From Planococcus halotolerans (lineage in GTDB: Bacteria; Bacillota; Bacilli; Bacillales_A; Planococcaceae): a stretch of DNA of 64,000 nucleotides. Each line of letters starts with the position of its first letter. Positions within the stretch are counted from its first letter, which is position 1. Of this stretch, positions 1-64,000 are shown piece after piece. The notes under the pieces are model-generated. The model searched no databases. It was given only the letters and a program-made list of their open reading frames with translations, and had not been told where the DNA came from. The stretch lies in contig NZ_QLZR01000003.1 in the NCBI RefSeq assembly GCF_003289955.1, positions 1 to 64,000 on the forward strand. Reading direction: 5' to 3'. The position numbers and the translations under genes were made by a program.

Positions 1-52
1 AGCGTGGCGACACGTGCAGCTGACGAATACTAATCGATCGAGGACTTAACCA
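1..52 (+). rRNA. 23S ribosomal RNA, 3' end (partial)
   Basis: The first ~50 bases match the conserved 3' terminus of Bacillales 23S rRNA (CTGACGAATACTAATCGATC, then GAGGACTTAACC). The rest of the gene lies before the window. The exact 3' end is placed by analogy and may be off by a few bases. Confidence 0.9.
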
Positions 53-134
53 ATTACTTTCATGATTCGCTTTGCATTCAACCGTTTCAATGTCCGTTGT
101 ATCCAGTTTTGAGGGCGCAAGCACTCAAATACAG

Positions 135-249
135 TCCAGTGACGATGGCAAAGAGGCCACACCCGTTCCCATCCCGAACACGGCAGTTAAGCTCTTTTGC
201 GCCGATGGTAGTTGGGGGTCTCCCCCTGTGAGAGTAGGACGTCGCTGGT
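135..249 (+). rRNA. 5S ribosomal RNA
   Basis: Contains the conserved 5S blocks CACACCCGTTCCCATCCCGA, ACACGGCAGTTAAGCTC and GAGAGTAGGACG. The 5' segment CCAGTGAC (136-143) pairs with GTCGCTGG (241-248) to form helix I, which fixes the ends to within a base or two. It lies about 85 bp after the 23S end, the usual order of an rRNA operon. Confidence 0.93.
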
Positions 250-263
250 CTGATTTTTTTTAT

Positions 264-336
264 GGTCCCGTGGTGTAGCGGTTAACATGCCTGCCTGTCA
301 CGCAGGAGATCGCCGGTTCGATCCCGGTCGGGACCG
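264..336 (+). tRNA. tRNA-Asp (GTC anticodon)
   Basis: Complete cloverleaf. The acceptor stem GGTCCCG pairs with CGGGACC. The anticodon stem CCTGC/GCAGG encloses loop CTGTCAC with anticodon GTC. The T arm contains GGTTCGATCCC. The discriminator base is G and CCA is not encoded. It is the only tRNA after the 5S gene here and probably belongs to the rRNA operon transcript, since a terminator follows at once. Confidence 0.96.
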
Positions 337-345
337 TCTTATGAT

Positions 346-379
346 AAACACAGCCAAGCCGCTGTGTTTATTTTTTTTG
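346..379 (+). terminator. Rho-independent terminator of the rRNA/tRNA-Asp transcript
   Basis: AAACACAGC pairs with GCTGTGTTT around a six-base loop, followed by A and eight T. It lies 10 bp after tRNA-Asp and separates the rRNA operon from tsaE. Confidence 0.88.
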
Positions 380-457
380 TCCAAAAGCAACAAGTTTTAA
401 CGGATGTTAAGATACAGAACTTCCGAACAACTGAGTGAGACGGGTAATATATTTTGA

Positions 458-487
458 TTTACAAGCATTTCTTCGCTAAACTATGTT
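458..487 (+). promoter_or_regulatory. Possible sigma-A promoter of the tsaE operon
   Basis: TTTACA (458-463) and TATGTT (482-487) are separated by 18 bp and lie about 25 bp before the tsaE start. Both hexamers are imperfect, so this is a candidate only. Confidence 0.35.
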
Positions 488-511
488 AAGACTCAATAGA
501 GGTGACAAAGA

Positions 512-964
512 ATGACTTATACTATAGAAGTAAATTCTCCGGAAGAAACGGAAGCGTTTGCTGCAAAGCTGGCGGGTTTATTGAAGGCCGGTGATTTGCT
601 GACGCTGGAAGGTGGCCTAGGAGCCGGGAAAACAACGTTTACTAAAGGCTTGGCGAAAGGCCTCGGGATTAAACGGATGGTCAACAGCCCGACGTTTACG
701 ATTTTGAAACAGTATTCCGGGAACCTGGATCTCAATCATTTTGATGTCTACAGACTTGAAAACAGTGATGAAGATATCGGTTTTGATGAGTTATTTGCCA
801 GTGAGGCAGTTTCCGTTGTCGAGTGGGCGCAATTTATAGAAGATTATTTGCCCGATGAACGATTGGAAATTACCATAGACCGTCTATCAGAAGAAAGCCG
901 TGCAATTCAGCTGCATCCGATTGGACAGCGTTTTGAAACTCTTTGCAAGGAGATTATGCCATGA
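512..964 (+). CDS. tsaE: tRNA threonylcarbamoyladenosine biosynthesis ATPase TsaE
   Basis: 150 aa cytoplasmic P-loop ATPase of the TsaE (YjeE/YdiB) family. Walker A is GGLGAGKTT at about residues 34-42, followed by the family block NSPTFTILKQY and, further on, DVYRL and EWAQF. TsaE works with TsaB and TsaD to make N6-threonylcarbamoyladenosine at A37 of ANN-decoding tRNAs, where its ATP hydrolysis resets the complex. An AGAGGTG ribosome site precedes ATG 512. It is the first gene of tsaE-tsaB-rimI-tsaD, and its stop codon overlaps the tsaB start (ATGA), so the two are translationally coupled. Length and gene order agree with B. subtilis ydiB. Confidence 0.95.
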   Translation: MTYTIEVNSPEETEAFAAKLAGLLKAGDLLTLEGGLGAGKTTFTKGLAKGLGIKRMVNSPTFTILKQYSGNLDLNHFDVYRLENSDEDIGFDELFASEAVSVVEWAQFIEDYLPDERLEITIDRLSEESRAIQLHPIGQRFETLCKEIMP

Positions 965-1656
965 TTTACCTAGGAATCGACACATCGAATTCGCCATTAG
1001 CTATTGCATTGGCAAAAGACGATACCATTCTAATAGAAGAAACATCAAATCTTAAAATAAACCATTCCTTGACTGCCATGCCTGCTGTAGAGGACCTAAT
1101 GGCAAAAGCCAAGGTGAATCCATCGGAATTGACTCATATTGCTGTTGCTGAAGGTCCTGGATCTTATACTGGCGTGCGTATCGGTCTTACGATTGCCAAA
1201 ACATTGGCGTGGTCGTTAAAAATACCCTTGCATATGGTGTCGAGCCTAAAAGTATTGGCAGCAAATGGCCAATTTTTTGACGGAATTATATGCCCGTTAA
1301 TGGATGCAAGAAGAGGCACTGCCTTTATGGGTGCTTACGCCGGCGAAAGCCTGGAGTCGGTAATTCCTGATCAGCACAGTGATGTAAGGGAATTTCTTCT
1401 GCAATTGAAAGAAACAGGGCGTCCGGTTTTATTTGTGGGGATGGATATTGAAATCCATAAGGAAACAATCCGTGAGGCCCTTGGAGACCAGGCTGTTTTT
1501 GCAGCACCACAGAACCGCTTGCCACGGGCTTCGAATTTGATCATGCTGGCGAAACAATCCACCGAGCAGAATGTGCATCATGCGGTGCCTGAATATCGCC
1601 GGATTACAGAAGCCGAAGCGAATTATCTCAAGGCACAAGGCGGCGGAGAATCATGA
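961..1656 (+). CDS. tsaB: tRNA threonylcarbamoyladenosine biosynthesis protein TsaB
   Basis: 231 aa ASKHA-fold protein and inactive paralogue of TsaD that scaffolds the t6A complex. The N-terminus GIDTSNSPLAIAL and the motif EGPGSYTGVRIGL are typical of TsaB. I chose ATG 961 because AAGGAG (947-952) lies 8 bp before it and it overlaps the tsaE stop as ATGA; an in-frame TTG at 943 would sit inside tsaE with no ribosome site. It overlaps rimI by 4 bp at its end. Orthologous position to B. subtilis ydiC. Confidence 0.95.
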   Translation: MIYLGIDTSNSPLAIALAKDDTILIEETSNLKINHSLTAMPAVEDLMAKAKVNPSELTHIAVAEGPGSYTGVRIGLTIAKTLAWSLKIPLHMVSSLKVLAANGQFFDGIICPLMDARRGTAFMGAYAGESLESVIPDQHSDVREFLLQLKETGRPVLFVGMDIEIHKETIREALGDQAVFAAPQNRLPRASNLIMLAKQSTEQNVHHAVPEYRRITEAEANYLKAQGGGES

Positions 1657-2108
1657 ATGACGAAGTGACCTTCCGCAAAATGACAGTCGACGATGTGGAT
1701 GCTGTATTTGAGATTGAGCATTCATCCTTTTCTTTACCATGGACAAAAGAAGCCTTCCATTATGAAATGATGGAAAACAGGCATGCTTATTATGTTTTGG
1801 CTGAAACATCGGATGGAATCGTCGGTTTTTGCGGCTTATGGATTGTCATGGATGAATGCCATGTGACCAATATCGCCATACGGCCGGAACAGCGCGGCAA
1901 AAAATTGGGTGAGAAACTCATGATTGCTGCAATGGAGACGGCAAAGGAAAATGGGGCAAAGGCGATGACTCTTGAAGCCAGAGTGAGCAATACTATTGCA
2001 AGAAACCTTTACGAAAAACTTGGATTTAAAAATGGAGGCATCCGGAAAAGCTATTACTCAGATAATTTTGAGGATGCCATAGTGATGTGGGTGAATTTTG
2101 ATGAATGA
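1653..2108 (+). CDS. rimI: Ribosomal protein bS18 alanine N-acetyltransferase RimI
   Basis: 151 aa GNAT-fold acetyltransferase. The acetyl-CoA loop is seen as [14 protein letters not shown] (about residues 77-90), followed by [19 protein letters not shown], the conserved beta5-alpha4 region of the RimI family, and a C-terminal [12 protein letters not shown]. RimI acetylates the N-terminal alanine of ribosomal protein S18; in Firmicutes it is almost always kept within the t6A cluster, as here. The start overlaps the tsaB stop (ATGA), and the end overlaps the tsaD start by 8 bp. Family assignment is firm; the exact protein substrate is inferred from the family. Confidence 0.93.
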
Positions 2109-3120
2109 AGACATCTATGTATTGGGAATAGAGACAAGTTGTGATGAAACCGCGGCGTCTGTAGTAAAAAACGGTACGGAAATCATCTCTAACGTTGTCG
2201 CTTCACAAATTGAAAGCCATAAGCGCTTTGGTGGAGTTGTACCGGAAATCGCTTCAAGACATCATGTCGAACAGATTACATTGGTGATTGAAGAAGCACT
2301 GCAGCAGGCAGAAATGACTCCAACTGGGTTGAGTGCAGTGGCTGTAACCGAAGGGCCAGGATTAGTCGGTGCTTTATTGATTGGCGTAAATGCAGCGAAA
2401 GCTTTTGCGTTTGCCCATCAATTGCCGATTATCGGAGTGCATCATATAGCAGGCCATATCTATGCCAACCGGCTTGCGCAGGAAATGGAGTTTCCTTTAC
2501 TTGCTCTAGTGATTTCGGGTGGACATACAGAACTGGTATATATGAAGGAACATGGCCATTTTGAAGTCATTGGGGAAACCCGTGACGATGCAGCAGGGGA
2601 AGCGTATGACAAAGTAGCGCGTACGTTGAACCTTCCGTATCCAGGAGGCCCTCATATTGACCGTCTGGCACATGAAAGCACAAACCCGGTCGATTTTCCG
2701 CGTGTTTGGTTGGAAGAAGGCTCTTATGACTTCAGTTTCAGCGGCTTGAAATCATCGGTATTGAATTATATGCACAATGCGGCGCAGCGCGGGGAACAGG
2801 TGAAACCTGAAGATGTTGCTGCCGGATTCCAGAACAGCGTAGTTGAAGTGGTTACTGCCAAAACCCTGAAGGCAGCTGATCAATACAAGGTACGGCAAGT
2901 GATTGCAGCAGGAGGGGTGGCAGCCAATAAAGGCTTGCGTGCTTCTCTTGAAAAAGAGTTTACAGAGAAAGGCATTCCTTTCTTTATTCCGCCGTTGCGT
3001 TTATGCACCGACAATGCAGCGATGATTGCGGCCGCAGGGACAGTGATGTTTGAAAAAGGCATCCGCGGAAATATGGCCATGAACGGCCGTCCAGGAATGG
3101 AAATGGCTTCATGGATTTAA
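2101..3120 (+). CDS. tsaD: tRNA N6-adenosine threonylcarbamoyltransferase TsaD (Gcp)
   Basis: 339 aa catalytic subunit of the t6A complex that moves the threonylcarbamoyl group from its AMP ester to A37 of tRNA. It shows the signature [15 protein letters not shown] at the N-terminus, the metal-binding HHIAGH motif (about residues 110-115), [20 protein letters not shown] and a C-terminal CTDNAAMIA. Start taken as ATG 2101; a TTG one codon earlier is in frame but less likely. Last gene of the t6A cluster, followed by a terminator. Known as gcp or ydiE in B. subtilis. Confidence 0.96.
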
Positions 3121-3140
3121 ATTGTTAATAAATAAATACT

Positions 3141-3185
3141 AAAAAGCTCTTTATCCACAATTCAGATAAAGAGCTTTTTCTTTTT
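3141..3185. terminator. Terminator after tsaD, with a DnaA box in the hairpin
   Basis: AAAAAGCTCTTTATC pairs with GATAAAGAGCTTTTT and is followed by CTTTTT. The hairpin also works on the other strand. The perfect DnaA box TTATCCACA (3151-3159) straddles the stem and loop. Confidence 0.85.
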
Positions 3186-3468
3186 GTGCATAAGTAAGCT
3201 GGAAATCGGAAATTTAATGAAAAAATGCGAAAATTCCATGGACTTATCCACTTTTTATAAACAAACCACTTAAATTCTGTCAATAGAGAACATTTGTACT
3301 TATGCACAATTTGTTAGTAAGCTGTTTGTAAGTCGAGAATAACTTGGTGATTTCCTATATCTTGTGTACCATATAGCAGGATACTATGTGGGTAACTTTT
3401 TTATTGATTGTGGATAATGTGCATAACACTGTTGATAGTTGATGCACAAGGAGAAGCGATGTGCACAA
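3151..3468. promoter_or_regulatory. Cluster of DnaA boxes in the tsaD / ABC-F intergenic region
   Basis: Five exact matches to TTATNCACA lie in about 280 bp: 3151-3159 (+), 3185-3193 (-), 3300-3308 (+), 3409-3417 (-) and 3418-3426 (-), the last two head to tail with no gap. Three one-mismatch copies lie at 3244-3252, 3440-3448 and 3460-3468. Chance would give about 0.01 exact matches in this length on both strands. No gene or promoter explains the spacing. The region lies between convergent genes and is AT-rich. It probably binds DnaA outside the origin, as DnaA-box clusters do in B. subtilis; to my memory the gcp-ydiF gap is one such site there, which would make this a conserved locus. Confidence 0.8.
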
Positions 3469-3515
3469 CTTTGTGGAAATAAATATTTTACAAAAGGGTA
3501 TTGACCAAGATATGG

Positions 3516-3547
3516 ACAAAGAAAAACCGCATACAAAAGTATACGGT
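3516..3547 (-). terminator. Terminator of the ABC-F gene
   Basis: On the minus strand ACCGTATAC, a four-base TTTT loop and GTATGCGGT are followed by TTTTTCTTTG. The stem begins at the ABC-F stop codon. Confidence 0.75.
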
Positions 3548-5490
3548 CAATTTGCTAATTGTTCAAGTTTTTCCTGCAATTCAAGCCATAACGCCATTGT
3601 TTCTTCGTGTTGCCCTTTCAGTTCTTCCAACTGCTGCTGCAGAGGAAGCAGGCGTTCATGATCCTGGAAAATTTCAGGGTCGGTGAATTGCTCTTCTGTT
3701 TCGGCAATCTGTAAATCCAGTTTTTCCATATCCTGCTCAACTTCTTCAAGCTGGCGCGTCAATTGGCGTTCCAGTTTTTTTGCTTCCTTATCGATTTGTG
3801 AAGTAGAGGCGGCAGTTTCCGGTTTATTGATGACAGAAGGATTTTCAGCTTCTTCCAATGCTTTCAATTCTTCTGTTTCCAGCTTCTTCTCTACATAATA
3901 ATCGTAATCGCCAAGGTACTCGGTCGTACCTTCCTTCATCAACTCGACCACTTTTGTGGAAATGCGATTCATGAAATAACGGTCGTGGGATACGAAAAGG
4001 ATGGTGCCGGGATAGTCGAGCAACGCGTTTTCAAGGACTTCCTTGCTGTCGAGGTCCAAGTGGTTGGTCGGTTCATCGAGCAATAAAACATTCGCTTTTT
4101 GCATCATCAGTTTCGCGAGTGCCACCCGTGCTTTTTCGCCGCCAGAAAGAGATGAAACGGGTTTTAATACGTCGTCGCCTGAGAACAGGAAACGGCCGAG
4201 AATGCCCCGAATATCTTTTTCGTTGACCATCGGATAATCGTCCCATAGTTCGTTTAATACGAGTTTATTACCTTTCAGGTTTGCCTGTTCCTGGTCGTAA
4301 TAGCCGAATTGGATGCCGGTGCCGTAATGGATGTCGCCATTAAGCGGCGGAATTTCCTTAATGATTGTTTTCAGTAACGTCGATTTGCCGACACCATTCG
4401 GTCCGACAAGAGCGAGGCTTTCCTGGCGGTACAGCTTTACATTGATGTTTTCGGAGACCGGTTTTCCGCTGTATCCGATTTTTAAATCACGGACATTGAG
4501 CACATCATTGCCACTTTGTTTGGCGATAGTGAAGCCGAAACGAGCTGATTTTTCATTGCCGTCGGGCGCTTCCATCCAATCAGTTTTTTCGAGCACACGG
4601 CGCCGGCTTTGAGCCATTTTAGTCGTTGACGCACGGACCAGATTGCGGGCGACATAATCTTCGAGCTTCGCTTTTTCGCTTTGCTGTTTTTCAAACTGTT
4701 TCTGGTCCAGCTCGTACTGTTTCGCTTTTTCGTCGAGATAACGGCTGTAGTTGCCGGTGAATTTCCGGACCTGGTGGCGTGACACTTCATAGACAATGTT
4801 AACAACCTGGTCCAGGAAGTAGCGGTCATGCGATACGACCAGGATGGCGCCGGGATAATTCTTCAAGTAATTCTCAAGCCAGCTCAATGTTTCGATGTCC
4901 AGGTGGTTGGTCGGTTCATCGAGAATCAATAGCTGCGGCTTGGTCAGCAGATGTTTGGCGAGCATCAGGCGGGTTTTCTGGCCGCCTGACAATGAAACCA
5001 CTTTTTTGCCGTAATCATCGGAATAGAATTTCATGCCGTGCAGGATGGCGCGGGTATCAGCTTCGTACTGATAGCCGCCGGCGTCCTTAAAAGCGTGCTG
5101 AAGAGCATCGTATTCCTGCATCACTTTTTCGTTGATTTCCTGATTGTTGTAGACAGCAGGATCAGCCATCTGTTCCTCGAGCCGGCGCAATTGCTGTTCC
5201 TGTTCGCGGAAGCCACTGAAGATGGTCATCATTTCGTCCCAGATTGTCATGTCGGATTCAAGCTTGGACTGTTGCTCGAGATAGCCGACAGTCAAATCTT
5301 TTGGCATGATGATGTCGCCGCTGTCATACGATATTTCCCCGGAAATAATTTTCAGCAGCGTTGATTTTCCTGCGCCGTTCCGGCCGACTAGAGCGACCCG
5401 GTCCCGGTGCTGGACTTCTAATTTAACGCCGGAGAGGATTTCCTCCGCCCCGAACGATTTATGGATTTGGTTTACTTGCAATACGATCAT
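3547..5490 (-). CDS. ABC-F family ATP-binding protein (YdiF-like translation factor)
   Basis: 647 aa soluble protein with two ABC ATPase domains and no membrane segment, the layout of the ABC-F family that acts on ribosomes. Domain 1 has Walker A GRNGAGKST (about 37-45) and signature LSGGQKTRLMLAKHLL. Domain 2 has GPNGVGKST and LSGGEKARVALAKLMM. Both have LLDEPTNHLD. The interdomain linker (about 250-320) is charged and helical, and the last ~90 residues form a Glu/Lys/Gln-rich coiled coil. It is transcribed against tsaD and away from rex. The position matches B. subtilis ydiF. The exact role (translation quality control or antibiotic protection) cannot be read from sequence. Confidence 0.92.
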   Translation of the reverse strand: MIVLQVNQIHKSFGAEEILSGVKLEVQHRDRVALVGRNGAGKSTLLKIISGEISYDSGDIIMPKDLTVGYLEQQSKLESDMTIWDEMMTIFSGFREQEQQLRRLEEQMADPAVYNNQEINEKVMQEYDALQHAFKDAGGYQYEADTRAILHGMKFYSDDYGKKVVSLSGGQKTRLMLAKHLLTKPQLLILDEPTNHLDIETLSWLENYLKNYPGAILVVSHDRYFLDQVVNIVYEVSRHQVRKFTGNYSRYLDEKAKQYELDQKQFEKQQSEKAKLEDYVARNLVRASTTKMAQSRRRVLEKTDWMEAPDGNEKSARFGFTIAKQSGNDVLNVRDLKIGYSGKPVSENINVKLYRQESLALVGPNGVGKSTLLKTIIKEIPPLNGDIHYGTGIQFGYYDQEQANLKGNKLVLNELWDDYPMVNEKDIRGILGRFLFSGDDVLKPVSSLSGGEKARVALAKLMMQKANVLLLDEPTNHLDLDSKEVLENALLDYPGTILFVSHDRYFMNRISTKVVELMKEGTTEYLGDYDYYVEKKLETEELKALEEAENPSVINKPETAASTSQIDKEAKKLERQLTRQLEEVEQDMEKLDLQIAETEEQFTDPEIFQDHERLLPLQQQLEELKGQHEETMALWLELQEKLEQLAN

Positions 5491-5619
5491 TTTGGGTCAC
5501 CTCTATTCTCTCTAAGTGTAGCCGATAGAAGCGGGCTTCGCAATCGGCCGGACCTTTACATATCGGGCCGCCTCATGTAAGATAAAGGCGATTTGACAAG
5601 ACCCAGGAGGTAACATTGC

Positions 5620-6255
5620 ATGTTACAGGAACCAACATCCAAAATTCCACAAGCTACTACAAAACGGCTTCCGCTTTATTATCGTTTTCTTCAGAATTTC
5701 GCCAATGCCGGTCAGAAGAGAATTTCTTCCCAGGAACTGAGCGAAGCAATGAAAATAGATTCGGCCACCATCAGAAGGGATTTTTCCCATCTAGGAGCAC
5801 TTGGCAAGAAAGGTTATGGCTATGACGTTCAGGAACTGCTCGAATTCTTCCGCAAGACACTGGACCAGGACGAAGCGACGAACGTAGCGTTGATCGGCGT
5901 CGGCAGCCTTGGCAGCGCCTTTTTGAAGTATAATTTCCACCGCAACCATAATACGAAGATCATTCTTGCTTTTGATTCGAATAGTCCGCATGAAGGCGAA
6001 AAGATCAGCGGCATCGATACGTACCATCCGGATATGATTGAAGAAAAAATTAAGGAATATGGTGTTGAAGTGGTCATCTTGACTGTGCCGTCACGCTCTG
6101 CCCAGGAAGTCACAGACCGTCTGGCAGCAACGGCGATCAAAGGGATTCTGAACTTCACACCTGTCCGCATTGCGGTCCCTGAAAACATCCATGTGCAGAC
6201 CATCGATTTGTCGGTAGAGCTGCAGACGCTGATTTATATGATCAAGCATACATGA
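5620..6255 (+). CDS. rex: Redox-sensing transcriptional repressor Rex
   Basis: 211 aa. The N-terminal winged helix (about 1-80) contains [35 protein letters not shown] and [10 protein letters not shown], all hallmarks of Rex. A Rossmann NAD(H) domain follows with [10 protein letters not shown]. Rex represses genes of anaerobic and fermentative metabolism and leaves DNA when NADH is high. AGGAGG precedes ATG 5620. It is divergent from the ABC-F gene and followed by tatA, as in B. subtilis, where moaC lies between ydiF and rex; moaC is absent here. Confidence 0.95.
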
Positions 6256-6346
6256 CTTAAAATCTTCACATTTGAAGAGTCCAAGGAAATAGCCAAAGCG
6301 GTACAGATGCTGTAAAATAAGACGCATACTACAGGAGGTGTCAATT

Positions 6347-6541
6347 ATGCCAGGTCCACTAAGTTTGATCGTTATTGCAGTTGTAGCATTGTTGATTTTC
6401 GGGCCGAAGAAATTGCCGGAATTGGGTAAAGCGTTCGGTTCTTCACTTCGCGAATTCAAGAATGCCACTAAGGGGCTTGTTGATGATGACGACGATGACG
6501 TTTCAACAAAGAAGAAAGAAGAGCAAAAAGAACTACGATAG
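6347..6541 (+). CDS. tatA: Twin-arginine translocase subunit TatA
   Basis: 64 aa. A short N-terminal membrane helix ([19 protein letters not shown]) is followed by the [11 protein letters not shown] hinge and an amphipathic helix ending in an acidic run of Asp and a Lys/Glu tail: the standard TatA layout. ATG 6347 is chosen because AGGAGG lies 8 bp upstream; the in-frame GTG at 6338 overlaps that ribosome site. Twelve bp separate it from tatC, so the two form a minimal TatAC export system for folded proteins, equivalent to TatAy-TatCy. Confidence 0.94.
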
Positions 6542-6553
6542 GATGTTAATCCG

Positions 6554-7321
6554 ATGAATGAAAAAGATATGACATTAGTTGAACATATAGGTGAATTGAG
6601 AAAACGGCTGACGATTATAGTCGTTTTCTTTCTATTGGCCGTCATTGTCAGCTTTTTCCTCGCTCAGCCGCTGATCAACTATCTGCAGTATACAGAGGAA
6701 GCGAAAAATCTGACATTGAATGCCTTTAAGATTACAGACCCGCTGAAGATCTATATGCAAGTCATGATGATTCTTGCGCTGTTCATCACTTCACCAGTGA
6801 TCATGTATCATTTCTGGGCATTCATCAGCCCCGGCCTGCATGATAAAGAACGGCGGGCGACATTGAGTTATATCCCGTTTTCACTGCTGCTTTTTGTCGG
6901 AGGGATCGCCTTTTCCTATTTGGTGCTGTTCCCTTACGTAATCGGCTTTATGCTGAATATTTCCGACAATCTCTCCATACAGGAAACAATCGGGATCAAT
7001 GAATACTTCCAGTTCCTGTTCCAGATCACCTTGCCATTCGGCTTCATTTTCCAGTTGCCGGTGCTGATGCTGTTTCTGACCAGGCTCGGAATCATTACAC
7101 CGATGCTGATGACGCAATACCGCAAGTACGCGTATTTTGCGCTGGTGGTTATCGCAGCTTTCATCACGCCGCCGGATATCATTTCACATCTGATTGTGAC
7201 GCTGCCGTTGATTCTATTATATGAATTCAGTATTATCATCGCGAAAATCGGTTATCGTAAATTCTTGAAAGCCGAACAGCAGCAGGCAATCGAAGAACAA
7301 CAAAGCCTTTCAGAGGAATAA
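6554..7321 (+). CDS. tatC: Twin-arginine translocase subunit TatC
   Basis: 255 aa integral membrane protein with about six hydrophobic helices. The N-terminal MTLVEHIGELRKRL is the conserved signal-peptide-recognising segment. FWAFISPGLHDKERR in the first periplasmic region, FGFIFQLPV and FITPPDIISHLIVTLPLILLYE are further TatC signatures. The charged, Gln-rich tail is cytoplasmic. Forms the Tat receptor with TatA. A bidirectional terminator follows. Confidence 0.95.
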   Translation: MNEKDMTLVEHIGELRKRLTIIVVFFLLAVIVSFFLAQPLINYLQYTEEAKNLTLNAFKITDPLKIYMQVMMILALFITSPVIMYHFWAFISPGLHDKERRATLSYIPFSLLLFVGGIAFSYLVLFPYVIGFMLNISDNLSIQETIGINEYFQFLFQITLPFGFIFQLPVLMLFLTRLGIITPMLMTQYRKYAYFALVVIAAFITPPDIISHLIVTLPLILLYEFSIIIAKIGYRKFLKAEQQQAIEEQQSLSEE

Positions 7322-7370
7322 ACTCTGTGGGGTTTTTGTTTTTAATAGAGTGCATTTTTCAAACAAACCA

Positions 7371-7401
7371 AAAGCCCGGCTGCTAAGTGCAGCCGGGCTT
7401 T
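7371..7401. terminator. Bidirectional terminator between tatC and the CPBP protease gene
   Basis: AAAGCCCGGCTGC pairs with GCAGCCGGGCTTT around a short loop. A-rich and T-rich flanks allow it to work for both convergent genes. Confidence 0.85.
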
Positions 7402-7403
7402 GT

Positions 7404-8222
7404 TTATCTGAAGAAAATTTGGGTGATGAATTGAATCTGCTCCAATTGTTCCATGCGTTCGATGAAGCGGTTGATTTTGTCCATATTCAGCTGGATGAGC
7501 ATAACGTAACCGTTCAGCAGGATATGGGCGATGATTGGCGTCAGCAGGCTTTTCGTTTTCTTGTACAGGAACGCAAGAATCAGACCGGTTGTGAAATACA
7601 GCAGAAGATGAGTGAATTCCAAATGGACGGCTGCAAAAACGAGGGCGCTGACAGCTGTAGCGATCCAGAAATTTGTTGTTTGGATCATTGAACCGAAAAC
7701 GACGCGGCGGAAAACGAGCTCTTCCATTACCGGTCCAAAGAGGACGACGGCGAAAATGGCAGCCGGCACGACTTCGGCGATGCTGACCAAATTGGATGTA
7801 TTCTCAGAGCCCGGGTCGATGCCCATGGCAAGTTCGATTAACGCGGCCAGCGATTGTCCGATGAGCAGCAGCAGGAAGCCGAAGAAACCCCACAGGATTG
7901 CCCAGCCGATATTAAGTTTCTTGCCTTTCCAGATGTCGAAGAATTTCTTGTCCCGAAAAACGACGATGAGGGCGATGGCAAAACCGATGCCCATGGCAAG
8001 GAAGATCAGCCAGCCGGATGTTGCCGCCTGGGCCATGTCAGGTTCCATGCCCTGGCCGATAAAATAATCATAAGTGGAGTTGATGAACAGTACGGGAGAT
8101 AATTGGATGGCGATGAAAATCAGTAACACATATAGAGAAGTCTTTTTAGTTTTCTTCCCTTTTGTTTTGGTTCCGGAATCTTTGAAGAGTTTATCTTTAA
8201 GCGAATTTTTCTCGTTGGCCAT
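7404..8222 (-). CDS. CPBP family intramembrane glutamic endopeptidase (YdiL-like)
   Basis: 272 aa membrane protein with about seven hydrophobic helices after a Lys-rich cytoplasmic N-terminus. It has the CPBP (Abi, PF02517) motifs: EELVFRR (the EExxxR glutamates), AAVHLEFTH (FxxxH) and HILLNG. Family members are CAAX-type or type-II intramembrane proteases; targets are unknown. ATG 8222 is preferred because AAAGGAA precedes it; the reading frame stays open further upstream to 8324 without a ribosome site. The position before groES matches B. subtilis ydiL, while ydiK is missing. Confidence 0.88.
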   Translation of the reverse strand: MANEKNSLKDKLFKDSGTKTKGKKTKKTSLYVLLIFIAIQLSPVLFINSTYDYFIGQGMEPDMAQAATSGWLIFLAMGIGFAIALIVVFRDKKFFDIWKGKKLNIGWAILWGFFGFLLLLIGQSLAALIELAMGIDPGSENTSNLVSIAEVVPAAIFAVVLFGPVMEELVFRRVVFGSMIQTTNFWIATAVSALVFAAVHLEFTHLLLYFTTGLILAFLYKKTKSLLTPIIAHILLNGYVMLIQLNMDKINRFIERMEQLEQIQFITQIFFR

Positions 8223-8295
8223 GTATACATAATTCCTTTCGTTTGCAGTCCTACTTTCTATTGTAGTGGTTAGAAAAAAATAGCGCAAAGAAATA

Positions 8296-8472
8296 AAGAA
8301 AAGCGCAAGCAAGATATGGGCCAAATGTAATTTGGCCCATATCTTTGCGACGAAGCTAGCGCAGCGATGCAGGAGCAGTAGGGTTTTTCACGATTTGGCG
8401 AAGCGGCGTGTTTTCAGCCGCACAGCCAAAGTGGCTTATGACCCGAAGAGCTGGGCCGCTGAAGTCTAGACA
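8296..8472. repeat. Dispersed intergenic repeat, family 1, copy A
   Basis: Begins with AAGAAAAGCGCAAG and ends with GGCCGCTGAAGTCTAGACA. The same ends recur at 45108-45222. The inside contains a 34-bp core (8344-8377, starting TTTGCGACGAAGCTAGCG and ending CAGGAGCA) found almost unchanged at 29111-29144 and, inverted, at 45138-45171. It also has a hairpin, GATATGGGCCAAA/TTTGGCCCATATC, at about 8313-8343. No open frame of note. It separates the CPBP gene from the groES promoter. Confidence 0.8.
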
Positions 8473-8504
8473 AATTTTCTTTCAAAAAGTGCATACCTTA
8501 CCGC

Positions 8505-8533
8505 TTGCAAATATTCTTTGTTTTTATTAAACT
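8505..8533 (+). promoter_or_regulatory. Probable sigma-A promoter of groES-groEL
   Basis: TTGCAA (8505-8510), a 17-bp spacer and TAAACT (8528-8533), ending 10 bp before the CIRCE operator. The spacing to CIRCE is as expected for groE operons. Confidence 0.6.
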
Positions 8534-8543
8534 TGGAAATGGG

Positions 8544-8570
8544 TTAGCACTCGAAGAGTGAGAGTGCTAA
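8544..8570. promoter_or_regulatory. CIRCE operator (HrcA binding site)
   Basis: Perfect inverted repeat TTAGCACTC - 9 bp - GAGTGCTAA, the canonical CIRCE element. HrcA binds it and represses groESL until heat stress. The hrcA gene itself is not in this window. Confidence 0.98.
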
Positions 8571-8606
8571 TAATTGCATTTACTTATTCAGAGGAGGGTG
8601 TTTCAA

Positions 8607-8891
8607 TTGTTAAGACCATTAGGAGACCGAGTTATCATTGAACTCATCGAAGCGGAAGAAACTACTTCAAGCGGGATTGTATTGCCGGGATCGGCTCAGG
8701 AAAAACCGCAGGAAGGCAATGTCATCGCGGTAGGAAATGGCTTGATCCGCGAAAACGGCGCACGCACGGAGCTGGATGTTAAAGAAGGCGACCGCGTAAT
8801 CTTCTCAAAATATGCAGGATCTGAATTGAAATACGAAGGCAAAGAGTATTTGATCTTGCGCGAAAACGACATTTTAGCAGTAATCGGATAA
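8607..8891 (+). CDS. groES: Co-chaperonin GroES (Hsp10)
   Basis: 94 aa, the normal GroES length. Begins [17 protein letters not shown], with the mobile loop [19 protein letters not shown] at about 20-38 and a C-terminal [27 protein letters not shown]. The start is TTG 8607 with GAGGAGGGTG just upstream; an earlier frame start at 8574 would overlap the region next to CIRCE and has no ribosome site. It caps the GroEL ring. Controlled by CIRCE and co-transcribed with groEL. Confidence 0.96.
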
Positions 8892-8957
8892 AGAGAAACT
8901 TCATTCAGTGGGAGTTACTTCATCACATTGAATGTTAGTTGATCCAATCGGGTTTTT

Positions 8958-9005
8958 ACGGTCAGTTGATCTCCCGCTTGGAAAAGTGGGAGTCTTACTG
9001 ACCGT
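8958..9005 (+). other. Two-tier stem-loop in the groES-groEL intergenic region
   Basis: ACGGTCAGT (8958-8966) pairs with ACTGACCGT (8997-9005), and within it CTCCCGCTT (8971-8979) pairs with AAGTGGGAG. No T-run follows, so it is more likely an mRNA processing or stability element than a terminator. The 164-bp groES-groEL gap is otherwise without features. Confidence 0.6.
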
Positions 9006-9037
9006 TAATACGGGATAAACGATAAAATTCAGTTTGA

Positions 9038-10684
<1,647 letters not shown>

Positions 10685-10701
10685 GTCATCAGCCCCTTTT
10701 A

Positions 10702-10742
10702 GAAGAACTCCTTCTCACTGAGTGAGAAGGAGTTCTTTTTTA
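10702..10742 (+). terminator. Terminator of groESL
   Basis: AAGAACTCCTTCTCAC pairs with GTGAGAAGGAGTTCTT and is followed by TTTTT. The stem is long and nearly perfect. Confidence 0.92.
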
Positions 10743-10860
10743 GATTATAAAAATACAATATTGAATTAATTCACTAATATGTATTGTAATATAATTAACG
10801 GAATGATATTGTATTAATCATATTGAATTACTCGGCATTAGATGTCGAATATTAATTATA
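10743..10860. other. AT-rich gap before the S-box leader; no gene seen
   Basis: About 120 bp of very AT-rich sequence with repeated AATATTAATTA-like words. A promoter for the riboswitch transcript must lie here (TTGAAT at 10823-10828 is a possible -35), but no convincing -10 at normal spacing is visible. Confidence 0.4.
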
Positions 10861-10990
10861 TCTTATCTAGAGAGGTGGAGGGACTGGCCCTTTGAAGCCT
10901 CGGCAGCGGACCGAATTGGAAACCATTCCAATTCGAAACTGTGCCAAATCCAGCAAGTGCTATATTTATGCACTTGAAAGATGAGAAGAG
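10861..10990 (+). promoter_or_regulatory. SAM-I (S-box) riboswitch aptamer
   Basis: Contains the S-box core in order: CTTATCTAGAGAGGTGGAGG, GACTGGCCC, TTTGAAGCC, TCGGCAGC, a variable hairpin (GAATTGGAAACCATTCCAATTC), GTGCCAAATCC, a GCAAGTGC/GCACTT hairpin and GAAAGATGAGAAG closing helix P1. It senses S-adenosylmethionine and normally lets transcription proceed when SAM, and so methionine or sulfur, is low. It lies 190 bp before a MetQ-type lipoprotein gene, consistent with control of sulfur uptake. Confidence 0.95.
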
Positions 10991-10997
10991 CTGATCC

Positions 10998-11037
10998 AAG
11001 AGTCCCTCTTCTTATTTATGGAGAGGGCCTCTTTTTA
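10998..11037 (+). terminator. Expression-platform terminator of the S-box riboswitch
   Basis: AAGAGTCCCTCT pairs with GGAGAGGGCCTCTT (one bulge or mismatch), followed by TTTTTA. It comes directly after the aptamer and should form when SAM is bound. Confidence 0.85.
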
Positions 11038-11180
11038 TATTTATTGGATAATCAGATAAATTCTGATTTACAAATGAACAAAAACAAGAACAAATAATAA
11101 TCTTTTAAAATTCTACTATCCTTCGAATTATTTTATTTGTCCGAGATAGAGAGAATGTATAAAACAAGGAGAGATGACAG

Positions 11181-12008
11181 ATGAAAAAGCGTTTAGTTAG
11201 CGTATTAGGAGTTTCAATTTCATTATTATTAGCGGGTTGTGGTGATGGGGATCAAGCTTCAGGAGAAGATAAGAAAGAAATAAGAGTTGGTTTCGGTGTT
11301 GGTACATACGAACAACAATTCAAAGAAGGTATCTTGCCTATCTTAGAGGAAAAAGGATACACAGTTGATACAACAACCTTTTCTCAAAATATGCAGTTAA
11401 ATCCCGCTATGCAAGAGGGCTCACTTGATGCGACTATTTTTCAGAGTACAGCTTACATGGAAGGAATCAATGATGAAAGGGACATGAATATGACAGGTAT
11501 TGTTTTTGTACCGAGTGCTCCTCAGGGGTTATACTCTGAACATCACGATTCACTAGATGAAGTGAAAGATGGATCGACGGTTGGGGTACCGAATGATCCG
11601 GTAAATCAGGAAAGAGCAGTGCGTATTCTTGAGGAGTTAGGTTGGGTTACTGTCTCGGATGATGCGGGTGTTACCGATTTCACCCTTGACGGTGTTGAAC
11701 CAGCGGATTACGACATTGACATTAAAGTATTAGACGCTGCTCAAATTCTGGTATCACTTCAGGACATTGACTTTGGAATAGTTAATGGTAATTATATTGC
11801 AAGCGCTCCGGATAGAAAAATTACGGATGCCTTAAAGATTGAAAATACACCGGAACAGCATCGTATCATTGTAACTATTGAAGAAGAAAATGAGAGTAAA
11901 GAATGGGCGACAGATTTAAAGGAAGCATATGAGTCAGATGAATTCAGAGAATATATTGAGTCAAATGAACAATATGACGGGTTTATCATGACAGAGGCTT
12001 GGAATTAA
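11181..12008 (+). CDS. MetQ/NlpA-family substrate-binding lipoprotein
   Basis: 275 aa. The signal peptide ends in the lipobox LLAGC (Cys about 20), so this is a membrane-anchored binding protein. The mature part fits the NlpA (PF03180) family: IRVGFGVGTYEQQFKEGILPILEEKGY, SLDATIFQSTAYM, VGVPNDPVNQERAVRILEELG, DIDFGIVNGNYIASA. Family members bind methionine or related sulfur compounds for the MetNP transporter. No metN or metP lies nearby, so it must use a transporter encoded elsewhere. AAGGAGAG precedes ATG 11181. Expression is under the S-box riboswitch. It is followed 45 bp later by an oxidoreductase on the same strand. The true ligand may be an organosulfur compound other than methionine. 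Confidence 0.85.
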   Translation: MKKRLVSVLGVSISLLLAGCGDGDQASGEDKKEIRVGFGVGTYEQQFKEGILPILEEKGYTVDTTTFSQNMQLNPAMQEGSLDATIFQSTAYMEGINDERDMNMTGIVFVPSAPQGLYSEHHDSLDEVKDGSTVGVPNDPVNQERAVRILEELGWVTVSDDAGVTDFTLDGVEPADYDIDIKVLDAAQILVSLQDIDFGIVNGNYIASAPDRKITDALKIENTPEQHRIIVTIEEENESKEWATDLKEAYESDEFREYIESNEQYDGFIMTEAWN

Positions 12009-12053
12009 TAAATGAAACAAGTATCTGTATTAGAAGAGAAAGGTGAAGTGTAC

Positions 12054-13223
12054 ATGGATCTCACAGCAGCTAAGACTTTTGAAGAGCGTCTGCATATATT
12101 AACAAATACAGTTGCCTCATTCTCAGAAAGAGCAGCTCAAAATGATCTTGAAGGAAAGTTTCCATTCGAGAATTTCGAAGACTTGAAAAATATCAATTAT
12201 CCTTCATTGACGGTCCCTGCTAAGTACGGTGGGCAGGGAATTTCATTATACGAATTAGTACGTTATCAAGAAGTTATTAGTAAGGCAGATGGGTCAACTG
12301 GTTTATCGATCGGCTGGCATATGGGAATCATTCAAGATCTGGGAGAAACGAATAGATGGAAAGAATCTGTACTCAAAAATCTATTTGATGATGTAAAAGA
12401 AAATGGGGCTTTACTCAATACCGCTGCGACCGAAAAGCAAACAGGGAGTCCGACAAGAGGCGGAAAACCTGGCACAAAGGCTAAAAAGGATGGACAGTAT
12501 TGGGTTATTAATGGAAGAAAAACTTTTACTACAATGGCTCCGGTATTGGACTATTTTAACGTAACAGCTACGATTGAAGAGACAGGCGAAATTGGATTTT
12601 TTCTCATTCCAAGATCAAAAGCGGGAATAAAAATAGATGAAACTTGGGATAGTGTGGCAATGAGGGGGACCGGGAGTCATGACTTAGTATTGAATGACGT
12701 TCAGGTTGAGGAAGACTCTTTGGTCGAAATTTTTGGATCTGGACAAAAACAACCAACTGGATGGTTGCTTCATATTCCGGCATGCTACCTGGGAATTGCT
12801 CAGGCAGCGCAGGATTATGCCATCAGTTTTGCCAAAGAATACTCTCCAAATAGCATTAACGGCCCAATTATAGAATTGCCGAATGTAAAACAAAAGATAG
12901 GCCAGATTGAACTGGAATTAACAAGAGCAAGACATTTTCTGCATTCTGTAGCGAAGAAGTGGGATGAGTCAACAGAAGAGGAAAGATCAAAGATGGCCCC
13001 TGAATTGGGGGCGGTTAAGGTAGCTGTCACAAATTCAGCAGTTACTGTCGTTGATTTAGCAATGAGGGTGGTAGGTGCTCAGAGCCTTTCAGAAAAGTCT
13101 CCTTTGCAAAGATATTATCGTGATGTAAGAGCGGGTCTGCATAATCCGCCTATGGAGGATATGACTATTCCGCTGCTTGCTGATTTTGCAATTAGAAACC
13201 AGGAATTGAAAAAACTTCAATAG
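12054..13223 (+). CDS. Acyl-CoA dehydrogenase-fold flavin oxidoreductase (SfnB/DszC-like), S-box controlled
   Basis: 389 aa. The protein has the acyl-CoA dehydrogenase layout: N-terminal helical domain with SLTVPAKYGGQGISLYELVRYQE, a middle beta domain (GSPTRGG, INGRKTFTTMAPV, DSVAMRGTGSHDL), and a C-terminal helical bundle ending VVGAQSLSEKSPLQRYYRDVRAG. This ending resembles the monooxygenase branch (DszC, SfnB) more than beta-oxidation enzymes, and no thioesterase, ligase or hydratase accompanies it. Start ATG 12054 is chosen for the AAAGGTG ribosome site 8 bp upstream; an earlier ATG at 12012 lacks one. It follows the MetQ-like gene under the same S-box riboswitch, so a role in releasing sulfur from an imported organosulfur compound is inferred, not shown. 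Confidence 0.78.
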   Translation: MDLTAAKTFEERLHILTNTVASFSERAAQNDLEGKFPFENFEDLKNINYPSLTVPAKYGGQGISLYELVRYQEVISKADGSTGLSIGWHMGIIQDLGETNRWKESVLKNLFDDVKENGALLNTAATEKQTGSPTRGGKPGTKAKKDGQYWVINGRKTFTTMAPVLDYFNVTATIEETGEIGFFLIPRSKAGIKIDETWDSVAMRGTGSHDLVLNDVQVEEDSLVEIFGSGQKQPTGWLLHIPACYLGIAQAAQDYAISFAKEYSPNSINGPIIELPNVKQKIGQIELELTRARHFLHSVAKKWDESTEEERSKMAPELGAVKVAVTNSAVTVVDLAMRVVGAQSLSEKSPLQRYYRDVRAGLHNPPMEDMTIPLLADFAIRNQELKKLQ

Positions 13224-13281
13224 AAAGAAAAGAGCCGAAAAACAGTCTAGTCAATGTGCGGCATGATGTAATTCCGTTCAA

Positions 13282-13327
13282 CCATAAAGAAAACTCCTCT
13301 CACATAGTGGGAGGAGTTTTCTTTATG
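13282..13327. terminator. Bidirectional terminator
   Basis: CCATAAAGAAAACTCCTC pairs with GAGGAGTTTTCTTTATGG around a short loop. It serves the S-box operon and the convergent SDR gene. Confidence 0.9.
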
Positions 13328-13345
13328 GGAAGGAATAATTTAAAA

Positions 13346-14110
13346 TCACTTAGCTGTCCGCTTCGAAACATAAGGAAAAATAGGATCCATCAATTCGAAG
13401 TCATAGCTGTCACTGTTCACTTTCCCAATAACCTTGTCGCTGTCATAAAGGTCCAGCATGAATTGGGCCATTTCTTTTGCGGTGTGATATTTTTGGACAT
13501 GGTCACTGTAGCTGAAATCTTCCAGCTCACGTGCGGTTTTCACAAACTCAGTTTCTGTCATGGCCGGCGCGAGTATTTTCACTTTCATTGGTGAGTCTTG
13601 ATCGCGCAGTTCCTGGGCCAGTCCTTCTGTAAATGCGCTTACATAGAACTTGGTCGCAGCATACGATACGGCATTCGGCACGATCCTGTATCCTAAGTCA
13701 GACGATACGTTGATCAATTGTGTTCCTTCTTTGCTGGAATAATTGCGTGCATAAAGTGTGGAGAGGGTTGTTAATGCTTCCACATTTACACGAAGCATCT
13801 TTTCGATTTTCTTTACCTCCTGCTCAGCGACAGGCGCGCTGTTTCCGAAGCCGGCATTATTGATCCAGGTTTCAATTTCATACTCTTTTAAGCTGTCGTA
13901 CAAGTCATGAACATCTTCACTTTCAGAAAGATCTGTGGGTTTAATGACGATGTCCAAATTAGCGTTCATGTTGTGGATTTCTTTTTTTAATTCATCCAGC
14001 TGCGCTTCGCGTCTTGCAACCAGAATGAGATTTTTATTCCGTGATGCAAAAGCTAACGCAGTTTCGTAGCCAATGCCTGAGCTGGCTCCTGTAATGACCG
14101 TGTACTCCAT
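13346..14110 (-). CDS. Short-chain dehydrogenase/reductase (SDR family)
   Basis: 254 aa classical SDR. The cofactor motif TGASSGIGYETA is at residues 7-18, NNAG at about 85-88, and the catalytic Ser (NVSSDLG) and YAATK (YxxxK) follow. The Arg pair after beta2 (VARREAQ) suggests NADP(H). Substrate cannot be told from sequence; the closest style is the DltE/YqjQ-like oxidoreductases. GGAGGAATTCTT precedes the ATG. Monocistronic, facing the S-box operon across a terminator. Confidence 0.88.
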   Translation of the reverse strand: MEYTVITGASSGIGYETALAFASRNKNLILVARREAQLDELKKEIHNMNANLDIVIKPTDLSESEDVHDLYDSLKEYEIETWINNAGFGNSAPVAEQEVKKIEKMLRVNVEALTTLSTLYARNYSSKEGTQLINVSSDLGYRIVPNAVSYAATKFYVSAFTEGLAQELRDQDSPMKVKILAPAMTETEFVKTARELEDFSYSDHVQKYHTAKEMAQFMLDLYDSDKVIGKVNSDSYDFELMDPIFPYVSKRTAK

Positions 14111-14402
14111 AAGAATTCCTCCACTGAAATTTATTATGATACACAGCTATCGTACTGTTTACATTAACCAGAAAGCAAATGTTGTAAGAGGGGTCATGTG
14201 GGCGGGAATCAGCTTAGAAGTTTTAAGCTTTTTTCATCTTAATTCATTAGTTAAATGAAATATGTTCAACTTATGTCAGGCATTCTGAAATTTCCTCCTA
14301 ATATGACAGCTGTCACTATCCTCCCGTTGTTGGATACTGTAAATTAGCGATAGTCGACAGATGGTTCCTGAAGGGACTCTGACTGAAAAGGAGATTTATC
14401 TA

Positions 14403-15248
14403 ATGAAAAAAATAGCTTGGATTACGGATACAGCTGCACAGCTGGATGACGCATTCATCCAAAAACATGATGTTTATGTCCTGCCCCTCAGTGTTGTATT
14501 TTCCGATGGAACATATAGAGAATCAATAGATCTTACACAGAAAGAATTTTACGATAAATTGCGTGAAGCTAAAGCATCACCGAAAACGTCACAGCCGGCA
14601 ATCGGCGAGATGCTTGCTTTGTATGAAAAATTAGAGGCAGAAGGATACGATTCGGCGATTGCGCTGCACCTGTCCAGCGGACTTTCCGGTACATTCGAAA
14701 GTGCACAATCAGCCGCGAAAATGACAGATTTCAAAGTTTATCCCGTCGATTCGAAAATCGGTTCATTCCCGATGGTCAAGATGATCGAAGCCGGAAATGA
14801 GCTTTTGGAAAACGGCAAAGAAGTTGAAGAAGTTGTTGAAGCTCTGAAAGGGATGACAGCTAAAGCCCATTTATCTTTCATTCCTTCAAGCCTGAACCAA
14901 TTGCATAAAAGCGGACGTGTTTCCGGAACACAGAATTTCCTGAGTAATATACTGAATATTAAACTGGTCATTACTTTTGTGGATGGCATCACTGTCATGA
15001 AAGAAAAAGTCCGTTCCAATAAACGGGCTAAAAACAATGTGACTGAAGCGCTTCGCGCGGATATGGCTGCAGGCACAGTAACCGAAGTGGCGGCTATTCA
15101 CTGCAATAACGCTGTGGACGCGGAAACATGGAAGAACGAGCTTCTCCAGGAATTTCCGGATTTAAAAGTCGAAGTTGTGCAGCTCAGTGTGTGCGTTGGC
15201 GTACATGCGGGCGAAGGAACTACTGGTTTAAGCTGGCTGGCTAAATGA
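14403..15248 (+). CDS. DegV family fatty-acid-binding protein
   Basis: 281 aa. Contains the DegV (PF02645) features: N-terminal IAWITDTAAQLDD, the TSQPAIGEM segment, SSGLSGTFESA, PVDSKIGSFPMVKM and a C-terminal HAGEGTTGLSW. Members bind a fatty acid and, as FakB, can present it to a FakA kinase for phospholipid synthesis; FakA is not in this window. ATG 14403 is supported by AAAAGGAG upstream; the frame stays open to 14361 without a ribosome site. The upstream gap (14111-14402) shows no other feature. Confidence 0.88.
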   Translation: MKKIAWITDTAAQLDDAFIQKHDVYVLPLSVVFSDGTYRESIDLTQKEFYDKLREAKASPKTSQPAIGEMLALYEKLEAEGYDSAIALHLSSGLSGTFESAQSAAKMTDFKVYPVDSKIGSFPMVKMIEAGNELLENGKEVEEVVEALKGMTAKAHLSFIPSSLNQLHKSGRVSGTQNFLSNILNIKLVITFVDGITVMKEKVRSNKRAKNNVTEALRADMAAGTVTEVAAIHCNNAVDAETWKNELLQEFPDLKVEVVQLSVCVGVHAGEGTTGLSWLAK

Positions 15249-15280
15249 TTTTCAGCAAATAAAAATTCCGCGAAATTAGA

Positions 15281-15326
15281 GACAATCCAGTAAGCCAGAT
15301 TTTCGGCTTACTGGATTGTCTTTTTA
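15281..15326 (+). terminator. Terminator after the degV gene
   Basis: GACAATCCAGTAAGCC pairs perfectly with GGCTTACTGGATTGTC and is followed by TTTTT. Confidence 0.93.
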
Positions 15327-15506
15327 ATTCTCATAAATAAGTTTTGTGCAATGGCATCCACTTTCAAACACCTCACTTTCCAGAAACGCCCGTGTCGTGT
15401 AAACTGTATAAGGTTAAGAATGAATGAGATGTAACTTATTTTAATTTTTATTGATTTCAACTATAGATTTAAAAAGAGTCAGGGACGAAAGGATTGGAAT
15501 AAAATT

Positions 15507-16484
15507 ATGAAAGAGAATTTTTGGCAGGATCTGCCGCGGCCGTTTTTTGTATTGGCACCGATGGAAGATGTGACGAATGTTGTATTCCGCCATGTAGTGG
15601 CTGAAGCGGCACGGCCGGATGTGTTTTTCACTGAGTTTACGAATACGGAAAGCTATTGCCATCCTGAAGGGATCTTCAGCGTGCGCGGCCGGTTGACGTT
15701 TACGGAAGATGAGCAGCCGATGGTAGCCCATATCTGGGGCAATAAACCCGAGCATTTCCGTGAAATGAGCATCGGCATGGCAAAACAGGGCTTCAAAGGT
15801 GTCGACATCAATATGGGCTGCCCTGTGCCGAACGTTGCCGCAAAAGGAAAAGGCAGTGGCTTGATCAATTACCCGGATAACGCAGCCGAGATTATCCAGG
15901 CAGCGAAAGCTGGCGGATTGCCGGTCAGCGTCAAGACGCGTCTGGGTTATACCAGCGTGGACGAGTGGAGAGGCTGGCTGACGCATGTGCTGGAACAGGA
16001 TATCGCCAATTTGTCGATCCACCTGCGTACGAAAAAAGAGATGAGCGCTGTGCCTGCGCATTGGGAATTGATTCCGGAAATCAAGCAATTGCGCGATGAA
16101 ATTGCGCCGGATACTTTGCTGACGATCAATGGCGATATCCCGGATTATAAAACGGGTATGGAGCTTGCTGAGAAGTACGGCATTGACGGCGTTATGATCG
16201 GACGCGGAATTTTCCACAATCCGTTCGCTTTTGAAAAAGAACCGAGAGAGCACAGCAGCGAAGAGTTGTTTGATCTGCTGCGCCTGCATTTGGATCTTCA
16301 TGATAAATATTCTACGGATATCGAGCCGATTGCATTCAAACCGCTGCGCCGCTTCTTTAAGATTTATGTTAAAGGGGTCCGCGGCGTCGGTGAATTGCGG
16401 AACGAATTGATGTACACAGAAACGACGGATGAAGTACGTGAACTGCTCAATAATTTTGAAGCAATGTCGAAAGTGAAAAGTTAA
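15507..16484 (+). CDS. dus: tRNA-dihydrouridine synthase
   Basis: 325 aa FMN-dependent TIM-barrel enzyme (PF01207) that reduces uridines in the tRNA D loop. Seen are [13 protein letters not shown] at the N-terminus, [23 protein letters not shown] with the catalytic Cys, VKTRLG, and [18 protein letters not shown] near the FMN phosphate. The motif CPVP rather than CP(Q/S)P and the general form fit the DusC-like/Firmicute extra Dus group. The ribosome site is weak and far from ATG 15507 (AAAGGA, 14 bp). Flanked by terminators, so a single-gene unit. Confidence 0.9.
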
Positions 16485-16489
16485 GTAAA

Positions 16490-16530
16490 AAATAGCGCAT
16501 TCTCTGGAAGTCAGAGAGTGCGCTATTTTA
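16490..16530. terminator. Terminator between dus and the small minus-strand gene
   Basis: AAATAGCGCATTCTCTG pairs with CAGAGAGTGCGCTATTT and is T-rich at its end on both strands. Confidence 0.9.
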
Positions 16531-16535
16531 ATGAA

Positions 16536-16748
16536 TTAAATTCGGCCGATCAGATTTTCAATCAATGTTTCATTGAGTATATTTTTTTCGTTCGGCAATG
16601 GTAAAGCTCTTTTGCCGGTCTGTACTTCTTCAACAAATATAATTTCCCGGCGTACAGTATTTGAAAAGCAAATCATGTATTTCTTATCATTATAGTCAAT
16701 AACACTGAAACGGGTTCGATCTGTAAGAAACCAATTTGGAGATATCAC
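16536..16748 (-). CDS. Small hypothetical protein (70 aa)
   Basis: 70 aa beginning at a GTG with AAAGGCGG seven bases upstream. I do not recognise it. The sequence alternates hydrophobic and charged residues (RTRFSVIDYNDKKYMICFS, EIIFVEEV) as in a small beta-rich cytoplasmic protein, with no signal peptide or membrane helix. It shares the loose pattern NT-x4-E-[IL]-x-F-[VL]-E with the next minus-strand gene, so the two might be distant relatives. The coding case is moderate: it fits exactly between a terminator and its ribosome site. Confidence 0.5.
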   Translation of the reverse strand: MISPNWFLTDRTRFSVIDYNDKKYMICFSNTVRREIIFVEEVQTGKRALPLPNEKNILNETLIENLIGRI

Positions 16749-16836
16749 TTGATGGCCGCCTTTACTGATGGATTTTTAAAACATTATGCCATGTTATGGG
16801 AATTAAGTAAATATAAAAACCCCTAAAAAACGGGAG

Positions 16837-17070
16837 CTATATCACTTTGCTGTTATTCAGGTGAAAGTCTATGACACCAGCCGCTTCTTCGACTGTTTTG
16901 TAGCAAACAACTGTCGAAGTTTCTAGGAAAGTCAATTCCAGGATTGTCGTATTGGGAATGCAGCGGACAATGATTAAATCCTTAGTTTCCGATGTAAATG
17001 TTTGTGTGATGCGGACATTATTATATTGGGAAATCGTGCTCAGCAAATCGCTTATGTGGTTTATTTTCAA
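16837..17070 (-). CDS. Small hypothetical protein (77 aa)
   Basis: 77 aa starting at TTG with a strong GGAGGAG ribosome site 7 bp upstream. I do not recognise the family. It has a helical N-terminus (INHISDLLSTISQY), three beta-like segments (NVRITQTF, DLIIVRCIP, ILELTFLETSTVVCY) and a final helix. No motif for catalysis or metal binding is apparent. Same strand as the 70-aa gene 90 bp downstream; they may be co-transcribed. Confidence 0.6.
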   Translation of the reverse strand: MKINHISDLLSTISQYNNVRITQTFTSETKDLIIVRCIPNTTILELTFLETSTVVCYKTVEEAAGVIDFHLNNSKVI

Positions 17071-17324
17071 TAGGATTCTCCTCCCTGAAATGGAAAGTGA
17101 CTAAAAAAAGTCTATAGAATCCAAGGTTATTTAAATGCCTATGGAACAACAGTATCACTATGGCGATGCAATGAACAGCGTGATACTCTTCGGTTTTTTA
17201 TTTGCTGAAAACGGGAGCACAAGCATATATGGCAGGTCCGTGCTATAATGAGTGACTTAGGAATACCGCAATGAGTGGATGCCTGGAAGTTGAACTTACC
17301 AATAAATTATAGAGGTGTAATAGA

Positions 17325-17540
17325 ATGAACAAAAGATGGACGATCGATAAAATAAGAGAGTTTACTGAGAAAAATTCAACCAGCACATTGCTGTCGAAGG
17401 AATACCACGGATTTTCGCAAAAGCTGCTGTTCAAGTGTGAATGCGGCAATAATTTCGAAAAGACTTTTACGAAGTTCAACAAGAACAACCAACGCAAATG
17501 TGACGTGTGCCAGCCGCCGAAAGAACCGCGCGGCGCCTAA
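17325..17540 (+). CDS. Small zinc-ribbon-like protein (71 aa)
   Basis: 71 aa. The four cysteines CxC (CECGN) and CxxC (CDVC) are spaced 16 residues apart and should bind one zinc ion. The N-terminal half (WTIDKIREFTEKNSTSTLLS, then EYHG) resembles the short repeats that precede zinc ribbons in homing-endonuclease and phage proteins (DUF723-like), but no nuclease domain is present. AGAGGTG precedes ATG 17325, and a terminator follows. TATAAT at 17244-17249 may be its -10. It is probably a nucleic-acid-binding fragment or stand-alone domain; function unknown. The 254-bp gap before it shows nothing else. Confidence 0.65.
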   Translation: MNKRWTIDKIREFTEKNSTSTLLSKEYHGFSQKLLFKCECGNNFEKTFTKFNKNNQRKCDVCQPPKEPRGA

Positions 17541-17557
17541 TATATATAGAAGAAACG

Positions 17558-17591
17558 CTGATTTCTGTAAAAGGAAATCGGCATTTTTTTA
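17558..17591 (+). terminator. Terminator after the zinc-ribbon gene
   Basis: GCTGATTTC pairs with GAAATCGGC (one G-U) and is followed by ATTTTTTT. A related hairpin lies at 19623-19660. Confidence 0.82.
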
Positions 17592-17779
17592 TTTAAAGGA
17601 AGTTAAAAAGATTGAATAATTAGATAATAATCATTTACATTAGAGGCGAGTGGATGTAGAATGAAATGAGAACAAATGTTCTTTGAAATATACATATAAA
17701 ACAAGGCGATAGAATATAGTATTTGCATATCTCTAATTCAACGGACTGTGCCTGAGTTTCACAGGAAAGGGTGAGCAGA

Positions 17780-18778
17780 GTGGTAAATGCAAGTTATCAA
17801 GCGGACGCAACTGACTGGGCAATCGAAGCGAAAGGCCTTGTGAAGATTTTTGGGAAACACCGGGCAGTGGATGGAGTGGACCTGACTGTAAGAAAAGGCA
17901 CGGTATATGGATTTTTAGGACCGAATGGGGCCGGGAAAACGACTACAATCCGAGTGCTGGCGACTCTCCTGAAGCCGGACGGTGGATCGGCAGAAATCTT
18001 CGGCCACGATTTAAGTAAAGAAGGAGACGAAATCCGGAGCCGAATCAGTTTGACTGGGCAGTACGCCTCTATCGATGAAGATTTAACGGGAATGGAAAAC
18101 CTTGTGATGATGGGCAGGCTGATGGGGTATGGACGTGCTGCTGCCAAAGTACGGGCAGCAGAATTATTGAAAGCTTTCGGACTGCAGGATGCGGCGAAAC
18201 GGCAAGTGAAGAATTATTCCGGCGGTATGCGGCGGCGCATTGACATTGCGGCGAGCATTGTCGTAACCCCGGAACTCTTGTTTTTGGATGAACCGACGGC
18301 TGGGCTGGACCCAAGGAGCCGAAACCAGGTATGGGATATTATCCGTGCACTCGTCGGCAGTGGCACAACGGTTCTGCTGACTACGCAGTATCTGGAAGAG
18401 GCAGACCAGCTGGCAGATCGTATTGCAGTCATCAATCAAGGCAAAATTATCGCAGAAGGCACAAGCAGTGAATTAAAGGCGTCGGTCGGCACAGGCACTT
18501 TGAGCCTTCAGCTGGTAAAAGCTGAAGAACGATCACGGGCAGCAGAGATTCTTGAGGACAAATTATCTGTGGCAGTCCATCTAATGCCGGATTCCACATC
18601 GCTGACGGCTCAGATCAACGATTCATTTCTAGTCGCGGAAGCATTAAGTGAGTTGGCAAAAAACCAAATCGCCGTAAGTGATTTTTCATTTGGACGGCCA
18701 AGCCTTGATGAAGTATTCCTGACATTGACCGGGCATGCAGCCTCACAAGAACCACAACCCGAGGAGGGTGGATCATGA
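17780..18778 (+). CDS. ABC transporter ATP-binding protein, DrrA (daunorubicin resistance) type
   Basis: 332 aa. ABC domain with Walker [11 protein letters not shown] (about 49-58), Q-loop [18 protein letters not shown], signature NYSGGMRRR, Walker [17 protein letters not shown] and the H-loop region [15 protein letters not shown]. The C-terminal ~100 residues (GTLSLQLVK to [13 protein letters not shown]) are the DrrA-type extension. GTG 17780 is preferred because AAAGGG lies 8 bp upstream; GTG 17771 overlaps that site. It overlaps the permease gene by 4 bp (ATGA). Probable drug or lipid exporter; substrate unknown. Confidence 0.92.
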
Positions 18779-19617
18779 CAGGCTATATTGAGCAAAGAGA
18801 AAAAGAGGCAACTGAACTGCGGCTTAACGAATCGATCGCTTCAAGCGAACGGCCAAAACCGCCAAGTGCTGTTGCTTCCACTTTAACTTTCGCGACAAGG
18901 GCTTTATTGCGCATTAAACATGTCCCTGAGCAGATGTTTGACGTTACAGTTTTCCCGGTAATCTTTTTACTGATGTTCACTTATTTATTTGGCGGTGCCA
19001 TTGCAGGCTCGACGGAAGAATACCTCCAATTTCTGCTGCCTGGGATTTTGGTGATGACGGTTGCTCAAATTACAATGTATACGGGGATTGATTTGAACAA
19101 CGATATCCGCAAAGGGATATTTGACCGCTTCCGCACATTGCCGATCTGGCTGCCTTCTGCCTTGATCGGCTCACTGCTGGTCGACGTCGTCCGTTACTCG
19201 ATGGCTTCTGTGATTATGATCACTCTGGGATTTGCGCTCGGTTTTCGACCGGAAGGCGGGTTGATGGGAGTACTGGGAGCGATTGTTTTGATTTTGGTGT
19301 TCTCTTTCAGCCTGTCGTGGATCTGGACGGTTTGCGGTTTGATTGTGCGCTCGGAAAAAGCATTGATGATGATCAGCTTTATGGTGCTGTTCCCGCTGAC
19401 ATTCGTCAGCAACGTATTCGTCGATCCGCGGACTTTGCCGTCATGGCTGGAAAGTTTTGTCGACGTCAATCCGATTTCAATTCTGGCAACGGCTGTACGG
19501 GGAGCTATGCATGGTACCTTAACTGCACAGCAAGTGATATGGGTGCTTATTGTCTCGGTCATCATGACAGCGATATTTGCGCCGATCACCGTCTATTTAT
19601 ACCGCAACAAGAAGTGA
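18775..19617 (+). CDS. ABC-2 type exporter permease (DrrB type)
   Basis: 280 aa. After a ~45-residue polar N-terminus there are six hydrophobic helices. Motifs of the ABC-2 family include [52 protein letters not shown] (the coupling segment) and [30 protein letters not shown]. Translationally coupled to the DrrA-type ATPase; two copies of each should form the exporter. Confidence 0.92.
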
Positions 19618-19622
19618 GTTGA

Positions 19623-19660
19623 AGGAACGCTGATTTCCTGACAGGGAAATTGGCGTTCTG
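19623..19660 (+). terminator. Hairpin after the DrrAB-type exporter genes
   Basis: GGAACGCTGATTTCC pairs with GGGAAATTGGCGTTC around TGACA. The T-run is poor (TGTATTTG), so termination may be partial. The core resembles the hairpin at 17558-17583. Confidence 0.6.
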
Positions 19661-19727
19661 TATTTGCTAGAAGAGAACTTTATTCCGTTATAATGGGAGA
19701 AAGTTCAACAATAACAGGAGGCGTACA

Positions 19728-20435
19728 ATGAAAGAAAAAGTGCGGGATACATTCGATCAGATGGCGAATGCCTATGAACATTCGGTGGACAGCGATAATC
19801 TATATAATGCAGAATACGAGCGGCCAGCGATGATGGAGCGGGTGCCGGAAAATTTATCCGGCAAAAAAGTTCTGGACGCCGGATGCGCGGCTGGCTGGTA
19901 CACTCTTCAATTGGTGAAACGTGGAGCGGAGGTCGTGGCTATTGATATGAGCCCGGAAATGGCCGAAGCTGCAAAGAGGCGAGTGGAAGACCATGCGCAG
20001 GTGCTTTGTCTGGATTTGGAGGAGGCGTTGCCTTTTGAAGATGAGTCGTTCGACTTCATCCTGAGTTCGCTTACTTTGCATTACTTGAAGGATTGGGAAG
20101 GGACCTTCACGGAATTCCACCGTGTCCTGAAGCCAGGCGGCCGATTTCTGTTTTCCGTCCACCATCCGTTAACCGACATACGATTGCTGGATAACCCTGA
20201 ATATTTTTCGACTGAACTAATCATTGATGAGTGGAAAAAGGACGGCAAGATGTTTAGAGTTCCGTTTTACAGGAGGCCGTTGAACGACATATTGAACAGA
20301 ACGCTGGCGCATTTCGAGCTTGTTCAAGTGGTTGAACCCCTGCCAACAGAAGCTTTCAGGGAGCGCGACCCGGAACGGTTTGAACGCTTGATGAAAGAGC
20401 CCAATTTCCTCATAATCGATTCAAAGAAAAAATGA
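19728..20435 (+). CDS. Class I SAM-dependent methyltransferase
   Basis: 235 aa. Motif I VLDAGCAAGWYTLQLVKRGAEVVAIDMSPEM (about 45-75), acidic motif II LDLEEALPFEDESFDFILSSLTLHYL and motif III VLKPGGRFLFSVHHP are typical of the UbiE/Methyltransf_11 group of small-molecule methyltransferases. AGGAGG precedes ATG 19728, and TATAAT lies at 19689-19694. Substrate unknown. Monocistronic with a terminator after it. Confidence 0.87.
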   Translation: MKEKVRDTFDQMANAYEHSVDSDNLYNAEYERPAMMERVPENLSGKKVLDAGCAAGWYTLQLVKRGAEVVAIDMSPEMAEAAKRRVEDHAQVLCLDLEEALPFEDESFDFILSSLTLHYLKDWEGTFTEFHRVLKPGGRFLFSVHHPLTDIRLLDNPEYFSTELIIDEWKKDGKMFRVPFYRRPLNDILNRTLAHFELVQVVEPLPTEAFRERDPERFERLMKEPNFLIIDSKKK

Positions 20436-20479
20436 ACGGCATGTGATATCCCTGAAGCCATAAATTTATATCATAGAAA

Positions 20480-20528
20480 AAAGCTCCGAATGCGTCCAGT
20501 CTATAACTGGCCATCATTCGGAGCTTTG
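20480..20528. terminator. Bidirectional terminator
   Basis: AAAAGCTCCGAATG pairs with CATTCGGAGCTTT; an inner CCAGT/ACTGG pair extends the hairpin. Lies between the convergent methyltransferase and betaine-binding protein genes. Confidence 0.88.
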
Positions 20529-20533
20529 CTATT

Positions 20534-21436
20534 TTATTTTACCCATTCGCCAATCAGGTCTTCGTTCTCGCTGACCCACTTCTCAGCACCTGTGTAAGGA
20601 TCTTCGGCACTTTCGACATAGTCGATAAGCTCGCCGATTTGTTTATCGTCCATTTTCCAGTTTTTCAGCCATTCACTGACTTCCGGATTGTCATCTTCGA
20701 ATCCTTGGCGTGTAGCATGGTGGATTTTTTCTACACCACCGAATGTGTTTTGCGGATCTTCGAGGAACTTCAAGTCAAACTGGGAAAATACCCAATGCGG
20801 ACTCCAAAGTGGTGCAACAATTGGTTCATTGTCTTTGACAGCTTCCTGGATTTCAGCCAGCATGGCAGCTTCGGAACTTTGCTGCAATTCGAACTCAAGG
20901 CCATAATCCTCGATCAATTGTTCGGTAACTTCCATTGTCCCTGCGCCTGGATCAAAACCTACAATTTTGCCATCGAACAATTCTTTATGTTCATTTAAAT
21001 CTTCTACACTATTAACTTCTTCCACGTAAGTTGGTACAACCAGCCCTACTTTTGCATTATCGAACCATGTAGCTTCCGAGAAATTGACAGTGTCCTGATA
21101 TTTCTCCAAGTAGTTAGCATCCTGTACCGGCAGCCATATTTCCAGGCTGGCATCGATGTCGCCAGTCTCCAAAGCCTTCATGGTTGTCCCCATGTTCAAA
21201 ATGTTTAGTTTTACATCAAAACCTTTATCTTCAAGGATTACTTTCCACATATTTGTTACGGCAATATTTTCAGCCCAGTTGATTTGTCCGAAGACTAATT
21301 CGTTGTCATTTTTCTCTGCTGCTGACTCTTCTTTTTCGCTGTCAGAGGCACCATCCGTGCTTCCGCAGGCTGCAAGCATAGCAATGATAAGAATCATTGC
21401 AATAAAACCAATTCCGTTTTTCTTTTTGTTCATCAT
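20534..21436 (-). CDS. Glycine betaine/choline-type ABC substrate-binding lipoprotein (OpuAC family)
   Basis: 300 aa. Signal peptide with lipobox MLAAC, then an OpuAC domain (PF04069): FGQINWAENIAVTNMWKVIL, SLEIWLPVQDANY, GFDPGAGTMEVTEQLI and PLWSPHWVFSQFDLKFL. The Trp residues in these segments are those that commonly cage the quaternary ammonium group of betaine. Start at 21436, which has AAGGGGAG upstream; a longer frame reaches 21484 with no ribosome site. No ATPase or permease gene is adjacent, so it is an orphan binding protein. It lies downstream of gbsR on the same strand, so choline control is plausible. Confidence 0.88.
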   Translation of the reverse strand: MMNKKKNGIGFIAMILIIAMLAACGSTDGASDSEKEESAAEKNDNELVFGQINWAENIAVTNMWKVILEDKGFDVKLNILNMGTTMKALETGDIDASLEIWLPVQDANYLEKYQDTVNFSEATWFDNAKVGLVVPTYVEEVNSVEDLNEHKELFDGKIVGFDPGAGTMEVTEQLIEDYGLEFELQQSSEAAMLAEIQEAVKDNEPIVAPLWSPHWVFSQFDLKFLEDPQNTFGGVEKIHHATRQGFEDDNPEVSEWLKNWKMDDKQIGELIDYVESAEDPYTGAEKWVSENEDLIGEWVK

Positions 21437-21629
21437 GTAAAACTCCCCTTTATAAGTGTGTATATTTATTAAAATACATTTCAATATTAAATATATTAAA
21501 AGTATTAAAATTTAATTTAACAAATACTCCGAGCAAAACCTCCTCTTTCCAATAAAAGAGTCGGTTGTTTCGATTCAGACAGGCAGTCTGCACCATTTTA
21601 CTTCCGACTACCTGATTATGCTCACAGAT

Positions 21630-22181
21630 TTATTTGGCTTGTTCTTTCGGTAAAAACTCGAATATCCTGCCGTTTCGAATGCTCTCGACCAAGTCATTTA
21701 ACCAGAGGTAATATGCTTTGGATTCTTCCAGTTGATCATAGAATTGCTTGGCTTCCGCCACAACGTCTGGGGTGCTGGCAGAGTCTTTGATGATTTCAAT
21801 AAAATCGTCCTGTGACTCCTCGATTGCTTCCATGTTCATTTTTACTTCCCGTTCCCACATCAGACAATAAAATTCCATAAAAGAACGGAAGAAATTTTTC
21901 TCGGCTACATAGGTATGTTTTCTGGATCCCCGGGTAAATGTTTTTTTCACCATTTTAATGTCCTGCAATTTGCGCACGCTCGTACTCATGCTGGGTTTAC
22001 TCATTTCAAGTTCCGTGCGCATTTCATCAAGAGTCATTTGATCTTTAAAATACATGGTGGCATATAAATTTGCTGCAGCAGGCGTTACTCCATACAGATC
22101 CATCGTTTCTGCAATTGCGCCAATCACTTTGTCTTTGGCTTCTTCTATTTTGGATCTTGATCGTTCGCTGGATTCACTCAT
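21630..22181 (-). CDS. gbsR: GbsR-type MarR-like transcriptional regulator (choline-responsive repressor)
   Basis: 183 aa. The winged helix-turn-helix (about 35-95) reads GVTPAAANLYATMYF, MTLDEMRTELEMSKPSMSTSVRKLQDIKMV and FTRGSRKHTYVAE, the GbsR/HTH_27 style. A helical C-terminal dimerisation and ligand part follows. In B. subtilis GbsR represses betaine synthesis genes and is released by choline. It is divergent from gbsA here, with a shared 275-bp regulatory gap. AAGGAG precedes the ATG. Confidence 0.9.
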   Translation of the reverse strand: MSESSERSRSKIEEAKDKVIGAIAETMDLYGVTPAAANLYATMYFKDQMTLDEMRTELEMSKPSMSTSVRKLQDIKMVKKTFTRGSRKHTYVAEKNFFRSFMEFYCLMWEREVKMNMEAIEESQDDFIEIIKDSASTPDVVAEAKQFYDQLEESKAYYLWLNDLVESIRNGRIFEFLPKEQAK

Positions 22182-22209
22182 AATCTTGCTCCTTTATAAA
22201 TAAAGTAAA

Positions 22210-22250
22210 CCTTGTTAAAGATTCATTAAATATTCTTAACAAACTTTATG
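22210..22250. promoter_or_regulatory. Candidate GbsR operator, gbsR-proximal
   Basis: CTTGTTAAAGATT and AATATTCTTAACAAAC form an interrupted inverted repeat about 30 bp before gbsR. The right arm with its flanks (ATTCTTAACAAACTT) is repeated exactly before gbsA at about 22435-22449. Operator identity is inferred from location and repetition. Confidence 0.5.
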
Positions 22251-22388
22251 TTAACGCGTACAGATTAAATGTCAAATGCCAAATCTATGTTTTAGCAGCT
22301 GTTTAGGTCTGAAAACCCTTTTACCGTATAGCATGAGCTAAATCTTATTTATTTCTTGGATTGTATCCATCTTCTATAGAAAGTAACT

Positions 22389-22449
22389 TTGACAGCCTTG
22401 AAAAGACGTGTTAAGGTTTTCTTATGTTAAATAAATTCTTAACAAACTT
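22389..22449. promoter_or_regulatory. gbsA promoter region with second candidate GbsR operator
   Basis: A perfect -35 TTGACA lies at 22389-22394. GTTAAG (22410-22415) and CTTAAC (22438-22443) form an inverted repeat, with the first arm at the place expected for the -10. The segment ATTCTTAACAAACTT repeats the gbsR-proximal copy. Binding here would block the polymerase. Confidence 0.5.
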
Positions 22450-22456
22450 AATTTAA

Positions 22457-23950
22457 ATGAAAATGGAGTTGAAAAATTTGGATATAAAACTACAACAATA
22501 CATAAACGGACAATGGGTAGAAGCGGTTTCAGGAAAGACACGGGAAATTATTAATCCATATGACCAGGAAATCATTGCTGTTGTTCCGGATGGCGATGAA
22601 AGAGATGCCCAAGCGGCAATCGCGGCAGCAAGAGAAGCATTTGATAATGGGGACTGGGCTTTTGCTCCGGCAACCGAACGTGGGGCTATCGTAAGAAAGA
22701 TCGCCGAATTGATTGAACGGGATAAAGAGGAACTTGCTCATCTGGAATCCTTGGATACTGGCAAAACAGTTGAAGAAAGTAAAGGCGACATGGATGATAT
22801 CGCTGGCGTATTCCGTTATTTTGCAGAACTTGCGGATAAAGATGGTGGGGAGCTGATTGCTTCACCTGTTCCAAACTCGATCAGCAAAGTGGTACACGAA
22901 CCGGTAGGTGTTTGCGGACAGATTACACCCTGGAATTATCCGCTGCTTCAAGCATCATGGAAATTGGCTCCAGCACTGGCGACTGGAAATACGCTTGTGA
23001 TGAAACCAAGTGAAGTTACACCGCTTACGACTATTAAAGTATTTGAATTGATGGAAGAGGCAGGAGTGCCGTCGGGAGTTGCGAATCTCGTGCTTGGACC
23101 AGGAGATACGATTGGCGCAGAGCTATCAAGCAATACGGACGTGGATCTGATTTCATTTACAGGCGGTCTTGCTACCGGCAAGAAAATTATGCAAGCGGCC
23201 AGCGCGAATGTTAAGAATCTGGCTCTTGAACTTGGCGGGAAAAATCCTAACGTGATTTTTGCGGATGCTGATTTCGAAGTGGCAGTCGATCAAGCGTTAA
23301 ACGGCGTGTTTTTCCACGCTGGCCAAATCTGCTCTGCCGGAACACGGTTGATTGTGGAAGACAGCATCCATGATGAGTTTGTGAATGCCCTTGTTGAGCG
23401 AGTGAAGAAATTTAAACTGGGCAGCGGATTTGATGAGGAAACCCAAATGGGACCACTTATTTCTGCTGGACACCTTAAAAAAGTGGAAGACTACGTGGAA
23501 ATGGGCATTAAAGAAGGTGCCGCTGTGGCAGTCGGCGGCAAACGTCCGGAAGATCCTGAATTACAAAAAGGCTTCTTCTATTTACCGACTATATTTACTG
23601 GCTGCACTACTGATATGAACATTGTTCAAGATGAAGCTTTCGGCCCGATTATCACGGTTGAAAAATTCAAGACAGAAAAAGAAGCAGTAAAGCTTGCCAA
23701 TGATTCAATATATGGGCTAGCCGGTGGCGTTTGGACCTCTGATATTGCAAAAGCTGAACGCTGTGCAGCGAAAATGCGCATGGGAACAGTCTGGATCAAT
23801 GATTTCAATCTTTATTTCCCGCACGCACCTTGGGGTGGATATAAACAATCCGGCATCGGGCGTGAACTGGGCAGAATGGGCATGGAAGAGTATACAGAAA
23901 CAAAGCATATCTTCCAGAACCTTAAACCTGAAGCGATTAACTGGTTCTAA
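22457..23950 (+). CDS. gbsA: Betaine-aldehyde dehydrogenase
   Basis: 497 aa NAD(P)-dependent aldehyde dehydrogenase that oxidises betaine aldehyde to glycine betaine. Seen: QITPWNYPLLQASWK, KPSEVTPLT, SFTGGLATGKKIM, the catalytic Glu in LALELGGKNPNVIF and catalytic Cys in FFHAGQICSAGTRL, then VWINDFNLYFPHAPWGGYKQSGIGRELG, a stretch characteristic of BetB/GbsA. The start is uncertain: ATG 22457, ATG 22463 and TTG 22478 are in frame, the last with GGAG nine bases upstream. Next to gbsR and betA in a choline-oxidation cluster. Confidence 0.93.
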   Translation: MKMELKNLDIKLQQYINGQWVEAVSGKTREIINPYDQEIIAVVPDGDERDAQAAIAAAREAFDNGDWAFAPATERGAIVRKIAELIERDKEELAHLESLDTGKTVEESKGDMDDIAGVFRYFAELADKDGGELIASPVPNSISKVVHEPVGVCGQITPWNYPLLQASWKLAPALATGNTLVMKPSEVTPLTTIKVFELMEEAGVPSGVANLVLGPGDTIGAELSSNTDVDLISFTGGLATGKKIMQAASANVKNLALELGGKNPNVIFADADFEVAVDQALNGVFFHAGQICSAGTRLIVEDSIHDEFVNALVERVKKFKLGSGFDEETQMGPLISAGHLKKVEDYVEMGIKEGAAVAVGGKRPEDPELQKGFFYLPTIFTGCTTDMNIVQDEAFGPIITVEKFKTEKEAVKLANDSIYGLAGGVWTSDIAKAERCAAKMRMGTVWINDFNLYFPHAPWGGYKQSGIGRELGRMGMEEYTETKHIFQNLKPEAINWF

Positions 23951-23984
23951 TCTTTATTGGTAAGACTATCTTGATGAAAAAATA

Positions 23985-24021
23985 CTGTTTCCGAAACGGC
24001 CGTTTTTGGTCGCGGAAACAG
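23985..24021 (+). other. Stem-loop between gbsA and betA
   Basis: CTGTTTCCG pairs with CGGAAACAG around an 18-base GC-rich loop. No T-run follows, so it is more likely an mRNA processing or stability element than a full terminator. Confidence 0.5.
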
Positions 24022-24130
24022 GTTGAGTAAAAAAATAAAAAGAATTTGATCGGGGATGTGCGTTTCAGCAAAGTTTTAGCTGCAAACTGAATTGCTGTTT
24101 CCGGTTTCTATATTCAAGGAGGAACACAAG

Positions 24131-25813
24131 ATGAGTGAAACATATGATTATATAGTAGTTGGCGGCGGGAGTGCGGGTTCTGTACTCGGCGACCGTTTAA
24201 GTGAAGATGGCAAAAAAAATGTTCTAGTGCTGGAAGCGGGACGGAGTGACCATGCATGGGACCTGTTGATCCAAATGCCGGCAGCATTGCCGTTTCCTGC
24301 AGGAAAAAGCATGTATGACTGGAAATATGAATCTGATCCTGAACCCCATATGAACGGGCGCCGCATCAAACATGCACGCGGCAAGATTCTCGGCGGTTCG
24401 AGTTCGATCAACGGCATGATTTACCAGCGCGGCAATCCACTGGATTATGAGCGCTGGGGAGCTGACGAAGGCATGGATACATGGGACTTTGCACATTGCC
24501 TTCCGTACTTCAAACGGTTGGAAACAGCTTTAGCTTCACCGGATGATGATCTCCGCGGCCACGATGGACCGATCAAACTGGAGCGGGGACCTGCTACAAA
24601 TCCATTGTTCCAAGCTTTCTTTAATTCAGGTGTAGAGGCTGGCTATTCACGCACCCCTGATGTAAATGGCTTTCGCCAGGAAGGATTCGGGCCATTTGAT
24701 AAGCATGTTTATAAAGGCAGACGTTTGTCAGCTTCACGGGCATACCTGCATCCGGCGATGAGCCGTCCGAACCTGACAGTGAAAACGCGTGCTTTTGTTA
24801 CTACCATCAATTTCGAAGGTACTCGCGCCACAGGCTTAACGTATAAGCAAAACGGAAAAACTCACCAAGTTAAAGCGGGGGAAATTGTGCTCTCAGGCGG
24901 GGCGATCAACACACCGCAGATCCTTCAATTGTCGGGTGTGGGGAATGCGGAACACCTTCGCTCACTCGGCATTGAACCGGTAGTGGATCTTCCAGGTGTC
25001 GGAGAAAATCTCCAGGACCACCTTGAAGTTTATATCCAGCATTCTTGTCCGCTTCCTGTTTCGCAGCAGCCAAGCTTAAATGTAGCGCGCATGCCATGGA
25101 TCGGATTGCAATGGATGTTCGCTCGCACGGGCCCGGCAGCAACCAATCATTTTGAAGGCGGCGGATTCGTCCGTTCGAATGACGACGTCAAATATCCAAA
25201 CTTGATGTTTCATTTCCTTCCGGTAGCTGTTCGCTATGATGGTCAGAAAGCGGATACCAAACACGGTTTCCAAGTGCATGTTGGTCCAATGTATTCTGAT
25301 GCAAGGGGATCGTTGAAGATTCGCTCGAAGGATCCTAAAGTGTACCCGAGCATGGTTTATAATTACCTGTCGACTGAACAGGATCGGCGCGAATGGGTTG
25401 AAGCGATAAGAGTTTCCCGGAAAATCATGCAGCAGCCCGCAATGTCACGTTATAACTCCGGTGAAATTTCCCCGGGACCTTCCGTAAGTACGGATGAAGA
25501 GATTTTGGAATGGGTGGCGAATGATGCTGAAACTGCACTTCATCCATCCTGCACAGCGAAAATGGGACCGGCTTCGGACCCGATGGCTGTTGTAGATCCA
25601 TTAACGATGAAAGTGCACGGAGTGGAAAATTTGCGGGTAGCTGATGCTTCTGCAATGCCGTATGTAACGAACGGCAATATCCATGCCCCTGTGTTGATGC
25701 TGGCTGAAAAAGCGGCTGATCTCATACTGGGACGCAAGCCATTGGAACCGATCCACGCGGATTTCTATCGCCATGGCGTACATGCGCCTGAGGCAGGCAC
25801 TGTAAATCAATAA
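24131..25813 (+). CDS. betA: Choline dehydrogenase, GMC flavoprotein (BetA type)
   Basis: 560 aa. N-terminal FAD fold [21 protein letters not shown], then GMC signatures [22 protein letters not shown] and [22 protein letters not shown], and the C-terminal active-site region [11 protein letters not shown] with [19 protein letters not shown]. It oxidises choline to betaine aldehyde, and possibly onward. The start is ATG 24131 with AAGGAGG upstream. Together with gbsA it completes choline to glycine betaine. B. subtilis uses the unrelated alcohol dehydrogenase GbsB for this step, so the GMC enzyme under a GbsR regulator matches the staphylococcal cud/bet layout instead. Confidence 0.92.
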
Positions 25814-25824
25814 AACCTGATTAG

Positions 25825-25887
25825 AAGCACCTTTTCAAAATGTCTTCGCTTTGCGGCAGGCGTTTCTGAAAGGGTGCTTTTCTTTTT
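25825..25887 (+). terminator. Terminator after betA
   Basis: AAGCACCTTTTCA pairs with TGAAAGGGTGCTTTT (one G-U); the stem encloses a smaller GTCTTCGC/GCGGCAGGC hairpin. TTTCTTTTT follows. Confidence 0.8.
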
Positions 25888-25959
25888 AAAAGCGGTGCAG
25901 CAATGACCTGTGCTATCATGAAAGAAGACAAATTTGCTTAGGCTACAGGAGGTTTCACG

Positions 25960-26469
25960 ATGGATAATAACGATATTCTGATCCGGCTGCGTTATGCGCT
26001 GGACATTAAAAATAATGACATGGTGGAGATTTTTAAACTGGGTGGCATTCAACTGACAAAGGAAGATGTACAGAAGGTGCTGACAAAGTCGCCGGAACGC
26101 GACGAAGATGCAGACGACAGCATCTTTACTGAAAGTGCGAACGAAGACCATATTCCTGTGGACAATGCGATGCTTGAGTCGTTCCTGAACGGCTTCATCA
26201 TCCATAAACGCGGACGCCAGGAAGGGCAGACGGGCACACCGCCGCTTACGAACGAGCCATCGAAGAATCTGTTGCTGAAAAAAGTGAAGATCGCGCTGCA
26301 ATTGACGAGCGAAGATATGCTGGAAATCATGCAACTCGCCGGTGTAACGGTTTCAAAAAGCGAAATGAGTGGATTGCTGCGCAAGCAGGGACACAAGAAT
26401 TACTCTCTCTGCGGCGATCGCTATGCGCGCAACTTCTTGAAAGGCTTGGCTATCAAGTATAGAAAATAA
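25960..26469 (+). CDS. DUF1456 family protein (YehS-like)
   Basis: 169 aa. Two copies of the ~65-residue DUF1456 repeat: residues 5-70 (ILIRLRYALDIKNNDMVEIFKLGGIQLTKEDVQKVLTK, then MLESFLNGFIIHKRG) and 98-165 (LLKKVKIALQLTSEDMLEIMQLAGVTVSKSEMSGLLRK, then YARNFLKGLAIKYR). The family is found across bacteria and has no established function; the helical repeats suggest a nucleic-acid or protein adaptor. AGGAGG precedes ATG 25960. Stand-alone gene. Confidence 0.88.
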   Translation: MDNNDILIRLRYALDIKNNDMVEIFKLGGIQLTKEDVQKVLTKSPERDEDADDSIFTESANEDHIPVDNAMLESFLNGFIIHKRGRQEGQTGTPPLTNEPSKNLLLKKVKIALQLTSEDMLEIMQLAGVTVSKSEMSGLLRKQGHKNYSLCGDRYARNFLKGLAIKYRK

Positions 26470-26477
26470 GACGATTC

Positions 26478-26507
26478 AACCGCATCTTTTTGGTGCGGTT
26501 TTTGTTT
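26478..26507 (+). terminator. Terminator after the DUF1456 gene
   Basis: AACCGCA pairs with TGCGGTT around a T-rich loop, followed by TTTGTTTT. Confidence 0.8.
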
Positions 26508-26600
26508 TGGGCTGATCACCAAATTTATTTGGAATAAAAGGCAATAATTTCTATGGGATGTAGATGTTTTTATTCAACAGCGACCCGTTTTCCATAAAAA

Positions 26601-26630
26601 CTTTAACTCTCCGGCCAGGGGGTATACAAT
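26601..26630 (+). promoter_or_regulatory. Possible sigma-B type promoter of the FGE-sulfatase operon
   Basis: CTTTAA (26601-26606), 13 bp and GGGTAT (26620-26625) fit the general-stress sigma-B pattern GTTTAA-N12-15-GGGTAT with one mismatch. A weaker sigma-A reading (TTTAAC, 17 bp, TACAAT) overlaps it. It ends about 40 bp before the gene. Confidence 0.4.
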
Positions 26631-26670
26631 CTATACTAACTAATCCCGAAACCCGGAAGGAGGGAATCGA

Positions 26671-27636
26671 ATGGAGAGGGAACAGACAAATTGCTGCTCA
26701 GCCAGCCGGCAAGACTTGGCGGCAACAGGAAAAGCAATCGAAAAAGACGAATTTTCACCCGTCCAGCAAGAGAAGGAGTTACGCTTTCCCGAAAAAATGG
26801 TGCGTATCGAAGGCGGGACTTTCCTAATGGGCACTGATGATGAAGAAGGATTTCAAGCTGATTGCGAAGGGCCGGTAAGGGAACAGTATGTGAAGCCTTT
26901 TATGATGGACAGCCATACGGTGACCAATGTAGAGTTTGCGCAATTCGTCAAAGAAACGGGTTACATAACGGAAGCTGAAAGATTCGGCTGGTCGTTTGTG
27001 TTCTTTCGATTTATTGCGCGGGATATTCAAGTTGAAGTGCAGCAAGTGGCGGCGACTCCGTGGTGGTTTGCTGTGGAGCAGGCGTATTGGCATCAGCCGG
27101 AAGGGCCGGGTTCATTCATAGAAGACAGGATGGATCATCCGGTGATCCATGTTTCGTGGAACGATGCGGAGGCGTTTGCCAGATGGGCAGGCAAGCGGTT
27201 GCCGACTGAGAGTGAATGGGAGTTTGCGGCGCGCGGCGGCCTCGTGCAGCAGAAATATCCGTGGGGTGATGAATTGACGCCGAACGGGGAACATTATTGC
27301 AACATCTGGCAAGGAGCGTTTCCGAATACGAATACAATAGAAGATGGTTATATCGGAACCGCGCCCGCTGTTTCATTTCCGCGGAATGGATTCGGACTTT
27401 ATAATATGGCAGGCAACGTATGGGAATGGTGTTCGAATCCATTTGCACAGCAGACTGAAGAAGAATGGCATCAAGCAAATATCCACCGGGCCATGCGCGG
27501 CGGATCGTATTTATGCCATGAATCCTATTGCAACAGGTACCGGGTGGCGGCGCGCACGTCGAATACAATGGACAGTTCGGCTGGCAATATCGGGTTCAGA
27601 TGCGCAGCTGATATCGAAATGGAGGGATCAATTTAA
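26671..27636 (+). CDS. Formylglycine-generating enzyme (sulfatase activator, SUMF1 family)
   Basis: 321 aa cytoplasmic protein of the FGE-sulfatase family (PF03781). MVRIEGGTFLMGTDDEEGFQADCEGPVR opens the fold; HPVIHVSWNDAEAFARWAGKRLPTESEWEFAARGG and YNMAGNVWEWCSNPF follow. The catalytic pair is C282 and C287 in SYLCHESYCNRYR, the motif of true FGEs, followed by SSAGNIGFRCA. FGE uses oxygen to turn the Cys of a CxPxR sulfatase into formylglycine. The first ~40 residues are a family-atypical polar extension with a CC pair. AAGGAGG precedes ATG 26671. Its stop overlaps the sulfatase start (TAATG), so the enzyme and its probable substrate are made together. Confidence 0.93.
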   Translation: MEREQTNCCSASRQDLAATGKAIEKDEFSPVQQEKELRFPEKMVRIEGGTFLMGTDDEEGFQADCEGPVREQYVKPFMMDSHTVTNVEFAQFVKETGYITEAERFGWSFVFFRFIARDIQVEVQQVAATPWWFAVEQAYWHQPEGPGSFIEDRMDHPVIHVSWNDAEAFARWAGKRLPTESEWEFAARGGLVQQKYPWGDELTPNGEHYCNIWQGAFPNTNTIEDGYIGTAPAVSFPRNGFGLYNMAGNVWEWCSNPFAQQTEEEWHQANIHRAMRGGSYLCHESYCNRYRVAARTSNTMDSSAGNIGFRCAADIEMEGSI

Positions 27637-28928
27637 TGGAGAAATTAAATATTCTGATGGTCATTTCACATGATACGGGGCGGCATTTAGGGACATACGG
27701 ACGAAAAGTCGAAACACCGGAGCTGGATAAAATTGCAGAAGAAGGAATTCAATTCGATAATTATTTCTGCTCACAGCCTCAGTGCAGCCCCAGCCGCGGC
27801 AGCATTCTGACAGGAAAATACGGCCATAACCACGGTTTGATGGGGCTTACCCACCTGGGACATACGATGAAAAGCGACGTTAAAACAATTCCTTCCGAAA
27901 TGAAAAAGGCGGGATACGATACGTCGCTGTTCGGCTTTTTCCATGAATCGATCGATGGCGTCTACGAAGGAGAAAAACTGGGCTACGATCATGTCGTGAA
28001 AGTGCCGGGCAACGCAGCGGAAAAAGTCACGGATCAGCTGGAAGATTTCCTGAAAGAGCGTTCCAATTCAGCAAATGAAAAACCGTTTTATGCGTCGGTC
28101 GGATTTGAAGAAACGCATCGCCCGTTTGATGATTTTGAGCCGGATCCGATTGATAGCGTTGAAGTGCCGCCGTATCTGCCGGACACAGAAAAAGTCAGGG
28201 AAGACATCGCTCTTTTCCAAGGCTCGGTAAAAGAACTCGACCGGTCTGTGGGACGGATTAAAAAATTGCTGGATGACACGGGACTTGCGGACAACACGGT
28301 TTTGATTTATACGACGGACCATGGCATCGCGTTTCCCCGTGCAAAAGGTACATTATTGGATGCTGGGCTGGAAACGGCTTTGCTCATCCGATTTCCAAAA
28401 GGCACGATGAAAGAAGGCAGGAGGCAGGATGAATTGCTGTGCAATATCGATTTGATGCCGACTTTGCTTGAAATCGCGGGGGGAGAAGTGCCGGAAGATA
28501 TTGACGGCTACAGTTTTTTGCCTTTATTGGAGCGGCAGGATTACACGGAGCGGGACCATTTTTTCTGCGAATTGACCTGGCATGACCGTTATCATCCGAT
28601 GCGCGGCATCCGGACGAAAGACTATAAATATATCCGGAATTTTGAGGACGGACCGAAAGTCTATCTTCCATATGATCTGTATACGAGTCTTTCAGGCGAG
28701 GAGGTGCGGGAGGAATATTCCGTTCCGAATTCGAAAGAAGAATTGTATGATTTGAAAAAGGATCCGCTGGAACAGGAAAATCTGGCCAGAAATCCGGATT
28801 ATCAGGATATGCTGCTGAAATTAAGGGAACGAGTCGCCAAGTGGATGACGGAAACAGAAGATCCTTTACTGAAAGGCCCGGTTCCCGGGACGGAAGCGGA
28901 AGAATGGACGCAGGATCGTGATAAATAA
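27636..28928 (+). CDS. Type I (formylglycine) sulfatase
   Basis: 430 aa alkaline-phosphatase-fold sulfatase (PF00884). The maturation motif is C50-S-P-S-R54 with the downstream GSILTGKYGHNHG. The N-terminal metal region is ISHDTGRHLGTYG, as in the sulfamidase-like branch. Later metal and active-site residues are in YTTDHGIAFPRAKG. There is no signal peptide, so it acts in the cytoplasm, which agrees with a cytoplasmic FGE. The substrate is unknown; the C-terminal SKEELYDLKKDPLEQENLARNPDYQ is common to the family. No sulfated-glycan lyase or transporter lies next to it. Confidence 0.92.
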   Translation: MEKLNILMVISHDTGRHLGTYGRKVETPELDKIAEEGIQFDNYFCSQPQCSPSRGSILTGKYGHNHGLMGLTHLGHTMKSDVKTIPSEMKKAGYDTSLFGFFHESIDGVYEGEKLGYDHVVKVPGNAAEKVTDQLEDFLKERSNSANEKPFYASVGFEETHRPFDDFEPDPIDSVEVPPYLPDTEKVREDIALFQGSVKELDRSVGRIKKLLDDTGLADNTVLIYTTDHGIAFPRAKGTLLDAGLETALLIRFPKGTMKEGRRQDELLCNIDLMPTLLEIAGGEVPEDIDGYSFLPLLERQDYTERDHFFCELTWHDRYHPMRGIRTKDYKYIRNFEDGPKVYLPYDLYTSLSGEEVREEYSVPNSKEELYDLKKDPLEQENLARNPDYQDMLLKLRERVAKWMTETEDPLLKGPVPGTEAEEWTQDRDK

Positions 28929-29060
28929 GTTGAACTAAAAAAAATAGAATATATCGCTTCTGCGCAAAGCTAGTCGCAAAAATGTTTCAATAAGTCGGGA
29001 AGACCACTTGTTTCATTCACCTGTTCCTAATTCTAGCCATTGCTGAGAGAACTCTCAAAA

Positions 29061-29202
29061 GATATGGAACAAAACAGCGAAGAGTTGACCGACGCCTGCA
29101 AGGGCAACTCTTTGCGACGAAGCTAGCGAAGCGATGCAGGAGCACGGGTTTTAGTTAGCTCAGCGCGAGCCCCCGGCAAGCGAAGCTGTTTTGTGGAATA
29201 TC
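29061..29202. repeat. Dispersed repeat, family 2, copy B, with a family 1 core nested inside
   Basis: The ends GATATGGAACAAAACAGC and GCTGTTTTGTGGAATATC are imperfect inverted repeats of 18 bp, shared with the element at 58973-59134. Inside, 29111-29144 is the family 1 core (33 of 34 bp equal to that at 8344-8377). The right 45 bp (TTAGCTCAGCGCGAGCCCCC onward) is shared with the other family 2 copy. No coding potential. Confidence 0.8.
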
Positions 29203-29249
29203 GATTATGAAAATTATTAAATTATTAGTTCAACTTATACAGATAACAG

Positions 29250-29286
29250 GAAGAGTTGCCGGCTGAAACTGACAGCTCTTTTTCAA
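29250..29286 (+). terminator. Terminator-like hairpin downstream of the sulfatase
   Basis: AAGAGTTGCCGG pairs imperfectly with CTGACAGCTCTT, followed by TTTTCAATTTT. It lies 320 bp after the sulfatase, beyond the repeat element. Confidence 0.6.
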
Positions 29287-29483
29287 TTTTAGCCAGCAGG
29301 TAAAAAGAAGTATCCATTGACTATTAAAAAAGAAGGATTTATACTAAATGAAAACGCTTAATATACAGAAAATACTAAATACATAGTCGATTCAATTGAC
29401 ACAAGAGATGGTAAGGTTTACAGACAATTAAAACGGTCCAGAAAAAACCTCAACAACCCATCTCTCTTTTTTCGTGCAAAACT

Positions 29484-29493
29484 AAAACGTTTT
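29484..29493. promoter_or_regulatory. LacI-type operator candidate before the GH65 operon
   Basis: AAAACGTTTT is a perfect palindrome centred on CG, about 40 bp before the first GH65 gene, as expected for a LacI-family operator or a cre-like site. The LacI regulator at 35793 is the natural candidate. A cre-like word TGAAAACGCTTAAT lies at 29349-29362, and TTGACA at 29396-29401 is a possible -35. The rest of the 29287-29531 gap shows nothing more. Confidence 0.45.
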
Positions 29494-29531
29494 CGGAAAT
29501 TCGGACAACATCACCGAAGGGGGTGGCTGCA

Positions 29532-31886
29532 ATGATGGATTATTCAATCGGTAAAGGAAATTACGAGAATTGGATATTGGGCGAGAATAACTTCTCATCC
29601 CTTCATCTTGGGAAGACCGAAACGGTGATGTTATTGGGAAACGGCTATATGGGGCTGCGCTCAGCGAATGAAGAACCTTATTTAAGTGAAAGAAGAAATC
29701 TTTTCATCAATGGGACATTCAATCAGGCGGATAAAAACGAAGTGGTGGAATTGCCGAACGCAGCAGATGCCACCCGCCTCGACATTCTGATTGATGGAGA
29801 ACGTTTCAGCCTCGAATTTGGGGAAACTGAGAATTACAGTAAACAGCTGAATATAAAAGACGCGGAACTTATTCGCTCTTTCAGCTGGACATCTCCTGAA
29901 GGGAAGAAGCTTCAATTTCGTTTCAGCCGTTTTGTGTCCTTTGCCCATTCTCATTTAATTGGCATGAAAATGGAACTTAAATGCCTGTCGGGTGCAGTCG
30001 ATGTATCGATTGAAAGCGGCATCAACGCCCAGATGACAAATTCCGGAGTACAGCATTTTCTGGAAGGAGACCGGAGAATTTGGGAAGACCGATTTATCCA
30101 GCTCGTTCAGACCACTACTCAATCCGGTATTGATTTCGTTCACAATACGGTACATACATTAAAACTCAACGATGAAGAAATCACTGCTGAAGCGAATAAA
30201 TACATGGAACGCCGAAAAGTGTGGATGTCCTATAAGTTCCGAATAGAGCAAGGAGACAATTTTGAACTGGAAAAGCTGACGACTGTCCATACGAGCCGGG
30301 ATAAAGAAAGTGATCACGAGCATTACAGCCTGGCCGAAATGCAGGAACAATCTTTGAGAGAACTAAAGGATTTCGATAAAAAAGGATACGAACGATTAAG
30401 GGAATCCCATCGCCTTGCCTGGCAGGAAAACGTATGGGATGCCTATGGTTTCGAAGTGGAGAGCGAGAATCCCGACGACCAGTTGGCAATCCATTTTTCG
30501 CTGTATCATTTGACCGCGATGACTCCGGCGCATGATGACCGGATGGGAGTCGGCGCCAAGGCATTGAGCGGTGAAGCGTATAAAGGGCATTCATTTTGGG
30601 ACACTGAAATCTTTATCCTGCCTTTTTTTATTTATTCGAATCCCGACACAGCACGGTCATTGCTGCAGTATCGCTATCATGGATTGCCTGGTGCCCGGCA
30701 AAAAGCAGCTGAACAAGGTTACATCGGTGCAATGTTTCCATGGGAAATGGCGTGGCCGACGGACGGCGAAGTGACTCCGGAATGGGGCGATATCGATATT
30801 GTCACCGGGGAGCGGACAAAAATCTGGGCAGGGTTAATCGAACATCATCTTTCAGCTGATATCGCTTTTGCGATTTATCAATATGTAAACGTCACCGGTG
30901 ATGAAGAATTTCTGGAACAATACGGTTACGTGATGGTTTTTGAAACAGCGAGATTCTGGGCAAGCCGGTTTGAATGGAATGAGGAAAGAGAGCGCTATGA
31001 AATTACTGATGTCATCGGCCCGGATGAATATAAAGAACATGTCAGCAACAACGCATTCACGAATTACATGGCTTATTTTAATTTGATGCTGGCGATGCGC
31101 TATGCGGAGAAACTGGAGAAGGAAAATCCGGAACTTTGGAAGTCACTTGTCCGGCAAGGGGATCATGCCGATTGGCAATCGAAAGCTGAGCGGCTCTATT
31201 TGCCGGAACCGCGCAATGAGGATTTGGTGCTGCCGCAGGACGACACGTATCTGGAATTGCGGGAAATCGATCTTGATAAGTATAAGAAGCAAACGAAAGC
31301 CAGGACAATCTACCGCGATTATAACCCGGAACAGATCAACGGCATCCAAGTGACGAAGCAAGCGGATATAATCCTGTTGTTTTTCCTGATGGAACAGACA
31401 TTTTTGAAAGATGATCCACGTTTTTCAAAAGAGGCCAAACGGGCGAATTTCTTCTATTATGAAGCGCGTACGCTCCATGATTCTTCCCTAAGCCTGTCGA
31501 CGCATGCGATTGCGGCAAGTGAAATCGGAGCACGGGAGCTTGCCTACTCCCTGTTTCGAAAAACCTGCGAAATAGATATGGGACAGAATATGCACTCCTC
31601 TGACGACGGCATTCATGCAGCAGCAATCGGCGGGATTTGGAAAGCTGCCGTGTTCGGGTTTGCGGGTGTCCGCCAGACAGACGGCAGGCTCATGATAAAT
31701 CCGCGGCTGCCGAAAGAGTGGGGGCGTATGCAATTTTCGATTTACTGGAAAGGGGAACCTTTGCGGCTGGATATAACAAAAAATATGCTGAAAATTTCGG
31801 CAGGCAGCGAAAAAGCGGTTCAAGTCGAAACAGCCGGCAATGTTCATGAATTCGAGCATTCAATCGAAATAACGCTTACTGATTAA
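29532..31886 (+). CDS. Glycoside hydrolase family 65 disaccharide phosphorylase (first copy)
   Basis: 784 aa. GH65 layout: N-terminal beta-sandwich (to about 270), linker, (alpha/alpha)6 barrel and a small C-terminal sheet. GHSFWDTEIFILPFF, EHHLSADIAFAIY and DVIGPDEYKEHVSNNAFTNY contain the sugar-binding and catalytic residues, with general acid E499. HDSSLSLSTHAIAASEIG carries the phosphate-binding His and Ser pair. It splits an alpha-linked glucosyl disaccharide with phosphate to beta-glucose 1-phosphate plus glucose. The segment after FPWE (TDGEVTPEWG) recalls kojibiose phosphorylases, but maltose, trehalose or nigerose cannot be excluded. Start ATG 29532 has AAGGGGG upstream. Cytoplasmic; first gene of the operon. 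Confidence 0.9.
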   Translation: MMDYSIGKGNYENWILGENNFSSLHLGKTETVMLLGNGYMGLRSANEEPYLSERRNLFINGTFNQADKNEVVELPNAADATRLDILIDGERFSLEFGETENYSKQLNIKDAELIRSFSWTSPEGKKLQFRFSRFVSFAHSHLIGMKMELKCLSGAVDVSIESGINAQMTNSGVQHFLEGDRRIWEDRFIQLVQTTTQSGIDFVHNTVHTLKLNDEEITAEANKYMERRKVWMSYKFRIEQGDNFELEKLTTVHTSRDKESDHEHYSLAEMQEQSLRELKDFDKKGYERLRESHRLAWQENVWDAYGFEVESENPDDQLAIHFSLYHLTAMTPAHDDRMGVGAKALSGEAYKGHSFWDTEIFILPFFIYSNPDTARSLLQYRYHGLPGARQKAAEQGYIGAMFPWEMAWPTDGEVTPEWGDIDIVTGERTKIWAGLIEHHLSADIAFAIYQYVNVTGDEEFLEQYGYVMVFETARFWASRFEWNEERERYEITDVIGPDEYKEHVSNNAFTNYMAYFNLMLAMRYAEKLEKENPELWKSLVRQGDHADWQSKAERLYLPEPRNEDLVLPQDDTYLELREIDLDKYKKQTKARTIYRDYNPEQINGIQVTKQADIILLFFLMEQTFLKDDPRFSKEAKRANFFYYEARTLHDSSLSLSTHAIAASEIGARELAYSLFRKTCEIDMGQNMHSSDDGIHAAAIGGIWKAAVFGFAGVRQTDGRLMINPRLPKEWGRMQFSIYWKGEPLRLDITKNMLKISAGSEKAVQVETAGNVHEFEHSIEITLTD

Positions 31887-31979
31887 TTGATTCTCTTAGT
31901 TTTTGGAACAGGTAGTCACAAAATGAGTTCATCATTTTGTTTACTATATAATTTCAAATCATTAAAGGGGGCACCAACA

Positions 31980-33233
31980 ATGGCATTTAATAAGAAGTTT
32001 GTTACAGGCATGACATTTGCCGCAACAATCTCACTCTTGGCTGCATGTGGCGGCGGAGGCGGAGACGAAGGTGGATCAGAAGGCGGTTCAGGAGAACAAT
32101 CGCAAGGCATCAGTATTTTCCAAACTAAAGTGGAAATTTCTGAGCAACTGGAAGCTGCTGCAGAGGCTTATACGGAAGAAACGGGAGTTCCAGTGGAAGT
32201 TATCGGGACGACCGGTGATGATTATGCACAGCAATTGCAGATCCGCTTGAACAATGGAACGGGTCCATCTATTATGAGTGTTCAAAACGCAGAGGTTGCA
32301 GAACGTTTGGAGTCGTATTTATATGATTTGAGCGGCGAGGATTTTGTCAGCAATATCGCGCCGGATATGGAATTGATGCTGGATGACAAATTGGTCGGGG
32401 TTCCATACAGCGTGGAAGGATTCGGTATTGTCTACAATACAGAGATGGTCGATCCGGCGGATATCCAGGATTATGATTCATTTGTAAGTACTTTGGAAGA
32501 TTTTAATGCAGAAGGCATCAACGGTTTCGGCCTTTCTTCTGAAGCTTACTTCCTGATCGGGCATATCAGTAACTACCCATTCTCACTCCAGGAAGATCCA
32601 GTGGAATTCATGGAGCAATTGTCGAACGGCGAAGTGACTTTGACTGAAACAGAGGAATTCCAGAGATTCGGTGAATTTATGGAAGCAATCAGAGACAATA
32701 CGCCAACGCCGTTAAACACTACTTATGATACGCAAGTCGGTGATTTTGCGGCTGGCCAGACTGCCATGATTCACCAGGGTAACTGGGCAGCGGGTATGTT
32801 AGATGAATTCGAAGTGGATTTTGAATACGGAATGGCACCCTTCCCGCTTGAAGGCAATGACAAATTGGCAGTCGGCGTAGGAAGCAACTGGGCAGTCAAC
32901 GCAGAGAAAGATCAGGCAGAAATTGATGCAGCTATCGAGTTCCTGGATTGGCTCCACAATAGCGAAACCGGTCAGCGGTTCATTGTAGAGGAATTCGGTT
33001 TTATTCCAGCAATGACCAATATTGAAGCCGGAGATCTGGATCCACTGTCACAAGCTGTATTGGAAGCATCAAACAGTGGGGAAACAATTCCATGGTCGCA
33101 TAACTACTATCCTGCCAACGTGGTTCCAAATGACTTTACTCCAGTGGCTGAGAGCTTCTTCGTCAATGAAGATATGACCGGTGAAGAACTGGTTGAAAAT
33201 CTGCAGGCTGCATGGGAGAACGCCGCTCAATAA
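31980..33233 (+). CDS. Sugar ABC transporter substrate-binding lipoprotein (family 1)
   Basis: 417 aa. Signal peptide with lipobox SLLAAC, then a Gly/Glu/Ser linker and a type I extracellular solute-binding fold (SBP_bac_1): ITGDD-like start ISIFQTKVEISEQLEAAAEAYTEETGVPVEV, GVPYSVEGFGIVYNTEMV, FAAGQTAMIHQGNWAAGM, VGVGSNWAVNAEKD. It probably binds the alpha-glucosyl disaccharide used by the two GH65 enzymes. ATG 31980 has AAAGGGGG upstream; the frame stays open to 31887 without a ribosome site. Confidence 0.9.
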   Translation: MAFNKKFVTGMTFAATISLLAACGGGGGDEGGSEGGSGEQSQGISIFQTKVEISEQLEAAAEAYTEETGVPVEVIGTTGDDYAQQLQIRLNNGTGPSIMSVQNAEVAERLESYLYDLSGEDFVSNIAPDMELMLDDKLVGVPYSVEGFGIVYNTEMVDPADIQDYDSFVSTLEDFNAEGINGFGLSSEAYFLIGHISNYPFSLQEDPVEFMEQLSNGEVTLTETEEFQRFGEFMEAIRDNTPTPLNTTYDTQVGDFAAGQTAMIHQGNWAAGMLDEFEVDFEYGMAPFPLEGNDKLAVGVGSNWAVNAEKDQAEIDAAIEFLDWLHNSETGQRFIVEEFGFIPAMTNIEAGDLDPLSQAVLEASNSGETIPWSHNYYPANVVPNDFTPVAESFFVNEDMTGEELVENLQAAWENAAQ

Positions 33234-33309
33234 GAACGGTGAAATAATAGGGACACGCCTGTAATGGCGTGTTCTGCTTTTTCTGAAAGAGCTTCCAATC
33301 AGCAATGTT

Positions 33310-34203
33310 ATGAAAGTGGGGATGAGCGTGGCGAACAGGAAGAAAATCGGTTGGTATTTAATCTTTACAGTGCCGTTATTACTCATTTTTACTCTTATCG
33401 TACTTGTTCCATTTGTTATCGGAATCTATTACGCTTTTTTCCAATGGGACGGCATCGGGGCGAACCCCATGGTATTCAACGGGCTTGATAATTTTGTCAG
33501 GCTTATGGAAGACGAACGGTTTCTCCGTTCAACTTGGCTGACTGTCTTATTTACGGTATTATCCGTAATTACGGTCAACGCGGTCGGACTTGCGTTTGCG
33601 CTTTTGGTAACGTCCAAGCTGAAGCTGGCAAATCTGGCAAGAACCATGCTGTTCATGCCGTATTTAATCGGCGGGCTGATACTTGGGTATATTTGGCAAT
33701 TTGTTTTTCTTGATGTTTTTACCTTGATCGGGGATGTGACAGGGCTGGAATCGATATTCTTTAACTGGCTGAACAATGAAGACTTTGCGTTATTTGCGCT
33801 TGTTTTTGTCTTTACCTGGCAGATGGCGGGTTATGTCATGATTGTCTATATTGCAGGAATACAAGGAATACCGGGAGAAGTGATTGAAGCGGCAAGAATA
33901 GATGGCGCCAGCGGCTGGCAGCGGTTCTTACGGATTACAGTGCCGCTTCTTATGCCGGCGTTTACAATCAGTTTATTCCTTACCTTGTCCTATGGTTTTA
34001 AAATCTATGATGTTAACTTGTCGCTTACGGGCGGTGGACCGGCAAATGCGACAGAGCTGTTTGCGATGAATATTTACAACGAAATTTTCGGCTATGGAAA
34101 TTATGGCTATGGCCAGGCCAAAGCGATTGTATTCTTTGTCATTATCGCGGCCATTACGTTGACTCAGGTTTATATCACCAAGAAGAAGGAGGTTGAAATG
34201 TGA
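33310..34203 (+). CDS. Sugar ABC transporter permease (MalF/UgpA type)
   Basis: 297 aa with six membrane helices. The coupling loop is EVIEAARIDGASGWQRFLRITVPLLMPAF, the EAA motif that contacts the ATPase. Starts possible at ATG 33310, ATG 33322 or GTG 33328; the last has GGGG six bases upstream. Overlaps the next permease by 4 bp. Works with the lipoprotein before it and an MsmX-type ATPase (39861). Confidence 0.9.
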   Translation: MKVGMSVANRKKIGWYLIFTVPLLLIFTLIVLVPFVIGIYYAFFQWDGIGANPMVFNGLDNFVRLMEDERFLRSTWLTVLFTVLSVITVNAVGLAFALLVTSKLKLANLARTMLFMPYLIGGLILGYIWQFVFLDVFTLIGDVTGLESIFFNWLNNEDFALFALVFVFTWQMAGYVMIVYIAGIQGIPGEVIEAARIDGASGWQRFLRITVPLLMPAFTISLFLTLSYGFKIYDVNLSLTGGGPANATELFAMNIYNEIFGYGNYGYGQAKAIVFFVIIAAITLTQVYITKKKEVEM

Positions 34204-35039
34204 TGAAGGCCATAGGAAATTGGTCGAAAGAGATTCTGCTCATTCTGATGGCGCTGGTATTTCTTTCTCCCATCTATATTATCTTTATCAACTCCTTCAA
34301 AAACCGGCTGGAGCTGTATGACAATACACTGGCTTTCCCTGAGGAATTCAGTCTTCAATACTACAGTGCTGCCATGCAACGGATGGATTTCCTCAATGCC
34401 TTCCTGAACTCGATATACGTGACTGTCGTATCGGTGGTGTTTATCGTAATCCTTTCATCCATGACCGCATGGATGCTGGCAAGATCGGGCAATTGGGTCA
34501 GTACAGTCATCTTCATGACGCTGATCGCTACGATGCTGATTCCATTCCAGACAATTATGATGCCATTGATGCAGATGGTCACAGGAATTACGAGAACGAC
34601 AGGCATTCCTTTGTATAATACGCTCAGTGGGTTGATATTCATGAATATCGGATTTCACGCAGCTCTTTCGGTTTTCCTGTATCACGGATTTATCAAATCC
34701 ATTCCGATATCGCTTGAAGAAGCGGCCACTATCGATGGCGCAACGAAATTCGGTGTGTTCTGGCGGGTTGTTTTTCCGATATTGACTCCCATTACTGCGA
34801 CAGTGATGATTTTGAATGTCATTCTGATCTGGAATGATTTCCTTTTGCCGTCATTGACTTTGATCGACAAAGACCTGCGGACGATTCCGCTGTCCGTATT
34901 TTACTTTTTCGGTGAATTCACCATTGAGTGGAACTTAGCGATGGCCGGACTGACATTAACAATCATACCGGTTGTCATCTTCTATATAATTGCCCAGAAA
35001 TACATCATAAAAGGAATTGGGGAAGGGGCTGTCAAATAA
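34200..35039 (+). CDS. Sugar ABC transporter permease (MalG/UgpE type)
   Basis: 279 aa with six membrane helices. EAA motif SLEEAATIDGATKFGVFWRVVFPILTP. GTG 34200 (overlapping the previous stop) or ATG 34203 can be the start; AAGGAGG lies 7-10 bp upstream. Partner of the MalF-type permease in the disaccharide importer. Confidence 0.9.
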   Translation: MMKAIGNWSKEILLILMALVFLSPIYIIFINSFKNRLELYDNTLAFPEEFSLQYYSAAMQRMDFLNAFLNSIYVTVVSVVFIVILSSMTAWMLARSGNWVSTVIFMTLIATMLIPFQTIMMPLMQMVTGITRTTGIPLYNTLSGLIFMNIGFHAALSVFLYHGFIKSIPISLEEAATIDGATKFGVFWRVVFPILTPITATVMILNVILIWNDFLLPSLTLIDKDLRTIPLSVFYFFGEFTIEWNLAMAGLTLTIIPVVIFYIIAQKYIIKGIGEGAVK

Positions 35040-35063
35040 GCTCCTTTCCACTGGAGGGGTATC

Positions 35064-35765
35064 ATGCTTGAACTAAAAGGGATCACCGGGGTTTTTTATA
35101 CAATGAGCGAGTGGATCATGCGGTTTTCCGGCATCAATTTGCTATGGTTCCTGATTAGCCTGCCGTTTTTCATCCTTTTTGTGACAGTTGAAATGAGCAG
35201 CATCGCAGGATTCGTATTTTTCGGAGCTGCGGGCTGGCTTTTTGCAACGCTCCTGTTTTTCCCTGCAACAGCCGCCGTCTTCTCTGTGATAAGGGAGTGG
35301 GTTGTAGAAGAAGATTTCTCTTCTATAATAAAAACGTATTTTTTCCATCTGAGAACGGATTATAAAATGAATGCAAAAACAGGTGCGGTTTTTGCGCTGG
35401 TATGGCTCGTTTGGTATTACGGTTACTTCTATTTTTATACAGAACAGAACAGCGCAGCAATTCTGTTTATGGTGATTGGAATCGCCATGTTCATCTATAC
35501 GGTCAATTTTCTGTCGATCAGTTCCCATTACCGGATGACTGCTGCGGCGAAGGCGAAAAATGCGTTTTTCCTTTCTGCGGGCAGGCCATTAACGGGTGTT
35601 TTCATCGCAGCCAGCAGCGGAGTGCTTTTATGGCTGAGCGTGACTCAATTATTATGGCTGTTTCCGCTTGTGACTTGCTCGATGATTGCCTTCCTGTCTT
35701 TTACCGCATTTTACAGGGAAGCGCAAAAAATTAGTGGAAAGACGGTGTCGGATGATGCCGGCTGA
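35064..35765 (+). CDS. YesL family membrane protein (DUF624)
   Basis: 233 aa with five or six hydrophobic helices. The DUF624 N-terminus (GVFYTMSEWIMRFSGINLLWFLISLPFF), the central FPATAAVFSVIREWVVEEDFSS and the family's usual length agree with B. subtilis YesL. Such proteins sit next to oligosaccharide ABC importers or GH genes in Firmicutes; their job is unknown. TGGAGGGG precedes the ATG. A second YesL gene at 58141 accompanies the other importer of this window. Confidence 0.85.
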   Translation: MLELKGITGVFYTMSEWIMRFSGINLLWFLISLPFFILFVTVEMSSIAGFVFFGAAGWLFATLLFFPATAAVFSVIREWVVEEDFSSIIKTYFFHLRTDYKMNAKTGAVFALVWLVWYYGYFYFYTEQNSAAILFMVIGIAMFIYTVNFLSISSHYRMTAAAKAKNAFFLSAGRPLTGVFIAASSGVLLWLSVTQLLWLFPLVTCSMIAFLSFTAFYREAQKISGKTVSDDAG

Positions 35766-35792
35766 TGATCAGTGGAGGAAGTGGGATTTAAG

Positions 35793-36812
35793 GTGGCAAC
35801 GATAAAAGAAGTTGCGAAAAAAGCGAATGTTTCCGTCAGTGTGGTGTCGAAATCATTCAATAATTATAAAGATGTTAAAGAAGAAACACGCCAGCGGATT
35901 TTTGCTGTTGCGAAGGAATTAGACTATTCACCGAATATCAATGCGAAAAACCTGAGTTCGAAAAAGCGGATGACCATTGGTTTGATTTCTTCCGGTGTGC
36001 TCAATGACAACGTAAAAGACAGTAATGCTTTCGATATCTTTAAAGGAGTTTACCGGGCGGTTGCCGACAGCCGTTTCGATCTGTCCATCAACCTGATCGA
36101 CTCAAAACGGCAGACGCAGCAAAGTTATGTGCAATATTGCCGTGAACGGAATATCGGGGGAGCCATTTTGCAGGGAATCCGCACAGACGATCAGTATTAT
36201 AAAGAGCTGATCGACACCAGCCTGCCTTGTGTGGTGCTCGATATCATGAACGAAAGCGATAACGGAATGATTGGCAGCGTGTCAATCGATAATGCCAAGG
36301 CCGCCAGGGAAATCGCTGGATATCTTCTGCAACGAAATCACCGCGATATCGTCGTGATCGCGGGAACTCCCGAAACCTATGTCAATAAAGAGCGGATAAA
36401 AGGCGTGGAAGAAGCTTTGCAGTCCTGCGGATTGGAATTGGAGGGCCTCACGGTTCTGGAAGCCGATTTTTCAGAAGAACAGGCTTATTTATTGGCAAAA
36501 AAATATTTGCAGGAACAGCAGCCGACAGCTTTTCTGTGTTTCAGTGATTTGATGGCCATTGGGGTCATGAAAGCAGTAAAGGAAGCTGGATTGAAAATCC
36601 CTGAGGATATTTCGGTCACCGGCTTTGATGATTTGGTCTTCTGCAGTTATACCGAGCCCGCCCTTACAACGATTCGGCAGGACTTTATTGAAATTGGAAA
36701 AAATGCAGCACAGCTGCTGCAGGCTATAAAGGAAAATAACGCTGTGAAGCAGCATATCTGGATTGAACATCAGCTGATGGAGCGGGACAGCGTAAAGACC
36801 CTGGCAAATTGA
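35793..36812 (+). CDS. LacI family transcriptional regulator of the disaccharide operon
   Basis: 339 aa. N-terminal LacI helix-turn-helix ATIKEVAKKANVSVSVVSKSFNNYKDV (SVVS recognition helix), hinge NINAKNLSSKK, and a periplasmic-binding-type sensor domain (TIGLISSG to ISVTGFDDLVFCSYTEPALTTIRQD). I chose GTG 35793, which gives the standard start VATIKEV; GTG 35772 is the alternative. Lies inside the operon 27 bp before pgmB, so it probably regulates its own operon, with the sugar or a phosphate ester as inducer. Confidence 0.9.
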   Translation: MATIKEVAKKANVSVSVVSKSFNNYKDVKEETRQRIFAVAKELDYSPNINAKNLSSKKRMTIGLISSGVLNDNVKDSNAFDIFKGVYRAVADSRFDLSINLIDSKRQTQQSYVQYCRERNIGGAILQGIRTDDQYYKELIDTSLPCVVLDIMNESDNGMIGSVSIDNAKAAREIAGYLLQRNHRDIVVIAGTPETYVNKERIKGVEEALQSCGLELEGLTVLEADFSEEQAYLLAKKYLQEQQPTAFLCFSDLMAIGVMKAVKEAGLKIPEDISVTGFDDLVFCSYTEPALTTIRQDFIEIGKNAAQLLQAIKENNAVKQHIWIEHQLMERDSVKTLAN

Positions 36813-36839
36813 TTGCCGATATGGAAAGGAATTTAGCTT

Positions 36840-37517
36840 ATGCGACAATCTCCTAAACTTTTTATATACGACCTCGACGGCGTCATTACGGACACGGCAG
36901 AGTTTCATTATTTAGGTTGGAAAAAGCTGGCCGATGAACTGGGCATAACGATTGACCGCCATTTCAATGAACAATTGAAAGGCATCAACCGCATGGATTC
37001 ACTCGATCGGATCCTGGAGCAGTCAACTTCGCCAACCGAATTTTCGGAGGAAGAAAAAATCGGGCTGGCGACCCGGAAAAATGGCTATTACCTCGAGTTG
37101 ATCGAATCGATCGATCCGAGTCATATCCTCCCCGGGATTAAGGATTTACTGGAGGCCAATAAACAATCAGGCATTAAAATCGCTCTCGGTTCGGCCAGTA
37201 AGAACGCTTCCCGCATTCTAGATAAACTCGAGCTCACCGGTTATTTCGATTATGTCGTAAACGCCGCGGAAATAACGAACGGCAAACCGGATCCCGAAAC
37301 GTTCACTGCTGCGGCAGACGCTCTCGGAATCGCTCATGCCGATTGTGTCGGCATTGAAGACGCGGCCGCAGGTGTGGAAGCGGTCAATCGGGCCGGCATG
37401 TTTTCGGTCGGAGTGGGTGACGAGGCGCATCTAGCGCATGCCGATTATTTGGTTGAAAATACGCAGCAATTGGAATTCCAGCAGATACTACAGGAATTCG
37501 ATAAGAAGCAGAAATAA
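36840..37517 (+). CDS. pgmB: Beta-phosphoglucomutase
   Basis: 225 aa HAD-superfamily enzyme that converts beta-glucose 1-phosphate to glucose 6-phosphate. FIYDLDGVITDTAEFHYLGWKKLADELG gives nucleophile D11 and acid/base D13. LKGINRMDSLDRIL is the cap substrate loop; ALGSASKN and the GKPDPETF and GIEDAAAGVEA motifs complete the fold. AAGGAATT precedes ATG 36840. It consumes the product of the GH65 enzymes flanking it, which is the usual operon partner. Confidence 0.95.
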   Translation: MRQSPKLFIYDLDGVITDTAEFHYLGWKKLADELGITIDRHFNEQLKGINRMDSLDRILEQSTSPTEFSEEEKIGLATRKNGYYLELIESIDPSHILPGIKDLLEANKQSGIKIALGSASKNASRILDKLELTGYFDYVVNAAEITNGKPDPETFTAAADALGIAHADCVGIEDAAAGVEAVNRAGMFSVGVGDEAHLAHADYLVENTQQLEFQQILQEFDKKQK

Positions 37518-37556
37518 GGGCCCAAGGCATGGAAGGTCTGGAAAGGAGGATGAGAA

Positions 37557-39830
37557 ATGGCTTGGAGATTAACCAAGTACGAACTGGATAACGAAAATTT
37601 ATTGATCAATGAAAGTCTCTTATCTTTAGGCAACGGTTACCTGGGTGTTAGAGGGAATTTCGAAGAAGGATATGAAGAAGGAGATAAATCCATTCGGGGC
37701 ACCTATATAAACGCTTTTCACGATGAAACAGAAATTACTTACGGCGAGAAATTGTACGGTTTCCCGGAAAAACAGCAAAAAGTGCTGAACATCATCGATG
37801 CCCAGTCGGTCCGAATTTACCTGGACGGAGAACGATTCTCTTTGTTTGAAGGCGAGTTGCTGTCCTTTGAACGCAACCTGCATATGGATAAAGGGTATGC
37901 AGAACGCATTGTGCACTGGATATCACCCAAAGGGAAAGAAGTGAAAATACATTTCAGGCGGCTCGTTTCTTTTACAACGAAGGAATTGATCGCGCTGGAT
38001 ATTAAGGTGGAATCCATAACGCCTGTCGAGCAGGTGAAAATCGTTTCCACTGTCAATGGTGATGTGACAAACTTTGTGGACAAAGAAGACCCACGGGTAG
38101 CTTCGGGACATGCAAAACGGCTTCATGTCACAGAAGTACGGCAGGAAGATAGGATCGGTATTGTAAAAGATACTACATACGTCACGGAACTCGAGGTGGC
38201 GTGCGTATCTTCTTCTGCTGTTGCAGCTGAGAATCACGATTATGACAGCCGGCTGACGGATTATTCCATAGAAGAAACCTATCTTTGTACGGGTCATGAA
38301 GCGGTTCATTTCACAAAATACGCCATCTATACAGAAACCTTGAGGCACGGGGAAAATGTTATTGATGAAGGGATGATCCTTCTTCGCCAGGTTCAGGGTC
38401 AGAATTTCGATGATCTGCTGGAAGAGCAGAAGGCCTATTTGGACGCTTTTTGGGAAATTTCCGATATTGTAATCGAAGGCGACCAGCGCGTCCAGGAGGG
38501 TATCCGCTTTAATCTCTACCAGCTCCTCCAATCCGTCGGCAAAGACCCGGCGAGCAATATCGCGGCAAAAGGATTATCCGGGGAAGGCTATGAAGGGCAT
38601 TATTTCTGGGACACCGAAATCTATATTTTTCCTGTGTTCCTTATGACCAATCCGGGAATCGCAAAGAACCTGCTGCTGCATCGCTATTCGATTCTGGAGC
38701 ATGCAAGAGAGCGGGCCAGGGAAATGGGACATGAGAAAGGTGCATTATTCCCGTGGCGCACCATCATGGGAACAGAAAGTTCGGCATTCTTTCCGGCTGG
38801 TACAGCGCAATACCATATAAGCGCGGACATTGCCTATAGCTATATCCAATATTATCTGGCAACAAAAGATGAGGATTTTATGAAACGCTATATGGCGGAA
38901 GTGCTTTTTGAAACTGCACGCTTATGGGAAGATACGGGTCATTTGCAAAACGGCAAATTCCGGATAGACGATGTGACGGGTCCTGATGAATATACGTGCA
39001 TCATCAATAATAATTATTATACGAATGTCATGGCCAAGCATAATTTAAGCTGGGCCGCCAAGATCTATTATTTATTGGATGAAACAGACAGTGATCACTT
39101 GAAACAGCTGGCCAGTCGGCTGGAACTGACCGAAACGGAAGTGGGCAATTGGCAAATTGCCGCTGACAGTATGTACCTTCCATATGATGAATCTTTGCAG
39201 ATCAACGCGCAGGATGACAGCTTTTTACAGAAGGCGAGATGGGATCTGAAAAACACGCCGCCTGAGAAATTTCCATTATTGCTGAATTATCATCCGCTGA
39301 CCTTGTATCGTTATCAAGTGCTGAAACAGGCAGACACCGTACTCGCCCATTTTTTGCTGGAAGATGAACAGGATTTTGAAACCATTAAGAATTCCTATGA
39401 TTATTATGAAGCGATCACGACACACGATTCTTCATTATCAACCTGTGTCTACAGCATTATGGCGTCGAAACTAGGCTATTCGGAAAAAGCCTATAGTTAT
39501 TTCAATGAAACCGCGCGCCTCGATCTCGACAACACCCATAAGAATACGAAAGATGGCTTGCATATGGCCAATATGGGCGGCACGTGGCTCGGCATTGTCT
39601 ATGGTTTTGCAGGATTGCGGCTGAAAGAAGATGGCCTGTCACTGGCCCCGATTCTTCCGGCAGAATGGAATTCACTCGAGTTCCGGTTGCGGTATCAAGG
39701 AAGGGTACTGAAATTCCGAATAACCCGGGACGATGTCGCTTACTCGGTTCTCGAGGGTGAAGACCTGAACATTACTCATAACGGAGCACCGCTTTTTCTG
39801 GAAAGCGGAAAAGAAACTGTAATCCGGTAA
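37557..39830 (+). CDS. Glycoside hydrolase family 65 disaccharide phosphorylase (second copy)
   Basis: 757 aa. Starts WRLTKYELDNENLLINESLLSLGNGYLGVRGNFEEGY, typical of maltose/nigerose/kojibiose phosphorylases. GHYFWDTEIYIFPVFL, GTAQYHISADIAYSYIQYY and DVTGPDEYTCIINNNYYTN hold the active site, with general acid E478, and HDSSLSTCVYSIMASKLG binds phosphate. It differs clearly from the first GH65 copy around FPWRTIMGTESSAFFPAG, so the two probably split different linkages. My guess for this one is nigerose/kojibiose-type, not maltose; untested. GGAGG precedes the ATG. Confidence 0.9.
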   Translation: MAWRLTKYELDNENLLINESLLSLGNGYLGVRGNFEEGYEEGDKSIRGTYINAFHDETEITYGEKLYGFPEKQQKVLNIIDAQSVRIYLDGERFSLFEGELLSFERNLHMDKGYAERIVHWISPKGKEVKIHFRRLVSFTTKELIALDIKVESITPVEQVKIVSTVNGDVTNFVDKEDPRVASGHAKRLHVTEVRQEDRIGIVKDTTYVTELEVACVSSSAVAAENHDYDSRLTDYSIEETYLCTGHEAVHFTKYAIYTETLRHGENVIDEGMILLRQVQGQNFDDLLEEQKAYLDAFWEISDIVIEGDQRVQEGIRFNLYQLLQSVGKDPASNIAAKGLSGEGYEGHYFWDTEIYIFPVFLMTNPGIAKNLLLHRYSILEHARERAREMGHEKGALFPWRTIMGTESSAFFPAGTAQYHISADIAYSYIQYYLATKDEDFMKRYMAEVLFETARLWEDTGHLQNGKFRIDDVTGPDEYTCIINNNYYTNVMAKHNLSWAAKIYYLLDETDSDHLKQLASRLELTETEVGNWQIAADSMYLPYDESLQINAQDDSFLQKARWDLKNTPPEKFPLLLNYHPLTLYRYQVLKQADTVLAHFLLEDEQDFETIKNSYDYYEAITTHDSSLSTCVYSIMASKLGYSEKAYSYFNETARLDLDNTHKNTKDGLHMANMGGTWLGIVYGFAGLRLKEDGLSLAPILPAEWNSLEFRLRYQGRVLKFRITRDDVAYSVLEGEDLNITHNGAPLFLESGKETVIR

Positions 39831-39860
39831 GTTCAAATCCATAATGCGGGAGGGAATAAA

Positions 39861-40961
39861 ATGGCTGGCCTAACGTTGGTGAATCTCAAAAAAGTTTACG
39901 ATAAAGGAGTCGTGTCGGTACAGGATTTCAATCTGGAAGTTCGGGACAAGGAGTTTCTCGTATTGGTCGGGCCGTCCGGCTGCGGGAAATCGACGACGCT
40001 GCGGATGATTGCAGGTCTGGAAGATATTACGGAAGGCGATTTGTTCATCGGTGACAAACGGGTCAACGACGTATCGCCCAAAGACCGGGATATCGCAATG
40101 GTGTTTCAGAACTATGCGCTTTATCCGCATATGAACGTCTATGATAATATGGCGTTCAGCCTGAAACTCAGCAAAATGAAGAAAGATGAAATCAAAGCGC
40201 GTGTGGACAGGGCGGCGAAGATTTTGGGGCTGGAAGATTTCCTGTACCGCAAACCGAAGGCGCTTTCCGGCGGGCAGCGGCAGCGGGTTGCACTGGGCCG
40301 CGCAATTGTCCGTGATGCAAAAGTATTCCTGATGGATGAACCTTTATCCAATCTGGACGCCAAACTGCGTGTCCAGATGCGGACGGAAATCCAGAAATTG
40401 CACAGCCGGCTTCAGACGACAACGATTTATGTGACGCATGACCAGACGGAAGCGATGACGATGGCGACGCGTCTCGTCGTCATGAAAGACGGATTTATCC
40501 AGCAGGTCGGCTCACCGAAACAGGTTTATGATGAACCGGATAATGTTTTCGTCGGCGGTTTTATCGGCTCACCGGCGATGAACTTTCTGGACGGCCGCCT
40601 TGAAGGCAATCATTTTGTATTGGGAGACATCCGCGTCAAAGTGCCGGAAGGCAAAGCGATCCTACTTCGCCAAAAAGGCTATGACGGCAAGCCGGTGCTG
40701 CTCGGCATCCGGCCGGAAGATATCCACGATGAACCAGTGTTCCTGGACCACTCCCCGGAAACGAAAATCCGGGCGCACATCGAAGTAGCAGAATTGATGG
40801 GCTCGGAAATCGTCCTTTACTCGGTGGTGGATAATCAGGATTTCATCGCCCGCGTCGATTCCCGTTTCAATGTCCAGGCTGGCCAGACAATCGATATGGC
40901 TTTTGACATGAACCGGGCGCATTTCTTTGATAAGGAATCGGAACTTCGGATTAAACGGTAG
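39861..40961 (+). CDS. Sugar ABC transporter ATP-binding protein (MsmX/UgpC type)
   Basis: 366 aa. ABC domain with [10 protein letters not shown] (about 38-47), Q-loop [22 protein letters not shown], signature [16 protein letters not shown], Walker [16 protein letters not shown] and [10 protein letters not shown]. The C-terminal third is the TOBE/OB regulatory domain (LGIRPEDIHDE). It energises the importer whose other parts start at 31980. A near-twin starts at 63295, with the same wording in most of the ABC domain. A terminator follows. Confidence 0.92.
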   Translation: MAGLTLVNLKKVYDKGVVSVQDFNLEVRDKEFLVLVGPSGCGKSTTLRMIAGLEDITEGDLFIGDKRVNDVSPKDRDIAMVFQNYALYPHMNVYDNMAFSLKLSKMKKDEIKARVDRAAKILGLEDFLYRKPKALSGGQRQRVALGRAIVRDAKVFLMDEPLSNLDAKLRVQMRTEIQKLHSRLQTTTIYVTHDQTEAMTMATRLVVMKDGFIQQVGSPKQVYDEPDNVFVGGFIGSPAMNFLDGRLEGNHFVLGDIRVKVPEGKAILLRQKGYDGKPVLLGIRPEDIHDEPVFLDHSPETKIRAHIEVAELMGSEIVLYSVVDNQDFIARVDSRFNVQAGQTIDMAFDMNRAHFFDKESELRIKR

Positions 40962-41008
40962 AAGTGAAAAAAATATCACCTTCCACACTAGTTGAAAGGT
41001 GAAAACTT

Positions 41009-41054
41009 TGCACCTGAATGGTTAGAGTATTCTCTAACCATTCAGGTGCTTTTA
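41009..41054 (+). terminator. Terminator of the disaccharide operon
   Basis: GCACCTGAATGGTTAGAG pairs perfectly with CTCTAACCATTCAGGTGC and is followed by TTTT. Confidence 0.93.
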
Positions 41055-41107
41055 TGTGGTATCCCTTAAAAATTAAAAAAATACAGATGATGTTAAAAGA
41101 ATACTAG

Positions 41108-41121
41108 TGAAAGCGCTATCA
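41108..41121. promoter_or_regulatory. cre site (CcpA operator) before the chvE-like gene
   Basis: TGAAAGCGCTATCA agrees at all fixed positions with the cre pattern TGWNANCGNTNWCA. It overlaps the -35 place of a promoter whose -10 would be TATACT (41139-41144). The -35 itself is poor (CTATCA), which suits a promoter that needs an activator such as the YesN-type regulator downstream. Confidence 0.7.
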
Positions 41122-41187
41122 TAAAAGTTTTCAGAATTTATACTTAAAAAGTACTTACTTATATTTACAAAGGGAGAGGGGAAAGAT

Positions 41188-42312
41188 ATGAAAAAGAATT
41201 TAAAAGGATTTATGTTGCTGATGGTTCTGGCAATGTTCGCATTGGTAGCTGCAGCATGCGGTAACGAAGGAGAAGCGGGTTCCGGTTCGGGTTCAGGGGT
41301 GGATGTCGGAATCGTTTTGCCTACTAAAGATGAACCACGCTGGGTCCAGGATGAGCAGCGCTTTAAAGATGCATTAGCCGATTCGGATTATTCAACTGAA
41401 ATTTTATTCAGCCAGGGTTCTTCGGCAAAAGAAAAAGAGAACGTGGAAGCTTTATTGAATAAAGGGATTAAAGTTTTGATTATTACTCCACATGACGGTG
41501 CAGCAGCTGCTGCGGCAGTTGAAGCGGCGAAAGCGGATGACGTAACAGTTATCGCATATGACCGTTTGATCACAGACACAGACGCTGTTGATTATTATGT
41601 AACATTCGACTCTTTGGCAGTAGGAGCGGCACAAGCTCAGTATTTAGTGGATAACGCAGAAGGAACAGATGTACCGCTGTATTTATATGCAGGAGCTTCA
41701 TCTGACAACAACGCATTCCTGTTCTTCCAGGGAGCATGGGAAGTGCTTCAGCCGAAAATTGCTGACGGTACTTTCAAAATCGCCAATTCGAGTGAAGCGG
41801 AAGCTTTGTCAGATACTAAAGAATTGGACCGCGACCAATTGAGCAAAATTATCGGCCAGGTTACGACAAACTGGGATCCAAATGAATCGAAGAACAAAGC
41901 TCAGACGCATTTGACTTCAGTGGGTGAAGATTTGAAAGGCGAGGTTGCAATTCTTGCGCCGAACGATGGCACAGCCCGTTCAATTGCAGATGTATTCGCA
42001 TCAGACTCCGCGGTGACAAATTACACCATCACGGGCCAGGATGCTGAAAAAGCTTCAATCCAATACATTATTGATGAGAAACAATCGATGACTGTGTTCA
42101 AAGATGTCCGTACATTGGTTGAAGATGCAATGGGCATGGCTGTTGACGTACTTGACGGCAACGATCCTGAAACAACAGGTTCTTATGATAATGGAGCTGG
42201 CGAAGTAAAAGCGAAGCAAACAGACGTCATTGTTGTAGACGAAGAAAATGTGAAAGCGGAATTGATCGACTCCGGCTATTATGAAGCAAGCGAATTTACA
42301 GGAATCGAATAA
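41188..42312 (+). CDS. chvE: Monosaccharide ABC transporter substrate-binding lipoprotein (ChvE-like; xylose or related sugar)
   Basis: 374 aa. Signal peptide with lipobox VAAAC, then Gly/Ser linker. The type I sugar-binding fold (Peripla_BP_4) starts DVGIVLPTKDEPRWVQDEQRFKDAL; the sugar-contacting region VIAYDRLITDTDAVDYYVTFDS and SSDNNAFLFFQGAWEVLQP follow, all in the ChvE/GguE style, which binds xylose, glucose, arabinose or galactose. GGGAGAGG precedes the ATG. First gene of a three-gene importer; a perfect palindrome separates it from the ATPase gene. Xylose is favoured by the nearby sensor and xyl genes. Confidence 0.88.
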   Translation: MKKNLKGFMLLMVLAMFALVAAACGNEGEAGSGSGSGVDVGIVLPTKDEPRWVQDEQRFKDALADSDYSTEILFSQGSSAKEKENVEALLNKGIKVLIITPHDGAAAAAAVEAAKADDVTVIAYDRLITDTDAVDYYVTFDSLAVGAAQAQYLVDNAEGTDVPLYLYAGASSDNNAFLFFQGAWEVLQPKIADGTFKIANSSEAEALSDTKELDRDQLSKIIGQVTTNWDPNESKNKAQTHLTSVGEDLKGEVAILAPNDGTARSIADVFASDSAVTNYTITGQDAEKASIQYIIDEKQSMTVFKDVRTLVEDAMGMAVDVLDGNDPETTGSYDNGAGEVKAKQTDVIVVDEENVKAELIDSGYYEASEFTGIE

Positions 42313-42328
42313 AAACAATAGGATCCAG

Positions 42329-42360
42329 GAAATAGTGATAGAAATTTCTATCACTATTTC
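42329..42360 (+). other. Perfect 32-bp palindrome between binding-protein and ATPase genes
   Basis: GAAATAGTGATAGAAA is followed directly by its exact reverse complement, with no spacer. Only a short T stretch follows. In the mRNA it would form a hairpin at the 3' end of the chvE-like message, likely protecting it or causing partial termination so that the binding protein is made in excess of the transporter. Confidence 0.8.
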
Positions 42361-42396
42361 TCCATTCCTTGACGTTTTCGTAAGGGAGGCTAAGAA

Positions 42397-43917
42397 ATGA
42401 GCGACTATATTTTAGAGATGAATGGCATTACAAAGGAATTTACAGGCATCAAAGCTCTGGATGACGTGAATTTCAAAGTGGAACGTGGAGAAATCCATTG
42501 TTTGATTGGAGAAAACGGAGCAGGCAAATCGACGCTCATGAAAGTGTTAAGTGGAGTCTATCCATACGGTACATATGAAGGGGACATCGTCTTTGAAGGC
42601 GAAGTCCAGAAATTCAACGAAATCAATGACAGTGTAAAAGCGGGGATTGCCATCATTTATCAGGAGTTGGCGCTGTTTCCGGACCTAACAGTATACGAAA
42701 ATATTTTTGCCGGCAATGAAATCAGAAAAGGGCCTTTTGTGGATTGGAACGAAACAATCATCCAGGCAACCCAAATGCTGAAAAAAGTAAAACTGAATGT
42801 TGATCCAGAGACATTGATCAAAGATTTGGGTGTAGGAAAGCAGCAGTTGGTCGAAATCGCTAAAACGTTGAGCAAAAATGTAAAACTCCTCATTTTGGAT
42901 GAACCGACAGCTGCGCTGAATGAAAATGACAGTGAAAACCTGTTGGAGCTTTTGAAGGAGTTAAGATCGCAAGGTATTACGTGCATCATGATTTCCCACA
43001 AACTGAAGGAAGTCATTTCAATTGCCGACAAAGCGACGATTCTGAGAGACGGGCAAACAGTCTGTACATTGGACGCCCATAAAGGGGAAATATCCGAAAG
43101 CGTCATTATTAAAAATATGGTGGGACGCGAAATCGAAGATATTTATCCGAAACGTTTAGATCATCAATTTGGAAAAACGGTTCTGGAATTGAATAATTGG
43201 TCTGCTTACGATTCCCAACTTGGCCGGGATGTGGTTAAGAACGCCAATTTACATGTGAAACAAGGCGAAATTATTGGAGTCGCTGGTCTGATGGGATCCG
43301 GCCGCACTGAATTAGCGCTCAGCATTTTCGGGAACTCCAGAAATTATAAATTGCAGGGTGACATGAAAGTCCAGGGCCAGCCGGCTTCATTCAAGCATAC
43401 GAGCGACGCGATCAAAGCGGGAATTGCCTATGTGACAGAGGACCGAAAAGGCAACGGCCTGTTTTTGATCAAAGATATCAAAAGCAACGTAACTGCAGCC
43501 CATTTGAAAGGCATCTCATCCCGCGGCGTCCTTAACTTGAACGAAGAAGTGATGGTTGGATCTCAATACAAGGATTCGCTGCACATCAAAGCAAGCTCGC
43601 TTGAACAAATCGTCGGCAATTTAAGCGGCGGCAATCAACAGAAAGTGTCACTGGGCAAATGGCTGTTTACAGGGCCGAAGATTCTGATCCTCGACGAACC
43701 GACACGCGGAATTGATGTCGGCGCGAAGTTTGAAATTTATACAATTATGAACGAATTGATCAAAGAAGGCATGAGCATTATCATGATCTCTTCCGAATTG
43801 AATGAAATTATCGGTATGAGCGACCGCATCTATGTTATGGCGGAAGGCAAGATTACCGGCGAACTATCAAAAGCAGAAACGACTCAAGAAGCCATTATGG
43901 AACTGGCAACGCAATAG
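42397..43917 (+). CDS. mmsA: Monosaccharide ABC transporter ATP-binding protein (MmsA/GguA/XylG type)
   Basis: 506 aa with two fused ABC domains. Domain 1: GENGAGKST, YQELALFPDLTVYENIFAGNE, signature LGVGKQQLVEIAKTLS, Walker B LLILDEPTAALNE. Domain 2: degenerate P-loop GLMGSGRTELALS, then VTEDRKGNGLF, LSGGNQQKVSLGKWL and LILDEPTRGIDVGAK. This is the sugar-type tandem ATPase of the RbsA/XylG class; the YPYGTYEGDIVFEGE segment is typical of the GguA/MmsA branch. GGGAGG precedes the ATG. Confidence 0.92.
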   Translation: MSDYILEMNGITKEFTGIKALDDVNFKVERGEIHCLIGENGAGKSTLMKVLSGVYPYGTYEGDIVFEGEVQKFNEINDSVKAGIAIIYQELALFPDLTVYENIFAGNEIRKGPFVDWNETIIQATQMLKKVKLNVDPETLIKDLGVGKQQLVEIAKTLSKNVKLLILDEPTAALNENDSENLLELLKELRSQGITCIMISHKLKEVISIADKATILRDGQTVCTLDAHKGEISESVIIKNMVGREIEDIYPKRLDHQFGKTVLELNNWSAYDSQLGRDVVKNANLHVKQGEIIGVAGLMGSGRTELALSIFGNSRNYKLQGDMKVQGQPASFKHTSDAIKAGIAYVTEDRKGNGLFLIKDIKSNVTAAHLKGISSRGVLNLNEEVMVGSQYKDSLHIKASSLEQIVGNLSGGNQQKVSLGKWLFTGPKILILDEPTRGIDVGAKFEIYTIMNELIKEGMSIIMISSELNEIIGMSDRIYVMAEGKITGELSKAETTQEAIMELATQ

Positions 43918-43930
43918 GAGGTAAATATCA

Positions 43931-45106
43931 ATGAGTTTTTTTAATGAAGCAAAATTCCTGATCAAGTCAAACATTCGCGATTACGGGATGTATATCGCAT
44001 TGTTCGTCATCATGTTGACGTTCGCCATAATGACGGACGGCTTATTCATGTCTTCCCGAAACATCAGCAACCTGCTGGATTCAGCTGGTTATATCGCCGT
44101 TCTTGCAGTAGGGATGACACTTGTCATCGTCATCCGCCACATTGATTTGTCTGTCGGTTTCGTTGCCGGGTTTCTCGGAGCCGTTGCGGCAATCTTCCTT
44201 ACACAAATCGGCATGTCCGTCTGGCTCGTCATTCCGATTGTTTTGATTTTCGGTATTTTTATCGGATTGTTCAATGGCTTTCTGGTTGCAAAAATCGGTA
44301 TCCCTTCTTTTGTTGCTACGCTTGCCGGTATGCTGATTTTCCGTGGAGCATTATTGAATGTAACGGAATCCACCGGTACAATCATCGTCAATGATGATCT
44401 TTTCAACGCGCTGGGGAACGGCTTTATTCCATCTTTGATGGAAGTGAACGGACTGCACCTGCTTTCGCTGCTGGTCGGATTAATCGGTATCATCCTTTAT
44501 GTCTACAGTGAAGTATCGAATCGCCGCAATAAAGCGAAATACGGTTTTGATGTTATGTCTGCCAAAATTTTTATCATTAAATTAGTATTTGTGTCATTCA
44601 TCATCGGCTATATCACTTGGGTTCTGGCAGGGTATAACGGCTTCTCCTGGACAGTCGTCATCATGCTGCTGGTCGTTGTTGTCTATCATTTCCTTTCGAC
44701 AAAAACTGTTCTCGGACGCAATATCTACGCTGTCGGGAGCAACCCGGAAGCTGCCCATCTGAGTGGTATTAATGTAACGAAAATCACCATGATTGTCTTT
44801 GGTTCAATGGGAATGCTTGCGGCATTGTCCGGTATCCTCTTCACTGCACGTCTGCAATCTGCGACGACAACTGCAGGAACATTATTCGAACTTGATGCAA
44901 TCGCTGCAGCCTATGTCGGAGGAGTTTCTTCTGCCGGTGGTGTGGGTAAAGTGACCGGTGCCATCATCGGAGCAATCGTAATGGCTTCTTTATCCAGCGG
45001 TATGAACTTGCTGGGTGTCGGTATTTCGTATCAATACATGATTCGCGGCGGCGTGTTGGCTGCAGCAGTTATTTTTGATGTAATGACACGCAGGCAGCGC
45101 GCTTAA
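43931..45106 (+). CDS. mmsB: Monosaccharide ABC transporter permease (MmsB/GguB/XylH type)
   Basis: 391 aa with about ten hydrophobic helices (BPD_transp_2). Motifs include AVGMTLVIVIRHIDLSVGFVAGF, FVATLAGMLIFRGALL, GRNIYAVGSNPEAAHLSGI and AAAYVGGVSSAGGVGKVTGAIIGA. The long form (about 390 aa) with an extra central helix pair is that of GguB/XylH rather than RbsC. AGGAGG precedes the ATG, 13 bp after the ATPase gene. Confidence 0.92.
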   Translation: MSFFNEAKFLIKSNIRDYGMYIALFVIMLTFAIMTDGLFMSSRNISNLLDSAGYIAVLAVGMTLVIVIRHIDLSVGFVAGFLGAVAAIFLTQIGMSVWLVIPIVLIFGIFIGLFNGFLVAKIGIPSFVATLAGMLIFRGALLNVTESTGTIIVNDDLFNALGNGFIPSLMEVNGLHLLSLLVGLIGIILYVYSEVSNRRNKAKYGFDVMSAKIFIIKLVFVSFIIGYITWVLAGYNGFSWTVVIMLLVVVVYHFLSTKTVLGRNIYAVGSNPEAAHLSGINVTKITMIVFGSMGMLAALSGILFTARLQSATTTAGTLFELDAIAAAYVGGVSSAGGVGKVTGAIIGAIVMASLSSGMNLLGVGISYQYMIRGGVLAAAVIFDVMTRRQRA

Positions 45107-45107
45107 T

Positions 45108-45222
45108 AAGAAAAGCGGAAGTGCCTGTTCAGATCTGTGCTCCTGCATCGCTGCGCTAGCTTCGTCGCAAAGCCTTGACCTCGCAAGCGTCGGTCAAGAC
45201 TTGGCCGCTGGAGTCTGGACAC
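45108..45222. repeat. Dispersed intergenic repeat, family 1, copy C (core inverted)
   Basis: Ends AAGAAAAGCGGAAG and GGCCGCTGGAGTCTGGACA match those of copy A at 8296-8472 in the same orientation. The 34-bp core (45138-45171) is the exact reverse complement of that in copy A. It starts right after the permease stop codon. Confidence 0.8.
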
Positions 45223-45287
45223 GGAAACGCTCTTCTCGAAAACTTTTTAAACTAAAAAAGTTATACTATCTTATTCAATTACAAAAG

Positions 45288-45316
45288 AGCACCTTCGAAT
45301 TTGAAGGTGCTTTCTC
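45288..45316 (+). terminator. Terminator of the monosaccharide importer operon
   Basis: AGCACCTTC pairs with GAAGGTGCT and is followed by TTCTCC; moderate T-run. Confidence 0.7.
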
Positions 45317-45393
45317 CATCTCATAACGAGTATTGAGAATTTTCCATCAAGTGGTAAGATGAAATGAGTTTAAACACAAAAGGGGATTGAAAT

Positions 45394-46374
45394 GTGAGAA
45401 GAAAAGTCATCTTTGTCCTTTGCTCACTATGTGCTGTCCTTGGTTTTTTTACCGTCCTTTCAGTGAATAAAGTGCTGCATTCCGAATGGGAATTTCCCGA
45501 AACTGTTAAATCTGACAACGAGCGTTTCCGCGTCGTTGTCATCTCCCAGGAACTCGACACACCATTTTGGAAGTTGGTGGACGCAGGTGCTTCCAAGCAG
45601 GCAGAAAAGGAAGGTATCAGTCTCGAACTATGGGGCAGCTACAGCAAAAACCAGGAAGATTTCCTAAAACAAGTTGAAATTGCCCTTCATTCAAAAGTGG
45701 ACGGGATTATTGTCCAGGGGCTTGATACAAAAGAGTTTCAGCAATTGACCCGCATCAAGGCCGCTTCATATGGCATACCGATTATTACCGTCGCAAATGA
45801 TGTGCCTGTCGAGAAGAGCTTGCGGAAAACGTATGTTGGCTCAGATCATCATAGTGCAGGAAAGATGCTGATGGAAAAACTGGTCAGTGATATGGGTGAA
45901 CAAGGAGAAGTTGTGCTGCTTGGCGGCACAGATCTGGAATACAGCCAGCGTCTGCGCTTAAAGGGAATGGAAGACAGTCTCGAAAATTATCCAGACATCA
46001 TTTCGTTTTATGTGGAAAGCGGCTCTTCAGACGAAGAGGCTGCTGCTGCAACTCAAAAGGCGCTCAATGAACATCCCAATGTCGATGCTTTCTTTGTGCT
46101 CAATGTTCGCCAGGCTGGAACCGTCATGCAGGAAATCAGCAGGCGCACCGAGCTCGAGCCCTATTATATTTATTCATTCGATGACGGATCGGATGCTTCT
46201 GAACTTTTAACTGAAGGGAAACTGGATGGAATCATTGAACAATCGCCGGAACAGATGGGCGAAATGAGTGTCACTTTAATGATGCAATGGCTGCGCAACG
46301 AAGTGGTTCCCCTCGATTCGGAAGGCTATATTACGGATGTCCGGATTGTGGAAGGGAAGGACGTTTTGCCGTGA
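45394..46374 (+). CDS. Extracytoplasmic sugar-sensing protein (XylFII-like) of a three-component system
   Basis: 326 aa. One N-terminal membrane helix (VIFVLCSLCAVLGFFTVLSV) without a lipobox cysteine, then a Peripla_BP_4 sugar-binding domain (RVVVISQELDTPFWKLVDAGA, VDGIIVQGLDTKEF, VGSDHHSAGKMLMEKL, SFDDGSDASELL). It is membrane-anchored rather than a free binding protein, and is joined to a LytS kinase and a YesN regulator by overlaps. This is the composition of the XylFII-LytS-YesN xylose-sensing system described in Clostridium. The start is GTG 45394 with AAGGGG 8 bp upstream. Xylose as ligand is inferred from the neighbours. Confidence 0.85.
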   Translation: MRRKVIFVLCSLCAVLGFFTVLSVNKVLHSEWEFPETVKSDNERFRVVVISQELDTPFWKLVDAGASKQAEKEGISLELWGSYSKNQEDFLKQVEIALHSKVDGIIVQGLDTKEFQQLTRIKAASYGIPIITVANDVPVEKSLRKTYVGSDHHSAGKMLMEKLVSDMGEQGEVVLLGGTDLEYSQRLRLKGMEDSLENYPDIISFYVESGSSDEEAAAATQKALNEHPNVDAFFVLNVRQAGTVMQEISRRTELEPYYIYSFDDGSDASELLTEGKLDGIIEQSPEQMGEMSVTLMMQWLRNEVVPLDSEGYITDVRIVEGKDVLP

Positions 46375-47819
46375 ATACGATCCAAAAAAAGATTTGGATG
46401 CTTGCCGGTGTCGTAATCGTTATGATGTTCGCCATTTGGCTGATGCTTACTTTCTATAATCAGAAAATGCAGGACCAATACAATGATATCCTGCAGCGCT
46501 ATCTGCAGATGCATGAAGTATCTGATGCAAGCCAGCAAACCGTAACGAATTTAAATGATTATTTGACGGAGCCGACAGAACGGACCGCCAATAGATTGGA
46601 AAGAAGCCAGGAAAGGCTGCTGGATGCACAGGCTTCCATGCTCGAATTGCGTAATGCGGAAAATGAATTTACCTTGACCAATTACAGCAATATGATTGAA
46701 AGCTTTAATGAAACAGTGGACCGGTCTGTTGCTTTTAGTGAACAGGCAGAGAACGAAACCGCATTAACGGAATTTACAGAGGCCAATCGCATCTCGATCT
46801 ATATTTCCGAAATGACCTTATCCATTTTCAATTCTGAACTTAAAACTTACGAACGGTTTTACCGTGACATTATCCGGCAATCGGAAGACCTCGACACAAT
46901 GGGGGTATTGCTGTTATCGCTTACCAGCATTCTGCTGCTGTTGTTTACATATTTGTTTTCACTCAGTATCACAAAGCCTGTCCACCAATTGACGAAAGCA
47001 GCGAATGAGTTGGCGAACGGACGGTTCGATCAGCCGATCCGAGTGGATTCAAATGATGAAATTTCATTTTTGGCAAAAACCTTCGACCATATGAGGATCA
47101 ATATCAATAAACTTATTCTCGAAATCCAGCAGAAGGCCCAAGTGGAAAGCGAATTGCAGGAAAGTAAATTGCTGTTGCAGCAAAGCCAGATGCGCCATCT
47201 GCAAAGCCAGATAAATCCCCATTTTTTGTTCAATACATTAAATACTTTGTCGAAGAAAGCCTATTTGGATGGAGCGGAAGAGACGAGTGATTTGCTGGTC
47301 AGTGTAGCAGGATTGCTCCGCTATAATTTAAAGCGGATGGATCATACGGTGACAGTGCAGGAAGAGGCATATGTTTTGAAGCAATATATGGAAATCCAGA
47401 AAGCCCGCTTCAGCGATAGGCTGAACTTTCATATTGAACTTGATGAATCGGCATTATTGTACCAGATGCCCAGTCTGACGCTTCAGCCGCTTATCGAAAA
47501 TGCGGTAATTCACGGCATTGAACCGAAAGAGGAAGACGGAAGGATATGGTTCCGAATTAAAGACGTTGAAGGAAATGTCTTTATTGAAATTGAAGACAAC
47601 GGCAAGGGAATGGATGATGCCAAGAAAAAAGCATTGCTGGAAGGCAGCATCAGTCCGCAGGAAGGGCATTCGACAGGCATCGGCTTCGCAAATGTCGTCA
47701 AGCGGCTGCAATTGTTTTACGGCCGTGAAGATGTGGTCATTATCGAAAGTACACCAGGGAGAGGAACGAAAATCATCTTGAAATTGCCAAAAGTAATGGA
47801 GGTTGAAAATTATGTTTAA
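46371..47819 (+). CDS. LytS/YesM-type sensor histidine kinase
   Basis: 482 aa. Two membrane helices (about 9-28 and 177-203) flank a ~150-residue extracytoplasmic helical domain. A HAMP domain follows (SITKPVHQLTKAANELANGRFDQPI). The His_kinase domain has H284 in SQINPHFLFNTLN, and a HATPase domain follows with LQPLIENAVIHGI and GIGFANVVKRL. GTG 46371 overlaps the previous stop codon (GTGA). It should receive the sugar signal from the XylFII-like protein and phosphorylate the YesN-type regulator that follows. Confidence 0.92.
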   Translation: MNTIQKKIWMLAGVVIVMMFAIWLMLTFYNQKMQDQYNDILQRYLQMHEVSDASQQTVTNLNDYLTEPTERTANRLERSQERLLDAQASMLELRNAENEFTLTNYSNMIESFNETVDRSVAFSEQAENETALTEFTEANRISIYISEMTLSIFNSELKTYERFYRDIIRQSEDLDTMGVLLLSLTSILLLLFTYLFSLSITKPVHQLTKAANELANGRFDQPIRVDSNDEISFLAKTFDHMRININKLILEIQQKAQVESELQESKLLLQQSQMRHLQSQINPHFLFNTLNTLSKKAYLDGAEETSDLLVSVAGLLRYNLKRMDHTVTVQEEAYVLKQYMEIQKARFSDRLNFHIELDESALLYQMPSLTLQPLIENAVIHGIEPKEEDGRIWFRIKDVEGNVFIEIEDNGKGMDDAKKKALLEGSISPQEGHSTGIGFANVVKRLQLFYGREDVVIIESTPGRGTKIILKLPKVMEVENYV

Positions 47820-49365
47820 ACTCCTGCTCGTTGATGATGAACCGGTTGAACGTGATGGTATGCAGGCCATTCTTCAGCATGCATTTCAGGAAATTGAGAT
47901 TAAACAGGCGAAAACCGGGAAGATGGCTGTTGAAATAGCGGCCAAGTGGAAGCCGGATATCATCTTTATGGATATCATGATGCCTACAATGAGCGGTTTG
48001 GAAGCAATCGAGGAAATAAAACGGACCAACAATGATATTGAGTTTGTTATGATGACAGCTTTTGACACCTTCGATTATGCGAGGCAAGCTCTAAAACTCG
48101 GGGTCAAAGACTATTTGCTGAAGCCGAGCAAAGCGAGTGAAATTGTCGCCACTACTGATAAACTTTTCGCCCAGTTGAGACAGAAAGTAAAGGAAACAGC
48201 GGAGCGCCGGCAGGAACAAGGCGCGCTTCAAAAAGCACTGGCGATTGTTGAAACGGATATCGTCACCCAATTGTTATTCGATCATGTCCATGAAATGCAC
48301 ATTGATTTGCTTGTTGAAATGCTGGATACCCAACCGGCAGAAGAAAAATTTGTCATGACGCTCCTTGTCCCGGAAAGCGCGGAACAAGTTTATGTGAATA
48401 TCAAAGAGCGAATCAGCAATGGCAACAGTGTCTGGATGGGTGCTTGCTACGGCAATCATTTGCCGCTCATCGTTTTTCGGAATCCGGTTCACTCTTTCCG
48501 TTCACAGGCAATTACGCTCGCCAAAGAAATTCTGGCGGTAACAGGAAGACAGGAAGGCTGGTTTATAGGCATCGGCACAGTCTGCCATTCGCTGGATGAC
48601 ATCCGCACTTCTTACCAGAAATCCTTGGTCGCCATGCTGGATATCAAAGTTCCTTCACGCTACCGTTTTTATTCGGGAGAATTGGAGCCTATCAAAGAAG
48701 ATGTACCGGCGTTTATCAAACAGCAGGAAAAACGCCTGGCGGATTTTGTGCGGCTCGGTGAATGGGAAGCAGTCGAAGCACTTGTGGTTGATCTTATCCG
48801 ACAGCTGGAGCATACCGGCGAAAAAGTGTTGCGGACGCAGCAGCGTTCGCTTGAATTTCTATGGTTAACGACGCGTATCATGGAGGAAATCGGGATAGAA
48901 GCGGAAGCGCCGTTCTACTCGGTTCCTGCAAAGGACCATCGGCAATTGATCTCGGAAACATTGGAATTGATTCAAGGCTTGAAAAAAGTTTATATGAGCC
49001 ATTACAGCCGGCTTGAAGTCGACAAGATCCATAGAATCAAACAATTTATCACCGATCATTCGCATGAAGACATCTCACTTGATGCGCTTGCACGGCAAGT
49101 GGATCTAAGTCCGATTTACATCAGCAAAATGTTCAAGGAGAAAGTCGGCATCAATTACATCGATTTTCTGACAGAATGCCGGATTGAAAAAGCTAAAAAG
49201 CTCTTGGCCAATCCTGAAAAAAGTCTGAAAGCAATTTCGCTCGAAGTCGGTTATCACGAACCAAACTATTTCAGCAAAGTGTTCAGGAAAATGAATGATT
49301 TATCTCCGACAGAATACCGTATGACATTATTGAATGCAGGAAAAACGGAGGAAGTTGGATCATGA
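47812..49365 (+). CDS. YesN/AraC-type two-component response regulator
   Basis: 517 aa. Receiver domain 1-120 with VDDEP, phospho-acceptor D54 in IIFMDIMMP and K in LLKPS. A middle region of about 290 residues has no known motif. The C-terminal AraC DNA-binding domain (about 410-510) reads HEDISLDALARQVDLSPIYISKMFKEKVGINYIDFLTECRIEKAKKLL and VGYHEPNYFSKVFRKMNDLSPTEYR. ATG 47812 has GGAGG nine bases upstream; a TTG at 47803 is in frame. Likely activates the importer promoter near 41140. Confidence 0.92.
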   Translation: MFKLLLVDDEPVERDGMQAILQHAFQEIEIKQAKTGKMAVEIAAKWKPDIIFMDIMMPTMSGLEAIEEIKRTNNDIEFVMMTAFDTFDYARQALKLGVKDYLLKPSKASEIVATTDKLFAQLRQKVKETAERRQEQGALQKALAIVETDIVTQLLFDHVHEMHIDLLVEMLDTQPAEEKFVMTLLVPESAEQVYVNIKERISNGNSVWMGACYGNHLPLIVFRNPVHSFRSQAITLAKEILAVTGRQEGWFIGIGTVCHSLDDIRTSYQKSLVAMLDIKVPSRYRFYSGELEPIKEDVPAFIKQQEKRLADFVRLGEWEAVEALVVDLIRQLEHTGEKVLRTQQRSLEFLWLTTRIMEEIGIEAEAPFYSVPAKDHRQLISETLELIQGLKKVYMSHYSRLEVDKIHRIKQFITDHSHEDISLDALARQVDLSPIYISKMFKEKVGINYIDFLTECRIEKAKKLLANPEKSLKAISLEVGYHEPNYFSKVFRKMNDLSPTEYRMTLLNAGKTEEVGS

Positions 49366-50420
49366 AGCCGCTGACCAGGATACTGTTGCTGCTGATTCTT
49401 GGTATTTTGCTTGTTGCCTGCCGCGACACCGTTGAGGTTCCGGAAAAGGCTGTATTTAAAGAGGATAATTTACCGGAAAGTAATGAACCGCTGAAAATCG
49501 GCTTTGCCATGGATACGCTGAAAGAAGAACGCTGGCTGAAAGACCGCAAGCTGTTCCAGGAGGCCATCGAGTCGCACGGTCTGGAAGTGGAAATCAGGGC
49601 AGCGAACGGAGATGATGCGCTGCAGATTGCTCAGGCGGAAGAAATGATCCAGCAAGGCATCGACCTTCTCGTTATTGTGCCCCACAATGCTGAAGCGACG
49701 GCTGCGATTGTCCACAAAGCCCATGGTGCAGGCATAAAAGTCATCGCATATGATCGGCTTGTGAAAAATGCCGATATCGATTTATACGTCTCTTTTGACA
49801 ATGAAAGAGTGGGCGAGCTTCAGGCAGAAGAAATGCTGAAGCGTGTTCCTAAGGGCAATTATGTCTATATCGGCGGCGCCCCGACCGACAATAACGCCCA
49901 TCTGCTGAAAAAAGGAGTTTTCAATGTGCTGCAGCCGGCAATCGACCGCGGTGATATCCGAATCATCTATGACCAGTGGACAGCAGATTGGGCGCCGGAA
50001 GCGGCTTATGCTCATATGTCAGAAGCTCTGAACATCAATGACAATCAAATCGATGCAGTCATCGCAGCCAATGACGCGACTGCTGGCGGAGTGGTTGAAG
50101 CATTGGACAACCAAGGGCTTGCCGGAACGATTCCAGTCGCCGGACAGGATGCAGAACTTGCGGCAGTTCGGCGTATCGTTGATGGAACTCAAATGATGAC
50201 CGTCTATAAGCCTATTCAAAATTTGTCCGAACGAGTGGCGGCTTTGGCCATTCACCTGGCAAATAACAACGAGTTTAAGCCGACCGTCAGCATCAACAAC
50301 GGAAAAAGCGAAGTGCCTTCCGTGCTGTTGGAACCGATTGCTGTCACTGCTGATAATCTTAAAGAAGTCATCATTGCCGATGAATTCCATACGGAAGAAG
50401 AAGTTTACGGAAAAGAGTGA
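49362..50420 (+). CDS. xylF: D-xylose-binding lipoprotein (XylF-like), last gene of the sensor cluster
   Basis: 352 aa. Signal peptide ending in lipobox LLVAC. LKIGFAMDTLKEERWLKDRKLFQEA, GIDLLVIVPHNAEATAAIVHKAHGAGIKVIAYDRLVKNADIDLYVSFDNERVGELQAEEML and GGAPTDNNAHLLKKGVFNVLQP resemble E. coli XylF more closely than the ChvE-like protein at 41188 does. It overlaps the yesN stop (ATGA), so it is made with the sensor proteins. It may feed xylose to the MmsAB-type importer or act with the sensor. Confidence 0.88.
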   Translation: MKPLTRILLLLILGILLVACRDTVEVPEKAVFKEDNLPESNEPLKIGFAMDTLKEERWLKDRKLFQEAIESHGLEVEIRAANGDDALQIAQAEEMIQQGIDLLVIVPHNAEATAAIVHKAHGAGIKVIAYDRLVKNADIDLYVSFDNERVGELQAEEMLKRVPKGNYVYIGGAPTDNNAHLLKKGVFNVLQPAIDRGDIRIIYDQWTADWAPEAAYAHMSEALNINDNQIDAVIAANDATAGGVVEALDNQGLAGTIPVAGQDAELAAVRRIVDGTQMMTVYKPIQNLSERVAALAIHLANNNEFKPTVSINNGKSEVPSVLLEPIAVTADNLKEVIIADEFHTEEEVYGKE

Positions 50421-50589
50421 ACCTTAGCATCTGCTGGGGCTTTTCTTTATGGATTTTGTCTCTGTGTATACGGACTCGACAAAAAATGCCGCTGCGCAAA
50501 TAAAACCGAATCTGCGCAAACAAACCATTCCTGCCCGTCGCATCCAGCGTGCTAAACTAGTAGCAACTTGAAAAAAAGGCGGGAAACTC

Positions 50590-51594
50590 ATGATTTCATT
50601 AAGCATTCTGGATTATTCGCCGATTGATGAAGGATCAACGGCAGGAGAAGCGCTGCAGCAGACGACCCGGCTCGCACAATTGGCCGAAAAGATCGGCTAT
50701 AAGCGCTTTTGGGTGGCTGAGCATCACCAGGTGTTTTCGGTGGCGGGCAGTTCACCGGAAATGCTGATGATGCATCTGGCCGGCGCGACACAAAATATAC
50801 GCATCGGATCCGGCGGCGTCATGCTGCCGCATTACAGTTCCTATAAAGTGGCGGAAAACTTCCGGCTGATGGAGGCGCTGCATCCCGGCCGCATCGACCT
50901 TGGCATCGGGCGTTCGCGCAGTTACCGTTTGGTCAATAAAGCATTGAACGAGTCGAAAGGGATTCCGGTTTCCTATGAACAGCAAATCGCTGATATCCAA
51001 AAATATTTTACGGACGATACCGAATCGGAACATCGCTTCCAAAAACTGCGCGTCACTCCAGTTAGCGGAACGGCACCTGAAATGTGGGTGCTCGGTACGG
51101 GGGAAGGCAGTGTGAAAGTAGCGGCAGAAGCGGGGGCAGCATATGCCTATGCCCATTTCGCGAAACCATTGAAGTCGAGTGCTCAGTTAATCGAGTCGTA
51201 TAAAAAACAATTCCAGCCATCCAAATTGCTGGATGCTCCGAAAGCGATGGTCTGTGTTTTTGCGGTTGTCGGGGAGACGGAAGAAGAAGCGGAGGACTTG
51301 GCGAAAGCCTTTGACCTATGGCTGCTGTTCGTCGAGTCGGATACACCGCCGCCATATTATCCGTCTGTCGAAACTGCCAAACAGCGCGGCTTCAGTGCAA
51401 GTGAACTGGAGAAAGTCGAACGCAACCGGAAACGCATGCTGATCGGCACACCCAAACAGGTGAAGCAGCAAATCGAAGAAATTGCGGATGCATATCAGAC
51501 AGACGAAGTTCTGGTCATCCCGAATGTATCCGGTGAAGACAGCCGGATGAAAGAAATCCGCCTATTGGCTGAGGTATTTGGATTGGAAGGATAA
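50590..51594 (+). CDS. Luciferase-like flavin monooxygenase (LLM class, MsnO8-like)
   Basis: 334 aa bacterial-luciferase TIM barrel (PF00296). ISLSILDYSPIDEGSTAGEALQQTTRLAQLAEKIGYKRFWVAEHH opens the fold. IRIGSGGVMLPHYSSYKVAENFRLMEALHPGRIDLGIGRS, GTGEGSVKVAAEAG and a C-terminal GTPKQVKQQIEEIA follow. The family uses FMNH2 or F420; Firmicute members such as YwcH and YvbT use FMN. Substrate unknown. GCGGGAAACTC precedes the ATG. Not evidently part of the xylose operons. Confidence 0.88.
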   Translation: MISLSILDYSPIDEGSTAGEALQQTTRLAQLAEKIGYKRFWVAEHHQVFSVAGSSPEMLMMHLAGATQNIRIGSGGVMLPHYSSYKVAENFRLMEALHPGRIDLGIGRSRSYRLVNKALNESKGIPVSYEQQIADIQKYFTDDTESEHRFQKLRVTPVSGTAPEMWVLGTGEGSVKVAAEAGAAYAYAHFAKPLKSSAQLIESYKKQFQPSKLLDAPKAMVCVFAVVGETEEEAEDLAKAFDLWLLFVESDTPPPYYPSVETAKQRGFSASELEKVERNRKRMLIGTPKQVKQQIEEIADAYQTDEVLVIPNVSGEDSRMKEIRLLAEVFGLEG

Positions 51595-51598
51595 ATTG

Positions 51599-51638
51599 AA
51601 AGCCTCGTGAAAGCAGATTTGCTTTCACGAGGCTTTCT
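51599..51638. terminator. Bidirectional terminator
   Basis: GAAAGCCTCGTGAAAGC pairs with GCTTTCACGAGGCTTTC. Lies between the monooxygenase gene and the convergent beta-xylosidase gene. Confidence 0.92.
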
Positions 51639-51646
51639 TGTGTCTG

Positions 51647-53257
51647 TTATTTATTTTCTTTATAGATAAAATAATCGAAATCAGCAGCTAATCCTGCTCC
51701 GGATGTATCCTGGCATTGCATGCCAACGAATGCGCCGGTGAAGAAACCGCCGCCCTGGATGTAATCATCCGATAATTTATGCGACTGGAATTTGACCGGG
51801 ATCAAGGTCCAGTTTTCACCGTCAAAGGAGTAGGAATACTGATAAATGCCGGTTTTGACATCGACTCGTATATGCACGTAATCGACGTGGTCAGGCACTA
51901 CGATTTCTTCGCCTTGAAGCGGCTGGTCGTAATCGGTATTATCGCAAACCGTCAATTCGAGGATGCGTCCCTTTTCTTCATTCCATGAAATCTGGAGGGC
52001 CGTCCAGTTTTCGGTGTTGTAGTAATTGACGAGCCCTGCGCCTTGCTGGAACGTCGTCGGGTTGAACGCGACTTTCGTTTCAGCTGTGAAGTTGAAATGC
52101 TGCCAGCGGCGTGCGACAAAGGCTTGTGTGAATTTCGATGTCAGCGATTCCCGTCCATGGATGCGCAGGTGACCCGGATTATCCTTCAGCGATACGATTT
52201 CTTCGCCGAGCGGGATGCGCAAAGTTTGGAAATGTGCGTTCAATTGTTCGGAATCGAAATCGTCTTTTTCCGGGAAATCTTCATCCCATACATGTTCTTC
52301 GATTGCCGGTCCTTCGATTTCAAGTGAAGGCTGGTTGCCGCCGACGACATATGGCCAATCGTTTTTCCACTCAAGCCGCTGGATCGCTGTTTCACGTCCG
52401 AGCGGACAGAAACCGCGCGGATCGAGCAACGCCTGATCTTCCTGCGGCAGCGGGCGGCCAGTCAGGTGGACAAGGAACCATTCGTCGGTATGCGTCTGGA
52501 CGATGGAAGCATGCCCCGCTTTTTGCAACGGATTCCGCGGATAAGGGAACGACGTGATCAACGGGTTTTCCGGATGTACTTCATACGGGCCGTCAATCGT
52601 TTTCGACCGGGCGATCGTCGCCTGGTGATCGTATTTCGTACCGCCTTCTGCGGTCAATAAATAATAATACTCGCCGATTTTATAAAGATGAGGCGCTTCC
52701 GTCAATTTGATGTCGGTGCCTTTGAAGATGATTTTTGATTCGCCTACAAGTTTGCGCTGCTCAGGATCGAATTCCTGCAGCACGATGCCGTAGAAATTAT
52801 GATGTCCTTTGCGGTGGTCCCAATACATATTGACGAAATATTTCTTGCCGGACTCGTCATGGAACAGGGAAGGGTCGAAACCTGAACTGTTCAAGTAAGA
52901 AGGTTCAGACCAGTCGCCGTCGATGGTATCGCAGGTCACCAGGTAATTATGGCAATCTTTCCAGCGTCCTTCTGTCACTTTGACATCAGTGTAGATCAGC
53001 CAAAATTGCCCGTCGCTGTAGGATAGAGCGGGAGCCCAGACACCGCCTGAGTTCGGATTGCCCATCATATTCAATTGGCTGACACGGTTAAGCGGGCGTG
53101 ATGCAAGCCGCCAGTTTTTCAGATCTTTGGAATGATAGATGCCGACGCCGGGGAACCATTCAAAAGTGGAAACGGCTATGTAATAATCTTCCCCTACGCG
53201 GCAGATGCTTGGGTCGGGATTGAATCCGGGCAAAATCGGGTTAAGAATTTTCGTCAA
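51647..53257 (-). CDS. xynB: Beta-xylosidase, glycoside hydrolase family 43
   Basis: 536 aa, the length of GH43 subfamily 11 exo-xylosidases. The five-bladed propeller holds base D15 (FNPDPS), D128 ([10 protein letters not shown]) and acid E187 (LTEAPHLYK), the same positions as in the well-studied Geobacillus XynB3. The C-terminal ~200 residues form the beta-sandwich (GH43_C2) that closes the active site. No signal peptide, so it cuts imported xylo-oligosaccharides to xylose in the cytoplasm. Start is TTG with AAAGGATGG upstream. Downstream of xylR on the same strand. Confidence 0.95.
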
Positions 53258-53288
53258 AATAATCCATCCTTTGCAGTATATTTTTGCG

Positions 53289-53302
53289 TGTAAGTGCTTA
53301 CA
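53289..53302. promoter_or_regulatory. cre-like palindrome before xynB
   Basis: TGTAAGTGCTTACA is a near-perfect palindrome that differs from the cre pattern only at the central C (T here). It is 32 bp before the xynB start. Confidence 0.5.
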
Positions 53303-53338
53303 ATTTTCCGGCCGGAAAAAGTCCGGCAGCGGGCCAGC

Positions 53339-54547
53339 TTAGACAGTGAGGACGTTCTTCTGGCGGATGCTGACCTGCAGGAAATTTTCGATTGAAAAAG
53401 CGGCCACGCCAAGTGCTGTCGAGAACGTGGACAGTTCTGAGAATTTGATCTCCAAATTATTTTTCTGGAACCAGAGCGCCTGGTTGGCGACCCGGTTATT
53501 CAAGGGCTGTTCCAATAATTCTTTTGCGGATGCCAGCCGGTTGCCGATAATAACCTGCTGTGGATTGAACGTATTGATGATATTATTGATGCCGACGCCT
53601 AAATAATCACCTGTTTGTTCAAATAAGGCGATGACGTCTCTATTGCCGCCTGCAGCCAATGCCTGCAGGTTGGTCAAATCGAATTCTTCGTGATCGGCAA
53701 GCGGCAAGCCCATCGGTTCAGCCCGCGTGATCAAAGCCTGTTCGGACGCATACAGTTCCCAGCAGCCTTTATTGCCGCAGCGGCAGGTTTCGCCGTCGAT
53801 CTGGATGGTCATATGGCCAAGTTCACCCGAAAAACCATTTGACCCTTTATAAAGTTCGCCGTTCAGGATCAATCCGACGCCGATACCGATGCCGGCGCTC
53901 ACGTAAACTATATTATCGCATTCGGTTCCGGCTCCGAATTTCTTCTCGCCATAGGCGCCGGCGTTCGCTTCGTTTTCGATGATGACAGGCAAGCCGTACT
54001 GTTCTTCCAGAATCGCTTGGAGATTCAAGTTTTTCCAGTTCAAGTTCGGAGCCAGCAGGATATTGCCGTCGTTATCGACGATTCCCGGTACGCCAACCCC
54101 GATGCCGATGATGCCGTGCGGACTCGGTGGAGCAGAAGCCTGCAGATAATCGATGACTGCAAACATTTTCGTTTCGATCTCTTCATATGAAAGATCTTTG
54201 AAAGTGACTTCTTTTTTCAGGACGATATTGCCGCTCAGGTCGGTCAGGATGCCAAGCAGGTAATTGACACCGATATCGATGCCGATCGAATGGCCGGCCG
54301 TTTCATTGAACAAGAGCATGACCGGGCGCCTGCCGCCACTTGAAACGCCGGGACCGGATTCGTAAATCAGATGATCCTCCAGCAGATCATTGACCAAAGA
54401 GGAAACTGTCCCTTTATTCAGGCCGACTTCGCTGGCGACAGACGCCCTAGAAATCGGGGAGCAATCGATGATCTTATTGAGGACCAACGATTTATTTCCT
54501 TCTTTAACTACATGATGATTAAAAGTCCTGGTTACCACGGTTTTCAT
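53339..54547 (-). CDS. xylR: XylR-type ROK-family xylose repressor
   Basis: 402 aa. N-terminal MarR-like winged helix (IDCSPISRASVASEVGLNKGTVSSLVNDLLEDHLI), then the ROK sugar-kinase-like domain: GIDIGVNYLLGILTDLSG, GVGVPGIVDNDG, NEANAGAYGEKKFG, GELGHMTIQIDGETCRCGNKGCWE (zinc-binding Cys/His set). Represses xyl genes until xylose binds. Upstream of xynB, divergent from the oligosaccharide importer; its likely operators are described at 54812 and 59203. Confidence 0.93.
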   Translation of the reverse strand: MKTVVTRTFNHHVVKEGNKSLVLNKIIDCSPISRASVASEVGLNKGTVSSLVNDLLEDHLIYESGPGVSSGGRRPVMLLFNETAGHSIGIDIGVNYLLGILTDLSGNIVLKKEVTFKDLSYEEIETKMFAVIDYLQASAPPSPHGIIGIGVGVPGIVDNDGNILLAPNLNWKNLNLQAILEEQYGLPVIIENEANAGAYGEKKFGAGTECDNIVYVSAGIGIGVGLILNGELYKGSNGFSGELGHMTIQIDGETCRCGNKGCWELYASEQALITRAEPMGLPLADHEEFDLTNLQALAAGGNRDVIALFEQTGDYLGVGINNIINTFNPQQVIIGNRLASAKELLEQPLNNRVANQALWFQKNNLEIKFSELSTFSTALGVAAFSIENFLQVSIRQKNVLTV

Positions 54548-54597
54548 CAGCTTCAGCTCTTTCTCTGTTTTTATTTCTATTCTAACAAATTAAACCT

Positions 54598-54632
54598 GTT
54601 ATTTAAGTTGAATAAACAATAATTTAAATAAC
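54598..54632. promoter_or_regulatory. Inverted repeat upstream of xylR
   Basis: GTTATTTAA and TTAAATAAC are exact inverted repeats separated by 17 bp, 51 bp before the xylR start. It may be part of xylR control. The sequence from here to 54811 shows only weak hairpins and no gene. Confidence 0.4.
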
Positions 54633-54811
54633 ATTTTTCCCGTCCGACACAGAAATTTCTTTGGCAGGGAAGCAGGAAATACCAAAAAATTATTTTTCAA
54701 CTCAAGAATAATATTTTCGCCTGAATACAGAAAGCCTTCGCCAATCGGCGTGGCTAAAGGGTTTCTCAGAAATTATTACAGGTTTATGGCTTCATTATAC
54801 CTCAAATAAAA

Positions 54812-54837
54812 ACTTTGTTCATCTACTAGACTAACTA
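54812..54837. promoter_or_regulatory. Candidate XylR operator before the oligosaccharide importer
   Basis: The 26-bp segment starting ACTTTGTTCATCTA matches the one before xylA (59203-59228) at 21 of 26 positions, both with a GTT-to-AAC inverted-repeat character. It overlaps the -35 place of a promoter with -10 TACAAT (54850-54855). Confidence 0.65.
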
Positions 54838-54854
54838 GGAATCATTTGATACAA

Positions 54855-54868
54855 TGAAAACGCATACA
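54855..54868. promoter_or_regulatory. cre site before the oligosaccharide importer
   Basis: TGAAAACGCATACA fits TGWNANCGNTNWCA with one mismatch. It begins at the last base of the -10 hexamer, so CcpA binding would block initiation. Confidence 0.6.
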
Positions 54869-54916
54869 ACAATCAGAAAATTGTTGTAACTACAAACTCA
54901 CTAGGGGGAGAAAAAA

Positions 54917-56218
54917 ATGGGTGGAAAGAAAACGCTTACAGTTTTAACATCCGCTTTAGCCGCATCATTGTTATTAACAGCTTGTTCAGGTTCCGGATCT
55001 GAGGATGCTTCTTCAGCATCGGGGGAAACTGAAGTTAAGTTTATGCATTTATGGCCAGAAGGCAGTTCAAAGAAACACTATGACGTTGTAAACGAAATCA
55101 TCGCTGATTTCGAAGCAGAAAATGAAGGCGTTACAATCGACTTGGAAGTTTTGAGTAATGAGCAGTATAAAGATAAATTACGTGTACTATCGACATCAGG
55201 AGATCTTCCGGATGTGGGGATGACATGGGCAGCAGGATTCCTTGAGCCTTATGTCGGCGGCAATATGTTCGCACCGCTTGATGATTTGATCGAAGAAGAA
55301 TTGAGTGACGCATTTGTTCCAGGAACTGCGGAAGCTTATGCACTTGATGGCGCAACTTACGGCTTGCCATTGGAATTGAATATCGTATCACTCTACTATA
55401 ATAATGCAATGTTCGAGGAGCAGGGCTTAGAACCGCCGGCAACTTACGAAGAATTGCTTGAAGTTGTAGATGCATTCAATGAAGAAGGCATTCAGCCGAT
55501 TGCTTTAGGAAACAGAGACGCTTGGACAGGATCTCTTTGGTACATGTACCTGGCAGACCGTCTTGGTGGAGCTGATACATTGAACAAAGCCATTGACCGT
55601 TCAGGATCTTTTGAAGATCCGGCTTTAGTTGAAGCTGCTGCAAAAGTACAGGAACTTGTTGACAGAGACGCGTTTGTAAATGGTTTCAACGGTTTGGCTG
55701 ATGAAGAAGCTAAGTCAATGTTCATGAGCGAACAGGCTCCGATGTACTTGATCGCTACTTGGGATCTTCCGAACTATACAACAAACGAATCAGTGCCACA
55801 GGAATTCAGAGATTCTGTTGATTACATGAACTTCCCGACAGTTGAAGGCGAAGGCGACACGCAAAGCTTTGTCGGCGGCCCTGGAGTTGGGTTGTTTGTA
55901 GCAGAAGAATCTGAAGTAAAAGAAGAAGCGAAAGATTTCGCTGCTTATTTTGTAAAAGCGTGGGGTGAGCAAGCGGTTGAAAAAGCGGGCGTAATCCCGG
56001 CTACTAAAGTGGACGCTGCATCACTTGATCTTCCGCAAATGTACATTGATATTTTGAACGAGTTGAACGGCGCAAGCAACATCACATTGTTCGCTGACGT
56101 TCAAATGAGCCCGGACACGGCGCAAGTTCACTTGGATTCAATCCAGGCGCTGTTCGGCAATGAAATGACGCCTGAAGAGTTCGCGAAAGCGCACGAAGAC
56201 GCGTTGTCAAAAGAATAA
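54917..56218 (+). CDS. Oligosaccharide ABC transporter substrate-binding lipoprotein (probable xylo-oligosaccharide)
   Basis: 433 aa. Signal peptide with lipobox LLLTAC and a Ser/Gly-rich linker. SBP_bac_1 fold: VKFMHLWPEGSSKKHYDVVNEIIADFEAENEGVTIDLEVLSNEQYKDKL, GLPLELNIVSLYYNNAMFEEQGLEPPATYEELLEVV, MFMSEQAPMYLIATWDLPNY, FVGGPGVGLFVAEES. Placed between xylR and xylA with a xyl-type operator, so xylo-oligosaccharides are the likely ligand. GGGGGAG precedes the ATG. Confidence 0.9.
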   Translation: MGGKKTLTVLTSALAASLLLTACSGSGSEDASSASGETEVKFMHLWPEGSSKKHYDVVNEIIADFEAENEGVTIDLEVLSNEQYKDKLRVLSTSGDLPDVGMTWAAGFLEPYVGGNMFAPLDDLIEEELSDAFVPGTAEAYALDGATYGLPLELNIVSLYYNNAMFEEQGLEPPATYEELLEVVDAFNEEGIQPIALGNRDAWTGSLWYMYLADRLGGADTLNKAIDRSGSFEDPALVEAAAKVQELVDRDAFVNGFNGLADEEAKSMFMSEQAPMYLIATWDLPNYTTNESVPQEFRDSVDYMNFPTVEGEGDTQSFVGGPGVGLFVAEESEVKEEAKDFAAYFVKAWGEQAVEKAGVIPATKVDAASLDLPQMYIDILNELNGASNITLFADVQMSPDTAQVHLDSIQALFGNEMTPEEFAKAHEDALSKE

Positions 56219-56317
56219 ATATTACTTGAAGCAGGATTAAATCAGATGAAATGAAAGGGACATATCCTGATTGGCGGATTGTCCCTTTCTATTTTTCAGA
56301 ATATGGGGTTGAATGCT

Positions 56318-57196
56318 ATGAACAAAGTTATGTCCAATAAGCTTCATATCGCTTTATATATTGCACCGGCCCTGTTATTGGTCAGTGTACTGGTGTTTAT
56401 TCCGCTGATTCTTTCCGGCTACTACGGCCTGATGGATTGGGACGGAATCGGCGCAAAAACATTTATCGGTTTGGAAAACTATATTACCGGGATCCAGGAC
56501 AGTAAGTTTTGGGACAGCGCCTTGCATTCATTCCTGCTGGCAGTGTTTTCAACTTTGAGCCTGGCCATCTACCTGGCTGTTTCCATTATTTTGGCTTCTA
56601 AAATAAAAGGCGCAGATTTGCTGAGAAAAATCTATTTGATTCCGATGCTGCTGTCTTCAGTTGCCATCGCTCAGCTTTGGATAAAAGTCTATAACCCATC
56701 AAGCGGTATTTTGAATACATTCCTGCGGTCAATCGGAATCGAGAATCCACCCAACTGGCTGGCTGATCCAACTATCGTATTGTTTGCGATATTCATTCCG
56801 ATCCTATGGCAATATGCGGGATTCTACATATTGATCTATTACGCAGCATTGAAAAATATTCCTGAATCCCTGATTGAAGCGGCGCGCATCGATGGAGCGA
56901 CTCCATTCCAGATTGCTACACGCATCAAATTGCCGCTGATCAAGGAAGTCGTGAGTGTTACCATCGTACTGGCAATTGTCGGTTCATTGAAATACTTCGA
57001 CCTGATTTATGTTATGACTGCCGGCGGACCAAACGGTGCCTCAGAAGTTATGGCATCTTATATGTACAAACTGGCCTTCAATAGTTATAACTTTGGGTAC
57101 GGCAGTGCGATCGGATTCCTGTTGCTGATCATTACGATGGTCGTAACGGTCATTGTCCGCAAAGTGACTGCCACAAAAGAAAGAATCGAGTATTAG
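56318..57196 (+). CDS. Oligosaccharide ABC transporter permease (MalF/UgpA type)
   Basis: 292 aa with six membrane helices. EAA motif SLIEAARIDGATPFQIATRIKLPLIKEV, and MTAGGPNGASEVMASYMYKLAF near the end. ATG 56318 has GGGG upstream; a GTG at 56279 in frame lacks a ribosome site. Second gene of the importer operon. Confidence 0.9.
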   Translation: MNKVMSNKLHIALYIAPALLLVSVLVFIPLILSGYYGLMDWDGIGAKTFIGLENYITGIQDSKFWDSALHSFLLAVFSTLSLAIYLAVSIILASKIKGADLLRKIYLIPMLLSSVAIAQLWIKVYNPSSGILNTFLRSIGIENPPNWLADPTIVLFAIFIPILWQYAGFYILIYYAALKNIPESLIEAARIDGATPFQIATRIKLPLIKEVVSVTIVLAIVGSLKYFDLIYVMTAGGPNGASEVMASYMYKLAFNSYNFGYGSAIGFLLLIITMVVTVIVRKVTATKERIEY

Positions 57197-57211
57197 GAAG
57201 GGGACTTGGGC

Positions 57212-58033
57212 ATGAATCGCATTGGTTATTTTTTTCTTTACCTGGCACTGATCGTGGTGGCGATGTTCCAAATCCTGCCGTTGATCTGGCTGTTCATCTT
57301 CTCGCTGAAGGACAACCGCGAAATTTTCGCCGGTTCTCCGTTCGCTCTTCCGAGTGAATTCCGTTGGGAAAATTATGCGAAGGTCTGGGACGGCGGAATC
57401 GGCGTTTATTTCTTCAATAGTGTCTGGATCACTGTAGTGGCCATCATCTTGACGGTGCTGTTCGCCAGCATGGCGACATTTGCCATCACCCGCATGAGAT
57501 GGAAACTGAGCGGTTTGGTATTGGGCCTCTTCATGATCGGCCTGATGATTCCGATCCACTCTGCATTGATTCCGCTGTACAGCATGTTTATGGGCGTGGG
57601 GATGATCGATAATCCGTGGTCAATCGTGCTGACTTATACAGCGTATAATCTGCCGATCACCATGATGATACTGCTTGGCTTCTATTACACTTTGCCGAAG
57701 GAAGTCGAAGAAGCGGCCATTATCGACGGCTGTTCGATCCACCGGATGTTTTTCCGTATCATCCTGCCGATGACGACACCGGTCATGGCGACCACTGTGG
57801 TCATCAATATGATCTACAACTGGAACGAGTTTGTTTTCGTCAATACCTTTATCAGTTCTGAAAAATACAAGACACTGACTGTCGGTATCCAGAACTTTAT
57901 CGGCCAATACATGACGGACTGGGGCGCAATCGGCGCGACATTGATCATCAGTGTACTGCCAATTATCATCGCGTTCATCTTCTTCAGCAATAAAGTCGTT
58001 GAAGGGATCTCGTCGAGTGCGGTTAAGGGTTAA
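57212..58033 (+). CDS. Oligosaccharide ABC transporter permease (MalG/UgpE type)
   Basis: 273 aa with six membrane helices. EAA motif EVEEAAIIDGCSIHRMFFRIILPMTTPVMATT. ATG 57212 has AAGGGG upstream; a TTG at 57206 is in frame. Third gene of the importer; the ATPase is probably the MsmX-like protein at 63295 or 39861. Confidence 0.9.
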   Translation: MNRIGYFFLYLALIVVAMFQILPLIWLFIFSLKDNREIFAGSPFALPSEFRWENYAKVWDGGIGVYFFNSVWITVVAIILTVLFASMATFAITRMRWKLSGLVLGLFMIGLMIPIHSALIPLYSMFMGVGMIDNPWSIVLTYTAYNLPITMMILLGFYYTLPKEVEEAAIIDGCSIHRMFFRIILPMTTPVMATTVVINMIYNWNEFVFVNTFISSEKYKTLTVGIQNFIGQYMTDWGAIGATLIISVLPIIIAFIFFSNKVVEGISSSAVKG

Positions 58034-58082
58034 TGAAAAGAGTTCCGCCATCTGAAAATCGGTGGCGGGGCGCTGACAATAG

Positions 58083-58125
58083 AAAAGCTTCCCCTTTGAG
58101 AAAAATCTCGCAGGAGAAGCTTTTT
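58083..58125. terminator. Bidirectional terminator after the importer genes
   Basis: AAAAGCTTC pairs with GAAGCTTTT (via GAGAAGCTTTTT) and an inner GAGA/TCTC pair. Faces the convergent YesL gene. Confidence 0.75.
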
Positions 58126-58140
58126 GTTTATCATGAGCGG

Positions 58141-58764
58141 TCAGCCTTCCATTTCGGCACCGGTTTTATTGACCCGGTTGAAGGAGCGGAGGGCGAGCCA
58201 CATGATGATGTATGAAAATGAACTGCCGCCGAAAATGACGGCCAGCGCCGGTACAGTCTGCATGATGACAGCCAGCGATCCGAGGCAGATGAAAATGAGC
58301 AACGTGTTGATCGGATTGATGAGCATGATGAAAAATGCGTTTTTGATGACCTGTCCGACTTTTATGTCGAAATGGACGAATGTCGGGAACAGATAAAACA
58401 AATACATCAGAAACAGCAGCATAAAGGCGAACAAGGGAATATACGTCCAGGACAGATCTGCTGAGCTGGTCTGGATATAGAAAATATCAAGGGCGATAAA
58501 GGCGGCAATTGCTGTCACGAATAACCCGAGTAAATTGCTTTTCACAAAATCGCGCCGGTAATATTGCCAGAAAGCCGGAAACACGGGCTTGCCGGTATCA
58601 CCGCGCAGCCAGTCCCGGCAAACAGCGAACATCGCGATTGTGGCGGGATAGAACCCAAGCAGGACGCCGCCAAGCAAAGTAAACAGGATCCAAAGCAAAT
58701 TGACGTAGGCAAAACGAGTGACCCATTCAAGAACATTATAGATAAAACCGCTGGTTGAATTCAT
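58141..58764 (-). CDS. YesL family membrane protein (DUF624), second copy
   Basis: 207 aa with five or six hydrophobic helices. SGFIYNVLEWVTRFAYVNLLWILFTLLGGVLLGFYPATIAMFAVCRDWLRGD is the DUF624 N-terminal part. It resembles the YesL protein at 35064 in layout but is shorter at the C-terminus. Convergent with the importer genes and preceded by repeat elements. AAGGATGG precedes the ATG. Function unknown; both importer operons here have one. Confidence 0.85.
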   Translation of the reverse strand: MNSTSGFIYNVLEWVTRFAYVNLLWILFTLLGGVLLGFYPATIAMFAVCRDWLRGDTGKPVFPAFWQYYRRDFVKSNLLGLFVTAIAAFIALDIFYIQTSSADLSWTYIPLFAFMLLFLMYLFYLFPTFVHFDIKVGQVIKNAFFIMLINPINTLLIFICLGSLAVIMQTVPALAVIFGGSSFSYIIMWLALRSFNRVNKTGAEMEG

Positions 58765-58832
58765 ATATTGACCATCCTTATCAGTTAGTAACTTTTTATA
58801 ACCGCTTCGGCGCTTAGGACAGTGCGAAGATT

Positions 58833-58860
58833 ATGCTCCTGCGCCCTGCTCGTCGCAAAG
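58833..58860. repeat. Partial family 1 repeat core
   Basis: ATGCTCCTGCGCCCTGCTCG and TCGCAAAG match the inverted family 1 core with an internal deletion of about eight bases. It stands outside the family 2 element that follows at 58973. Confidence 0.6.
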
Positions 58861-58972
58861 GATGCGCCATCTTCGTATGGCGAACCTTGCCTCCCGCAAT
58901 AAGCCGAGAAGAGCACTCGTCTTATTGCTCCGGCCAGTCCGGAGACGCGCCAGCGCTAATTGACTTCTCTAA

Positions 58973-59134
58973 GATATGGAGCAAAACAGCGTAGACTCCC
59001 AGGGGATTAGAAACAGAGTTGGTTTACCAACGCTGTTTCGAGCGAAGTGCTGAGATCCACTCGGGCGAAGGTTACTGAGTCCGAGTTAGCTCAGTGCAAG
59101 CCCCCAGGAAAGCGCAGCTGTTTTGCGGAATATC
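58973..59134. repeat. Dispersed repeat, family 2, copy D
   Basis: Ends GATATGGAGCAAAACAGC and GCTGTTTTGCGGAATATC are imperfect inverted repeats nearly equal to those at 29061-29202. The right 45 bp is also shared. The inside differs from copy B and has a hairpin GTTGGTTTACCAAC. No coding potential. Confidence 0.8.
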
Positions 59135-59202
59135 GACTTATTAAGAAATTTAGATCACTAGCAAACTATACCTTTTTTCATTATCTTACACTATCATTCT
59201 AA

Positions 59203-59228
59203 ACTTTGTTTAACTAATGGACAAACTA
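59203..59228. promoter_or_regulatory. Candidate XylR operator before xylA
   Basis: TTTGTTTAACTAATGGACAA followed by ACTA has the inverted-repeat character of xyl operators (TTTGTTT ... ACAAACTAA) and matches 54812-54837 at 21 of 26 positions. It covers the -35 of the xylA promoter. Confidence 0.7.
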
Positions 59229-59246
59229 ATTTGAAATTGCTATAAT
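59218..59246 (+). promoter_or_regulatory. xylA-xylB promoter
   Basis: TGGACA (59218-59223), 17 bp and a perfect TATAAT (59241-59246), about 80 bp before xylA. A cre-like word TGAAAGCCTTTTCA (59252-59265, one mismatch) lies at the expected transcription start. Confidence 0.75.
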
Positions 59247-59327
59247 CGTGATGAAAGCCTTTTCATTACATAAACAAATCAGCACTCAATCAACAATAAA
59301 ATAACAATACAGTTGGAGGTACATACA

Positions 59328-60650
59328 ATGGCTTATTTCCCGAATATCGAAAAAATTAAATTTGAAGGTGCTTCTTCAAAAAATCCATACGCGTTCAAAT
59401 TCTACAACCCGGAACAACAGGTCGGCGGCAAGTCGATGGAAGAAACTCTGCGCTACGCAGTTTCTTACTGGCATACATTCACAATGGACGGGTCTGATCC
59501 GTTCGGCGCGGGCAGCATGATCCGCAATTGGGACAAATACGACGGCATGGATCTTGCGAAAGCGCGCGTTGAAGCTTCTTTCGAGTTCTACAACAAGATT
59601 GATGTACCATTCTTCTGCTTCCACGATATCGATATCGCACCGGAAGGCAGCAACTTGCGTGAATCCAATAAAAACCTCGATGAAATCGTCGGCATGATTA
59701 AAGAATACATGAAAGACAGCAAAGCGAAATTGCTTTGGAATACGGCTAACAACTTCACACACCCACGCTTTGTGCACGGGGCAGCATCATCAAGCAACGC
59801 GGATGTATTCGCTTATTCAGCGGCAAAAGTGAAAAAAGGACTTGAAATCGGTAAAGAGCTTGGCGCAGAAAACTATGTTTTCTGGGGCGGCCGTGAAGGT
59901 TACGAAACGCTATTGAACACGAATATGAAACTGGAGATGGACAACCTTGGCCGCTTCTATCATATGGCAGTTGATTACGCGAAGGAAATCGGCTTTGACG
60001 GCCAATTCCTGATCGAACCAAAACCGAAAGAACCGACAACTCACCAATACGATTACGATGTAGCGACTGCTCATGCATTCCTGCAAAGTTACGGCTTGGC
60101 TGACCGTTTCAAGTTCAATATCGAAGCAAACCACGCAACGCTTGCGGGTCACACATTCGAACATGAGCTTCATTATGCGCGTATCAACAATATGCTTGGT
60201 TCGGTCGATGCCAACCAAGGCGATCCGCTTCTGGGATGGGATACAGACGAATTCCCGACAGATCTTTGGTCTACAACACTTGCGATGTATGAAATCCTCC
60301 AAAACGGCGGACTTGGCCGCGGCGGCTTGAACTTCGACGCCAAAGTAAGACGCGGTTCATTTGAACAGGAAGATTTGTTCCATGCGCATATTGCAGGAAT
60401 GGACGCATTTGCGGTCGGCCTGACTGTAGCACAGCAATTGATCGATGATAAAGTGCTTGAAAACATTGTCAGCAACCGTTATCAGACATATACAGAAGGC
60501 ATTGGCCTTGATATTGTCAACGGCAAAACTGATTTCCACAAGCTTGAGGAACACGCTTTCGGCTTAACGGATATCAAACAGACTTCAGGCCGCCTGGAGC
60601 AAATCAAATCGACTATCAACCAATATTTATTGCAGGCTTTCGCCAAATAA
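59328..60650 (+). CDS. xylA: Xylose isomerase
   Basis: 440 aa class II xylose isomerase, converting D-xylose to D-xylulose with two divalent metals. [15 protein letters not shown] holds the catalytic His and Asp; [49 protein letters not shown] and [22 protein letters not shown] contain the metal ligands. ATG 59328 has GGAGG upstream; a TTG at 59313 is in frame but unlikely. First gene of xylA-xylB under the XylR/cre promoter. Confidence 0.97.
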
Positions 60651-60680
60651 GGATTTTTTGATGCTAGGAGCGCTGGAGCT

Positions 60681-62180
60681 ATGAAATATGTAATCGGTGT
60701 GGATTTAGGGACAAGTGCAGTAAAGATTTTATTGGTCAGCCAGCAGGGTGAAGTGGTGCAGACCGTTTCAAAGGCGTATCCTTTATTTCACGAAAAAACG
60801 GGATACAGTGAACAGAATCCAGAAGACTGGGTGACTGGAACGATTGCCGGTCTTCAGGAGCTGCTGCAGAATTTCAGCGGCGCACCGGAAGACATCGAAG
60901 GCATCAGTTTTTCAGGACAGATGCACGGACTTGTGCTGCTGGATGGCAGCAATGAAGTCTTGCGCCCGGCGATTCTGTGGAATGATACCCGCACAACCGC
61001 TGAATGCAAAAAAATAGTTGAGACTGTCGGGCAGGAACGCCTGCTTGAAATAACGAAGAACCCGGCTTTGGAAGGCTTTACTCTGCCGAAAATCCTGTGG
61101 GTGAAAGAATACGAACCGGAAATATTCAATAAAGCACAGTCATTCGTATTGCCGAAAGATTATTTGCGCTACCGGATGACCGGTGAACTCCATATGGAAT
61201 ATTCCGATGCGGCGGGAACGCTGCTATTGGATATTTCGAAACAGCAATGGAGCACAGAAATATGTGAACTATTGGACCTCGACCCGAATATTTGTCCGCC
61301 GCTGCTTGATTCGCATGCGGAAGTCGGAACGTTGACGGCGGAATTCGCTGAACAATCCGGTCTGGCACAGACGACCCGCGTTTTTGCAGGCGGTGCCGAT
61401 AATGCATGCGGCGCTATCGGTTCAGGGATTCTGGAAGATGGAAAAACATTGTGCAGCATCGGAACTTCCGGTGTAGTGCTGTCTTATGAAGCAAGTGATG
61501 ATAAAGAGTTCGGCGGCAAGGTGCATTATTTCAATCATGCGGCGCCGAATGCCTTTTATACGATGGGCGTTACACTGGCAGCAGGATACAGCCTGACCTG
61601 GTTCAAGGACGTTTTCGCTGCAGGCGAATCGTTTGATGAATTATTGGCTGAAGTCGGAACGGTTCCCGCTGGTTCAAACGGGTTATTGTTCACGCCTTAT
61701 TTAGTCGGGGAACGCACACCGCATGCGGATGCGTCAATCCGCGCCAGCTTTATCGGCATGGACAGTTCGCATCAGCGCAAAGATTTCGTACGCGCTGTAC
61801 TGGAAGGAATCACGTTTTCACTGAACGAGTCGATTGCGATTTTCCGTGACAGCGGCAAGCACATCGACACGATCGTTTCAATCGGCGGCGGTGCGCAAAA
61901 CGAAGACTGGCTGCAGATGCAGGCGGATATCTTCAACGCTACAATCGTCCGGCTGAAAAGTGAACAGGGGCCTGGAATGGGAGCGGCCATGCTTGCGGCG
62001 TTCGGCTGCGGCTGGTTCCATTCGCTGCAGGCGTGCGCGGATGTTTTCCTGGAAGAAGGAAAACAGTTTACGCCAGACCCTGCCAACGTGGAGCAATACG
62101 AAAAACTGTTTGCGGTATATACTGAAGTGTATGGCCAAACAAAAGAACTTAATGAAAAATTAGTGGCTTTCCGAAAGTGA
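60681..62180 (+). CDS. xylB: Xylulokinase
   Basis: 499 aa FGGY-family kinase that phosphorylates D-xylulose to xylulose 5-phosphate for the pentose phosphate pathway. GVDLGTSAVKILLV at the N-terminus, GISFSGQMHGLVLLD, the AILWNDTRT motif, GGADNACGAIGSGI and IGGGAQNEDWLQMQADIFN are typical of XylB. It lies 30 bp after xylA on the same transcript; a terminator follows. Confidence 0.97.
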   Translation: MKYVIGVDLGTSAVKILLVSQQGEVVQTVSKAYPLFHEKTGYSEQNPEDWVTGTIAGLQELLQNFSGAPEDIEGISFSGQMHGLVLLDGSNEVLRPAILWNDTRTTAECKKIVETVGQERLLEITKNPALEGFTLPKILWVKEYEPEIFNKAQSFVLPKDYLRYRMTGELHMEYSDAAGTLLLDISKQQWSTEICELLDLDPNICPPLLDSHAEVGTLTAEFAEQSGLAQTTRVFAGGADNACGAIGSGILEDGKTLCSIGTSGVVLSYEASDDKEFGGKVHYFNHAAPNAFYTMGVTLAAGYSLTWFKDVFAAGESFDELLAEVGTVPAGSNGLLFTPYLVGERTPHADASIRASFIGMDSSHQRKDFVRAVLEGITFSLNESIAIFRDSGKHIDTIVSIGGGAQNEDWLQMQADIFNATIVRLKSEQGPGMGAAMLAAFGCGWFHSLQACADVFLEEGKQFTPDPANVEQYEKLFAVYTEVYGQTKELNEKLVAFRK

Positions 62181-62190
62181 ATCATTGAAT

Positions 62191-62225
62191 AAGAGTCTCA
62201 ACTATTCGGTTGAGGCTCTTCTTTG
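62191..62225 (+). terminator. Terminator after xylB
   Basis: AAGAGTCTCAAC pairs with GTTGAGGCTCTT (one G-U or mismatch) and is followed by CTTTG; the T-run is short, so read-through to the next gene is possible. Confidence 0.7.
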
Positions 62226-62260
62226 CAAAATTGATGGACCATCAAACAAGGGAGCGTGGA

Positions 62261-63247
62261 ATGATGAATTATCGGCAAATCGGCAGTACAGATCTGAAAG
62301 TAAGCGAATTGAGTTTTGGAACCTGGGCAATCGGCGGTTCGTGGGGCAGCACGAAGGATGAGGAATCTCTTCGCGGACTGGACCGTGCGATGGATGCGGG
62401 CGTAAACTTTTTCGATACAGCAGACGTATACGGAGACGGGCATGCGGAAGAACTTTTGGCGAAAGCGACAAAAGGCAAGCATGACGAAATCCATATCGCG
62501 ACGAAATTTGCTCGCGCTGGCGATATTCATGATCCAAAGACCTATTCACTGGAAAGCGTCAGCCAATACGCGGAAAACAGCTTGAAACGGCTGGGCCGTG
62601 AACAGATCGATCTGTTCCAGATCCATTGTCCGCCGATTGAAATTCTGCGTGATGGCCAGGTGTTTGAAGTGCTTGACCGTTTGAAGGAACAAGGCAAAAT
62701 CCGCTATTACGGCGTCAGCGTCGAAACGGTGGAAGAAGGGCTCTTGTGCATGGAAAACCCGAACGTCAGCAGCTTGCAGGTGATTTTTAATTTATTCCGC
62801 CAGAAACCGGCAACGGAACTTTTCCCGGCAGCAGCTGAAAGGAATGTCGGCATCTTGGCGCGCGTGCCGTTGGCAAGTGGTTTATTGACTGGGAAATTCA
62901 AGAAAAACGCCGAATTCGAAGAAGACGACCACCGCAACTTCAACCGCGACGGCCAGGCGTTCAACGTAGGCGAAACGTTTGCGGGACTGGAATTCAATAA
63001 AGGCGTGGAATTGGCCGATAAATTATCGTGGATTGCAGAAGGCAGAGGCAATATGACTCAGGCATCCCTCAAGTGGATCCTGGAGCACGAAGCGGTTTCG
63101 TCCGTAATACCGGGCTTTAAGACAGTGGCGCAAGTCGAAGACAATCTGCAGGCATTGAACGCGTCAGCTTACAGCGCTGAAGAAATGAAGAAAATCGAAC
63201 AGTTCTATAAAGAAGAAGTGGCGGCTAATATTAGAGGACCATACTAA
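62261..63247 (+). CDS. Aldo/keto reductase
   Basis: 328 aa TIM-barrel NADPH oxidoreductase of the AKR family. VSELSFGTWAIGGSWG, the active-site DTADVYGDGHAEELLAKA (Asp and Tyr), the catalytic Lys in IATKFAR, IDLFQIHCPP with the catalytic His, and ILEHEAVSSVIPGFKTVAQVEDNL at the cofactor end. ATG 62261 or 62264 is the start, with AAGGGA upstream; an earlier frame start at 62210 lies in the xylB terminator. It sits between xylB and the MsmX-like gene and might act on xylose or another aldose, but the substrate is not evident. Confidence 0.88.
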   Translation: MMNYRQIGSTDLKVSELSFGTWAIGGSWGSTKDEESLRGLDRAMDAGVNFFDTADVYGDGHAEELLAKATKGKHDEIHIATKFARAGDIHDPKTYSLESVSQYAENSLKRLGREQIDLFQIHCPPIEILRDGQVFEVLDRLKEQGKIRYYGVSVETVEEGLLCMENPNVSSLQVIFNLFRQKPATELFPAAAERNVGILARVPLASGLLTGKFKKNAEFEEDDHRNFNRDGQAFNVGETFAGLEFNKGVELADKLSWIAEGRGNMTQASLKWILEHEAVSSVIPGFKTVAQVEDNLQALNASAYSAEEMKKIEQFYKEEVAANIRGPY

Positions 63248-63294
63248 GTATTCACTAATAGACGTTAAGGCAATACATATTCGGAGGGATGAAA

Positions 63295-64000
63295 ATGGCA
63301 GGGTTGAATTTAGTCAATATCAAGAAAGTCTATGACAAAGGCGTTGTTTCCGTTCAGGACTTTAACCTGGAAATCAGGGACAAGGAATTTCTCGTATTGG
63401 TCGGACCGTCTGGCTGCGGTAAATCGACGACGCTTCGGATGATCGCCGGGCTGGAAGACATCACGGAAGGCGATCTGTTCATCGGCGAAAAGCGTGTCAA
63501 TGACGTATCGCCGAAAGACCGCGACATCGCGATGGTGTTTCAGAACTACGCGCTTTACCCGCATATGAACGTCTATGACAATATGGCGTTCAGTTTGAAA
63601 TTGAACAAAATGAAGAAAAATGATATCAAAGACCGCGTCGATAACGCAGCGAAGATTCTTGGCTTAGAAGAGTATCTTTACCGCAAACCGAAAGCCTTAT
63701 CCGGTGGTCAGCGCCAGCGGGTTGCACTGGGCCGCGCAATTGTGCGCGACGCAGAAGTATTCCTGATGGATGAGCCATTGTCCAACTTGGACGCGAAATT
63801 GCGTGTGCAGATGCGCACAGAAATCCAAAAATTGCACCGCCGACTGCAGACGACAACAGTTTACGTGACGCATGACCAAACGGAAGCGATGACAATGGCA
63901 ACACGCCTGGTCGTCATGAAAGACGGATTTATCCAGCAGGTCGGCTCTCCGAAAGAAGTATACGACGAACCGGATAATATGTTCGTTGGCGGCTTTATCG
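63295..64000 (+). CDS. Sugar ABC transporter ATP-binding protein (MsmX/UgpC type), partial
   Basis: The first 235 codons are in the window; the gene continues past its end. ABC domain with [50 protein letters not shown] and [15 protein letters not shown]. Over the visible part it is nearly the same protein as the one at 39861, and much of the DNA is also alike. CGGAGGG precedes the ATG. Probably the ATPase for the oligosaccharide importer at 54917-58033. Confidence 0.92.

Follow-up and report, generated by a model that had tools for sequence, protein, structure and literature searches.

An ordered cluster of DnaA boxes in the tsaD/ABC-F gap of Planococcus halotolerans: a candidate extra-oriC DnaA-assembly site with a three-box core that recurs across Bacillota

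The passages of PMC4447404 on the DnaA-binding regions of Bacillus subtilis describe region 4, "downstream of gcp; downstream of ydiF," as having 10 sites in vitro, with a Kd of 0.15 µM for ATP-DnaA versus 0.33 µM for ADP-DnaA and a 16-fold preference for ATP-DnaA at 55 nM, and they give further DnaA peaks at yydA/yyzF and ywlC. The same passages state that the regions are too few to define the features (orientation, spacing) that confer the ATP preference. When six extra-oriC clusters were deleted together, initiation occurred early, as summarized in parts of two reviews (PMC5295017 and PMC13220808), and the deletion phenotype was strong only when all six were gone (PMC5295017). According to a section of the second review, published in 2026, overproducing DnaA approximately 10-fold did not provoke over-initiation when B. 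subtilis was otherwise wild type, and whether this species has regulators of DnaA ATP/ADP interconversion is unknown (PMC13220808). Here, we examined a 64-kb stretch of P. halotolerans DNA (the window), in which tsaD (positions 2101–3120, + strand; TIGR03723, E = 4.1e−132) and the gene encoding an ABC-F ATPase (3547–5490, − strand; NF000355, E = 1.3e−140) converge on a gap of 426 bp (3121–3546), with a Rex-like ORF next after ABC-F in the ORF list. We take tsaD to be gcp and the ABC-F gene to be ydiF. The original prediction for this gap had pointed to a gcp–ydiF DnaA cluster in B. subtilis, and region 4, as described in those passages of PMC4447404, matches it. Our leading explanation, which the sequence evidence makes moderately probable, is that the gap is an ordered extra-oriC site of DnaA assembly that would sequester ATP-DnaA.

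No ORF of at least 80 amino acids was found in the gap, and an RNA element was rejected there, with no Rfam match at the gathering score over positions 3121–3546. Within 318 bp (3151–3468), at a density equal to that of oriC, lay five exact TTATNCACA DnaA boxes, each of them where it had been predicted, and five boxes with one mismatch rather than the three originally counted. Conservation was scored over 25 aligned Planococcus-type gaps, that of the window included; the near-identical loci L001, L002, and L025 were excluded from this count, and box 3151 was exact there too. The exact boxes TTATCCACA at 3151–3159 (+) and TTATGCACA at 3185–3193 (−) are recent, being exact in 1/25 gaps (the window itself) and 2/25 gaps, respectively, and the exact box TTATGCACA at 3300–3308 (+) was exact in 25/25. 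On the − strand, the exact boxes TTATCCACA at 3409–3417 (exact in 21/25 gaps, one mismatch in 4/25) and TTATGCACA at 3418–3426 (exact in 7/25, with one mismatch in 12 and two in 6) abut head to tail, confirming the gapless pair noted at 3409–3426. After a 3-bp spacer, a degenerate box with two mismatches follows at 3430–3438 (−; TGTTGATAG on the + strand), and the three boxes make up a tripartite core (3409–3438; TGTGGATAATGTGCATAACACTGTTGATAG on the + strand) with one mismatch to the core pattern given below. The boxes with one mismatch were TTATCCACT at 3244–3252 (+), TTATAAACA at 3255–3263 (+), TTACCCACA at 3387–3395 (−; exact in 20/25 gaps and 22 bp ahead of 3409), TGATGCACA at 3440–3448 (+; not conserved, 1/25), and TTGTGCACA at 3460–3468 (−; one mismatch in 20/25, 51 bp past 3409 and 42 bp past 3418). 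A box with two mismatches at 3472–3480 (−) was conserved as such in 24/25 gaps.

A terminator-like hairpin directly 3′ of tsaD (3141–3179; assigned by the scan to the − strand) includes box 3151–3159, as had been claimed, and the hairpin scan gave another 3′ of ABC-F (3525–3548, −). A third terminator-like hairpin (3369–3391, 8 pairs, +) falls within the cluster, overlapping box 3387. Between the + and − boxes, at 3350–3372, is an AT-rich CTATATATTGTG-like block that is conserved in Planococcaceae gaps. The non-box block TGTCAATAGAGAACATTTGTAC (3278–3299, no strand assigned) abuts box 3300, is almost invariant in Planococcus-type gaps, and is still recognizable in Lysinibacillus-type gaps. It resembles a LexA box; a LexA site at 3278–3299 was not adopted, in view of a constant mismatch to that box.

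The draft genome contained 146 exact boxes in 3.62 Mb, so that approximately 0.013 would be expected in 318 bp, in line with the approximately 0.01 originally estimated. The original prediction would have been weakened had such clusters been common in this genome, and they proved uncommon: in the full lists, inspected by eye, five exact boxes within 370 bp occurred at three places, namely oriC (C1:928762–929058), C1:896576–896944, and the tsaD/ABC-F gap. The second of these clusters (L208:3077–3445) adjoins rlmH and a gene for a CxxH/CxxC protein, and a group of three exact boxes at C1:100204–100318 (L210:1705–1819) lies at the 5′ end of the L-threonylcarbamoyladenylate synthase gene. The former is probably the B. 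subtilis yydA/yyzF peak, and the latter is taken for the ywlC peak. With these two sites and the gap matched, three B. subtilis extra-oriC sites therefore seem to have counterparts in this genome. Two of its three extra-oriC box groups, in the tsaD gap and at C1:100204–100318, adjoin t6A-synthesis genes.

In the named ABC-F set (the best 80 of 200 relatives, of which 3 were dropped for want of tsaD, leaving 77 measurable), the gap was convergent in 77/77 loci, each with 2–7 exact boxes. The 46.2 kb lying 3′ of tsaD contained 331 boxes versus 42 in the remaining 899 kb, with 1 match of a reversed-pattern control; over the 600 bp 3′ of tsaD, the density was 7.16 boxes/kb versus 0.047 in the rest of these loci. 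A TIGR03723 search for tsaD itself covered 250 class genomes and a 61-genome draw from the phylum, class and phylum being taken from the named relatives to be Bacilli and Bacillota, respectively. The 3′ side was read at 95 class loci (the 30 best-scoring ones and others picked by family) and at 58 of the 59 phylum loci drawn beyond G000 and G003, one incomplete locus being dropped. The first 700 bp 3′ of tsaD held at least two exact boxes at 49/95 class loci (27/48 families) and at 35/58 loci of other classes (32/52 families); the family counts are raw tallies, uncorrected for tree shape, and L088, L122, and L216 were counted with less than 700 bp 3′ of tsaD (147, 494, and 372 bp). The 153 loci held 292 boxes, and the reversed pattern gave 4 matches, with two per locus in 0/153. 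A compositional accident of AT-rich intergenic DNA would agree with the count of boxes of at most one mismatch in the 64-kb window as a whole (51 versus 54.4 in shuffled sequences), but it is rejected on the reversed-pattern controls; the excess of boxes in the window is only local.

The claim that the locus is kept across families while its neighbors change thus held more widely than had been proposed. Two boxes within 700 bp were absent from 21/48 class families and 20/52 others (41/100), including f26, f16, f31, f21, and f25, and this counts against our leading explanation. Two loci scored negative, L116 (f9) and L126 (f35), have a cluster farther out, at 1923–2061 and 845–1020, respectively, and, among the matches listed, the core lies 2.7–9.8 kb 3′ of tsaD in 3/4 f3 genomes with both places and 2.5–2.8 kb 3′ of it in 3/5 f9 genomes. 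At tsaD of E. coli K-12, the sole locus from another phylum, there were 0 exact boxes in an 8.5-kb stretch. The gap cluster is probably the orthologue of the B. subtilis gcp/ydiF cluster and was probably ancestral in the phylum. Neither the phylum-wide spread nor the three-box core was found in the literature searched, within which the phylum-wide linkage to tsaD and the recurring core appear new.

The next gene beyond the cluster was the convergent ABC-F gene in the named loci and variable elsewhere. Among ten tested, its product was a PAS-domain protein, LGT, a radical SAM/DUF512 protein, an ABC ATPase, 5-FTHF cyclo-ligase, or a 2Fe-2S protein, and 4/10 had no Pfam match above cut-off; since the next gene varies, the cluster does not serve one downstream gene. 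Outside the named families, many of the loci sampled had a co-directional next gene, so that the cluster lies upstream of it, which counts against our leading explanation. Boxes in the 5′ region of such a gene would be expected if the cluster chiefly regulated transcription of its neighbor, and DnaA is a transcription factor at some sites, as stated in a passage of PMC4447404. However, such a role is very unlikely: the gap was convergent in the window and in all of the measured named loci, next-gene identity differed among the ten tested, and the two promoter-like sites in the window region, the same number as in shuffled sequences, both lie within the 3′ end of ABC-F.

Box architecture was compared over 59 families, using for each the one locus richest in boxes. 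Orientation was 162:36, and same-strand spacings of 15–125 bp had a period of 10.8 bp (R = 0.52), with 0/1000 jittered sets as strong; opposite-strand pairs had a weaker period, with 1/1000 jittered sets as strong. This jitter null ignores relatedness, and related gaps share spacings through ancestry. Past the 22-bp pair, the next same-strand box lay at 51–52 bp in Planococcus- and Lysinibacillus-type gaps (in the former, a one-mismatch box) versus 63 bp in Bacillus-type gaps, corresponding to five versus six helical turns, and the + boxes of Lysinibacillus-type gaps were spaced by 43–44 or 53–54 bp. In a mechanically neutral sponge, box number alone would matter and the order would be inherited by descent; the turnover of box number, 3151 and 3185 being recent, and the ancestral sharing of spacings, which lies outside the jitter control, are consistent with this. 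We nonetheless consider it quite unlikely, because spacing shifts by whole turns between gap types, phasing is strong over 59 families, and the core is retained while the flanks are unalignable. A plain sponge would not need conserved orientation, phase, and core, and "titration" is therefore at best an incomplete description. The reported lack of over-initiation upon approximately 10-fold DnaA overproduction (PMC13220808, in the section cited) likewise counts against simple titration, and it also counts against our leading explanation. The preferred order and spacing of the boxes suggest an old DnaA-restraining device rather than a random sponge.

The head-to-tail core follows the pattern TGTGGATAA-TGTGNATAA-N3-TGTTRATAA, with all three boxes on one strand at 3409–3438 and in the recurring cores. 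In families of other classes, it recurs as abutting TGTGGATAA boxes, 3 bases, and TGTTRATAA: at ≤4 mismatches, within 900 bp of tsaD and in one orientation, it was found in 21/52 families, 13 of them with no mismatch, and the opposite orientation gave one locus. Over these 21 families, identity was 0.83 in the core versus 0.32–0.33 in the flanks, the core value being partly selected, and so inflated, because the pattern was derived from the same loci. Genome-wide, at ≤3 mismatches, 35/61 phylum genomes had 61 core matches (reversed control, 0), and, on the 3′ side of tsaD, 25 matches in 24 of these 35 genomes were no more than 3 kb away, with 23 no more than 1 kb away; the one in G305 had the reverse orientation. 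Among the matches listed, the core was present in 139/250 class genomes (control, 1) and in 18/22 genomes of the window's own family; of the ten genomes of this family with a tsaD place, G165 had no core match, and the other nine had it at 257–491 bp on the 3′ side of the tsaD match. In the P. halotolerans genome itself, 3409–3438, with its one mismatch, was the sole match at ≤3 mismatches. The exact 18-base tandem pair occurred in 78/250 class genomes (control, 0). As a point against our leading explanation, an exact abutting pair was present in just 4/27 positive class families versus 17/32 positive families elsewhere.

Away from tsaD, there were 36 core matches, 20 of which were fetched (L242–L261). 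Thirteen of these 20 adjoin a ComF-family gene, the gene for the ribosome hibernation factor hpf, or both (both in seven), for example at L257:3042–3071 and L261:2974–3003; the ComF and hpf names come from two representatives, and the ComF match was under its curated cut-off. The comFC–hpf core may be a second old, phylum-wide DnaA element, on which no paper was found in the literature searched. A pair of cores separated by approximately 2 kb occurs in several f16 genomes (for example, G054:C11:8739 and 10711), perhaps flanking dnaA, and no box was present on the two f16 tsaD 3′ sides read.

The oriC of P. halotolerans lies beside dnaA–dnaN on contig C1 and the window on C11, with gene identity judged by order and sequence. 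In its unwinding region, abutting tandem boxes, as in the gap, are followed by TACTACTATTATTAC, that is, a DnaA-trio is present. This likeness and the AT-rich block of Planococcaceae gaps might point to a second or relic replication origin, and in the oriC basal unwinding system (BUS), as described in part of PMC8287927, tandem DnaA boxes likewise form a loading scaffold. The tsaD cores differ from BUS in having no DnaA-trio beside the boxes: a trio-like repeat occurred within 30 nt of 0/21 cores, and inspection of the window showed none to the left of 3409, so that the gap has neither a DnaA-trio nor dnaA–dnaN adjacency. A second origin is therefore extremely unlikely.

Phased head-to-tail boxes without a trio are instead what would be expected of our leading explanation, a site on which DnaA would form an oligomer without opening the DNA. 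We infer that DnaA would bind the gap in P. halotolerans and that the phased head-to-tail boxes around the three-box core would nucleate a cooperative, preferentially ATP-bound oligomer, which would open no DNA, the core probably staying closed because the DnaA-trio is missing. Of 33 genomes searched for dnaA, 17 had both genes placed on one contig of available length, and in these the distance between tsaD and dnaA was 258–718 kb (6.3–26.6% of the contig). Our draft genome, with the two genes on different contigs, is not in this set, which includes two genomes without boxes (G303 and G257), two with one box (G270 and G308), and two with the cluster farther out (G095 and G033). At a place of this kind, presumably origin-proximal in P. 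halotolerans as well, the locus would be duplicated early in the replication cycle, and the additional copy would then sequester DnaA and restrain re-initiation.

Among described systems, the gcp/ydiF cluster, as presented in the passages cited, shares with this gap its approximately ten sites, dense boxes outside oriC, and the same position 3′ of tsaD and ABC-F, whereas the Planococcus gap belongs to another family, has added boxes of its own, and contains the Planococcaceae 22-bp block. In place of one DnaA cluster of B. subtilis, there is now a non-coding element that extends across the phylum, has a defined core, and is retained as the adjacent gene changes; its natural variants make testable whether features such as orientation and spacing underlie the ATP preference, for which the regions in PMC4447404 were too few. 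DARS1 and DARS2 of E. coli likewise have a three-box core outside oriC; in the relevant part of PMC5742627, DARS box I points the other way from boxes II and III and ADP-DnaA is preferred, whereas the boxes of the tsaD core all point in one direction. E. coli datA (DDAH), as described there, is non-coding and origin-proximal, with three same-direction boxes, two of high and one of low affinity, and needs optimized spacing; the core at 3409–3438 has the same make-up, with affinity judged by mismatches only. A datA-like role of the three-box core, with which the 16-fold ATP-DnaA preference of gcp/ydiF and the unknown ATP/ADP regulators of B. subtilis would agree, is unlikely: datA, which has another place and spacing, works with IHF, and both IHF and the datA locus itself are absent from B. 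subtilis according to the cited section of PMC13220808, and datA boxes 2 and 3 flank the IHF bend, whereas two boxes abut in the tsaD core. Tentatively, and as a rather doubtful extension, the tsaD-linked core might be an ancestral Bacillota regulator of DnaA nucleotide state or oligomerization, fixed beside tsaD before the classes split and with a sister copy beside comFC/hpf. If this were true, the core, already a concrete candidate for a regulator of DnaA ATP/ADP interconversion, would be the one whose existence in B. subtilis the 2026 review treats as unknown, and a Gram-positive counterpart of datA.
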